Source: a virus. From it: a stretch of DNA of 39,224 nucleotides. The stretch covers positions 1-39,224 of IMG/VR virus record IMGVR_UViG_3300019776_000214. The stretch is one strand, 5' to 3'. Each line of letters begins with the position of its first letter. Position 1 is the first letter of the stretch. Shown here piece by piece: positions 1-39,224 of this stretch. The notes beneath the pieces were generated by a model. It made no database searches. It had not been told where the DNA came from and saw only the letters and a program-made list of their open reading frames with translations. Made by a program: the position numbers and the translations under genes.

Positions 1-140
1 GCTGCTCTCGCGTCGAGTATTGTTACCACATACGCTAACACACAGAAGGAAACGCATGCCAAGCCAAACCAAAACGCGAAACGAAGAAAGAATTTAGCTT
101 CACTGCTAATCCACGGACGCTTGTATTCAGTGTTAAACAT
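1..140 (-). CDS. Small membrane protein, 3' end beyond the window
   Basis: This frame opens with an ATG at 140 and runs off the left edge after 46 codons, so it is partial at its C-terminus. The start is supported by a strong GAGGAG ribosome site 8 nt upstream, lying inside the end of the preceding gene, whose TGA ends 1 nt before this ATG. The peptide begins MFNTEYKRPW and has one hydrophobic segment at about residues 21-42 (FAFWFGLACVSFCVLAYVV). It is probably a small inner-membrane protein with a short cytoplasmic N-terminus. It is the last visible gene of the leftward early operon. I do not recognise the family. Confidence 0.7.
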   Translation of the reverse strand, partial: MFNTEYKRPWISSEAKFFLRFAFWFGLACVSFCVLAYVVTILDARA

Positions 141-141
141 T

Positions 142-558
142 TCAGTTCTCCTCAGGGGCAAACTTTGCTTTCAATCGCTCGTACTCGGCTGCGTCTTGCG
201 CCTCTTTTGCCGCTTTCTTCTTCCTCGCATCCTCGGCTGCTTTCGCATTGTCTCTGTCGATACGCGCTTGAAGTCGTGCAATCGTGCGATCTGCAAATGT
301 TGGGTCAACTGGAATAGCGCGAGTACCAGACCATTCATAGCCAGACTCATAAACATGAGCGATCAATACTCCGTCCTCAATTGATATGTGTTTCACACTA
401 CCGCCAAGGCTACGCTCAACACCATGCCATTCATCATCTTCGTTGAACGGATATCTTTTGTCGGCGCACCAATCCATGATTTTGCGAACTTCTGTCAAGG
501 CGATGCGTGATGCTTCTGCATAAAGCGGCGCTATCTGATCTTTTAAACTTGTGCTCAT
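142..558 (-). CDS. Hypothetical early protein, 138 aa
   Basis: The protein starts MSTSLKDQIAPLY. I chose the ATG at 558 because AGAGGAG lies just upstream; a longer frame from 582 has no ribosome site and overlaps the previous gene. The N-terminal 90 residues look globular and mixed alpha/beta (DEWHGVERSLGG, HVYESGYEWSGTRAIPVD). The last 45 residues are a charged Lys/Ala/Glu/Arg-rich helix that probably forms a coiled coil. No catalytic motif is visible and I do not recognise the family. It sits in the leftward early operon, with the upstream gene's stop 1 nt before this start. Confidence 0.8.
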   Translation of the reverse strand: MSTSLKDQIAPLYAEASRIALTEVRKIMDWCADKRYPFNEDDEWHGVERSLGGSVKHISIEDGVLIAHVYESGYEWSGTRAIPVDPTFADRTIARLQARIDRDNAKAAEDARKKKAAKEAQDAAEYERLKAKFAPEEN

Positions 559-559
559 G

Positions 560-877
560 TCAGTCTCCTCTGCTGGTGTCAAAGCCTAGGTCGTCAGCCA
601 CGTCACTAATCACGTCCCAAGTCACACCAACATCTGCGTTGTGACATTTCTTAACTGCTCTAAGTACCTTAATAGCGTCTTCTTCGCTAATTTTAGGGTG
701 GGCGTATATAACGTCTTCGGTACTCCAGCGAAGACGTATGCTGTCGTTATTTACCATGTCATCCACCATGTCTAATAACGTACGCAGAAGCTCGGTATCG
801 CCCCTATTTAACGCATCCATCGCACGATACAAATACTCTTGTACCTCTATCTTGCTAATACCGTTAGGCTCATTCAT
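560..877 (-). CDS. Hypothetical early protein, 105 aa
   Basis: The protein begins MNEPNGISKIEVQEYLY. The ATG at 877 follows a GGGGAG ribosome site and overlaps the last 8 nt of the upstream gene, the usual coupling in this operon; the longer frame from 982 only reads through that gene. The product is acidic and mostly helical (ALNRGDTELLRTLLDMVDDMV, EEDAIKVLRAVKKCH). No membrane segment, metal site or enzyme motif is visible. The function is unknown. Confidence 0.8.
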   Translation of the reverse strand: MNEPNGISKIEVQEYLYRAMDALNRGDTELLRTLLDMVDDMVNNDSIRLRWSTEDVIYAHPKISEEDAIKVLRAVKKCHNADVGVTWDVISDVADDLGFDTSRGD

Positions 878-1235
878 CTTGTTCTCCCCGCAAATCACTA
901 CCGAACTTAACAGTCTTGATGTTGCCGTCGAAGTAATGCAGCTTCGCGTTTTTATAGAACACCGACGGTGGAGTCGTTGCAATCACTTTGCAGTAGTGGG
1001 TGGGCTGGTCTGTACCGTCTTCATCATTTACCCCAAAATACCAGCGATTTCCGCAGCAGGGGCATGAGTCTGAGTTATCACAAAACGTTTCTGCTTTTTT
1101 GATTGCTTCTTCCGCGTTAATAGCTTGGATACAAACAACCTCGCATACGTTTTCATCAACAACAAACTTACCACCTGAATTGTTTTGATCGAACGTGTAC
1201 CACTTTAATTTTTGTATTTCTGGCTCATTCATCAT
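870..1235 (-). CDS. Hypothetical early protein with a CPCC motif, 121 aa
   Basis: Translation starts at the first of two adjacent ATGs (1235), 4 nt after GAAGGAG, giving MMNEPEIQKLKWYTF. Residues around 77-82 read DSCPCCGN, a short Cys-rich knuckle that could bind zinc, with further Cys residues upstream (CEVVC, ETFCDN). The rest looks like a small beta-rich domain that includes an INAEEAIKKAE segment of the kind seen in phage proteins that modify other proteins or bind nucleic acid. No specific function can be given. Its 3' end overlaps the next gene by 8 nt. Confidence 0.8.
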   Translation of the reverse strand: MMNEPEIQKLKWYTFDQNNSGGKFVVDENVCEVVCIQAINAEEAIKKAETFCDNSDSCPCCGNRWYFGVNDEDGTDQPTHYCKVIATTPPSVFYKNAKLHYFDGNIKTVKFGSDLRGEQDE

Positions 1236-1431
1236 GTTCTCCTTCGCTCTCGCGTTTAAGTTTCTCGCCAATCAAAAACGCCACGACGACGAATATGAAA
1301 AGCGTCACTGCTGACGTTGCCACCATATCGAACGCTTTGTCGCCCCGCATTTCTAGCTGTGCAGGCGCAATGAACGCGATGTAGATAATTAGTAGAAACG
1401 CCTGAAAAATTGTTCCGATGTGGTATTTCAT
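1225..1431 (-). CDS. Small two-TM membrane protein, 68 aa
   Basis: The protein MKYHIGTIFQAFLL... has two clear hydrophobic segments, at about residues 6-23 and 38-56, separated by a short loop containing EMRGDKAF. It ends in a charged, acidic tail (KLKRESEGEHDE). Both termini are probably cytoplasmic. The ATG at 1431 is preceded by AGGAG. The gene overlaps the next one by 11 nt. Two-span proteins of this size in early phage operons are common and mostly uncharacterised; its position far from the lysis genes argues against a holin. Confidence 0.8.
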   Translation of the reverse strand: MKYHIGTIFQAFLLIIYIAFIAPAQLEMRGDKAFDMVATSAVTLFIFVVVAFLIGEKLKRESEGEHDE

Positions 1432-1433
1432 GG

Positions 1434-1670
1434 CTACTCCTGCGACTTAATTAACATTCGACGTGCGGCTTCCCATCCGAACTTAGCCGCTTCTATTTCA
1501 CTACGAACCTTGTAGTTCGCTTCCATAAATACGCTATCCATTGCTGCGATAGCTGCTGGTGAAGTTGCTGACGGCAGACGCATCTCTAGCTGTGCCTGCA
1601 TGATTTTCACCTGAATGCGCAAGTGCTTAACCTGCTGCTCCAGACTAGCGATGTGTTCTTCGTCATTCAT
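1434..1670 (-). CDS. Small coiled-coil protein, 78 aa
   Basis: The start is set at the ATG at 1670 (MNDEEHIASLEQQ) because GGGGGT precedes it and the upstream gene's TAG ends 2 nt before it; the alternative ATG at 1682 has no ribosome site. Residues 1-32 have a heptad-like pattern (HIASLEQQVKHLRIQVKIMQ) expected for a coiled coil. The C-terminal half is a second amphipathic helical region (EIEAAKFGWEAARRMLIKSQ). The protein is probably a soluble helical oligomer. The function is unknown. Confidence 0.75.
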   Translation of the reverse strand: MNDEEHIASLEQQVKHLRIQVKIMQAQLEMRLPSATSPAAIAAMDSVFMEANYKVRSEIEAAKFGWEAARRMLIKSQE

Positions 1671-1672
1671 AA

Positions 1673-2032
1673 CTACCCCCATAAAGTAGAACGCTTGAGC
1701 AGCTTCATTGCCTTCGCCCGTTGTTCATCTGTGCCGCGTCTCGGTGCTGGCACACCATCATCCCAATAAAACTTACCGTCTTTCTTTTTTGGTGGCTCGA
1801 ACGGTAGTTCACTCTCGTCACCTAAGATGTGCCGTATGTATGCGACGTTCCACCCCGTAGCCTCATGGATACGTAGTAGGTAGTACGCACTGATCGGCTG
1901 GACGCCACGTGCCACGACACCCATCTTCTGTGGCGTAAGCTCTAACTTACGCGCCAAGGATGCAAGGCTCACTACGTTGAAGTGCTTGTTAAGCTCCTCG
2001 ATTAGAGCGCCTATCTTGTATTCACCCCGCAT
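1673..2032 (-). CDS. Cro/CI-like helix-turn-helix protein, 119 aa
   Basis: The protein begins MRGEYKIGALIEELN, from the ATG at 2032 after a GGAGGG ribosome site. Residues about 21-70 fit a lambda-repressor-like HTH: SLASLARKLELTPQKMGVVARG carries the two DNA-contact helices and is followed by a helical tail (ISAYYLLRIHEATGWNVAYIRHIL). The last 45 residues are basic and Pro-rich and probably unstructured. Such proteins bind operator DNA or act as anti-repressors. It lies mid-operon rather than in a switch region, so it is more likely an accessory regulator than a lysogeny repressor; no integrase is seen in this window. Confidence 0.8.
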   Translation of the reverse strand: MRGEYKIGALIEELNKHFNVVSLASLARKLELTPQKMGVVARGVQPISAYYLLRIHEATGWNVAYIRHILGDESELPFEPPKKKDGKFYWDDGVPAPRRGTDEQRAKAMKLLKRSTLWG

Positions 2033-2240
2033 TTTTACCCTCCAGTTCAATAAGAAGGTCAATGTAGTGCTTGGCTTTCTCCAAGTCCTTGATGCCGTTC
2101 TTGTCGCGCCAACGGGTCACGTACTTAATGACGTTGCCCTCGAAATACCCGATGTTGTTAGCATGGATATACTCGACTGGCTGAATCTTTTGCTTCTTGT
2201 AGTGATCGCCACCTACTTGCACATCTAGGGCTGTACTCAT
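2022..2240 (-). CDS. DUF3310 family protein, 72 aa
   Basis: This small protein carries the DUF3310 signature: VGGDHYKKQKIQPVEYIHAN near the N-terminus (residues 9-28), then NVIKYVTRWRDKNGIKDLEKA and a closing helix YIDLLIELE. The family is widespread in phages and is often annotated as nucleotide kinase-like, but no kinase motif is present here and the biochemical role is not established. A GGAG site precedes the ATG. The gene overlaps its neighbours on both sides, consistent with translational coupling. Confidence 0.92.
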   Translation of the reverse strand: MSTALDVQVGGDHYKKQKIQPVEYIHANNIGYFEGNVIKYVTRWRDKNGIKDLEKAKHYIDLLIELEGKNAG

Positions 2241-2605
2241 TCGTCTTCTCCAATCAAGTCAAGGTCTGTCCCGCTGTAATAGCCGTTGTGTTCGTTGTGT
2301 GCTGCGATAGTGAAACAACCTATCGAAGTCATAACCTCAAAGAAGCTGATCTCGTGAACGTCCCAGTCAGTGTCAGTTGATGTGCAGTCTTTCAGTTCGA
2401 TGTGGACGAACTTAGCGCCAACAAATTCTTCGAGGTTGTCATCGCACACAAGGTACTTGTGCTCACAGCACGACTGATACTGCTCAAACTCAAGCACGCT
2501 CAGGTCTTCAAATACGATGCGAAGATTGTCGTCACCCGTAATCTGTACAGACTTAATGACTTTGCCTACTGCCGCCTTGATGCGGCTGTTTTCCATGTAG
2601 TTCAT
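2237..2605 (-). CDS. DUF7448-like phage protein, 122 aa
   Basis: The sequence has the pattern of the phage family that I recall as DUF7448: a beta strand pair (VIKSVQITGDDNLRIVFED), a conserved QSCCEHKYLVCDD block at about residues 43-55, a VGAKFVHIELKD strand, and a terminal TIAAHNEHNGYYSG block. The conserved Cys pair and His/Asn residues suggest a compact beta-sandwich. No enzymatic activity is established for the family. Start ATG at 2605 follows GGAG, and the 4-nt overlap with the upstream gene is ATGA-type. Confidence 0.85.
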   Translation of the reverse strand: MNYMENSRIKAAVGKVIKSVQITGDDNLRIVFEDLSVLEFEQYQSCCEHKYLVCDDNLEEFVGAKFVHIELKDCTSTDTDWDVHEISFFEVMTSIGCFTIAAHNEHNGYYSGTDLDLIGEDE

Positions 2606-2967
2606 TTGATTTTCTCCAATTCAGAAATCATCCAATCAATCCACGCGAGGCGACCGTTTTTACTTGCCCTACGTTTTTCAGGGTGTGTAAGATTTCCATA
2701 CACGCTTGAATTTCTATGAAGCCAATGCCCGTAGTAAGAATGACCTTCCAGCAGAGAGTAAACCCACGATTTGAGTTGACTGTTAGTGTCTGCGTATTCT
2801 TCGTCCGAGCAGAGATTTTTAGGAATTGACAGCCTTTTTAGAATCATGAAGCGTGCAGAAGTCAGCGCAAAGCAAACACATTGATCTGTTTCGCTTTGTA
2901 TGAGAGTTCGTGCAAGCGTTAGTAGCTGAATTGCTGCTTCCTTGTTTGAGATCGTTACTGTTTTCAT
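2602..2967 (-). CDS. Paralogous early protein A, 121 aa
   Basis: This is one of three related proteins in the window; the others are at 8902-9309 and 9306-9677. Shared features are an N-terminal basic strand and helix (MKTVTISNKEAAIQLLTLAR), a central Trp-containing helix pair (QLKSWVYSLLEG, HWLHR) and a nearly invariant C-terminus RLAWIDWMISELEKIK. The start at 2967 follows GGAGAG, and its ATG overlaps the previous gene's TGA. The all-helical architecture with a conserved WxDWM tail suggests a protein-protein interaction surface. The family is common in phages, and I know no assigned function. Confidence 0.82.
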   Translation of the reverse strand: MKTVTISNKEAAIQLLTLARTLIQSETDQCVCFALTSARFMILKRLSIPKNLCSDEEYADTNSQLKSWVYSLLEGHSYYGHWLHRNSSVYGNLTHPEKRRASKNGRLAWIDWMISELEKIK

Positions 2968-3176
2968 TTCACTCTCCTGCCGCACATGCGCTCTTTGGCT
3001 TGTGCCAAGTTAGATTGGAAAAGCCACGTGACGCACTGCTCGTCACTGGTGACTACCTTCACTTTCGGTGGTTCTTCGGCAGCTACGCGCACTATGATCG
3101 GGTCTGTGAATGTCTTGTAGACGAACACGCACAGGAACCCGAATAGTAGGTAGCCGATGATGTTGGCGACCTTCAT
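2964..3176 (-). CDS. Single-pass membrane protein, 70 aa
   Basis: The ATG at 3176 (MKVANIIGYLLFGF) is preceded by TGAGGT; the frame can be extended to 3236, but that would run through the upstream gene. Residues about 6-22 form one hydrophobic segment (IIGYLLFGFLCVFVYK), followed by a 48-residue soluble part containing Cys48 and Cys65. It is likely anchored with its C-terminus in the periplasm, where a Cys pair could form a disulfide; this topology is inferred. The function is unknown. Confidence 0.75.
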   Translation of the reverse strand: MKVANIIGYLLFGFLCVFVYKTFTDPIIVRVAAEEPPKVKVVTSDEQCVTWLFQSNLAQAKERMCGRRVK

Positions 3177-3183
3177 GACAACC

Positions 3184-3354
3184 TCACGACTTCTGTGAAA
3201 TTGTCTTCGTGTTGCCCAGTTCATCGATCTTTCCATCAGCGATCATTGACTTGACGACACGCGTTTCCAATCGAGCCAAACGCTCGGAGTCACGCTGCTG
3301 CTGCTCTTTGATCGAGCGCAACAACTCTGTTACATCTTGATTATTGTTTCCCAT
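3184..3354 (-). CDS. Small acidic coiled-coil protein, 56 aa
   Basis: Reading the minus strand from the ATG at 3354 gives MGNNNQDVTELLRSIKEQQQ, then a heptad-rich RDSERLARLETRVVKSMI and a short C-terminal tail ending in ISQKS before TGA. The start has a GAGG site 6 nt upstream (GTGAGGTTGAAATG). The downstream membrane-protein gene starts 7 nt after the stop. The length and pattern indicate a short dimeric helix. The function is unknown. Confidence 0.7.
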   Translation of the reverse strand: MGNNNQDVTELLRSIKEQQQRDSERLARLETRVVKSMIADGKIDELGNTKTISQKS

Positions 3355-3369
3355 TTCAACCTCACTAGG

Positions 3370-3558
3370 TTACATGCTTGACTGCATGCGATTAGTCAAT
3401 CGTGCGATACGCTCACGCAGCATCGTCACACTGTGCTTGTGGTACTCGGTGCGAGACTCCGCATGTAGTAGCTCAAGCTCTGCCGCCTATAACTCACGCT
3501 TAACAACCTGCTCAGGCGTAGGTATTGGGTACAGTTTGTTTAGTAGTTTCTCAAACAT
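3370..3558 (-). pseudogene. Small phage coiled-coil gene interrupted by an in-frame amber codon
   Basis: From the ATG at 3558, after AAAGGAAACGCG, the frame reads MFEKLLNKLYPIPTPEQ, then VVKREL, an amber codon at 3487-3489, then AAELELLHAESRTEYHKH, and continues in the same frame to TAA at 3370 (63 codons). The part after the amber fits the small-phage-protein pattern RELxxAxxxLLxAxSxxEYxxxxVxxxxxRIxRL without any gap, and CAG to TAG is a single C-to-T change, so Gln is the expected residue. It may be a decayed gene, an amber allele, a sequencing error or a readthrough gene. TAG is the ordinary stop of at least eight other genes here, so the code as a whole is not reassigned. Confidence 0.7.
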
Positions 3559-3607
3559 CGCGTTTCCTTTCGAGTGTCAACTAGCTTACATCAAAGTAAG
3601 TAGTACA

Positions 3608-3946
3608 TCAAGTTGTAGTTTGGTCTTTAGCTAGGGCGACTTTTGCATTGAGTACACGTAACCCTGCTCTACTACTATTAAAGTTGTAATCGTATGCATT
3701 TATAAAATCATACACTCGGCTGCGTTTAAGCTCGTCAACGATAATCAGTGGGATTACCCGCGCCAGTTCAGAGTCACTCAGTATCGTTTTCGTTGTGGCG
3801 TCGAGACTTTTCATGAAGTCAAGTAACGCCTCAACTTGCGCCAGCTTTTCTGGAAGTTGCTCGAACAATTCCTCCAGCTTAATCAGCGTGTCGCGTCGTT
3901 GGGCTGCTTTATCCATGATCGCCTTGTGTCCTAGATTGAGACTCAT
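3608..3946 (-). CDS. Hypothetical helical early protein, 112 aa
   Basis: MSLNLGHKAIMDKAAQRR starts at an ATG after GGAGAATGAA and overlaps the preceding gene by 4 nt (ATGA). Residues 12-50 form amphipathic helices (LIKLEELFEQLPEKLAQVEALL), and the remainder is mixed (IIVDELKRSRVYDFINAYDYNF). No motif is recognisable. It is the last gene before a 49-nt gap that precedes the amber-interrupted gene. Confidence 0.78.
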   Translation of the reverse strand: MSLNLGHKAIMDKAAQRRDTLIKLEELFEQLPEKLAQVEALLDFMKSLDATTKTILSDSELARVIPLIIVDELKRSRVYDFINAYDYNFNSSRAGLRVLNAKVALAKDQTTT

Positions 3947-4152
3947 TTCATTCTCCGTTTAATCTGTTCAAGTTCAATCTGCAAGAAAACGTTATGGGCT
4001 TCAACTGCCATAGCCGTATCCAGCAGGTCTTTATAGTGTTCGCCTAACTTGCGGTGTTCCTCTAGTATCGCTCGTTTCTTTGAGCGTTCTGCTAAGACGC
4101 GATACACCGCAAAGAGGCAGCAAGTGAATAGAAATATCTCGCCGCCTGTCAT
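3943..4152 (-). CDS. Membrane-anchored coiled-coil protein, 69 aa
   Basis: The ATG at 4152 gives MTGGEIFLFTCCLFAVYRVL, one N-terminal transmembrane segment (residues 5-20), followed by a charged helical domain (AERSKKRAILEEHRKLGEHYKDLL...) to the end. The stop of the amidotransferase gene lies 1 nt upstream of the ATG, so the two are probably translationally coupled. N-in membrane anchor plus coil is the layout of i-spanins, but the lysis genes are elsewhere and on the other strand, so I do not call it a spanin. Confidence 0.72.
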   Translation of the reverse strand: MTGGEIFLFTCCLFAVYRVLAERSKKRAILEEHRKLGEHYKDLLDTAMAVEAHNVFLQIELEQIKRRMK

Positions 4153-4153
4153 G

Positions 4154-5422
4154 TTAAGCCCCGCCTTGTGTAGCTGCGATAACCGTACCAGCATCATCAA
4201 CCGTGATCGTAAATGAGTCTTCGTCAGGGTCAGTAATGTCAAGCAGCGTCACTGTGTCCTTGTCGTCACCAAGAACCTGCAATGGATTAACGCTTGGCGT
4301 TGGCTCGGTCTTGGCTTCTGGCGTGTAGTCCGTCAGGAACTTGAAGTAGTTATCTGCCGACTTATCGCTGTAGAAAACATACGTGAACGTGCCAATCAAG
4401 ATTTCGCCTGTCATCATTTCCTCAACCAGCTTGTACACACGGTCAACACCGTACTTATTAAGCAGACGATACACGTCAGAGCGACGAATAGAATTTAAAC
4501 CCACAGAATGCTGTGGATACTCCAGCTTAGCGCAGGCAATACATTCCATCACATAGTCACAGTCAGTCGATGTAACTAGCTTTACATCTTTGCGGTCATT
4601 CGCACTGAGTGGCGTAGTGATCGGTGTAATCGCGCTACGACGCTTGTTGTATGCAGCACGCTTGTTAGCCTTTGGCTTATCGTCGTTGAACATACGTTCA
4701 CGTTCAGCCCACGCATTAGCGAAACCGTCAAGAGTCTGCTGATCAGCCACGGCAGGTGTACTGCGTTTAACTGGCGCTGGTGGCGTGTACTTGTAGCCGC
4801 CATAGCTGTACTCAGGGACAGCCCCCGGATAGAGCAGACGGTCATGCGGTGTCCACGCATAGGTGTTAGAGAACCACACGCCATTCCAGTCAGTACCAGA
4901 TGAACGATTGATAATCTGAATATCACCTGCCGAGTTCACGAAACAGAACTTGTTGCCGCTACCGATGTGCGAACCGATTACCTCTGCGAACTCAGGTGTG
5001 AAGATCAACTCCTGCTTACCGCCTGTCAGTTTGTGAACGTAGTCACGCACATAGTGCCACGTGTCGGACTTAGTTTTGTCCTTATCGTTACCTGTGCGAA
5101 GCACACCGTTGTGCATCATCGCTACTGCGTGAGACGCTTGAGGCATGTCCTCGAAGTTATACACTGGGTATGGGTGGCAGTTGACCAAGTCAGTATCACC
5201 GTGAGTACGCATACGCAGGTGAAACGCCATTGGAATGTTCATCGCTTGCAAGCGCATGTAGAACTCAACCCACTGTTCTTTATTACCCAACTGTTTCTCT
5301 GTATGGAGAAGACCATCCTTCGCATACATGACACCGTAGCCGTCACGGTTCTTGTCCCAAAAACCTGCCACTTGAGCGGCTGTTAAGTTAGTGTCTTCTT
5401 TGATTACGAATAATAAGCACAT
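4154..5422 (-). CDS. Class II glutamine amidotransferase-like protein, 422 aa
   Basis: The protein starts MCLLFVIKE, so Cys2 becomes the N-terminal nucleophile once Met is removed, as in Ntn-type (class II) glutamine amidotransferases. Further family features follow in order: RDGYGVMY (26-33), HLRMRTHG (68-75), NCHPYPV (81-87) and MMHNGVL (102-108), which supply the glutamine-binding and oxyanion elements. The Ntn domain covers about residues 1-200. The C-terminal half is a Pro-rich linker and an unassigned helical domain (RRSDVYRLLNKYGVDRVYKL) with an acidic tail. The expected chemistry is release of ammonia from glutamine for transfer. The neighbouring amidoligase gene supports that role. 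An AAAGGA site precedes the ATG. Confidence 0.88.
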   Translation of the reverse strand: MCLLFVIKEDTNLTAAQVAGFWDKNRDGYGVMYAKDGLLHTEKQLGNKEQWVEFYMRLQAMNIPMAFHLRMRTHGDTDLVNCHPYPVYNFEDMPQASHAVAMMHNGVLRTGNDKDKTKSDTWHYVRDYVHKLTGGKQELIFTPEFAEVIGSHIGSGNKFCFVNSAGDIQIINRSSGTDWNGVWFSNTYAWTPHDRLLYPGAVPEYSYGGYKYTPPAPVKRSTPAVADQQTLDGFANAWAERERMFNDDKPKANKRAAYNKRRSAITPITTPLSANDRKDVKLVTSTDCDYVMECIACAKLEYPQHSVGLNSIRRSDVYRLLNKYGVDRVYKLVEEMMTGEILIGTFTYVFYSDKSADNYFKFLTDYTPEAKTEPTPSVNPLQVLGDDKDTVTLLDITDPDEDSFTITVDDAGTVIAATQGGA

Positions 5423-5463
5423 GGTATTTCCTTTGATGTAAATGAATGAATATAAACTGGTTT

Positions 5464-5482
5464 ACTTCGTTTTAGACGAAGT
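5464..5482 (-). other. Hairpin at the end of the amidoligase gene
   Basis: ACTTCGT and ACGAAGT form a perfect 7-bp stem with a 5-nt loop, starting at the TAA stop of the upstream gene. There is no U-run after it on the minus strand, so it is more likely a processing or stability element than a terminator. Confidence 0.4.
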
Positions 5483-7737
5483 TATGCATTTGAAGAATTG
5501 AAATCGTGTTCAACTACTTCGGTCACTCCCTCGCGGAAACGAGGCAGGTAAGTCACGTAACCACGCGCTGCAAGGTACGCACGAAGATGTGGCGTTTCGT
5601 GGCGACGGCATGGGTCAGCGATGTAACGTAAAAATTCGTCACTGGTGATCTTGTTCGCTGGCATATCACGTGTGAAGAACCATGACGCATGGGCGAACTC
5701 GATACACGCAAGGATAGTGTTAGGCAGCATGCTACCCTTGAAGATACGAATCTCTACTGTCTTCTCTGGCGTGAAGTTCACCGCTTGGTAGCGTTCACTC
5801 GACAGCGAACGAATAGCGCGGTTAATCAACGTCGCCTTACTAGACTTCGATGGAGTCTGTGAGAGACGGTAGCCCGTACCATCTAACGCGTTACGTGTCT
5901 GCGCTGGTACTCGCTCCTTCTCAAGATTACGTACCACCTTGGTATAGCTCACGTCATAGCGACGAGCGACAGAGTGAATCAGCCGTTTGTTCTCTGGCGA
6001 ATTGTAGAAACTCTGTAACTTGACAGCATGCGTCAGCGTCTTAGGCTTAGCCAGATGCACGTGTAACCCGCATGATGCGCTAGCGTCGTGGCTGCGTAAC
6101 TTACCGATGAACGGCAGCTTATCTTCACCATCGACCATACCAAAGATATTACGGATGAAGTGCTGGTGCATCGCCAACTCACCCCAACCAGATACCAACT
6201 CGAAGCCGTTCGATACGGAACCATCACGCTCGAAGTATCCATAGCGTTGCGTCGGGTTCATACCGACGAGTGCCTGCGCCTTGACCATGCGACTCAACAC
6301 TAGACGTGCTAGACGTGTGCGTTGATCTTCTTCGTTGATGTCGCCCTCAGCAGACTCCATCTCCAATTCAATACCCATAGTCAAGCCAGACGGTGCGTAT
6401 GGTACTGCCTCAGGTGGTAACTTAACCTCGCGGTTGAGCGCCTTGCTGCTGTGGTATGAACCAACAACAGGCGGCTCTCCTACAACGCGCATAGTGCCGT
6501 CACTCCAACGAATTAACGAACCATGTGTGCGGCTGTACAGAACGGTGTTACCTGCTGCATCAAGCCCACGACTATAAAGATCGCTAGCTGCGCATACTGA
6601 GCATACGTGCCGACGGCTGCTACCGTGGTACACCTCGACCTGACGACCCTCGCGTTCGTAGTGACCACACGCGTCGGGCATCATGATAGCTATGTGTTCT
6701 TCGCCAGCGTATTTGGAATTGAAACGATCAATCGCACAACCCAACTCGCGCTTGCAAGAGATGAAGTTAGACAACCAACTCATGCCATGTGAAGAAACAA
6801 TTTTCTTCTGTGCTAGCGTCATGTGCTTTGCAATGATCTTGCGAACAGCCATGTCTATCTCTGATGTGGTTTGGAGACGAATGATACTGTCGTCGCCCTT
6901 AACCATCATTGATATAAGTTGTGACTGAACCTTACCCTTTAGACGCCACAAATTTGCGCTGCCGAACGACTGGAACTCACTTTGAGTGTAGTTCCACTTC
7001 TTGCTGCCGAAACGAGGGTCTTTGTTCGGTGTGAGGTGGCTTTCACGTGTACGGCTGTAGCGTGTCAAGCGCAGGTCGAGGTCCAACGTAGCCCACTGCA
7101 TCGGTGTGATGACGTACGGATTGATGATACGAGCGTGGCGCTTAGACACAACGACACTCTTACGAACCACTTTACTGCGTGATTCTGGAGAACTGTGTCG
7201 TGTGCCGTCGATGACGATGGAGTTGCGGATAATAATCGCATGTGAACTTGTGCATAACTCATACGCAGGCATCAACACACGAACGTTTAGGTTATCGTCG
7301 CCAACGGACTCGATCATACCGATAAACGAATTGACTGGTCTGCCGCCATTTGATTTCGATTCCACCAACACGAGCATACTGTCGCGGTAGCGGATACCTG
7401 CCTTAACTGAACCATCAGCTTCGAGCGAAGGCATGATGAAGTTAGCAGGCATGTAGGAAACGAGCGATTCTGCCTTGCTCATTGAAATTTGTGCTGCGCT
7501 GATAGCGTCGCTAACGTGGGGGTTCGCTGTTATTTCGGCAGCGAGTGCCTTGATCATGCGACCACGTGATGAATCTAGTCTGACACCGCCACCAACTAAG
7601 GCAGAAAATACTTTACGGATAGCTTCTGTTACTAGGGTGAACTCGCAGCGTGTGGCATAGTCTGCGTGGTCACGATATTCTGGTGCGATTGGCGTGTTTA
7701 GGTCGTGCTCTACGCCTTGGATTGTTACTGTAGTCAT
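5482..7737 (-). CDS. Amidoligase-domain protein, 751 aa
   Basis: The C-terminal 300 residues carry the motifs of the COOH-NH2 ligase (Amidoligase_2) family of the glutamine-synthetase-like fold: GLTMGIELEME (451-461, metal-binding Glu residues), FERDGSV...GFELVSG (502-517), SCGLHVHL (555-562) and a late VNFTPEKTVEIRIFKGS block (653-669). Enzymes of this fold use ATP to couple a carboxylate to an amine or ammonia, forming an amide or peptide bond. The N-terminal 340 residues are unassigned. Between the two parts lies a likely zinc knuckle (CGHYE at 357, CSVC at 379-382). A neighbouring glutamine amidotransferase could supply ammonia. The start at 7737 follows a GGAG site; an RNA pseudoknot precedes it. 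The substrate is unknown. Confidence 0.87.
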   Translation of the reverse strand: MTTVTIQGVEHDLNTPIAPEYRDHADYATRCEFTLVTEAIRKVFSALVGGGVRLDSSRGRMIKALAAEITANPHVSDAISAAQISMSKAESLVSYMPANFIMPSLEADGSVKAGIRYRDSMLVLVESKSNGGRPVNSFIGMIESVGDDNLNVRVLMPAYELCTSSHAIIIRNSIVIDGTRHSSPESRSKVVRKSVVVSKRHARIINPYVITPMQWATLDLDLRLTRYSRTRESHLTPNKDPRFGSKKWNYTQSEFQSFGSANLWRLKGKVQSQLISMMVKGDDSIIRLQTTSEIDMAVRKIIAKHMTLAQKKIVSSHGMSWLSNFISCKRELGCAIDRFNSKYAGEEHIAIMMPDACGHYEREGRQVEVYHGSSRRHVCSVCAASDLYSRGLDAAGNTVLYSRTHGSLIRWSDGTMRVVGEPPVVGSYHSSKALNREVKLPPEAVPYAPSGLTMGIELEMESAEGDINEEDQRTRLARLVLSRMVKAQALVGMNPTQRYGYFERDGSVSNGFELVSGWGELAMHQHFIRNIFGMVDGEDKLPFIGKLRSHDASASCGLHVHLAKPKTLTHAVKLQSFYNSPENKRLIHSVARRYDVSYTKVVRNLEKERVPAQTRNALDGTGYRLSQTPSKSSKATLINRAIRSLSSERYQAVNFTPEKTVEIRIFKGSMLPNTILACIEFAHASWFFTRDMPANKITSDEFLRYIADPCRRHETPHLRAYLAARGYVTYLPRFREGVTEVVEHDFNSSNA

Positions 7738-7750
7738 GATGACTCCGTTA

Positions 7751-7764
7751 AGTAAGATAAGTAA
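7751..7764 (-). promoter_or_regulatory. Shared 14-nt leader motif, copy at the amidoligase gene
   Basis: The minus-strand transcript carries TTACTTATCTTACT 13 nt before the amidoligase ATG. The same 14-mer occurs exactly at 12153-12166, and with one mismatch at 9803-9816, each just upstream of a minus-strand start codon. It may be a translation enhancer or a protein-binding site. Confidence 0.5.
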
Positions 7765-7807
7765 TGTCCCTGACTACCCGCCGTGAGCGGGACATATTCA
7801 CGGCGGG
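7764..7807 (-). promoter_or_regulatory. Predicted H-type RNA pseudoknot in the amidoligase leader
   Basis: On the minus-strand transcript, CCCGCCGTGA (7807-7798) pairs perfectly with TCACGGCGGG (7786-7777), a 10-bp stem. The loop of that stem contains ATGTCCC (7795-7789), which pairs perfectly with GGGACAT (7770-7764) downstream. The connecting loops are 2, 2 and 6 nt, which is the geometry of an H-type pseudoknot. It lies 17 nt after the upstream gene's stop and 26 nt before the amidoligase ATG. No U-run follows, so it is not an intrinsic terminator. It may control translation or mRNA stability, or bind a ligand or protein. Confidence 0.6.
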
Positions 7808-7824
7808 GGTGAGAATGTCTCTGA

Positions 7825-8334
7825 TTAGTTAGAGAACACTGGCAATTGATCAATTACCTTGTCGTTGCCATAGCGTTGAGCCTTAGCAACTGTTTTGTGA
7901 ATGTCTTTACCCACTGAACGAGCGTAGACGTTGATATAACCAAACGCTTCACGCTCACGGTCACTGCCCTTAGCACCGATAGTCAATGTGCGATCACCAG
8001 ATGTAGTCGTGCGATAGCCTGTGCTGTTCTTACGACCAACGTATGCGATCTTCACTTGTGTGCCGACCAAAGACGCGATACGTGCGTCAGGTGAAACTGG
8101 CGCTGTCACTGGTGCTGCTGCCTCTACCACAGGGCTAGACTCAGCCACTACGACAGATGGAGCCGATGCGGACACGGCTGATTGGAATTGCTCAACCGCG
8201 CTAGTTGCGCCTTGTGCTGGCACGATAATCAAATCGATTGGGAAACCGAATGATTTAACTTTGAGGATTGCCGCATCTAGGGATTGCAAAGAAGCGATAA
8301 CGGAAGCGATTGTGTTTTGTGTTGATGTAGTCAT
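7825..8334 (-). CDS. Hypothetical protein upstream of the amidoligase, 169 aa
   Basis: The protein has three parts: an N-terminal domain of about 55 residues (SVIASLQSLDAAILKVKSFG), a low-complexity Ala/Pro/Val/Ser linker at about 56-85 (VVVAESSPVVEAAAPVTAPV), and a C-terminal domain of about 85 residues rich in Gly, Thr and basic residues (VGTQVKIAYVGRKNSTGYRT, KGSDREREAFGYINVYARSV). I do not recognise either domain. It is the gene directly before the pseudoknot and amidoligase and could be a partner or substrate of that enzyme, which is only inference from position. A GGAG site lies 9 nt before the ATG. Confidence 0.8.
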   Translation of the reverse strand: MTTSTQNTIASVIASLQSLDAAILKVKSFGFPIDLIIVPAQGATSAVEQFQSAVSASAPSVVVAESSPVVEAAAPVTAPVSPDARIASLVGTQVKIAYVGRKNSTGYRTTTSGDRTLTIGAKGSDREREAFGYINVYARSVGKDIHKTVAKAQRYGNDKVIDQLPVFSN

Positions 8335-8443
8335 GGTAAAACTCCTAAGATATAAAAGTGCCTGCGAGATGGGCGCAGACTTCCCGTAAATTATTGGTAC
8401 TGCGTTTACTTACATTGTTCAAGACGTGCCAAAGCCAGACAAG

Positions 8444-8473
8444 CTAGCGTAGTAGTCGGTGAGATTTATTCAT
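8444..8473 (-). CDS. Possible 9-aa leader peptide or frameshifted small gene
   Basis: An ATG at 8473 with a very strong AGGAGGG site 7 nt upstream encodes MNKSHRLLR and stops at TAG. A one-base backward shift after the third codon would give MNK followed by ISPTTTLACLALARLEQCK, ending at TAA 8406-8408. Either a short leader peptide controls the gene at 7825-8334, or an indel has broken a 22-aa gene. The rest of the gap 8335-8492 holds nothing else I can identify. Confidence 0.3.
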   Translation of the reverse strand: MNKSHRLLR

Positions 8474-8492
8474 CTCTATGCCCTCCTATAAG

Positions 8493-8702
8493 TTATGCAG
8501 AAAATCCTGCGATTAGTTCAATAGTCATGTCCTCACGACGAGTCACGATACGTTTTGTGCTAGGCATACAAGCGGCACGGACTAACATCTTGGCTGGCTC
8601 ACGTGACATACCTGCTTCACGCAAGATATGAACCGCCTCGTTGATCGTGTCGACTTGGCTAGCTGCGCCATTTACTGTTAGCTTGATTGTTGGGCGTGTC
8701 AT
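8493..8702 (-). CDS. Hypothetical early protein, 69 aa
   Basis: The start at 8702 gives MTRPTIKLTVNGAASQVD; GGAG lies upstream and the ATG overlaps the preceding gene's TGA (ATGA). The protein has a beta-rich start and a helical middle (TINEAVHILREAGMSREPAKML), with one Cys and a basic patch (STKRIVTRRED). It is small enough to be a single DNA- or protein-binding domain, but no family is recognised. Confidence 0.78.
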   Translation of the reverse strand: MTRPTIKLTVNGAASQVDTINEAVHILREAGMSREPAKMLVRAACMPSTKRIVTRREDMTIELIAGFSA

Positions 8703-8905
8703 TTTCCACTCCACTTCTTAACCTTCTTACCTAGTACCATTAAGCCGATACAGAAAAGGTACGCACCAGTAAAAGGGAACAGCACGATCAACAGCACAGT
8801 GAAAAATATCTGCTGATCATCCATCGAGCTAATGTCTTCTGCCATACCTACCAAGATAAACAACAGCACAACCATAGCTGCGTATGTAATTAGTAGCGTA
8901 GTCAT
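8699..8905 (-). CDS. Two-TM membrane protein, 68 aa
   Basis: MTTLLITYAAMVVLLFILVG is a first hydrophobic segment (residues 3-20). After an acidic loop (AEDISSMDDQQ), a second one follows (FFTVLLIVLFPFTGAYLFCI, about 34-53). The tail is Lys-rich (GKKVKKWSGK), which by the positive-inside rule places the C-terminus in the cytoplasm. The start follows GGAGGCAGTGAA, and the gene overlaps the next upstream gene by 4 nt. The function is unknown. Confidence 0.8.
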   Translation of the reverse strand: MTTLLITYAAMVVLLFILVGMAEDISSMDDQQIFFTVLLIVLFPFTGAYLFCIGLMVLGKKVKKWSGK

Positions 8906-9309
8906 TTCACTGCCTCCAATTCAGAGATCATCCAGTCAATCAAAGCCAACTCCGTTTCATCTAGCTTGCTGCGTAACCTACCGCGCCAAGCGGGGCTACC
9001 CCAAGCCTCGCCATGCTCAGTACGGCATGTTTCGTCATACTCCTCTTGGTGGTGTGCTATCACCCAGTTCAACAGCGTGGTGCTGCCGTCCAAGTTAGAA
9101 TCCATCCACTCGTCTAGCTGCACGTATGTGACTGCGAGTTCATGCCCCATACGTACACCATAGCCGCTGACTTTCCCGTTGCAGTAGTCTTTAAACACAC
9201 TCCACAGAGCGCGTAAGATCGCCAGATCGGTACGTGCCACCAAACGCTCACGTGCATCACGTAGCATCTGAATCGCCATGCTCTTGTACTTGATCTTTAC
9301 CGTTTTCAT
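8902..9309 (-). CDS. Paralogous early protein B, 135 aa
   Basis: This is the second member of the three-gene family. It shares the opening (MKTVKIKYKSMAIQMLRDAR) and the closing ALIDWMISELEAVK with proteins A and C, and has the same central pattern of QLDEWMD and TLLNWVI. It is longer than A because of an insertion at about residues 90-115 (EEYDETCRTEHGEAWGSP). It lies next to paralogue C with a 4-nt overlap, suggesting a tandem duplication. A GGAGG site precedes the ATG. Function unknown. Confidence 0.82.
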   Translation of the reverse strand: MKTVKIKYKSMAIQMLRDARERLVARTDLAILRALWSVFKDYCNGKVSGYGVRMGHELAVTYVQLDEWMDSNLDGSTTLLNWVIAHHQEEYDETCRTEHGEAWGSPAWRGRLRSKLDETELALIDWMISELEAVK

Positions 9310-9677
9310 TTCACCGCCTCCAACTGTTCAACCATCCAGTCAAGCCAAGCCAAACGAGCCTCGCGCATCTTAGCTTCGAGTTGAAGCCGTTCCTCGTAAT
9401 TACTTGTCGATAAGTTCAGTCCAATTGTGTTCTTAACCAGCCAGCCTTCTAAGGTAGAACTACTACCCAACAACACATCAATCCACCCGCGTAACTGCAT
9501 CCAAGTCGTGTTCACCTTAGAAACGTCCTCACCTGCTTGAACTTCATCTAAGTGTTTACGCGCCACAAGAGTCAACGCGAAACAAAGCATTCCACTCGAC
9601 CCAATATTGATTCTCAGTCGAGCATCACGCAGCATACGAATCGCTAGGCGCTTATGTGTGATTGTTATCGTTTGCAT
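9306..9677 (-). CDS. Paralogous early protein C, 123 aa
   Basis: This is the third family member, starting MQTITITHKRLAIRMLRDAR at the ATG at 9677 after GGAGAAGAAA; the longer frame from 9710 reads back through the small upstream gene. It ends REARLAWLDWMVEQLEAVK, almost the same as B. The middle has QLRGWIDVLLGSSSTLEGWL, matching the Trp-helix pair of the other two. It is the second gene of the operon served by the promoter at 9922-9950. Confidence 0.82.
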   Translation of the reverse strand: MQTITITHKRLAIRMLRDARLRINIGSSGMLCFALTLVARKHLDEVQAGEDVSKVNTTWMQLRGWIDVLLGSSSTLEGWLVKNTIGLNLSTSNYEERLQLEAKMREARLAWLDWMVEQLEAVK

Positions 9678-9793
9678 TTTCTTCTCCAGTAAATGTACGT
9701 CCACATCCATGTGTTAGCATTTTTCTTTTCTGCCTTTAGTGCCGCCTCTAGCTCTTTGACTCGCGCCTCTAGCTCTGCCACCTGCGTGTTCAT
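9665..9793 (-). CDS. Very small coiled-coil protein, 42 aa
   Basis: Reading the minus strand from the ATG at 9793 gives MNTQVAELEARVKELEAALK, two repeats of a leucine-zipper-like heptad at both DNA (GAGCTAGAGGCG twice) and protein level. An aromatic and basic tail follows (NTWMWTYIYWRRKCKR) before TAA. A TGAGGT site precedes the start. The gene overlaps paralogue C by 13 nt. It is the first gene of the leftward operon after its promoter. The tail could associate with membrane, as in T4-like small accessory proteins, but this is a guess. Confidence 0.65.
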   Translation of the reverse strand: MNTQVAELEARVKELEAALKAEKKNANTWMWTYIYWRRKCKR

Positions 9794-9802
9794 ATCAACC
9801 TC

Positions 9803-9816
9803 AGTAAGTTAAGTAA
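9803..9816 (-). promoter_or_regulatory. Shared 14-nt leader motif, first operon gene
   Basis: The transcript carries TTACTTAACTTACT 9 nt before the ATG at 9793. It differs by one base from the exact copies at 7751-7764 and 12153-12166. The region 9794-9921 holds no other element I can identify. Confidence 0.45.
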
Positions 9817-9921
9817 TTAGGTTTGGGACTTATTCACGCACTCTGTGAAACTGTCCCCCGTTGTTTAGGCTGCTTTCGCTGCTCACTTCTTATTTACTGC
9901 ACTACCTAACCAACAGACTAT

Positions 9922-9950
9922 ATTATCTCATAAGATTACACGTATGTCAA
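9922..9950 (-). promoter_or_regulatory. Sigma70-like promoter of the leftward early operon
   Basis: On the minus strand, a perfect TTGACA (9950-9945) and GATAAT (9927-9922, 5 of 6) are separated by 17 bp. Transcription would start near 9915 and read through the small genes to the left edge. The spacer and flanks are nearly the same as those of the promoter at 12194-12222. Confidence 0.8.
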
Positions 9951-9951
9951 T

Positions 9952-9962
9952 TAGGTTACATG
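9952..9962. promoter_or_regulatory. TAGGTTACATG element next to the early promoter
   Basis: This 11-mer lies directly upstream of the -35 box of the early promoter. Exact copies occur at 12224-12234, in the same position at another promoter, and at 3366-3376. It is a candidate operator or activator site. Confidence 0.4.
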
Positions 9963-9967
9963 ATTGT

Positions 9968-10576
9968 TTACGCAGTAATGTCCACAGCTTGAACTACTGT
10001 TTTCTCCGTAATCGGCATGGATTCATCAAACGGCACAGCAACCCCGTTTTCAACCACAGTGATCATTCCGTAATGGAGCATGAAGGATGCATAACGCAAC
10101 ACAGAGAGCGCAGACATTCCGAGGGCTGATCTGAGATCGGCTAGCTGCGTGGGACGTGTCACTGCTGATTTAATGCTAGCTGTGCGTTCCTTGGTGGACT
10201 TGGTGTTGGGGTTAATCAGATACGCACCATACTTCATTCGCGCAGTTGTTAAACGAACTGGCACGTAATCAGGCTGCGGGTGCGTGAACTCGATATGCGC
10301 CAGATCACCAGCACGTGTTCGACGGATGAACATATTGCGACTTAATCGATCATCGTGATACTGCTCGATTGTTTGACCTGTTGTTGGGTCATATATTTCT
10401 AACAACCCAGTGCTAATCATTCGTTTGACTAATCGACGTGCTTGTTGATATGGCATCTTAGGATTAGTTAAAAGTGCTGTGACTTTTGTATGGGTAATCC
10501 CGCATGTCTCCAGCATGAACTTCACCAGCTTGCGATTTAGCGTAGCTGGCACTGTTTGTGTTCGTTCTAAGGTCAT
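9968..10576 (-). CDS. Putative double winged-helix DNA-binding protein, 202 aa
   Basis: Residues about 14-60 (RKLVKFMLETCGITHTKVTA, then a helix QQARRLVKRMISTGLLEIYD) fit a winged helix with a strand-turn-strand wing. A second HTH-like segment at about 142-180 (PTQLADLRSALGMSALSVLR, then MLHYGMITVVENG) has the same helix-then-wing pattern. Two winged helices in one small protein recall both transcription regulators and iteron-binding Rep proteins. The gene starts 85 bp from the first iteron and has its own promoter inside that region, so it is the best local candidate for the iteron-binding protein. That is inference. The leader carries AAAGGA before the ATG. Confidence 0.7.
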   Translation of the reverse strand: MTLERTQTVPATLNRKLVKFMLETCGITHTKVTALLTNPKMPYQQARRLVKRMISTGLLEIYDPTTGQTIEQYHDDRLSRNMFIRRTRAGDLAHIEFTHPQPDYVPVRLTTARMKYGAYLINPNTKSTKERTASIKSAVTRPTQLADLRSALGMSALSVLRYASFMLHYGMITVVENGVAVPFDESMPITEKTVVQAVDITA

Positions 10577-10607
10577 GATTATTCCTTTATGTAAGTTAAT
10601 GAACCTA

Positions 10608-10621
10608 CATGTTATTACATG
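10608..10621. promoter_or_regulatory. Inverted repeat CATGT-N4-ACATG overlapping a -10 box
   Basis: CATGT TATT ACATG is a perfect dyad covering the -10 hexamer of the promoter for the 202-aa DNA-binding protein. It is well placed for autoregulation. Confidence 0.45.
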
Positions 10622-10637
10622 ATAGTGTTTTAGTCAA
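10609..10637 (-). promoter_or_regulatory. Sigma70-like promoter of the winged-helix gene
   Basis: On the minus strand TTGACT (10637-10632) and TAACAT (10614-10609, 4 of 6) are 17 bp apart. The start would be near 10602, giving a leader of about 25 nt. Confidence 0.55.
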
Positions 10638-10946
10638 TGATATATAGACTGCGTTATCTGAACTTGTAGAAAGACGACGCTAATTTGACGAAAGTTGTTA
10701 GATTATTATGCTGCGTTGTATAACGAGTGGCGAAACTTGTAGAAAGACGACGCGATAGTAAAATGACAAAACTGTAGAAAGACGACGCAAATCGGATAAA
10801 ACCTGTATAAACAGTTCAATAAGTTGTAGAAAGACGACCATACGCCCGAAAAAAATGAACGACCCCGCCAAAAAGAAAATTTAGCTGATTTAGCCTTGCT
10901 AGCTGTGTTTTCGGAAATCGCGTCACGATTATACATAGGGGGTCGC

Positions 10947-10960
10947 GTACGGGGGGGTAC
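10947..10960. other. GTAC-flanked G-run
   Basis: GTAC, six G and GTAC stand between the direct and inverted iterons, close to another run of five G (10938-10942). This is the only strongly G-skewed patch in the iteron region; its role is unknown. Confidence 0.3.
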
Positions 10961-10990
10961 ACATTCAAAAACATAGTTGCGTCGTCTTTC

Positions 10991-11024
10991 TATAATATAT
11001 TATCTTAATTAAATAATTTATATA
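10991..11024. other. AT-rich tract within the iteron region
   Basis: Thirty-four bases contain only A and T apart from one C at 11004. The tract adjoins an inverted iteron. In origin regions such tracts serve as the DNA-unwinding element; the same sequence could also hold a promoter. Confidence 0.5.
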
Positions 11025-11274
11025 GGTAAAACCCCATATGAACTCATGCCAGTTTCTTGTAGAAAGACGACGCATTTTCGCAGTTAGCCTATATAAACGC
11101 TATCAAAACCTGTAGAAAGACGACCATAAAAAGCTCGCGTCACCTTTATACAGAAAACGCAAACCGTTCTATTTCGCTTAGTCGTCTTTCTATAAGTTCG
11201 TGAAACCGTTTTATCATTTCCCGCACTGATTACACATTTCACGCAGCCACCAGTCATTAGTTCACCAGTGACAC

Positions 11275-11304
11275 TTTGCTAGCCCAGTTCACGCAGCTAG
11301 CAAA
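11275..11304. repeat. Inverted repeat TTTGCTAG / CTAGCAAA
   Basis: Two perfect 8-bp arms with a 14-nt spacer lie between the last iteron and the terminator of the Ala/Lys-rich gene. It may be a protein-binding dyad. The rest of 11197-11363 shows nothing else. Confidence 0.35.
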
Positions 11305-11363
11305 ACCAAAGGGACAACATCATGCACTCTGTGAGCTTGTCTCGATGCCAAAAACACGGACGC

Positions 11364-11387
11364 AAAAAAGCCCGCACTAGGCGGGCT
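11364..11387 (-). terminator. Intrinsic terminator of the Ala/Lys-rich gene
   Basis: On the minus strand AGCCCGC and GCGGGCT form a 7-bp GC-rich stem with a 5-nt loop, followed by six T. It lies 26 bp after the stop codon at 11414 and would keep transcription of that gene out of the iteron region. Confidence 0.9.
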
Positions 11388-11413
11388 AAGTAAATCAATT
11401 GCTTTGTATTGGC

Positions 11414-12136
11414 TTACATCAATGCGGGCGTTGTAAGCGCGTCAAACGGGCTAGCCTTAGACTTTGTTACCTTAGGCGCTTTGCTAGCTTTGCTAGCTGT
11501 TTTGACGGGTTCAACGGCAGGCACGTTACCAACGATAATTTCGTACGCTTTTTTCAGTGCAGCCAAATCAGTGCATTCCGTAATTGCTTTACGGATTTTA
11601 TCGCGTTGAACTGTCAATGCTTCACGCGCAGCTTTTTGCGCAACAGTCTCTGCTGATTTTTGCAGTTCAGTTGCGACTGCTTGATATGCAATAGCTTTTT
11701 GTACATCACCACTTTCGAGCGCCTTAGTAGCCTTGCTAACTGCGTCTGCAACGTTATGGCATTCTGCTTTAAGGCTAGCTTTTGATGTTGCTTGTTTAGC
11801 GCGGCTAGCTGCTTTTTTCGCTGCTGCTGCTGTAGGCTTAGCAGGCTTTTCCAATGCGAAACTATTTTTCATTGCCACGGCAACAGAGGAAAAGCGATTA
11901 GTCGCAGTCGACTCAGTGCAACCGCGTTCTTTCATGTACGCAGAGATAAATGCATCTTGCACTGTAACCCAATGATCATAGGAAGGTTTTTCGCCAAGTA
12001 TCTTTGCAACAGCAGACGCAGCAGTAGGCAAAGCGGACTCAAATGCTTTATCTGCTTTAGCCAAGTTAACAGCAGGCGCAGCGATAGAAGCGATAACAGC
12101 AGCGGACGCAGCAGCAGAGTGAGTAACGTTTTTCAT
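11414..12136 (-). CDS. Ala/Lys-rich protein with histone-H1-like tail, 240 aa
   Basis: I place the start at 12136 (MKNVTHSAAASAAVIASIAA) because an AAAGGA site and the shared leader motif lie just upstream; the longer frame to 12217 covers the promoter. A globular part at about residues 50-95 (YDHWVTVQDAFISAYMKERG, then STATNRFSSVAVAMKN) is followed by Ala/Lys-rich stretches (PTAAAAKKAASRAKQATSKA) and a helical region. The tail KTASKASKAPKVTKSKASPF resembles histone H1 C-terminal tails. A DNA- or RNA-associated protein is likely. It is a monocistronic unit with its own promoter and terminator, which suggests high expression. The precise function is unknown. Confidence 0.75.
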   Translation of the reverse strand: MKNVTHSAAASAAVIASIAAPAVNLAKADKAFESALPTAASAVAKILGEKPSYDHWVTVQDAFISAYMKERGCTESTATNRFSSVAVAMKNSFALEKPAKPTAAAAKKAASRAKQATSKASLKAECHNVADAVSKATKALESGDVQKAIAYQAVATELQKSAETVAQKAAREALTVQRDKIRKAITECTDLAALKKAYEIIVGNVPAVEPVKTASKASKAPKVTKSKASPFDALTTPALM

Positions 12137-12152
12137 GATGTAATTTCCTTTG

Positions 12153-12166
12153 AGTAAGATAAGTAA
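12153..12166 (-). promoter_or_regulatory. Shared 14-nt leader motif, Ala/Lys-rich gene
   Basis: TTACTTATCTTACT in the transcript, 16 nt before the ATG at 12136, is an exact copy of the motif at 7751-7764. Confidence 0.5.
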
Positions 12167-12193
12167 CACTGCATCACATGACACAGTAACTAC

Positions 12194-12222
12194 ATTATGC
12201 CATAAGGTTACACGCAAGTCAA
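12194..12222 (-). promoter_or_regulatory. Sigma70-like promoter of the Ala/Lys-rich gene
   Basis: On the minus strand TTGACT (12222-12217) and CATAAT (12199-12194, 5 of 6) are separated by 17 bp. The predicted start is near 12187, with a leader of about 50 nt. A TAGGTTACATG element lies at 12224-12234, directly upstream, as at the early operon promoter. Confidence 0.8.
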
Positions 12223-12433
12223 ATAGGTTACATGTGACAATCTCACAAGCGGCGTGAAGATGTCCACGAAGAAGCGGAACGACACCTTGAACTGGACTAG
12301 CTGCGTGGAGGGGGTATGGGACAAAAACATTTGCACCCCTCCCCCTCTGCTTAGATAGTCCAACACACCGCTAGCCAATTTTTCAAAGTCAATGTAACAC
12401 CTAGTACACGCGTATCACCTCTCAAACAAGGCA

Positions 12434-12462
12434 TTGACGCCCACCTCCCAAAATGATATAAG
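12434..12462 (+). promoter_or_regulatory. Sigma70-like late promoter before the terminase genes
   Basis: TTGACG (12434-12439) and TATAAG (12457-12462) each match the consensus at five of six positions and have a 17-bp spacer. Transcription would begin near 12469, about 22 nt before the ATG of the small terminase gene. A TTG at 12434 in the same frame would lie inside the -35 box, so it is unlikely to be the start codon. Confidence 0.7.
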
Positions 12463-12490
12463 TCAGCAAAACTTCGCTAGCTTACACACC

Positions 12491-12979
12491 ATGTCCAACA
12501 ACGTTCAAACAATTGACTTGAACCTTGAGGCGCTCTTAACTGATGCCGCCTTGGATATTTACACCCTCATGGATTTGGCTGCGTTGCACAATGTAACTCA
12601 GCAAGCCGCACGAGAGTTACTTGAACTGCCAGATAACCAGCACCGTGTCGCCAAGATACGTAAGGAACTCAACGACGCAGGGAAAGATATTGAAAAGCGT
12701 GCCTCCTACAGCATCGCTAACGTTGTCATTCCAGAGCTAGTTAAAGCCTCACAACAGGTCGATACCACGCCAGACGAGCTAGTCAAGATCGGTACGCTGC
12801 TCCATAAATTCACAGGGGTTGATCGTAAGAGTGCCGAGAAGACCGTGCAGAAACAACTGCCGAGTATCAATATTTTCTTGGGTGACGACGACAAGCCTAC
12901 GACACTGCGTGTGGTCAATTCAGAGGCGTTGAAGATCAACAGCGATATAGACGACGTACCGTACACCGAGGAAGCGTAA
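12491..12979 (+). CDS. terS: Terminase small subunit (putative), 162 aa
   Basis: The protein MSNNVQTIDLNLEALLTDAA has an N-terminal helical, possibly HTH-type, DNA-recognition region (YTLMDLAALHNVTQQAAREL), a central helical oligomerisation region (IRKELNDAGKDIEKRASYSI) and an acidic C-terminus. Small terminases bind the packaging site and hand the DNA to the large subunit. The call rests mainly on position: it is the first late gene, and its TAA overlaps the ATG of the large terminase. The ATG at 12491 has no clear ribosome site, and the leader from the predicted promoter is only about 22 nt. Confidence 0.7.
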   Translation: MSNNVQTIDLNLEALLTDAALDIYTLMDLAALHNVTQQAARELLELPDNQHRVAKIRKELNDAGKDIEKRASYSIANVVIPELVKASQQVDTTPDELVKIGTLLHKFTGVDRKSAEKTVQKQLPSINIFLGDDDKPTTLRVVNSEALKINSDIDDVPYTEEA

Positions 12980-14415
12980 TGACGATCAATTACAAGCCCG
13001 GTGGAGTCGGTAAGCGATTCCTGAAATCACGCAAGTTCTTAAAGTTAATCAATGGTCCTGTCGGTGGCGGTAAGTCGACTGTGGCGTTGATGGACTTGTT
13101 GATGCGTGCTACGAACCAAGTGCCTAACTCCTTAGGCATCCGACGTACCCGATTCATCTTACTGCGTAATACCATCGCGCAGCTAAAGTCGACAGTTAAG
13201 CCACTCATTGACCAATGGTTAGTTGAGATGATGGGAGGCACAGTAGGACATTGGAAACTGTCAGAAAACATTTTCGTGTTCAATCTGGAACTAGAAGATG
13301 GTACGAAAGTAGAGTCTGAGTTCTGGATGATGGCAGCAGATACGCCAGACGACGTGCGCCGATTGCTCTCAGTGGAATGTTCTGCTGCGTGGGTTGAAGA
13401 AGCACGTGAGGTCGACGAGGCTGTTTTCTCTGGTTTGCAGGGTCGTGTGAATCGTTATCCGAATCGTGCTCAAGGTGGCGTGACTTATCCGGGCGTTATC
13501 TGCTCAACGAATGCGCCAGCGATAGGCTCGTTCTGGCATGGAATCATGACCGATGTGCCTGATGGTTGGGAAGTGTTCACGCAGCCACCTGCCCTACTCG
13601 ATGACGGCTCTCTCAATCCTGACGCAGAGAACTTAGAGAACTTAGCACCTGATTACTACGAGAACCTGATCAGCGGTAAGTCAGACGAGTGGATCGATGT
13701 CTACCTCAAGAACAAGTTCGGACCGGGCAATCACGGTCAGCCTGTGTACAAGGGTAGTTTCAAGAAATCATTCCACGTGGCTGAAAAACCACTCATGGGT
13801 ATTTTCGCTTCGATCTCGCCACTTGTGATCGGCATGGACAACGGACTCACAGCAGCCGCTGCATTGACGCAGAGAGACTCTAGGGGACGCGTAAACATGT
13901 TGGATGAGGCATACGTACCCAAAGGGGTCACGATGGGCGTAGAACGCTTCCTAGACACGATTCTGCTGCCTAAGCTGCGGTCTACGTGGAGCCAGTTCAC
14001 ACCAGAGAATATTGTCTTCGTTCTTGACCCTGCCTGTTTCCATCGGGCGCAGGTGAATGAAGCGACGATTGCTGATGCCGTAACGAAGCGAGGCTACACA
14101 GTTCGCAAGGCAGCTACGAACGATATTCCACCTCGTATCGGGGCGGTTGAGTCGCTCTTGTCGAAACAGGTTGACGGTATGGGGCTGTTCCTCATTAGCC
14201 CAGTATGTACGTACGCGATTGAAGGCATGGAGTGGGGTTATCGGTTTAAGAAAGGGTCGGTGGAGTCATCCGATGCGAAACCAGATAAGAACCACCACGC
14301 TAACTTACAGGACGCAATTCAGTATGCGGCTCTCTACCATGAAGGACCACCAGTAGAAATTAGCCGACCGCAGCGCAGACAGATCGTGAAAGTAAGCTCA
14401 AAAGGTTGGACATAA
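12979..14415 (+). CDS. terL: Terminase large subunit, 478 aa
   Basis: This is the packaging motor ATPase and nuclease. The ATPase domain shows Walker A GPVGGGKST (26-34), Walker B AAWVEEA (136-142, catalytic Glu) and coupling motif STNAP (176-180). The C-terminal RNase H-like nuclease domain shows VIGMDNGL (Asp287), VFVLDP (Asp350) and KNHHANLQDAIQYA (437-450, Asp445), the expected metal-binding acidic residues. The length is normal for podovirus large terminases. It starts at an ATG overlapping the preceding stop and is followed 10 nt later by the portal gene. Confidence 0.95.
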   Translation: MTINYKPGGVGKRFLKSRKFLKLINGPVGGGKSTVALMDLLMRATNQVPNSLGIRRTRFILLRNTIAQLKSTVKPLIDQWLVEMMGGTVGHWKLSENIFVFNLELEDGTKVESEFWMMAADTPDDVRRLLSVECSAAWVEEAREVDEAVFSGLQGRVNRYPNRAQGGVTYPGVICSTNAPAIGSFWHGIMTDVPDGWEVFTQPPALLDDGSLNPDAENLENLAPDYYENLISGKSDEWIDVYLKNKFGPGNHGQPVYKGSFKKSFHVAEKPLMGIFASISPLVIGMDNGLTAAAALTQRDSRGRVNMLDEAYVPKGVTMGVERFLDTILLPKLRSTWSQFTPENIVFVLDPACFHRAQVNEATIADAVTKRGYTVRKAATNDIPPRIGAVESLLSKQVDGMGLFLISPVCTYAIEGMEWGYRFKKGSVESSDAKPDKNHHANLQDAIQYAALYHEGPPVEISRPQRRQIVKVSSKGWT

Positions 14416-14425
14416 AGGATAAATC

Positions 14426-16543
14426 ATGGAAGAAAGTAAATACCCAATACCGCCAATGCATAGCGTTGCTGTGCCAGTTAATCAGCCAGCGGCGACAGGC
14501 GTGGCGATGCCAACGGGCATGTCGAACGGCATCTTATCGTTTCGATCCGTCAAGCAGCTAGATCAGGAAGCACGAACGAAAGCGCAGGCTACGCAGGCGA
14601 TGGAGCATGTTACCTCGTTGGCTGCGTACGTACGCCAGTGCTGGAGTTCAGCGAAACAAGCGAAGCAGGAAACCGAAGAACGAATTTTACGGTCTTTACG
14701 ACGTGTAGCAGGACAATATGACCCTGAAAAACTGGCGAGTATCCGCGAACAAGGTGGCTCGGAAATTTACATGCTGCTCGTTAGTACGAAGTGTAACGGC
14801 GCGGCTGCGCTTTTACAGGACGCACTTCTTGGTAACGGTACGGACAAGCCGTGGACTGTATCTCCGACGAAAGTACCGGAAATTCCTCAAGCAGCGTTAG
14901 ACGAAGCGAAACAGGAAGCTGTTGATTTCGTTACGCAGATGTACGCCGCTGGCATGGAGATGTCGAAGAATGAGATGCGTGAGGCGGCAGAAGAAATTAA
15001 ACGGCGACTGCGCCAAGAGGTGATCGAGGAAGCCGAAGAAACGATGGATCGTATCGAGGCGAAACTTGAGGACGAGCAGCAAGAGGGTAACTTCATCAAC
15101 GCATTTAGCGAGTTCCTTGAAGACCTCTGTGTGTATCCGTCTGCGATTATCAAGGGTCCGGTCATCCGTAAAGAGAGTGAGTTGAAGTATAACAACGAGA
15201 CTGGCACGGTTGACGTGGTGGAGAACCTCGTTAAACAGTGGGAACGAGTAGACCCGATGAACATCTACCCCGCCCCGCACTCCGCTAGTATCAAGGACGG
15301 ATTCCTGATCGAACATCACCGCATGACAGTTGAGATGCTCAATAGTCTGATCGGTGTGGATGGTTACGACGAGAACTCGATTCGCGCCGTGTTGCAGGAC
15401 TACGAGACTGGCGGCTTGACAGAGTGGCTGGCGAACGACTCCGCACTCGCAGCGATTGAAGAACGTAGCCTAGCTTGGGGCGCGAGTGACCCTGAGAAAC
15501 AGATCGACGCTATCCAGTTTTGGGGTTCTGTGAGCGGTCGTAAGCTGTTAGACGGCGGTATGAAAGAGACTGAGATCACCGATCCGAATAAGAACTACTA
15601 CGTCGAAATCTGGTTGATCGGTAACTACGTGATCAAGGCGGCGATGAACTCGCACAAGCTCGGTCACAAGCCATATTTCATGACAAGTTTCAAGAAGGTT
15701 CCGGGTCGCTTTTGGGGCTACGGAGTGCCTGACTTGGTGGGCGATTCTGAGGACATGTGTAACGCAGCAGCACGAGCGATTGCGAACAACATGGGTATCT
15801 CGTCTGGTCCGCAGGTATGGGTAGACGTGAGCCGTTTGCCTCGCGGTGAAGATATTACGCAGATGCACCCTTGGAAAATCTGGCAGGTCGAACGTGATCA
15901 GACAGGTGCGTCCGGTGCGCCGATTGGCTTTTTCCAGCCTGAGAGTTACTCCACAGAGTTGATGACTGTGTATGAGAAGTTCTCTCAGTTGGCTGACGAG
16001 CACTCCGGTATTCCGCGTTACATGGTCGGTGGAGAAGGGACTGGCGGTGCTGGTCGTACAGCGTCTGGTATGTCGATGATGATTACCAACGCAGGTAAAA
16101 CAATCAAGAAAGTGATCTCGAACATCGATCATGACATCTTGACTCCGCTGATCACATATCAGTTCGTACACAATATGCGCTTTAGCGATGACCCTGATTT
16201 CAAAATGGGCGACATCAAAATCGTGGCGAAAGGTGCTACTTCACTTCAAGTACGTGACACGGCTCAAATCCGTCGTAACGAGTTCTTGCAAGCGACGGCT
16301 AACCCAATCGACATGCAGATTTTGGGATTCAAGGGACGTGCGGCAGTATTGCGCGAGTCTGCTAGAGGGCTGGATATGGACGTTGACAAGGTTGTTCCTT
16401 CGCAGGAAATGCTGACTCAGAAAGAGAAACAAATGATGATGCAGCAGCAACAGCAACAGATGTTAGCGCAGCAGCAAGGGGCTGTAACTAGCCAAGAACA
16501 ACTTGCTGACGGCAGCCCAACAACAGACACTTTCAGTCAATAA
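14426..16543 (+). CDS. Portal protein, 705 aa
   Basis: The position right after the large terminase, the size and the segments identify a podovirus portal: a helix-rich wing and clip region (QTRLDRIEAKLEDEQ-like stretch at about 185-225), a conserved VDPMNIYPAPHSASIKDG block at about 275-292, IEHHRMTVEML, and a C-terminal part with GGEGTGGAGRTASGMSMM (about 547-564). The tail is extremely Gln/Met-rich (about 675-700), suggesting a flexible barrel end. Twelve copies would form the channel for DNA at one capsid vertex. AAAGGA precedes the ATG. Confidence 0.9.
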   Translation: MEESKYPIPPMHSVAVPVNQPAATGVAMPTGMSNGILSFRSVKQLDQEARTKAQATQAMEHVTSLAAYVRQCWSSAKQAKQETEERILRSLRRVAGQYDPEKLASIREQGGSEIYMLLVSTKCNGAAALLQDALLGNGTDKPWTVSPTKVPEIPQAALDEAKQEAVDFVTQMYAAGMEMSKNEMREAAEEIKRRLRQEVIEEAEETMDRIEAKLEDEQQEGNFINAFSEFLEDLCVYPSAIIKGPVIRKESELKYNNETGTVDVVENLVKQWERVDPMNIYPAPHSASIKDGFLIEHHRMTVEMLNSLIGVDGYDENSIRAVLQDYETGGLTEWLANDSALAAIEERSLAWGASDPEKQIDAIQFWGSVSGRKLLDGGMKETEITDPNKNYYVEIWLIGNYVIKAAMNSHKLGHKPYFMTSFKKVPGRFWGYGVPDLVGDSEDMCNAAARAIANNMGISSGPQVWVDVSRLPRGEDITQMHPWKIWQVERDQTGASGAPIGFFQPESYSTELMTVYEKFSQLADEHSGIPRYMVGGEGTGGAGRTASGMSMMITNAGKTIKKVISNIDHDILTPLITYQFVHNMRFSDDPDFKMGDIKIVAKGATSLQVRDTAQIRRNEFLQATANPIDMQILGFKGRAAVLRESARGLDMDVDKVVPSQEMLTQKEKQMMMQQQQQQMLAQQQGAVTSQEQLADGSPTTDTFSQ

Positions 16544-16550
16544 AATAAAA

Positions 16551-16594
16551 AGTTTCGTGTAACCCACTAAATTACTTGACAGTTACACGAAACT
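16551..16594 (+). terminator. Long hairpin after the portal gene
   Basis: AGTTTCGTGTAAC (16551-16563) and GTTACACGAAACT (16582-16594) are a perfect 13-bp stem with an 18-nt loop, flanked by A-rich sequence on the left and ATTTTA on the right. It is a moderate terminator or an RNA processing element. Confidence 0.6.
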
Positions 16595-16604
16595 ATTTTA
16601 TAAA
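16576..16604 (+). promoter_or_regulatory. Strong sigma70-like promoter inside the post-portal hairpin
   Basis: A perfect TTGACA (16576-16581), a 17-bp spacer and TATAAA (16599-16604, 5 of 6) lie across the hairpin loop and 3' arm. The predicted start falls at or next to the ATG at 16611. It would boost scaffold and capsid expression; the first gene would then be leaderless from this promoter. Confidence 0.65.
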
Positions 16605-16610
16605 GGCGAC

Positions 16611-16838
16611 ATGAATACACCTAAGCCAACTAAGGAACAGTTAAGAGAACTGGCGGCGCTCAAACATAACGTGCCGATCAACACTCTCCTGACAGCTTGG
16701 CGCAAGGACTTAGGTGACGCTTTAGTAGTGAATAACGACGATAGTGCAACGAAACGTCTTCAAGGAGCTACACGTGCAATTGATGCGCTTGTAACACTCA
16801 TTGAAACAGCACAATCTGAGTTGAATAAAATTAAGTAA
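16611..16838 (+). CDS. Small head-region protein, 75 aa
   Basis: MNTPKPTKEQLRELAALKHN is a small, helical, mostly charged protein between portal and scaffold. An AAGG lies 4 nt before the ATG but overlaps the -10 box of the promoter described above. Small proteins in this place are common in podoviruses and may be head accessory factors; nothing specific can be read from the sequence. The 66-nt gap that follows contains only the scaffold ribosome site. Confidence 0.72.
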   Translation: MNTPKPTKEQLRELAALKHNVPINTLLTAWRKDLGDALVVNNDDSATKRLQGATRAIDALVTLIETAQSELNKIK

Positions 16839-16904
16839 CCTTTCGCAGTTCAACCAACTTACACACGAACACCTGTTCTTAGATCAGGCTCGTAGGAGAT
16901 CAGT

Positions 16905-17885
16905 ATGAAATTACCTGCCGCAGTGCAGCGTCAAGTCGACGCCGCCGAACAGTTTGAATCCGCTAACCGTGGAGATGTTCAGCAACCGCCACAAGACCCC
17001 GCACCCGTTCCAGATACCACCCCTACCGATCCTCCTGCTCCAGCACAGACAGAATTATTTACTAAGGAAGAAGCACCTGCTCCTCAGCCAGTAGATAACC
17101 GCTACGAAGTGTTGAAGGGTAAGTACGACGCGGAAGTGCCACGCTTGGCAAAAGAAGCAAAAGAAGCACGTGAACGCCTTGAGGCGCAAGCACGCGAACT
17201 TGACGAACTGAAACGTAAGTTAGTCAAGAAAGAAGAACCGCCTGAACCGAAGGTAACAGAGAAAGACGTTAGCGACTTTGGTGCAGACATGATCGACTTG
17301 ATTCGTCGTGTGTCGTCCGAGACTGTGAGTGGCAATTTACTTGCTCGATTGGATGCCAGTTTAGCTGCAATTGATAGTCGCATTCGTGCGCTTGAGAACG
17401 CAGTAGGCGGCGTAGCTGAGACTCAAAAAGTAACTGCCGAAGAAAAGTTCTACGCGGACTTATCGAAAGCGGTTCCGACTTGGGAAGCAACTAACGTCGA
17501 CAACAAGTGGCTCCAGTGGCTTGCATTGGTAGACGACATGACAGGTGTAACGCGCCAAACGCTTCTTGACCAAGCAGTAGGTTTGATGGATGCGAACCGT
17601 GTAGCAGCGATGTTTAAACGCTTCTACGCAGACAACAACATCAATACGAACCAAACAACGCCGCCAGCCCCAAAAGCTGACGATTTAAGTAAGCAAGTAT
17701 CACCTTCACGTGCCACCGCCTCGGCTCCAGTAGCAGAGGACAAAGGACAGATTTGGACAGATGCAGCCGTTCGTGCTTTCACGAAGGACATCTCTACAGG
17801 GAAGTTCAAGGGACGTGAGGAGTTACAAGCGCGTATTCAAGCTGATTTAGACGCAGCCTTCCAAGACGGACGCTATCGACCTTGA
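16905..17885 (+). CDS. Capsid scaffolding protein, 326 aa
   Basis: The protein has the usual scaffold composition: a disordered Pro/Gln/Ala-rich N-terminus (QPPQDPAPVPDTTPTDPPAP), a long charged coiled coil at about 75-115 (AKEAKEARERLEAQARELDE), and a basic, helical C-terminus (TKDISTGKFKGREELQARIQ) that would contact coat protein. It lies directly upstream of the major capsid gene. A TAGGAGA site precedes the ATG. Scaffolds guide procapsid assembly and leave before or during packaging. Confidence 0.88.
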   Translation: MKLPAAVQRQVDAAEQFESANRGDVQQPPQDPAPVPDTTPTDPPAPAQTELFTKEEAPAPQPVDNRYEVLKGKYDAEVPRLAKEAKEARERLEAQARELDELKRKLVKKEEPPEPKVTEKDVSDFGADMIDLIRRVSSETVSGNLLARLDASLAAIDSRIRALENAVGGVAETQKVTAEEKFYADLSKAVPTWEATNVDNKWLQWLALVDDMTGVTRQTLLDQAVGLMDANRVAAMFKRFYADNNINTNQTTPPAPKADDLSKQVSPSRATASAPVAEDKGQIWTDAAVRAFTKDISTGKFKGREELQARIQADLDAAFQDGRYRP

Positions 17886-17926
17886 TAGAACAAACTGGGT
17901 GGGCTGCATAACATAGGAGAAGTAAA

Positions 17927-18904
17927 ATGCCAGCAGTCTACCCAGTAAGCGGCGTATATGCCGTAACACCATCGTACTCCGGTTCGTTCATTCCGACACT
18001 TTGGGCAACCAAAATGATCGCAAAGTTCTACGCCGCGACAGTATTTGGTGAGATCGCAAACACTGACTACGAGGGTGAAATCTCCGGTCAAGGCGATAAA
18101 GTCACAATCAACACCGTACCTACCATTGCTATCCGCGATTACGTCGCTGGTACTGCATTGACGTACGACGTACCAGTTGGTTCCACCGTCGACCTCACAA
18201 TCGATCAAGGTAAGTATTTTGGCTTCCGCGTCAATGACGTGTTGGAGTTCCAATCTAAACCTAACTTGATGGATACGTTCACCAACGACGCCGCAGAACA
18301 GATGAAGATCGTAATCGACAAGGCTATCTTGTTGGGTACATTGAAAGCTGTTTCCTTGGTGGCTGGTACGAACAAGAACATGGGTACAGGCGCGGGTATC
18401 ATCTCTGGTGCATACTCCCTTGGTACAGACAATGCTCCAATCGCGCTCACAGGCACAAACGTGTTGCAGGTCATCACACAGTTGGCATCAACTCTCGATG
18501 AAGCAAACGTACCTGAGTCTGATCGCTATTTGATCATCTCCCCACAAGTTCGTCAGGTGTTGATGCAATCCAACTTGGCTAACGCCCAGTTCATCGGTGA
18601 CACTCAGTCCATGCAACGTAACGGTCGTATCGGTCAGATCGATCGCTTCACAGTGTATGTGTCTAACCAGTTGCCACGTGCAGCAGCAGCGCAGAACTTT
18701 GACGGCGGTGCTCAAGCAGGTGCGTTGGTGCGTCACGCGATTATGGCTGGTCATAAAGCTGGTTTGACCTTCGCATCCCAAATCACTAAGGTCGAAGATT
18801 TGAAAGACCCGAACGATTTCGGTAAGTTGGTACGCGGCTTGAATGTGTATGGTTATAAAGTAGTTAAGCCAGAAGCACTTGCTATTGCTTTGGTTAATGC
18901 TTAA
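17927..18904 (+). CDS. Major capsid protein, 325 aa
   Basis: The protein MPAVYPVSGVYAVTPSYSGS shows the HK97-like coat order: an N-terminal arm, an E-loop/P-domain region (DKVTINTVPTIAIRDYVAGT), the motif VDLTIDQGKYFGFRVNDVLE (about 87-106), a long spine-helix segment (MDTFTNDAAEQMKIVIDKAI) and an A-domain with RYLIISPQVRQVLMQSNLAN. It follows the scaffold gene and is preceded by a strong ATAGGAGAAG site. The codon use is regular, as expected for a highly expressed gene. A terminator/antiterminator pair lies right after the stop. Confidence 0.93.
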   Translation: MPAVYPVSGVYAVTPSYSGSFIPTLWATKMIAKFYAATVFGEIANTDYEGEISGQGDKVTINTVPTIAIRDYVAGTALTYDVPVGSTVDLTIDQGKYFGFRVNDVLEFQSKPNLMDTFTNDAAEQMKIVIDKAILLGTLKAVSLVAGTNKNMGTGAGIISGAYSLGTDNAPIALTGTNVLQVITQLASTLDEANVPESDRYLIISPQVRQVLMQSNLANAQFIGDTQSMQRNGRIGQIDRFTVYVSNQLPRAAAAQNFDGGAQAGALVRHAIMAGHKAGLTFASQITKVEDLKDPNDFGKLVRGLNVYGYKVVKPEALAIALVNA

Positions 18905-18910
18905 AATAAC

Positions 18911-18938
18911 GTAACCTAATGAGTGGCGGTTAGGTTAC
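18911..18938 (+). promoter_or_regulatory. Alternative (antiterminator-like) stem after the capsid gene
   Basis: GTAACCTAA (18911-18919) and TTAGGTTAC (18930-18938) form a perfect 9-bp stem. It shares 18930-18933 with the 5' arm of the terminator, so only one of the two can form at a time. Confidence 0.5.
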
Positions 18939-18955
18939 ACTAACCGCCATTTTTA
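18924..18955 (+). terminator. Intrinsic terminator after the major capsid gene
   Basis: TGGCGGTTAG (18924-18933) and CTAACCGCCA (18940-18949) form a perfect 10-bp stem with a 6-nt loop, followed by five T. It should lower transcription into the tail genes relative to the capsid gene. Confidence 0.88.
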
Positions 18956-18959
18956 TAAT
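18954..18959 (+). promoter_or_regulatory. Perfect -10 box after the capsid terminator
   Basis: TATAAT occurs in the T-tract of the terminator. The matching -35 position (TAGGTT) is poor. A start near 18966 would give an almost leaderless message for the next gene. Confidence 0.35.
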
Positions 18960-18969
18960 CTCTCTAAGC

Positions 18970-19638
18970 GTGACTAAAATGGCGAAGCTGTTAGATTTTT
19001 TACCGCAGGTTCTACCATCAGTGCAAAGCTGCCCTGAGCCGCTTATCCTCACGCATATCCGATACACCTGTATCGATTTCTGCAACTACACGAGCGCGTG
19101 GCAAGTAACCCTTGACCCAATCAATGTAGTAGCTGGAAAGAACGTTTACGAACTCTCACCACCAATCGGAGCCAACATTCGCAATGTGACTCGCATTTGG
19201 TACTTGGGTCGAGAATTAAAAGTAATCAACAACGACGATAGCGCTGTTGGTGCAGAGACATACAACCCTGATTTTGCCACAGCCGATATAGCTGTTGGCG
19301 ACCCTACGTGCGCGTTATACGACTACGTCACACGAACAATATCTTTCGACCGATTGCCGTTAGCAGCAGAAGCTAAAGGAATCACAGTGCGCTGCGCGTT
19401 GAGTCCAAGCCGCACCGCTACAACCGTTCCTGACTTCCTGTTGAGCGACTATGAAGATGCGATTGCCAATGGTGCGATTTCGCGCATAGCACGTATTCCG
19501 GCACAAGGGTACACAGATCAATCTACAGCGGCTTTGTCACAGTCGATCTACGCAGCAGCGCGACACTCAGCGACTATCCGCGCAAACAAGGCATCAGCAC
19601 GTAGTGAGTCTCGTGTTGCCATGCGCCCTTTTGCATAG
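18970..19638 (+). CDS. Head-tail adaptor-like protein 1, 222 aa
   Basis: The frame can start at GTG 18970 (MTKMAKLLDFLPQVL) or ATG 18979; neither has a strong ribosome site. The protein has the adaptor pattern: an N-terminal helix with an acidic, aromatic segment (TYTCIDFCNYTSAWQ-like), a beta-rich insertion (VAGKNVYELSPPIGANIRNV, RIWYLGRELKV) and C-terminal helices (YEDAIANGAISRIARI). In podoviruses such proteins form the ring below the portal. It is related in layout to the next gene. The call comes from position and pattern. Confidence 0.75.
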   Translation: MTKMAKLLDFLPQVLPSVQSCPEPLILTHIRYTCIDFCNYTSAWQVTLDPINVVAGKNVYELSPPIGANIRNVTRIWYLGRELKVINNDDSAVGAETYNPDFATADIAVGDPTCALYDYVTRTISFDRLPLAAEAKGITVRCALSPSRTATTVPDFLLSDYEDAIANGAISRIARIPAQGYTDQSTAALSQSIYAAARHSATIRANKASARSESRVAMRPFA

Positions 19639-19644
19639 GTAATC

Positions 19645-20301
19645 ATGACACAAGTTTCCTACATCTTAAACCGTGTTTCTGAAATCCTACAGGACGTAGA
19701 TCGTACCTTCTGGACTGAATCTTTCTTGGTCGACTGTCTCAATGACATTCTCAAGGAAGTGGTCGTCTACAAGCCTAACGCTTACACCAAGACTGAGGTG
19801 ATCACTCCAGTCGCAGGTACACGTCAAACACTGCCAGCGGGCGGCACTGCGCTTATTCGCGTGGTGTGCAATATGGGTACTACAGGCACTAACGCAGGCA
19901 AATCAGTTCGATTGGTAGACCAAGATCAATTAGATATTGTTGACCCGTACTGGCATGGTTCTACCGCTAAAGCCGAGACGAATCATTTTGCCGTAGATCG
20001 CAGCGAACCAAGCGCGTACTACATCTCCCCGCCTACTACATCGCAGTTGAAGATTGTCTACGCGTTGAACCCGCCTACTGTTACAGCAGGCAGCACAGTT
20101 CCGCTGGACGATTTATACGTACCTGCATTGATCAAGGGCGTCCTGTCAATGGCGTACGCGTCTGACGGTGAGCACGCATCAAACGCTCAATTGGCAGCGA
20201 TGTACTACCAAGCATTCACTTCGATGTTGGGCGGAAAAGCACAAGGCGAGATCGCTGCTGATGCGAACACGACTGCGCCTTCTAACAGCGTTCCTAAATA
20301 G
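19645..20301 (+). CDS. Head-tail adaptor-like protein 2 (DUF6682 type), 218 aa
   Basis: MTQVSYILNRVSEILQDVDR, WTESFLVDCLNDILKEVVVYKP and the beta segment TPVAGTRQTLPAGGTALIRV match the phage adaptor proteins that I recall as DUF6682. The C-terminus is helical (LYVPALIKGVLSMAYASDGE, AAMYYQAFTSMLGGKA). It likely forms the second ring between portal and tail. It follows adaptor 1 by 6 nt, and the shared N-terminal helix plus beta layout suggests an old duplication. The start is the ATG at 19645; no strong ribosome site precedes it (AGGTAATC). Confidence 0.82.
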   Translation: MTQVSYILNRVSEILQDVDRTFWTESFLVDCLNDILKEVVVYKPNAYTKTEVITPVAGTRQTLPAGGTALIRVVCNMGTTGTNAGKSVRLVDQDQLDIVDPYWHGSTAKAETNHFAVDRSEPSAYYISPPTTSQLKIVYALNPPTVTAGSTVPLDDLYVPALIKGVLSMAYASDGEHASNAQLAAMYYQAFTSMLGGKAQGEIAADANTTAPSNSVPK

Positions 20302-20309
20302 AGGTAGCT

Positions 20310-20669
20310 ATGCCAGCAACAACATTTGATTTTACTGATGACTACCGTATCGAGCAGGGCGTGTATCGAGCGCAGGTGTTCGTGTGGAAGTCTAACGGCA
20401 CTCCAATAAACTTAACAGGATACAGCGCACGTATGCAGATGCGTGCCAGCGTAGCAAGCGAAACTATCCTATTAGAGTTGACTACCACTAACGGCGGCAT
20501 CGTTCTAGGTGGTTCGGCTGGAACTGTTACGGTGGTGTTCAAGGATACAGATACTGTCGGTGTTGACTGGAAATCAGGAGTTTATGACCTTGAGCTTGTG
20601 AACACATCTAACCAGCCAATGCGATTCCTTGAGGGGACGTTTGAGTTATCTAAAGAGGTGACACGATAA
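20310..20669 (+). CDS. Small beta-sandwich structural protein, 119 aa
   Basis: MPATTFDFTDDYRIEQGVYR opens a beta-rich protein with LTGYSARMQMRAS, a VTVVFKDTDT strand and a C-terminal LEGTFELSKEV. This is the pattern of BppU-like N-terminal domains of receptor-binding proteins that often stand alone before a fibre gene. Its stop overlaps the fibre ATG (TAATG), so the two are translationally coupled. GAGGTAGC lies before the ATG. Confidence 0.72.
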   Translation: MPATTFDFTDDYRIEQGVYRAQVFVWKSNGTPINLTGYSARMQMRASVASETILLELTTTNGGIVLGGSAGTVTVVFKDTDTVGVDWKSGVYDLELVNTSNQPMRFLEGTFELSKEVTR

Positions 20670-22762
20670 TGTCCGACATCATTGAAGTTGTCTCGCCTAG
20701 TTCGCCAAGTACCGTAGAGGTTTTAACGGTAGGCACTGCCACGGTCATTGAAGTTGTAACACAAGGACCACAAGGCGCTCCGGGACAGTCAGGTAGCATC
20801 GCAGCCAAAGATGAAGGCACTGTGCTAACCGCTGGCATGACGAGTATCAACTTTGTTGGTTCAGGCGTATCTGCAACTAATGCAGGCTCTGACATTACAG
20901 TAACGATCAACACACCAACTGCGGCATCTTTAGGGTTGGGTAACGTAGAGAACAAATCGTCCGCGACAATTCGCGGCGAACTCACCGCAGGTAACGTTAC
21001 TACAGCGTTGACCTTTACCCCACTTGCGAACACCTACGTGCCAGCGTGGTCTACTGTTTCAGGTAAGCCAACAACCCTAGCAGGTTACGGTATTACCGAC
21101 GCTTTATCCAGTTCTTATGTCCCTGCATGGTCGTCTGTAACGGGTAAGCCTACGACACTGGCTGGTTACGGTATCACGGATGCGCTAGCTAGTTCGTATG
21201 TACCTACTTGGGCGTCGATCACAGGTAAACCTACGTTTGCTACAGTAGCGACGACAGGCGCGTACGCAGACCTCACAGGTACTCCAGCGGCATACTCACT
21301 ACCTACAGCATCCACATCTGTGTTGGGTGGTGTGAAGGTCGACGGTACTACGATCACAATTTCAGCAGGCGTTATCTCCGCAGTAGGTGGCGGCGGTGGC
21401 GCGGCGGCTGTCAAAGATGAAGGTGTGACGCTTACAGCAGGCGCTACCAGTATTGACTTTGTCGGTGCTGGTGTCACGGCTACTAACGTAGGCTCTGCTG
21501 TCACTATAACGATAAATCCTGACTCTTGGGCATCAATCACAAGTAAGCCGACCACACTCGCTGGCTTCGGGATTACCGACGCTTTATCCAGTTCGTATGT
21601 ACCTACATGGGCTTCCGTAACGGGTAAGCCAACTACGCTGGCTGGCTACGGCATCACGGATGCATTGGCTAGCTCATATGTACCTACATGGGCGTCAGTC
21701 ACAGGCAAGCCTACTACTATTTCAGGTTACGGCATTACTGATGCTTTAGCGTTAGGTGCTACCGCAGGTACGGCATCAGCAGCATCAGGTGCGGCGGGGT
21801 CTGCGACTACGGCAGCGAAGTCTGACCATGTCCACCCACACCCTACAGCGCTACAATCAGGCGCATCTATTCCGGGCGCTCTACAGTCAGTAGCGACAGG
21901 ATTAACAGCGGCAGGTACAAACCAAGCCACTGCCCTCGCACTTACCGCTGACATTAACTTTGTCAGTACAGTTGCAGCAAATACAGGTGTGGTTATTCCG
22001 GGTGCAGCAGCAGGTAAGACAGTTATTGTTATCAATCGCGGTGCGAATGCATTGCTGGTGTACCCTTCTACCGGACACAACTTCGACACACTAGCTGCCA
22101 ACGCCTCAATCTCCGTCCCAGTGAACGGGCTATTAGAAGTGTTTGGTACGTCCACTACCCAGTGGAACAGCACACTGAACGCTATCGTCAACGCGTCCAT
22201 GCTTCAAGGTACTGTATCTGGCGCGTCTGGCGGTACAGGCGTAGCTAACTCAGGCAAGACAATCACACTTGGCGGTAACTTAACTACGTCCGGTGCGTTT
22301 GCGTCGACGTTCACTATGACGGCGGCGACTACTGTTACGTTCCCAACGACAGGCACACTCGCTACCTTAGCTGGTGCAGAGACGTTCGCAGCTAAGACGC
22401 TGACAGGCGAGTCATTCACTCGCGTTGATAAAGGTACAGTGGCATCGGGTACAGTCACTTTCGACTTGTCTGCTGGTAGCGTACAGCGGCTACAGGTCGG
22501 TGGAGCATTAACCATTACAGCTAGTAACTGGGCTGCATCTGGCAAACGCCAATACCTAACGCTTGTCTTAGTCAACGGCGGTAGTGCAGCGGTAACGATC
22601 ACTCCGACAATCAACTGGGTAAAACCAGACGGTACGTTCACAACGGCTATCGCCACATATATGACGGCTATCGGTCGTACAGGCTTGCAGTCAGCAGGTA
22701 CAGATCACGTCGTTTGGTGGACGGATGATGCAGGTACGACTATCTACGGCAAGGTGATCTAA
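20669..22762 (+). CDS. Repeat-rich tail fibre protein, 697 aa
   Basis: The N-terminus has strand repeats (VEVLTVGTATVIEVVTQ) and a short collagen-like GPQGAPGQSG (33-42). The shaft contains repeated units of the form WxSVTGKPTTLAGYGITDAL (at about 21040, 21129, 21528, 21609 and 21690), typical of phage fibres. A larger module, KDEGxxLTAGxTSIxFVGxGVxATNxGSxxTxTIN, is present twice (from about 20801 and 21399). The C-terminal third is a beta-rich domain with Gly/Thr-rich strands (TLGGNLTTSGAFASTFTMTA) and ends in VVWWTDDAGTTIYGKVI. It is presumably trimeric and used for host attachment. Confidence 0.88.
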   Translation: MSDIIEVVSPSSPSTVEVLTVGTATVIEVVTQGPQGAPGQSGSIAAKDEGTVLTAGMTSINFVGSGVSATNAGSDITVTINTPTAASLGLGNVENKSSATIRGELTAGNVTTALTFTPLANTYVPAWSTVSGKPTTLAGYGITDALSSSYVPAWSSVTGKPTTLAGYGITDALASSYVPTWASITGKPTFATVATTGAYADLTGTPAAYSLPTASTSVLGGVKVDGTTITISAGVISAVGGGGGAAAVKDEGVTLTAGATSIDFVGAGVTATNVGSAVTITINPDSWASITSKPTTLAGFGITDALSSSYVPTWASVTGKPTTLAGYGITDALASSYVPTWASVTGKPTTISGYGITDALALGATAGTASAASGAAGSATTAAKSDHVHPHPTALQSGASIPGALQSVATGLTAAGTNQATALALTADINFVSTVAANTGVVIPGAAAGKTVIVINRGANALLVYPSTGHNFDTLAANASISVPVNGLLEVFGTSTTQWNSTLNAIVNASMLQGTVSGASGGTGVANSGKTITLGGNLTTSGAFASTFTMTAATTVTFPTTGTLATLAGAETFAAKTLTGESFTRVDKGTVASGTVTFDLSAGSVQRLQVGGALTITASNWAASGKRQYLTLVLVNGGSAAVTITPTINWVKPDGTFTTAIATYMTAIGRTGLQSAGTDHVVWWTDDAGTTIYGKVI

Positions 22763-24696
22763 TGAGCGGATTACCTTTACTCGTCAGTAACTCCATTGCT
22801 GCGGCTACGACTACTTATATCGATGATGTGTTTGGTACGTACTTGTACAAAGCGACAGGCGCTACACAGTCGATAGTCAATGGTATTGATTTGGCAGGTA
22901 AAGGCGGCTTGGTGTGGATTAAAGGCAGAACTAATACCGAGGGGCATGTGCTTATGGATACCGTGCGCGGTACTACTAAGCACCTAAAAACACAATCCGC
23001 TAACGGAGAGGCTACGTTTACTGACCTTATTACGTCCTATAACAGTAATGGGTTCACACTTGGTCCTGATGCTAGTAGTGTTGGGTTAACTAACAATGGG
23101 ACGACTATCAACTTCGCTTCGTGGACTTTTAGAAAAGCCGCAAAGTTTTTTGACATAGTAACCTATACAGGTAACGGCACTACTCAGACGCTGCCACATA
23201 GTCTCGGCATAGTTCCGGGTGCAGTGGTAGTTAAAAAGCTGAGTGGTGTTAGTGGAGTAGGATGGGACGTATGGCACAGAAGCCTTGTTTCTGGTAACCA
23301 TGTGTGGCTAAACAAGACCGATGCATCGTCCGCAGGCGGTATAACAGTGTGGGGTAATAACGCCGCAGTCGTAGACCCAACGTCGACAAACTTTACTGTC
23401 GGGCAGAACGCAGACCTCAACGAGAACGGCTCTACTTATGTTGCCTATCTATTCGCGCACGATCCAGCAGCAGATGGGCTTATACAGTGCGGAACGTTCA
23501 CGACAGATGCTAGCGGTGTAGCCACAGTAAATCTAGGGTGGGAGACTCAGTTTTTACTGGTTAAGAGGGTTGATACAACTGGCTCTTGGTTAATGATGGA
23601 TACCGCCAGAGGATTCTCTCTATCGACTACTGATGCATCTCTATCTGCGGAAACACTTAGTGTAGAGAGTACAGCACAGCAGCGTGGTGAGCCTACAAGC
23701 ACAGGCTTTTATATTCCGAGTAACTACGGCGTAAACGCGACGTATATCTACATAGCGATTCGTCGCAGTAACAAGCCGCCTACGAGTGGCACGCAGGTCT
23801 ACAAAGCTCTAGCAATTTCAGGAAACTCTAGCACAAACAGAACTTTGTCGGGAGTAGGGTTTTCTCCAGACTCTGCCCTTTGCCTAAATAGATTTGGTGG
23901 TTGGATAAGTCAATTAGGGGATAGGTTGCGTGGCGCCACTAAGTCGTCGAGTACAAGTCAAACCAATGCTGAAATTACGTACACGAATGGATTCTTATCC
24001 TATGACATGGATGGAGTAACTATTGGAGACCAAGGAGCTAATAACGAAACCGGCTCTACTTATGTCTATCAGTTTTTTAAGCGTGCCGTTGGTGTGTTTG
24101 ATGTGGTTTGCTGGACTGGTGACGGCACAAACAACTTACGTAGTCATGGATTAGGTGTTAAGCCAGAGCTTCTAATTATGAAGCGGTTAGACGCGGCAAG
24201 TGATTGGGAGGTGGGGTGTCTTACTGCCACCACAGACTACGCGGCAAGACTAAATACAACCGCAGCAGCAGCTTCTGGTGCTACAGGAACACTTTCAGTT
24301 GGCACAAACGCCAGTGTTTTTTCAGCCACCCTATACACGCCCTTCTACGCATCTGGCGGAAGGTATGTAGCGTACCTATTCGCCACAAGAGCAGGCGTCA
24401 GTAAAGTTGGTACATACGTAGGCAACAACACTACACTCAACGTAGATTGCGGATTTGCAGCAGGCGCACGATTTGTGATGATTAGACGAGTAAACGGCGG
24501 CGACTGGTTTGTGTGGGACTCAGTAAGAGGTATTGTTGCAGCTAACGACCCACACTTGAGTCTAAACACAACTGTGGCAGAAATAACTTCTGACGACAGC
24601 ATAGACCCATTTGCATCTGGATTTACAGTGAACCAAGTTTCAGGCATAGACATAAACTTGACCGCAGACACTTACATTTATTTAGCATTTGCATAG
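22762..24696 (+). CDS. Tail fibre/tailspike-like protein with DUF7483-type repeats, 644 aa
   Basis: The protein contains two copies of a module seen in phage fibres, FDIVTYTGNGTTQTLPHSLG and FDVVCWTGDGTNNLRSHGLG, each followed by a WDVWHRSL- or DWEVGCL-type strand, with further related strands such as FTTDASGVATVNLGWETQFL and SKVGTYVGNNTTLNVDCGFA. I recall this as DUF7483. Ends such as GSTYVAYLFA recur after each module. It starts with the overlapping TAATG after the first fibre gene, so both are likely parts of one host-recognition apparatus. Confidence 0.83.
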   Translation: MSGLPLLVSNSIAAATTTYIDDVFGTYLYKATGATQSIVNGIDLAGKGGLVWIKGRTNTEGHVLMDTVRGTTKHLKTQSANGEATFTDLITSYNSNGFTLGPDASSVGLTNNGTTINFASWTFRKAAKFFDIVTYTGNGTTQTLPHSLGIVPGAVVVKKLSGVSGVGWDVWHRSLVSGNHVWLNKTDASSAGGITVWGNNAAVVDPTSTNFTVGQNADLNENGSTYVAYLFAHDPAADGLIQCGTFTTDASGVATVNLGWETQFLLVKRVDTTGSWLMMDTARGFSLSTTDASLSAETLSVESTAQQRGEPTSTGFYIPSNYGVNATYIYIAIRRSNKPPTSGTQVYKALAISGNSSTNRTLSGVGFSPDSALCLNRFGGWISQLGDRLRGATKSSSTSQTNAEITYTNGFLSYDMDGVTIGDQGANNETGSTYVYQFFKRAVGVFDVVCWTGDGTNNLRSHGLGVKPELLIMKRLDAASDWEVGCLTATTDYAARLNTTAAAASGATGTLSVGTNASVFSATLYTPFYASGGRYVAYLFATRAGVSKVGTYVGNNTTLNVDCGFAAGARFVMIRRVNGGDWFVWDSVRGIVAANDPHLSLNTTVAEITSDDSIDPFASGFTVNQVSGIDINLTADTYIYLAFA

Positions 24697-24704
24697 GCAT
24701 AACA

Positions 24705-25256
24705 ATGAACCGATACAGACTACGCAGTGACGGCACTATCAAGACTGAACACGAGATTCGTGAGTCGTTCAACGGGTTCTTACCTGCTGTGATTGACGCT
24801 TTCACATGCGACTTCCTTGGCGTTGACCCGGTGCTGCAATCTCCACAGCCAGTAATCGATGACGCGCATGAGCTTGTGTACGGTGGCGTTGTGAAAGATG
24901 CGCTAGGTAACTGGGTTGATTCTTGGGGTACTAAAGAACTACCGCCTGAGCAGATAGCAGCCAACGCACAGCGTAAGGCTGAGACGGTGATGAAGTCCGT
25001 CGTCGACGCAACACAAGAACGTTTGGATGCGTTCGCACAAACACGCACTTATGACAGCATTTTGTCTGCATGCACATACGCAAATTCTTCTGTTCCTCGC
25101 CTCAAAAAAGAAGGTCAGACATGCGTTACTTTACGCGACCTTACTTGGGAAGCGTTGTACACACACATGAACGCGGTGCAGAGGGGGGAAAAACAAATGC
25201 CTTCTGGTTTCTCCGACATTGAAAGCATATTGCCGATACTAGACTGGGGAAATTAA
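24705..25256 (+). CDS. Fibre-associated protein, 183 aa
   Basis: MNRYRLRSDGTIKTEHEIRE is followed by a C-terminal domain with TRTYDSILSACTYANSSVPR, LKKEGQTCVTLRDLTWEALY, and an LP-rich end (ILPILDWGN). This YDSI...ACTYA...EG...RD..W pattern is found in many phages in proteins next to fibres, sometimes fused to them, and is thought to be a fibre chaperone or accessory. It lies 9 nt after the second fibre gene. No catalytic motif is seen. Confidence 0.8.
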   Translation: MNRYRLRSDGTIKTEHEIRESFNGFLPAVIDAFTCDFLGVDPVLQSPQPVIDDAHELVYGGVVKDALGNWVDSWGTKELPPEQIAANAQRKAETVMKSVVDATQERLDAFAQTRTYDSILSACTYANSSVPRLKKEGQTCVTLRDLTWEALYTHMNAVQRGEKQMPSGFSDIESILPILDWGN

Positions 25257-25257
25257 C

Positions 25258-25644
25258 ATGACTGAGAGAATGTTCACAGAAGACGAGGCTATGCACCTTG
25301 TAGCACGAGAGGTTGCCAAGCAGAGAATGAGCGACATGGAGAGAAAAATCGCAGATAACGACCACAAAGTAACGGTAGCACTCGCCAAGCTAGAACAACA
25401 AATAGGACAGGTGATCACTATGATCGACAAACAAAGTCTGGAACAAAACAAGAGTGTCAAAGACCTGCGAGAAGAAATCGAAAAAGAGTTCGCTTCTAAG
25501 CTGGACTTGCAGCGCGTTGAGAACAAAATCGACCAGCTATGGGTGAAGATAGCCACGTCCATCGTAGTAGTTAGCATTTTCTCTGGTGTTGTTGGGTGGA
25601 TTATCAGTACAGCAATTAACGCAACTAAAGTATTAGGACACTAA
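25258..25644 (+). CDS. Coiled-coil protein with C-terminal membrane anchor, 128 aa
   Basis: The first 95 residues are helical and charged (DMERKIADNDHKVTVALAKL, KDLREEIEKEFASKLDLQRV), forming a likely coiled coil. Residues about 97-118 are one hydrophobic segment (IATSIVVVSIFSGVVGWIIS). The topology is a cytoplasmic coil with a C-terminal anchor. Located just before the holin-like gene and the lysozyme, it may be part of the lysis cassette; i-spanins usually have the anchor at the N-terminus, so this does not fit well. The start is 1 nt after the preceding TAA. Confidence 0.8.
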   Translation: MTERMFTEDEAMHLVAREVAKQRMSDMERKIADNDHKVTVALAKLEQQIGQVITMIDKQSLEQNKSVKDLREEIEKEFASKLDLQRVENKIDQLWVKIATSIVVVSIFSGVVGWIISTAINATKVLGH

Positions 25645-25645
25645 C

Positions 25646-26113
25646 ATGATCTCAGCACTTATTTCATTCTTAGGCGGTTCTGTATTCCGTATGATTTGGG
25701 GAGAGCTATCCGCTTTTCTCAACAAGAAACAGGACCACGAGCATGAGCTTGCCATGATGCAGGCGCAAGCGGCTTTTGAAGACCGCGCTCACCAACGTAA
25801 CCTTGAGAACCTTCGCTTACAAAATGAGCTAGGAGTTCGTATGGTTGAGGTTGAGCGAGAGACAACAATAGCCAAAGGCGACGCTGATGCATTTACCGAA
25901 GCCATGAAAGGCGCATTCAAGTCTACTGGCAACTGGTTCATCGACGCTTGGAATGGCGGCATTCGCCCAATGTACGCGACTATCGCTGCGTTCTTGTGGG
26001 TGTTAAAACTCCACTCTCAAGGTTTCAAGATGGACGAATTTGACGTGTCCTTAGTGGCTGTCATCGTCGGTTTCTTCTTCGCTGATCGTTCATTACGTCG
26101 CAATGGAAAATAA
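25646..26113 (+). CDS. Holin-like protein, 155 aa
   Basis: An N-terminal hydrophobic helix (MISALISFLGGSVFRMIW), a long charged helical middle (EHELAMMQAQAAFEDRAHQR) and two C-terminal hydrophobic segments (MYATIAAFLWVLKLH and VSLVAVIVGFFFADR) give a three-TM plan like the 3TM (GTA-type) holins. The gene ends 11 nt inside the lysozyme gene, supporting a lysis role: forming the membrane lesion that lets lysozyme reach peptidoglycan. The long charged middle is unusual for a holin, so the call is moderate. Confidence 0.7.
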   Translation: MISALISFLGGSVFRMIWGELSAFLNKKQDHEHELAMMQAQAAFEDRAHQRNLENLRLQNELGVRMVEVERETTIAKGDADAFTEAMKGAFKSTGNWFIDAWNGGIRPMYATIAAFLWVLKLHSQGFKMDEFDVSLVAVIVGFFFADRSLRRNGK

Positions 26114-26537
26114 TCTCGAACCACTGTACGCCCTCATTAAGAAATACGAGGGCTGCAAACTGAAACCCTACCTATGCCCCGCAGGTGTGTGGACGTGTGG
26201 GTGGGGGAGTACGGGTGCGGACGTGGTTCCGGGAGTGCCTTGGACGCAGGAGTACGCGGATTTGCGTATGCGTGCAGATGCATTGAAGTTCTACAACGGT
26301 GCGAAGAAGTTATGCCCTGACCTGAGCCACGTGGCGTTATGCGCGATAGCTGACTTTTCATATAACTTAGGTCTTGGTCGATTACAGGCATCTACGTTAC
26401 GCAAGAAACTGAACGCTGGCGACGTAGACGGCGCGGTAGCAGAATTGATGAAGTGGACTAAGGGCGGCGGTAAGGTTCTTCCGGGGCTGGTTAAACGTAG
26501 AACCGAAGAAGCAGGACTACTTAAAAGAGGCTGGTAG
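26103..26537 (+). CDS. Endolysin, GH24 (T4-type) lysozyme, 144 aa
   Basis: IKKYEGCKLKPYLCPAGVWT aligns with the GH24 catalytic region. Glu16 is the acid, Thr31 the conserved Thr, and the residue at the place of T4 Asp20 is Cys25, a substitution known in several endolysins. DLSHVALCAIADFSYNLGLG and KGGGKVLPGLVKRRTEEAGL complete the domain. It cleaves the glycan strands of peptidoglycan. There is no signal peptide or SAR segment, so it depends on a holin. Its ATG overlaps the holin-like gene by 11 nt. Confidence 0.93.
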   Translation: MENNLEPLYALIKKYEGCKLKPYLCPAGVWTCGWGSTGADVVPGVPWTQEYADLRMRADALKFYNGAKKLCPDLSHVALCAIADFSYNLGLGRLQASTLRKKLNAGDVDGAVAELMKWTKGGGKVLPGLVKRRTEEAGLLKRGW

Positions 26538-29176
26538 TGGCAACTATTAAATTAAAAACATTTGGCGGTATGGCTCCAAGTGCCAATCCAGAGTACATCG
26601 ACCCAACTAGCGCGACATACGCTAGTGACGTTGACACTCGGTTCAAGGACTTGCGCCCTTCCCTTGTGGCTCAGGCAGTCGCTACCGTAGCCGCTGGTCA
26701 GACGCTATATAAATTTGACGGACTGACCACGTTCCTCACCAAGACAGGCGACGTTGATTTCGCACGTGGTCCCGTTGTGAACGATACAACAGAGCGCACT
26801 TACTTTACTGGCGACGGTGTGCCTAAGGTGATGGATATTTCAGGTGAGGTTCGTCAGTTGGGCGTACCTAAGCCAACAGTAGCGCCGATTGTCACCAAGA
26901 CAGACGTGCCTACTTACACCACCGAAGACGCAGCGCAAGCAATCAACACACTGGCGAACACACTATTCGAGCACGTACGAAACTTCGTATTGACTGTTGG
27001 ATATGAGGGTATGGTAGACGCTGACCTCGCAGACTTGATTCCTGCGGCGAATCAGCCGTGGAGTTATTTAGTTTCTCGTGCGGGTAGCGTAGCCTCAGGT
27101 AACTTCGTTCCTACTACGGCAAGCGATATTTGCTTAGTTGATCCGTCGTTAGAATATTCAACATCGTCTACGGCAATCACCGTACCGTTGTTTGTGCGTG
27201 GTCGCCGCTGGAGAGCGGACGCAACGACATTGTCTAACATGCTGACCGCCTTCCCTTCCGCTGACAAGACTAAGCCAACTGAAAAGCTGATGACTGCTGA
27301 TCAGGTGACTAAGATCGCGGCAGCGGTTCAGAGTGCGCTTGTTTCTCGTGATGCCGAGATCAACGAGTTGATCGCCAAGATCAAGGCTGAGAAGACTTCA
27401 TTCATGGCGCTTCTGAACGACCCAACTAAAGTGACAAGCATTATCGCTGGTTCGCTGGCGACCTACTACGCCTCTACTGAGGGTAGTACCGCGCTTGCCA
27501 ACGCAGTTGACGTAGCAGCGAATCGTATTTCTGAAACAGCAACGAGCAACGCAGGCACAGCAGTTAGCGCGTCTGCCGCAACTACAGCAATTAACGCTCG
27601 TATCTCCGTGTCCGCGAACGGTACTAAAGTTCTTGACTCGAACAGTTTGATCAACTGGATTTACACGAAGATCAAGCCAACGGGAGCCAGCTTAGCCTAC
27701 GATATTCCGGGGCTGTACCAAGACGCTACCAGTATCGCGGCTAACTTAGACACTGACTTGAAGAACATTGCTAACAAGGCGTTAGGCGTCACAGGGGCAG
27801 AAGATGCTCCGTATGCTGCGGTAACTAAAGCCTTGGTCGACAAGCAGGCTAAGATGGAAGAACACGTTAAGTTGATGGAGTTGATCACGCTTGACGTGGC
27901 GTCTACACGTCTGAAAGCAGCAATTAAAGCAGCGTTCGATGCGAACGTGGCGTCTTCGATTCCACGCGGTACTCCTACTGTTATTCTGCCACGCGCTTAT
28001 GTTTTTACAGAAGTGTCTAAGTGGGGTGAAGAATACGCAGAGTCTGCGCCCTCGCCTGTTTCTAACCTTTTGAGCTTCGATCAAGATGACGTAGCGACAA
28101 TTCAGTTACCGCCTGCTCCTAGTGGACGCAACATCACACATCGTCGCCTCTATCGTAGCTCGGCTGGTTCATCCTCAGCAGCGTACTTGTTCCATAGCGA
28201 GTTCACCGCAGACGTTACGGGTGTAATTGACACACTGCCAGCGTCGTCACTGAAAGAACCATGCCCTACTTTCGGGTGGGATGAACCGCCAGCAGATATG
28301 AAGGGTATCGCCGCTATGCCTAACGGTATCGTGGTCGGGTTCTCTGGCCGTACTATCCATGCATGTGAGCCTAACCACCCGTATGCGTTCCCTGCGAAGT
28401 ACGATATTCCACTTGACTTCGATATTGTCGGTATCGCGGTATCAGGACAGACAGCGATTGTAGCCACTAACGGGCAGCCGTACCTGATGACTGGCGTGGA
28501 CTCTATGGGTCTGACGACTGAGAAGTTACCGTATAACCAAGCGTGTATTTCTAAGCGTTCATTGGTCGCGCTTGTCGGTGCGGCTATCTACGCCTCTCCT
28601 GACGGACTTGTAATGGTTAGCGGTACTAACGTTTCAGTTATCACTGAGGGGCTTTTGAGTAAAGCTGATTGGAATGCGTACAACCCATCGAGCATCTTTG
28701 CCGCAGAATATGAGGGCAGATACTTGGCGTTCTACACGAGAACGAACGGACAAAAAGGCTGCTTGGTACTTGACTTCAAGTCAATGTCGTTAGTCGAGTT
28801 CACCGCAGCGGCTGACGCTGTGTTCTCGGACAAGAAGTCTGACACGCTGTACATTTTGCAAGGAACGTCAGTGAAGAACTTCATTCCTGCTTCCGGTACG
28901 GCTAACACGTTCAAGTGGAAGTCTAAGATGTTCCGTTTGGGCGCACAGACTTCTTTCGCGTGGTTGCAGGTGGATGCTGACTTTTCCTTAGGTAACGTCA
29001 CAGTGAAAGTCTACGCAGGCGGTAACTTAGTGTCGACAAAAACGGTCACTTCATTGAAACCTGTTAGGCTTCAAAAAGGACGGTACAGAGAGTGGCAGAT
29101 CGAGATTCAATCTAACACGCGGGTAACTAGCGTGGCAGTATCTTCCACTACAGCAGAACTTATTGCGGAGATGTAA
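26537..29176 (+). CDS. Tail nozzle-like virion protein, 879 aa
   Basis: Translation begins at GTG 26537, overlapping the lysozyme TAG (TAGTG), with AGAGG upstream. N-terminal KLKTFGGMAPSANPEYIDPT and the internal ATYASDVDTRFKDLRPSL are typical of large podovirus tail proteins, followed by a helical insertion (about 130-470). The C-terminal half looks like a beta propeller (NIVVGFSGRTIHACEPNHPY-like, VSGQTAIVATNGQPYLMTGV, SPDGLVMVSGTNVSVITEG). Comparable proteins form the tail nozzle below the adaptors. The assignment is from pattern and position; the sequence family was not checked. Confidence 0.75.
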   Translation: MATIKLKTFGGMAPSANPEYIDPTSATYASDVDTRFKDLRPSLVAQAVATVAAGQTLYKFDGLTTFLTKTGDVDFARGPVVNDTTERTYFTGDGVPKVMDISGEVRQLGVPKPTVAPIVTKTDVPTYTTEDAAQAINTLANTLFEHVRNFVLTVGYEGMVDADLADLIPAANQPWSYLVSRAGSVASGNFVPTTASDICLVDPSLEYSTSSTAITVPLFVRGRRWRADATTLSNMLTAFPSADKTKPTEKLMTADQVTKIAAAVQSALVSRDAEINELIAKIKAEKTSFMALLNDPTKVTSIIAGSLATYYASTEGSTALANAVDVAANRISETATSNAGTAVSASAATTAINARISVSANGTKVLDSNSLINWIYTKIKPTGASLAYDIPGLYQDATSIAANLDTDLKNIANKALGVTGAEDAPYAAVTKALVDKQAKMEEHVKLMELITLDVASTRLKAAIKAAFDANVASSIPRGTPTVILPRAYVFTEVSKWGEEYAESAPSPVSNLLSFDQDDVATIQLPPAPSGRNITHRRLYRSSAGSSSAAYLFHSEFTADVTGVIDTLPASSLKEPCPTFGWDEPPADMKGIAAMPNGIVVGFSGRTIHACEPNHPYAFPAKYDIPLDFDIVGIAVSGQTAIVATNGQPYLMTGVDSMGLTTEKLPYNQACISKRSLVALVGAAIYASPDGLVMVSGTNVSVITEGLLSKADWNAYNPSSIFAAEYEGRYLAFYTRTNGQKGCLVLDFKSMSLVEFTAAADAVFSDKKSDTLYILQGTSVKNFIPASGTANTFKWKSKMFRLGAQTSFAWLQVDADFSLGNVTVKVYAGGNLVSTKTVTSLKPVRLQKGRYREWQIEIQSNTRVTSVAVSSTTAELIAEM

Positions 29177-31401
29177 TGCGAACACCGATAGATACAGAAC
29201 AGTATCCTCCATCTGGAGAACCGCCACAGACACCAGCTATTCCTACGGTGACTGATGGCAATCTGATTTCTGCTGTCAACAAGATCAAAGAGACAGTGGA
29301 GCTACGCGAAGGGCGTCGCGGGTCTAAGTACGATCAGGCGGTTACTTGGCGCGACCTCTATAACGTGGGTCTTGTGGCAGTGCAGGCTGGCGGCTCTTGG
29401 CAGGTATCCCCTGCTGATGGTTCCGTTAGAGGTACTACACTAATCACCCAAGTACCGCAGATCACTAATCGACTAGAAGAAGAAATACGTAATTCAGTCG
29501 CCTATAAGCGGCTGATGTCGACTATCAACAGCGAGGAAGATTTAGCTGGCGTGCCTGAGGAAGTGGTTAGTTTACTTCGCACTGATATTCTGAATGAAGC
29601 GCGTCAACGCGAAGCCGCAGTTAAAGAGCTTGAGAGCATTATTCAGAACCAAAGCCGTTCGTTTGCAATGAAAGTGACTGAGCTTACCGCCTCGCTCAAT
29701 GATGCTCAGGCTGGTGTACGTCGCGTATCTTATGCGTCTGCTACTCAGAACTCTGCGACTGCGGGGGAAATTACTACTGTTAAGGCACGTCTAGATAACT
29801 TCGGCGGCGGTGGAGTTTCGGTGGAACAGAAGATGACTGCTACAGTAGACAGACTTAACGGCATGTCAGGAGTGTACAGTGTCAAGATTGACGCAGGCGG
29901 TAAGTTCGCCGGATTCCAGTTATCTGTTGACGCTCCTACTGGCGTGACGCCCTATTCTGCCTTTCTGATCAACGCAGATAAATTCGCTATCTTCACGAAT
30001 GGCGGTGCGGTAAGCCCGTTCGGTGTCGACAGTTCAGGTGTGTACATCAACGGCTCAGTCAAGATCAACGCCAATGGTGCTACGCTTAACTCGCTATCTA
30101 CGCAAACGTCTCTGAACTTCATCGGTAACTTCTCGGCTGACCCATCCACAGGCAACCCTGAAAACTCTGTGTATAAAAACACGGTGAACAACAACAGCTA
30201 CGTGCTCAAGAGTGGGTCGTGGGTTCTGTTTATTCCGGCTGGTGCTAACGGCACGAACGGTACTAACGGTACTAACGGTACTAACGGTACGAATGGTCTG
30301 AACGGCGCACGTGGGTCTATGACGTTCTATGCTTCAGGATCGTCTTGGTCAGACGCAACTGCTAACAACACAGTCACTACGATTACAGGTAGCTCTAATA
30401 AGATCATTGGTGACACAGTAACCATCTCCACATCTACGTTCGCAGCTACCAAGTATTGGACAGGCGTAGCGTGGGTTTCCCCCGGTGTTACGATAGATGG
30501 TAACTTGCTGGTGAACGGGTCAATTACTGGTACGCAGATTTCATCCAGTTATGTCTATGCCGGGCAACTCGCCGCATCTCAAATCACAGCAGGTTCTACG
30601 TCAGATGCACGTGGAGTCATATCTATGCTAGGACTTTATAACGTCCTTAGCGTGACTAGATCAGGCGCAACCCTCTCACCCGGTATGTCTTTGATAGATA
30701 CATCAGGTAGTGGAACTCCGATTCTATACATGAGTTCTAATTCCACCGCAGGAAGCGGCGCAGCAGACTTCAATTCATCAGCGACTCATACGATTTCGGC
30801 TGCAAGTAGCAGTTCTTCTTATGTCGCAGGTGTATTTAAAAATACATCGTTAGGTAAGGAGATTTCTCTTGGTGGTTCATACTGCGCATACTCTGCCTCT
30901 GGCAAGGGGAAGATTTATATTCTAGACGGCAACGGACCATTTACAGGGTTCCATGATGGGCTAATTAGCAAAGAGGTTCACACCGATATTGGTGACATTG
31001 TTGTCGTCGAGTCGATTTTATACAAGCATGATGTCAGCAACACACTTGCCAAGGTGACTCTTTCTAACAAGCCGTACCAGAAGACGGCTTATGGTGTTGT
31101 GAGCGACAGAGGGCAACCGGACAATCACATAGAAATGCCATACGATATGTGGTGGGACGCAGTTCACGACATGGATTTAGTATCGGTGAATGGACTTGGC
31201 GAGGGTCAGGTCAACGTTTGCGGTGAGAACGGAGATATTGAAGCTGGAGACTTTATCGTAACCAGTTCAACACCCGGAAAGGGCATGCGCCAAGACGATG
31301 ATGTCGTGCGCTCATGCACTGTAGCAAAGGCAACTGAGAGCGTTAAGTTCTCAAATGCCACAGAAGTGAAGATGATCGCTTGCGTGTATTTGGCTAGCTA
31401 G
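29176..31401 (+). CDS. Tail-tip/fibre protein with J-like and C-terminal maturation domains, 741 aa
   Basis: Residues about 95-290 resemble the J-protein C-terminal region of lambdoid tails (a long helical EEEIRNSVAYKRLMSTINSE, then YSVKIDAGGKFAGFQLSVDA and AFLINADKFAIF, DUF1983-like). A glycine-turn repeat, five NGT units, at about residues 356-372 is a flexible linker. The last 165 residues (VNGLGEGQVNVCGENGDIEA, GDFIVTSSTPGKGMRQDDD) resemble C-terminal fibre domains that act as an intramolecular chaperone and are often self-cleaved (Peptidase_G2-like). TAATG overlap with the nozzle gene. It likely makes the distal host-contact part. Confidence 0.78.
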   Translation: MRTPIDTEQYPPSGEPPQTPAIPTVTDGNLISAVNKIKETVELREGRRGSKYDQAVTWRDLYNVGLVAVQAGGSWQVSPADGSVRGTTLITQVPQITNRLEEEIRNSVAYKRLMSTINSEEDLAGVPEEVVSLLRTDILNEARQREAAVKELESIIQNQSRSFAMKVTELTASLNDAQAGVRRVSYASATQNSATAGEITTVKARLDNFGGGGVSVEQKMTATVDRLNGMSGVYSVKIDAGGKFAGFQLSVDAPTGVTPYSAFLINADKFAIFTNGGAVSPFGVDSSGVYINGSVKINANGATLNSLSTQTSLNFIGNFSADPSTGNPENSVYKNTVNNNSYVLKSGSWVLFIPAGANGTNGTNGTNGTNGTNGLNGARGSMTFYASGSSWSDATANNTVTTITGSSNKIIGDTVTISTSTFAATKYWTGVAWVSPGVTIDGNLLVNGSITGTQISSSYVYAGQLAASQITAGSTSDARGVISMLGLYNVLSVTRSGATLSPGMSLIDTSGSGTPILYMSSNSTAGSGAADFNSSATHTISAASSSSSYVAGVFKNTSLGKEISLGGSYCAYSASGKGKIYILDGNGPFTGFHDGLISKEVHTDIGDIVVVESILYKHDVSNTLAKVTLSNKPYQKTAYGVVSDRGQPDNHIEMPYDMWWDAVHDMDLVSVNGLGEGQVNVCGENGDIEAGDFIVTSSTPGKGMRQDDDVVRSCTVAKATESVKFSNATEVKMIACVYLAS
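30243..30306 (+). repeat. 9-bp tandem repeat encoding Asn-Gly-Thr units
   Basis: About six near-perfect copies of AACGGTACT encode NGT repeats in the 741-aa tail protein. Such in-frame repeats can expand or contract by slippage without breaking the gene. Confidence 0.85.
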
Positions 31402-31406
31402 CCAAA
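31389..31406. repeat. 18-bp perfect palindrome at the end of the tail-tip gene
   Basis: TTTGGCTAGCTAGCCAAA is its own reverse complement and covers the last codons and TAG stop of the 741-aa gene. It can form a short hairpin or bind a dimeric protein. Confidence 0.6.
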
Positions 31407-31422
31407 ATGATGTAAGCTAGTG

Positions 31423-31450
31423 TTGCATTATTCGGTTACAGTGCTAGAAT
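31423..31450 (+). promoter_or_regulatory. Possible extended -10 promoter before the ejection genes
   Basis: TGCTAGAAT contains TG-N-TAGAAT (31445-31450, 5 of 6), an extended -10 element. TTGCAT 16 bp upstream is a poor -35 box. Transcription would start near 31457, about 30 nt before the next ATG. Confidence 0.45.
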
Positions 31451-31486
31451 AGTGCAAGTTATTAAATCTCAAATTGGAGAATTATT

Positions 31487-31663
31487 ATGTGGACAATGGA
31501 ACAATTAGACGCAGTTGGTGCGTTGGTCGTAGCAGGCACAGTGCATTTCAACGGTGAATTGGTATCTGGTTTGTGGACTGAACAAGGTTTTCAGCCTGCG
31601 GACGGTGGCGCTTTGAGTACGGTAGAAAAACCAAAAGCTGCTAAGGCAACACCTAAGGCGTAA
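31487..31663 (+). CDS. Small late protein, 58 aa
   Basis: MWTMEQLDAVGALVVAGTVH begins at the ATG at 31487 after a TTGGAG site. The protein is small and acidic, with a Lys/Ala/Pro-rich end (EKPKAAKATPKA) before TAA. The stop is 1 nt before the ATG of the next gene. It is the first gene after the palindrome and putative promoter and may be an assembly factor for the ejection proteins. No family is recognised. Confidence 0.72.
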   Translation: MWTMEQLDAVGALVVAGTVHFNGELVSGLWTEQGFQPADGGALSTVEKPKAAKATPKA

Positions 31664-31664
31664 T

Positions 31665-32153
31665 ATGAATCGAGAAGAACGCGCCGAGCAATTGATGCCC
31701 TACATGCTAGGGAACAAGTCAGCCGTAGAATTTATCATTCTGCTGGTTGAAGCTCTGCATGTTTGGGACGATCTTATCGACCACGACAAAGCAGTTGATG
31801 ATATGAGCATCAACGACGCGTTTTATTCTCTGTTAATCACGATCCCGAACAACGTGTTCTATCGTGAGAACTTTAGCAAACTGAACCCAATTATCGCTAA
31901 TGCCATTACCAACTGGCACATAGCAAATCGAATGGAACGTAAGGGCGACGAATACCAGAAGCGTATCGCTTACATTCTTCGCTCTACATACGTAGACGTG
32001 ATCACGCAGTCAGCCACAATAATCGGTGGCGTTGAACATGGCGTTTATGTCGGATTCCAAAACAGACTATTCACCCACAAGGAAACCCTTGAAGGGTATT
32101 TAGCCAATTTAGAAGTTGAACAGGCTGCAAGAGCCTCATTTAATCAGGAGTAG
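31665..32153 (+). CDS. Hypothetical late protein with DDxxD-like motif, 162 aa
   Basis: The all-helical protein MNREERAEQLMPYMLGNKSA contains LHVWDDLIDHDK (31-42), where DDLID (35-39) matches the DDxxD of class I terpene and prenyl synthases. A second polar helix ANRMERKGDEYQKR lies at about residues 87-100. At 162 aa it is far shorter than those enzymes. Similar small proteins are found near ejection-protein genes in podoviruses, with no established role. The motif could be chance in a helical bundle; a structural or chaperone role is equally possible. Confidence 0.78.
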   Translation: MNREERAEQLMPYMLGNKSAVEFIILLVEALHVWDDLIDHDKAVDDMSINDAFYSLLITIPNNVFYRENFSKLNPIIANAITNWHIANRMERKGDEYQKRIAYILRSTYVDVITQSATIIGGVEHGVYVGFQNRLFTHKETLEGYLANLEVEQAARASFNQE

Positions 32154-32156
32154 ATT

Positions 32157-32996
32157 ATGTGTTGCGATGCACCATCAGCCCCTCAAGTAGACCCACGCCA
32201 GTACGATGCTGTGATGAAGCAGCTTGAAATTGGCGACAAATTATTTGCGCATACAGTCGAATCAGACAAGCTCAATCGTGAACGCCAAGCGCGTTTGGAC
32301 GAGCAGCAAGCTCCACTCATTCAGGGTCTGATTGAGAATCAAAGAAAGCAAGAAGCACGTGCCGACGAGTCGTATCAGTATTTCATGAATACTGGTCGCC
32401 CTGCCATTCAACGCGCTCTCGATGACGCGAATAGCTTTGACTCCGCAGAAGAATTAGCGAACGTACGTAACAAGGCGTCCTCAGACGTAGAGCAGGCTTT
32501 CGCAGGTCGTAAAGAAGCAACTACTCGCGGATTGCAGCGTATGGGTATCGGTCCGCTTAATGGTCGTGCTCTATCTGCTATGGGTGACTTAGACGCGCAA
32601 GGCGCACTAGGTAAAGTCCAAACAGTAGCTAACGTTACTGAGGGTCGTCGTGCTGGTGGCTTACAGCTTCGCCAGCAAGCGGCTAACTTGGCGTCTGGTA
32701 TGCCAGCACAAGCAATCGCTATGTCTAGCACAGGTGCGAGTCAAGGCGCTCAGGGCGCTGGTTTGGGTAACGCAGGCATGGGTTCTTCTCTCGCGGCACA
32801 AGGCGCGTTTAACGGCGGTATGGGTGCTGCTGGTAATGCCTTCGGTAGCGCAGCTAACGGCTTCGGCAATATCTACAGTCAAAAACTCGCTGGTGCTCAG
32901 TTCGATGCTGCTAACTCTACTGGTACAGCACTAGGTCAGTTGGCTGGTATGGGCGCTAACTTCGCGTCGTCATACTTCATGGGCGCTGGCGCTTAG
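32157..32996 (+). CDS. Internal virion protein, small (gp14-like), 279 aa
   Basis: MCCDAPSAPQVDPRQYDAVM starts with a Cys pair and is followed by helical charged segments (ESDKLNRERQARLDEQQAPL) and a Gly/Ala/Ser/Gln-rich C-terminal half (GASQGAQGAGLGNAGMGSSL, NAFGSAANGFGNIYSQKLAG). In T7-like and other podoviruses, the smallest of the three ejection proteins has this composition and inserts in the outer membrane during DNA entry. The gene is followed by two larger ejection-type genes, as expected. ATG follows an AGGAG site. Confidence 0.8.
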   Translation: MCCDAPSAPQVDPRQYDAVMKQLEIGDKLFAHTVESDKLNRERQARLDEQQAPLIQGLIENQRKQEARADESYQYFMNTGRPAIQRALDDANSFDSAEELANVRNKASSDVEQAFAGRKEATTRGLQRMGIGPLNGRALSAMGDLDAQGALGKVQTVANVTEGRRAGGLQLRQQAANLASGMPAQAIAMSSTGASQGAQGAGLGNAGMGSSLAAQGAFNGGMGAAGNAFGSAANGFGNIYSQKLAGAQFDAANSTGTALGQLAGMGANFASSYFMGAGA

Positions 32997-33009
32997 TAAA
33001 GGATAAAAC

Positions 33010-34611
33010 ATGGGAATCAACTTGAGTGGTTTTGTAAAGGGGTTAGCTTCTCAAGACCCTGTCGGTCACTACATGAAAACCAAGGAGTTCGAGCTTCGCA
33101 AACGTCAAGCTGACAATGCGCAGCAAGAGTTCGAGTGGCGCAAGCAAGAACAGGCAGATAAGCAAGCCTATGCTGATGCTTCTTCTGAGGCTATGGGTAA
33201 GATCGGCACTCAGCAATTCCAGCAAGCCAACACAAACAACCTCGACGACGGTGTAGCTAGCACAGACCGCGCAGCCCTTCAAGGACTGCCGACTGAGTAC
33301 ACTCGCGCAGACTACTACAAAGACATCGCTGGCAAGGCAGCTAAAGTTAATCCTCAACTCGGTTTTGAGTTCTTAGATAAACAGCGTGCCGAAGAAAAGC
33401 GCAACCACGAAACTAAGTTCCTTAGCGCGTTCGCTCGTTATAAAGACAGTGGCGACCCTACTGACTTAGTGGCTGTGTTTAATGACCTTGGCGGCATCTA
33501 CAACAAGGACAAGCGATTCAACGACGGTAAGTACATCGGCTTCTCCGCTGTGCCAGTGCGTGAAGGCAATGCAGGTGCAGAAGGTATTCCTTTAGCCAAC
33601 GCAGGTACACCAGAAGCTAACGCCAGCGTAACTAAGCCAGCATTGGCTTTCAGTATGCTGGATACCAACACAGGCAAGAGCGCACAACATCTGCTTACGT
33701 CTGAGGACGACATGGTTGGTGCGTACTACAAGGCGATTGCTCAGTTATATCCTGAGGAACTGGCGAAGTACACAGACCACATGGATAAAATCAAGACTCG
33801 CAATATGCAAGATCGTCGTGCGGCTTCTGATGAAAAACGCGCTGATGCGCAAGAGAAACGCGCTAACGTCGAGGCAGACCGTCAATACGCACAACAGTTA
33901 TTCCAGAATGGTCAGTTGGCTCAAGGCAACCGCCGTCTCGACATTATGGAAAGACAGGCACTCGCAACTAACGCAGCTAAAGAAGGTAAAGCGGCATTGG
34001 GCTGGCGTGGTATGGACTTGAAAGAGCGCGACGAGTACATGAAGAATAACTCTGGTCGCTGGAGTATTCCTACTGGTAACGGCGATGCGTCTTACTCTGA
34101 GCATCCTCAAGGGCGTGCCTTGTTCTCTGCACTGGCTGACACTATGGGTGCGGAACAAGCACTCAACATCATGTCTGGCGCGATGGCTGACATCAACAAG
34201 AAAGCTGCATTGGTTCCGGGGGCTGTAGACGATAAAGGGTATATTGACCCACGTGCTAAGGCTCATGCGGCTGACTTTGTTTATGCTGACGCGCTGGCTA
34301 AATTGGCTGCTGCACGACAACAGCAACAACAACCTCCAAGTGGCGCAGCGCCAAGTGGCGGCGTTCCTGCTCCGTCCCCACGACAAAGACCTAGCGCACC
34401 TCCAGCCGCAGCGCCTGTAGAAAATGGCGTTATAGATGTGACTAAAGACCCTGCACTGTCGATGCTGACTACGCAGTTAAAGTCAATCAACAAGCAGGAT
34501 GCTAGCCCTGAAAACGTGCAAAAGATTATGGCTTTGGGTGAAGCCAGAAATAAGCGATTGCAGCAGCTACAAGAAAAGTACGGTCGTCTGACAAAATTAA
34601 AAACTGAATAG
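33010..34611 (+). CDS. Internal virion (DNA ejection) protein, 533 aa
   Basis: MGINLSGFVKGLASQDPVGH is followed by long helical, Gln/Lys/Ala-rich stretches (RKRQADNAQQEFEWRKQEQA, DEKRADAQEKRANVEADRQY) and a disordered Pro/Gln-rich linker at about 438-475 (QQQQQPPSGAAPSGGVPAPS). It ends with a short helical domain (NKRLQQLQEKYGRLTKLKTE). The position between the small ejection protein and the giant protein matches the middle ejection protein of podoviruses. An AAAGGA site lies before the ATG. No enzymatic motif is seen. Confidence 0.8.
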   Translation: MGINLSGFVKGLASQDPVGHYMKTKEFELRKRQADNAQQEFEWRKQEQADKQAYADASSEAMGKIGTQQFQQANTNNLDDGVASTDRAALQGLPTEYTRADYYKDIAGKAAKVNPQLGFEFLDKQRAEEKRNHETKFLSAFARYKDSGDPTDLVAVFNDLGGIYNKDKRFNDGKYIGFSAVPVREGNAGAEGIPLANAGTPEANASVTKPALAFSMLDTNTGKSAQHLLTSEDDMVGAYYKAIAQLYPEELAKYTDHMDKIKTRNMQDRRAASDEKRADAQEKRANVEADRQYAQQLFQNGQLAQGNRRLDIMERQALATNAAKEGKAALGWRGMDLKERDEYMKNNSGRWSIPTGNGDASYSEHPQGRALFSALADTMGAEQALNIMSGAMADINKKAALVPGAVDDKGYIDPRAKAHAADFVYADALAKLAAARQQQQQPPSGAAPSGGVPAPSPRQRPSAPPAAAPVENGVIDVTKDPALSMLTTQLKSINKQDASPENVQKIMALGEARNKRLQQLQEKYGRLTKLKTE

Positions 34612-34619
34612 GTGGGTGA

Positions 34620-37600
34620 ATGAGCGACTCTACTGGATCACAAAACAAAGGTCGTGGCGTTTCATTTCCGGGGCGTGTACAGCGCTCCGGTACTCCTGAT
34701 TACATACCGCCGCAGGTAGACTACCAGAGTTTGTTTGGCGGCACTGACAACGAGTTTTTGAGTAGCATCCCTAAGAAAACGAATTACATTCGTGATCTTG
34801 GCGTTGACGCGCTTAACTCAGTCGTCACTACAGGCGAAGCAGTGGCAGGTCTTGGTCGTCTAGTTGGTCTAGGTGGCGTGTTAGACGCTATTGACTACAG
34901 ACCGGGTGACACGCACGAGGCTATCTCTGATTTGTATTCTGATGGTCGCAAAGCCACAGAAGCAGAAATCCAGCGCAGTATCGAAAGTCGCAAAGGCGAA
35001 AGTTTCTTATCGCAGGCTGCTGGCGGTGCTATGGATTACATCAGACACCCATCGGCATTAGCAGGCGGTATCGTCAACTCCGCTCCAAGTATGGTTCTTG
35101 GCGGCGGCGGTGCTCGTATGGTGGCTACCAAGTTATTCAGCGCAGCAGAAGCCGCTGCTTTAGCACGTGGTGCGTCCGCAGTAGAAGCACGTTTAGCAGG
35201 TCAAGCTGCGGTAGATGCCGCACCTAACTTATTGAAAACGATGGGTGCCGCTGGTGAAGGCGCTGTAGCATCAGGTCAGATTGCTGAGGCGATTCATCAG
35301 AAAGACCCTGAGGGTAATATCTACGCAGCTATTCCAGCGGGTATAGTTACTGGTCTTATCTCTCGCGGCTTTGGCTCGATTAAAGGTCTTGGTGATGCTG
35401 AGACGGCGTTGCTTACTGGCTCAAAAACGGCTGGTGCGTCTGGTAATCTTTTGGTTCGAGGCGCTAAAGGCGGCTTATCAGAAACTGGTCAAGAGTTTTT
35501 CCAAAGCGGTCAAGAACGAGCATGGCAGAACGTTGGTACTGGCGACCCATTGATGGAAGGTGTTGCTAACGACGCAGGTGCTGGAGCAATCCAAGGCTTT
35601 GCTATGGGTGCGGCTTTCGGTGCTGGTTCCAAGCATCAAGACGGCGCGTCCAAACCTTACACACCATCAACTACCACGTCACCAAACTCTCCGTTGAATC
35701 GTGCGCCTGTGTCACCAGTGACATACACCGCGCAAGGCGAACTCGACTTATTGGGTGGTTCATCGTCAGGAATCAACACGCGAGATGCGTTCGCGGGTCC
35801 ACTTCCAAGAGAGAACGAGCGTACTGGTTTCCAGCCTTCGTTCAGCTATCGTGACCGCTTGGCGACTGAGAACACAGACGCGTCTGCTCGTATTGCCAGT
35901 GCAGCAGAATCAGGCGCACTCAGCCAACTTGATAGTTTCGGTAACGTACTGACGCCAAGCCAGTTCAGCCAACAAGACAATATTGCCAACACACTCGCTG
36001 CCACTAATAACGGTACGCAAGAACCGCTGCAAATCGTCGGTCAAGGCAAAGAGTCGTTGTACGATCAGAAGCGTGCTGCTCAGTCTAAAGCGGCTCGTGG
36101 GTTGCTGCTGAGTAGCTACGAAGCTCAGTTACTCACCCAAGACATTCCAGCACCACCGTCAATGATCGAGTTGCCACCAGCGCCAGCGCAGCAGCCAGCT
36201 ATCCAAGTGGCTGATTCTATGCGTACGCGCCCTGCTCAACCGACACAAGCTGATATGTTTGGTGCTCCACTGGATAACCAAGTTACGGGGTTGCCTCGTA
36301 ATGGCGTAACAGTCAACCAAGCAGACCCTAACCAACTGTCAATGTTTGACGGTAAGGGGAATCCTACATATCAAGCAACTACGAATGAGCCCCCTCGCTT
36401 TGGCGATATGGCTCAAGAGGCTGCTAGCTTCTTCGGATTCAAGCTGACTGATAAACGTCGCCCGTTGGTTACTGACATCGTGCGTTCTTTCCATGAAGGT
36501 AATATTGACGAAGATACGCATGACATGCTGCTGCACATGGTTCGTGAAAGTAAGTTGAACCAAGCTAAGCGTGTACTTGATGCGACCTTAGCATCTGCGC
36601 AGGAAGCTAAAGCGGTGCAAGAACAAGCTCCTGTAGAACAGGTTGCTGAGCCAGTAGCACCTACTGCGGAACCAGTAGTGCAGGAACAGCAAGCCCCAGT
36701 AGAAGTGCAGGAAGACGAAGAACCGACGAACATCAACCAAGATGTGCTAGTAGAAGAACCGTCAACCGCCAAGTTGAAGGACTTGATGCGCTTGCACTCC
36801 GAAGGCGCTCCGATTGCTTCGCATCCGTCCATGACGCCATACGATGCTGAGTTGGAGTTACAACGCCGCCTAAGCACTACCAAGAATGAACGCGAAGCCG
36901 ACAAGATCGGTGACTACTTGGAGAACTTCCGCGAGGCAGATAGTAAGATCGAACTGGCTCGTCTCAAGGCACGTACTGAACAAGTACAGCGTGAAATCCG
37001 CGAAAGTAACGACGCTATCGCTCGTGCTATGCAGGATGAACGTGACTCTGCTGACGGCTTCGTTAAGGAAGCCCCTACTACAGAATCACCTGCTGAACTG
37101 TCTAAGCTGACTGGCGACATTTACGATCACATCGAAAACGTCCTATTCCCTCAATTGATGGACTTGGGTGTTGTCGATGCCTTGGCGCTCGTCGAATCGA
37201 TTCAAGCGTACAACCTACCTACTAACGTAGAAGGTCAAGTCGGTATCATCGACGGCAAGTACCACATCTTAGTCAATCCGAAGATCGTAGCTAACCCACA
37301 GATGTTGAGCCGCGTGATCAGTCACGAGTTAGGACACGTGCTGGACGGCTCTATGCGCGGCACAGTGTATTCTTCCCATGCTGCACTGCGTGTTACTTCT
37401 GTTGACGGTAAGGTTACTGGTATCGGTGAGATTGCACGTGAGATCGTTAGCACAGCTAAAACAGACCCGTTGATTCGTGAGATATTCAACTACCCACTGT
37501 CGACAGAGTTTAAATACAGCGCAGAAGTAACGAGCGAGGAACTATTTGCTCAAATCTTCTCCATGATGACGAACGACTCCATGCGTAGTATTATGGAGCG

Positions 37601-39224
37601 TCGACTGCCTAAAACCAGTCAATTCATTAAGGACGCATTAAATCATGCAAAACTATCAATTTCAAACGAAGCCAGCCAAGACACAGCAGCCGAAGAATCA
37701 GGTGCGGTCGACTCCAATGCAACTGCCGTTCGAGCTACTGGAACTCCTCGTTACACTTTCGGACAAGGAGCAGGCACGAATCAAGGCAATGCCGTTCGCG
37801 GAACAAGTGGCAGCACTGGAGAAGGTGCGCGATACTCCGCAACCTCCGCTGTAACTCTTGCTGACTTACCTGAGCCAAATCAGGCAAGTAAATTCGCCAC
37901 AACTATTAGCGACGCGTTCACTGGGCTAGGTACGAAGTCATGGGTACTTGGTCTGATGACAATGCGTCAGATAGCTGATCGTTTCCCTAAAGTGGCTGCG
38001 TTCCAAAAGTACGTCAAAGCGCAAGAGGCTATGACTACTAAGACCAAACTACATCAAGCTATGGTGGCAGAGATCGACCACGATTTCACACGCTTATCTA
38101 GCGAAGACGCACTCAAGCTCTCGTCTGTCATGTTGAACGCGACAGCGAACGAATGGCATGTTGATCAGACTTTCGAGCATGAGTCTAACAAGCACGTTGA
38201 TCGTGTCTTGGCTCCTGAGTTCATGAAAGCACGTGCCGAGTTCAATGCGTTGACTGACGAGCAGAAAGCTCTGTACGGCAAGGTTAAAGCCAAGTTCGCT
38301 TCTGACCTTGAACTGCAAAGCAAGCTGATCAACAAACGCATCATCGATCAGTACCGTGAGTCTATGTCGGACAAGGTTACTCTACGTAACGGTTCCACTA
38401 TCTCATTGGACGAAGCAGCTAAAATTACTTCCCAAGAGAAGCGCCACGAATTGAAACTTGAGATCACTACGCAAGCAGCGCGTAAGAACTTGTCACGTAT
38501 GTGGGATGACTTAGATCACAACACGTACGCAGTTAGCCAGATTCAGGGTCCTTACTTCCCACTGATGCGTTTCGGTGAGCACGTTGTCGTGGCTAAATCT
38601 GATTCCTTGGTTTCCGCTCAAGGCGCGTTAGATGCCGCTAAACAAGCACTGGCTGAGTTGAACCAACGCGACGAAGCCGAATACACCGTGGAAGATCAGA
38701 AGCAGGCACGCAAGGCTGTATCTGATGCACAGGCTAAGTTAAACAGCTTGAAGGCTGACGATACGCACTACTTGGTTGAGTTCTACGAAAGTGAAACAGA
38801 AGCCAATAACCGCGTTAATCAGATCGCTGAGTTATTCCGTGATGACCCATCAATGAGTGTGCGTCGTGAACTGCGCTCTGCTCACTTCCGTGCCTTGGAT
38901 GCTGCTCCTTATGCGTTCATCAAGAACTTGGAAAACGAGATCAGTAAGCAGATGCCTGCTTCCGACGCTGGCAAGATTAAAGACGCTGTGCGTGATATTT
39001 ATATCCGCGCAATGCCTGAACGTGCTGCGTTGAAGTCCCAGTTGAACCGTATCAAGGGTTCTGTTACTGGTGCTAAGGTCGCTGAGATGCGTCGCTCTAT
39101 CATCGCATCTGGTCTGCGTAACTCGTTTAACTTGGCACGTATGGAACACGGCACTGAGTTAAATGACGCGCTGACTGAACTGCGTACTGGCAGAACGGAT
39201 GAAGAAAAACGCTTGGGTGAGGAA
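34620..39224 (+). CDS. Giant multidomain virion protein with HELGH zincin motif, 3' end beyond the window
   Basis: From the ATG at 34620 (AGGTGGG upstream) the frame stays open for 1535 codons to the window edge. Order: an N-terminal Gly/Ala-rich hydrophobic region (about 60-360: SALAGGIVNSAPSMVLGGGG, YAAIPAGIVTGLISRGFGSI); a disordered region with QADMF (543-547) and QLSMF (572-576); helical regions; a metalloprotease-like domain with SHELGHVLDGSM (901-912) and a later SEELFAQIF that may hold the third ligand; a low-complexity linker (about 1009-1078); and helical domains with GPYFPLMRFGEHVVVAK (about 1314-1330). This fits the giant polyvalent or DarB-like proteins packaged with phage DNA. 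Its role may be proteolysis during assembly or entry, or defence evasion. Confidence 0.88.
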   Translation, partial: MSDSTGSQNKGRGVSFPGRVQRSGTPDYIPPQVDYQSLFGGTDNEFLSSIPKKTNYIRDLGVDALNSVVTTGEAVAGLGRLVGLGGVLDAIDYRPGDTHEAISDLYSDGRKATEAEIQRSIESRKGESFLSQAAGGAMDYIRHPSALAGGIVNSAPSMVLGGGGARMVATKLFSAAEAAALARGASAVEARLAGQAAVDAAPNLLKTMGAAGEGAVASGQIAEAIHQKDPEGNIYAAIPAGIVTGLISRGFGSIKGLGDAETALLTGSKTAGASGNLLVRGAKGGLSETGQEFFQSGQERAWQNVGTGDPLMEGVANDAGAGAIQGFAMGAAFGAGSKHQDGASKPYTPSTTTSPNSPLNRAPVSPVTYTAQGELDLLGGSSSGINTRDAFAGPLPRENERTGFQPSFSYRDRLATENTDASARIASAAESGALSQLDSFGNVLTPSQFSQQDNIANTLAATNNGTQEPLQIVGQGKESLYDQKRAAQSKAARGLLLSSYEAQLLTQDIPAPPSMIELPPAPAQQPAIQVADSMRTRPAQPTQADMFGAPLDNQVTGLPRNGVTVNQADPNQLSMFDGKGNPTYQATTNEPPRFGDMAQEAASFFGFKLTDKRRPLVTDIVRSFHEGNIDEDTHDMLLHMVRESKLNQAKRVLDATLASAQEAKAVQEQAPVEQVAEPVAPTAEPVVQEQQAPVEVQEDEEPTNINQDVLVEEPSTAKLKDLMRLHSEGAPIASHPSMTPYDAELELQRRLSTTKNEREADKIGDYLENFREADSKIELARLKARTEQVQREIRESNDAIARAMQDERDSADGFVKEAPTTESPAELSKLTGDIYDHIENVLFPQLMDLGVVDALALVESIQAYNLPTNVEGQVGIIDGKYHILVNPKIVANPQMLSRVISHELGHVLDGSMRGTVYSSHAALRVTSVDGKVTGIGEIAREIVSTAKTDPLIREIFNYPLSTEFKYSAEVTSEELFAQIFSMMTNDSMRSIMERRLPKTSQFIKDALNHAKLSISNEASQDTAAEESGAVDSNATAVRATGTPRYTFGQGAGTNQGNAVRGTSGSTGEGARYSATSAVTLADLPEPNQASKFATTISDAFTGLGTKSWVLGLMTMRQIADRFPKVAAFQKYVKAQEAMTTKTKLHQAMVAEIDHDFTRLSSEDALKLSSVMLNATANEWHVDQTFEHESNKHVDRVLAPEFMKARAEFNALTDEQKALYGKVKAKFASDLELQSKLINKRIIDQYRESMSDKVTLRNGSTISLDEAAKITSQEKRHELKLEITTQAARKNLSRMWDDLDHNTYAVSQIQGPYFPLMRFGEHVVVAKSDSLVSAQGALDAAKQALAELNQRDEAEYTVEDQKQARKAVSDAQAKLNSLKADDTHYLVEFYESETEANNRVNQIAELFRDDPSMSVRRELRSAHFRALDAAPYAFIKNLENEISKQMPASDAGKIKDAVRDIYIRAMPERAALKSQLNRIKGSVTGAKVAEMRRSIIASGLRNSFNLARMEHGTELNDALTELRTGRTDEEKRLGEE
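37645..37854 (+). CDS. Possible overprinted gene inside the giant gene, 69 aa
   Basis: A second frame opens at ATG 37645 and ends with TAA at 37852-37854. It encodes MQNYQFQTKPAKTQQPKNQV, then a coherent helical part (MQLPFELLELLVTLSDKEQA, RIKAMPFAEQVAALEKVRDT). It coincides with the low-complexity linker of the giant protein in the other frame. AAGGA lies 11 nt upstream of the ATG, a long spacing. The helical protein-like composition argues for coding, but expression is not shown. Confidence 0.4.
   Translation: MQNYQFQTKPAKTQQPKNQVRSTPMQLPFELLELLVTLSDKEQARIKAMPFAEQVAALEKVRDTPQPPL

Follow-up and report, generated by a model that had tools for sequence, protein, structure and literature searches.

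We identified a candidate replication origin in region 10665-11194 of the window, which is the whole of a linear IMG/VR record of 39,224 bp; we put the probability of this reading at about three in four, its function being one that we infer. The original prediction had proposed that an iteron cluster with an AT-rich tract forms a phage origin here, and four observations supported it: the repeat core is unique to the region, the tract is the duplex minimum of the record, iterons flank it, and an AT-minimum occupies the same map position in relatives. It is further favored because all nine longer relatives encode a primase-helicase resembling SaPI Rep and Cch; initiators of this type act at iteron origins. 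The outcome is a predicted origin together with a predicted initiator for a phage group whose replication, like this origin, we did not find described in the literature.

The virus of the window is podophage-like, as the record encodes portal-like head-tail adaptor, major head, internal virion and terminase proteins. Its longer TerL relatives span 45-68 kb, and therefore about one third of the genome, some 20-30 kb with replication genes included, is probably missing from the window. The putative origin separates the leftward early genes from rightward genes for packaging and structure, and most genes are thus directed away from it. The intervening region, earlier described as gene-free over 837 bp, indeed measured 837 bp (Table 1). 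The sole ORF inside it, of 76 aa on the minus strand, overlaps the repeats, and no credible ORF was present; Rfam and tRNA scans gave no matches.

Exact matching recovered all eight predicted copies of the core at their positions, six direct and two inverted. These TAGAAAGACGAC copies, six of them TG-prefixed and two TA-prefixed, span 530 bp of the gap. When the 12-mer was counted across the record, 8 occurrences were obtained, every one in the gap, against 0 for the reversed control pattern; an equal frequency elsewhere in the record was not seen. The best 10-mer count per 700 bp was 8 at the gap and at most 3 in shuffles, and for the 8-mer AGAAAGAC a Poisson P of ~6e-18 was obtained with a first-order Markov model of the gap as background. 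In the register alignment, 12/12 core columns were identical in 8/8 copies and the flanks dropped at once to background. Such sharp edges of conservation have the look of protein-binding sites, unlike a decayed tandem array.

Table 1. Features of the putative origin and its surroundings in the window, followed by the cluster motifs of relatives.
Feature	Position	Strand	Sequence	Remark
Gene of 202-aa protein	9968..10576	-		neighbor of putative origin; no homologue found
Gene-free interval	10577..11413	.		837 bp, putative origin inside; GC ~0.40 vs 0.49 elsewhere
Weak sigma-70-like promoter match	10609..10637	-		9/12; upstream of 202-aa gene
Iteron 1	10665..10678	+	TGTAGAAAGACGAC	exact copy, then GC
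Iteron 2	10738..10751	+	TGTAGAAAGACGAC	exact copy, then GC
Iteron 3	10773..10786	+	TGTAGAAAGACGAC	exact copy, then GC
Paired-iteron unit	10773..10842	+	CCTGTATAAAC	iteron-GC, sequence given, iteron-CATA; repeat family
Iteron 4	10825..10838	+	TGTAGAAAGACGAC	exact copy, then CATA
Minor repeat, copy one	10919..10936	-	TGTATAATCGTGACGCGA	18-bp element TGTATAANNGTGACGCGA
Iteron 5, inverted	10981..10994	-	TATAGAAAGACGAC	exact copy, abutting A/T tract
A/T tract	10991..11024	.		34 bp, one C; candidate DNA-unwinding element
Iteron 6	11058..11071	+	TGTAGAAAGACGAC	exact copy, then GC
Second paired-iteron unit	11058-11128	+	CCTATATAAAC	repeat family
Iteron 7	11111..11124	+	TGTAGAAAGACGAC	exact copy, then CATA
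Minor repeat, second copy	11135-11152	-	TGTATAAAGGTGACGCGA	18-bp element TGTATAANNGTGACGCGA
Iteron 8, inverted	11181..11194	-	TATAGAAAGACGAC	exact copy
Intrinsic-terminator-like hairpin	11369..11387	-		end of 240-aa gene, right edge of gap
Gene of 240-aa Ala/Lys-rich protein	11414..12136	-		homologues beside same gap in L033, L034, L271
Cluster motif, L046			TGTGTTCTAT	
Cluster motif, L036/L043			TTGACAGTTG	
Cluster motif, L079			ATTTCTGACA	
Cluster motif, L053			GCAAGTGAAG	
Main cluster motif, L044			CTTTACTTTCATT	test window picked AAGAGTAGAA
Cluster motif, L041			GTGTAACATG	palindromic sites
Cluster motif, L035			TCTATACCAC	
Cluster motif, L056			TGTAATGCGG	
Cluster motif, L057-L059			TCTTAGATTA	
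Cluster motif, L268			ATTACTAGAT	
Cluster motif, L034			GCTAGCCCCG	

Some of the iterons are arranged in a paired unit that occurs twice (iteron-GC, ~15 bp, CCTRTATAAAC, ~12 bp, iteron-CATA). The earlier suggestion that spacings fall near whole helical turns was not supported, as the phasing of the intervals 73, 35, 52, 233 and 53 was not significant (Rayleigh p ~0.14). The minus-strand repeats at 10936 and 11152 were considered as degenerate cores and rejected; they are a genuine 16/18 pair, and their likeness to the core is at background level only. Exact searches for the iteron pair in viral and genome contig collections returned 0 matches, and the core was absent from 18 relatives with one mismatch allowed.

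The AT tract beside an inverted copy was confirmed. It is the least stable duplex of the record at 34, 50, 100 and 200 bp as calculated from nearest-neighbor energies, with iterons 5 and 6 on either side of the record-wide minimum (10990), so that five iterons flank the tract on the left and three on the right. Neither TTWTNCACA nor a one-mismatch TTATCCACA was found as a DnaA box at 10,001-12,500, and no match to an IHF site was obtained in the gap. The terminator that had been predicted to bound the region on the right was found as a terminator-like hairpin. As for the DNA-binding-protein gene predicted on the left, the gene is present and DNA binding by its 202-aa product is plausible, with no family match and no related protein returned by searches for one; structure prediction gave a low-confidence model, possibly of two winged-helix-like units, for which Foldseek returned no match at E <= 0.001. 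The protein is a weak candidate for the initiator because it is not conserved beside other clusters.

The main rival to an origin, less likely than it and in our judgement improbable, is a multi-site operator or enhancer, where a regulator such as the 202-aa protein would act on the eight sites and thereby govern the early operon running leftward from 10576, and the AT richness would be a promoter property. The cluster does lie upstream of the 202-aa gene, whose predicted product resembles two winged-helix units; a gene that by eye appears ribbon-helix-helix-like follows the gap on the same side in the relatives L053 and L057, and the sites of L041 and of Pseudomonas phage Rollin are palindromic. 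On the other hand, the sites of the window are spread over 530 bp, sigma-70-like promoter matches in the gap region occur only at the rate of chance, and none of the other early promoters contains the core; what they have in common is a different motif, GTAACCT. Moreover, no DNA-binding gene stands beside the cluster in L046 or L036, and an operator would leave unexplained why the locus-wide stability minimum is always at the gap.

Several observations were made on the genes and promoters around the gap. Nearly identical early promoter regions were seen on the minus strand at 9896-9962 and 12168-12234 (76% over 67 nt), with the shared pattern CATGTAACCTA-TTGAC..GCGTGTAA.CTTATG..ATAAT. GTAACCT-like repeats around the -35 box of both suggest a shared regulator site, and similar GTGTAAC motifs were present in the gap of L041. 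A small leftward gene stands to the right of the gap in the window (11414-12136) and in L046, L079, L053, L044, L041 and L036; its products look unrelated in sequence in several of these phages. A 422-aa protein (4154-5422) and a 751-aa protein (5482-7737) are encoded by a neighboring pair of minus-strand genes; the G001 counterpart of the former matches class-II glutamine amidotransferase, and the latter has a weak amidoligase match. Relatives of the two adjoin each other in L036.

Sequence comparison with relatives gathered by TerL suggests that the iterons change fast between these phages, and that their position and the melting site persist. The weakest duplex of the locus was located 1.8-7.2 kb upstream of TerL in 24/24 TerL-relative loci, some of which end near the minimum and count for less. 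Clustering was scored in 800 bp around the minimum, where the repeats had to beat 30/30 dinucleotide shuffles. A cluster was found at the weakest duplex in 12 of ~18 evaluable loci, with identical or overlapping contigs counted once and L057 positive in just the version that scores exact 8-mers. Each cluster has its own sequence (Table 1), and its motif was rare or absent in the remainder of the same locus. More distant control loci were positive in 4/31 cases (Fisher p ~3e-4 versus 12/~18). Iterons lay on both sides of the AT-minimum in 8 of the 11 records counted, and the remaining parts of G002-G004 contained no low-GC non-coding cluster.

About 6 of the 18 evaluable loci gave no detectable repeats. 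The closest relative by TerL (L033/G001, 72% identity) has kept the AT-minimum; there, no cluster of 10-bp words was obtained, only a short CTAATA/ATTAGA excess. GC skew, proposed earlier as a check, was compatible in part: the cumulative minimum fell within ~4 kb of the cluster in 7/12 genomes and not near it in G005, G006 and G024, a signal confounded by gene orientation. In L271, the syntenic gap (~5,800-6,400) held no iterons; nearly identical arms of ~29 bp (TTGACGG..GTTTTTCTGTTGTGGGCCT) were seen there in inverted orientation, ~500 bp apart, with the AT-minimum of the locus nearby. Because the repeat sets of the relatives hold their position and change their sequence, sites of this type escape searches for phage origins by sequence, and the sets offer a natural series for the evolution of specificity between initiator and origin.

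The position of the cluster also bears on packaging. Recognition by the small terminase subunit at a pac or cos site, upstream of the terminase genes, is a very improbable explanation of the repeats. In the window, the gene before TerL is likely TerS and has the cluster 1.2-1.8 kb upstream. However, at a distance of at least 1.2 kb the cluster is neither within nor adjoining that gene, and in Rollin ~6 kb separate the cluster from the gene before TerL, with a tail-fiber gene between; this last distance is what disfavors a pac site. The cluster is also ~4 kb from TerL in L053 and ~7 kb in L034, and a hypervariable site at an AT-minimum is not expected of pac.

The slimmest chance was given to a partition centromere of the parS/parC type, which would serve an extrachromosomal prophage state. 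The layout of the window, with its iterated sites beside the gene of a small DNA-binding protein, resembles that of parC/parS. However, a ParA-type ATPase (PF13614) was found in 0/14 relatives, in a search whose control was positive in 14/14 reference genomes, which disfavors a partition site as far as the relatives go, the window fragment itself being incomplete. Furthermore, an integrase was found in just 4/14 relatives.

For an origin, the candidate initiator came from the relatives. A PrimPol-DUF927 primase-helicase of ~1,000 aa is encoded in 9/9 TerL relatives of at least 45 kb (G001-G006, G012, Rhizobium phage RHph_TM3_14A and Rollin), and Pfam found DUF927 in 5/5 of the helicases tested. 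The helicase profile matched Cch of SCCmec (5dgk, E 8e-10) and SaPI Rep (8tch, 7e-8), and a profile built with more sequences matched the PrimPol AEP domain (6zp9, 0.004). The best PDB matches of an AlphaFold (AF2) model with a mean pLDDT of 68 were SaPIBov1 Rep, cyanophage S-2L PrimPol and the primase RepB'. The C-terminus (918-1000) was predicted to be a compact beta-beta-alpha-alpha-beta unit. Its mean identity of 31%, compared with 46-48% for the primase and AAA+ domains, was the lowest apart from the tail, and this low conservation fits the expectation for a domain of origin specificity. SaPI Rep recognizes its iterons via the C-terminal domain (PMC7581432), and C-terminal winged helices of primase-helicase fusions were suggested by Kazlauskas et al. 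to serve in origin recognition (PMC5862659). G001 elsewhere encodes a family-A DNA polymerase, an SNF2-type helicase and a DUF927 protein of 1,076 aa. Despite its annotation as 'putative integrase', the product of EVB41_076 in a Rhizobium phage (MN988472.1 42239-45322; L112:15640-18723) is a DUF927 primase-helicase (E 1.2e-20).

No initiator gene was found in the 39-kb window record, and the pairing of origin and initiator is therefore made by analogy with the relatives. By this analogy the helicase of the window phage would lie in the part of the genome outside the record, and so we infer both its binding and the origin activity. Six phages with distant helicases (G024, G025, G026, G029, G030 and G031) have a cluster beside the stability minimum, whereas the helicase-positive G023 and G028 have no clear cluster; the helicase-free relatives G009, G010 and G011 have no cluster of at least five copies. 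GTGTAAAG occurs in both G026 and G031, with 75% identity between their helicases; G025 (helicase 44-45%) has only TGTAAAG in common with these two, and nothing obvious is common to G004 and G006 (helicases 54%). An origin beside the helicase gene, as in SaPIs, was also sought in ~55 loci of the wider family and rejected, as no cluster was found at the stability minimum near the gene except for a tandem array in L160.

According to the proposed mechanism, a phage-encoded initiator would bind the iterons as a multimer, whose strain would open the A/T tract (10991-11024); forks would depart there, one toward the leftward early genes and the other toward the rightward late genes. In the likely initiator, a primase of the archaeo-eukaryotic (PrimPol) type would be fused to a DUF927 AAA+ helicase like SaPIbov1-Rep and Cch, and a DNA-binding domain resembling a winged helix would form the C-terminus. 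This C-terminus would recognize the iterons, and the protein would then self-load on the melted tract, unwind the duplex and make primers on both strands with no need for DnaA, DnaB or DnaG. More tentatively, and with rather more doubt than belief, we suggest that a large and mostly uncultivated podophage-like group shares an origin fixed in position between early and late genes and served by a distant, fused PrimPol/SaPI-Rep-like self-loading helicase. Its iterons would be replaced wholesale even at ~50% helicase identity, in a manner suggestive of diversifying selection on origin specificity by satellites, super-infecting phages or origin-recognizing defenses.

The candidate origin shares features with several known types and differs from each. 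The origins of iteron plasmids (P1 oriR, R6K, RK2) have direct repeats, spaced ~21-22 bp, beside an AT-rich unwinding element, and DnaA boxes are common in iteron origins though not universal. In the window, near-identical non-coding repeats (8 exact) likewise adjoin an AT-rich element; in contrast, DnaA boxes are absent, the spacing is irregular (35-233 bp) and no Rep homologue is adjacent. The lambda ori also places phage iterons beside an AT-rich element, but inside the initiator gene, and O recruits host DnaB, whereas the sites of the window occupy a gap free of genes, with a helicase as the candidate initiator.

A close likeness in layout and initiator was seen with the SaPI and PICI origins (SaPIbov1, SaPI1, E. 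coli PICIs). SaPI iterons are short, ~6 bp, and those of the window are longer, at 14 bp. The SaPI origin lies directly 3′ of rep, whereas 13-25 kb separate cluster and helicase gene in the relatives (G001, G025, G030 and Rollin); moreover, the carrier here is a whole tailed phage, and the candidate initiator joins primase and helicase in one protein. Nevertheless, the iteron sets of the window, five left and three right, flank an AT-rich region, and the modeled helicase of the relatives has SaPIBov1 Rep as its best structural match. An AT-rich region flanked by two iteron sets has been described for PICI origins (PMC6092414). With the helicase gene so far off and the iterons longer, the site would, by analogy, function as PICI origins do, yet its position sets it apart from them. 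The relatives' DUF927 helicase is also homologous to Cch of SCCmec, and for Cch2 a putative direct-repeat origin is bound by the C-terminal domain (PMC7581432). That origin differs in having only three 5-nt iterons, beside the cch2 operon, and in belonging to a mobile island and not to a phage. The relatives thereby link initiator helicases of the SaPI/SCC type to full tailed phages, with the origin away from the initiator gene.

An isolate in which the predicted origin and initiator can be tested is Pseudomonas phage Rollin (OR577172), a distant relative with 35% TerL identity whose layout matches that of the window. Four palindromes of 25 bp that match AAAAGGTAGCAAGTTACTACCTTTT exactly or closely were found at positions 1-500 along with a half copy, and this cluster adjoins the genome-wide stability minimum at ~530. 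Positions 987-1086 read N in the copy examined, the part at 51.8-61.3 kb has no annotated genes, and the record OR577172.1 itself begins within the repeat cluster.
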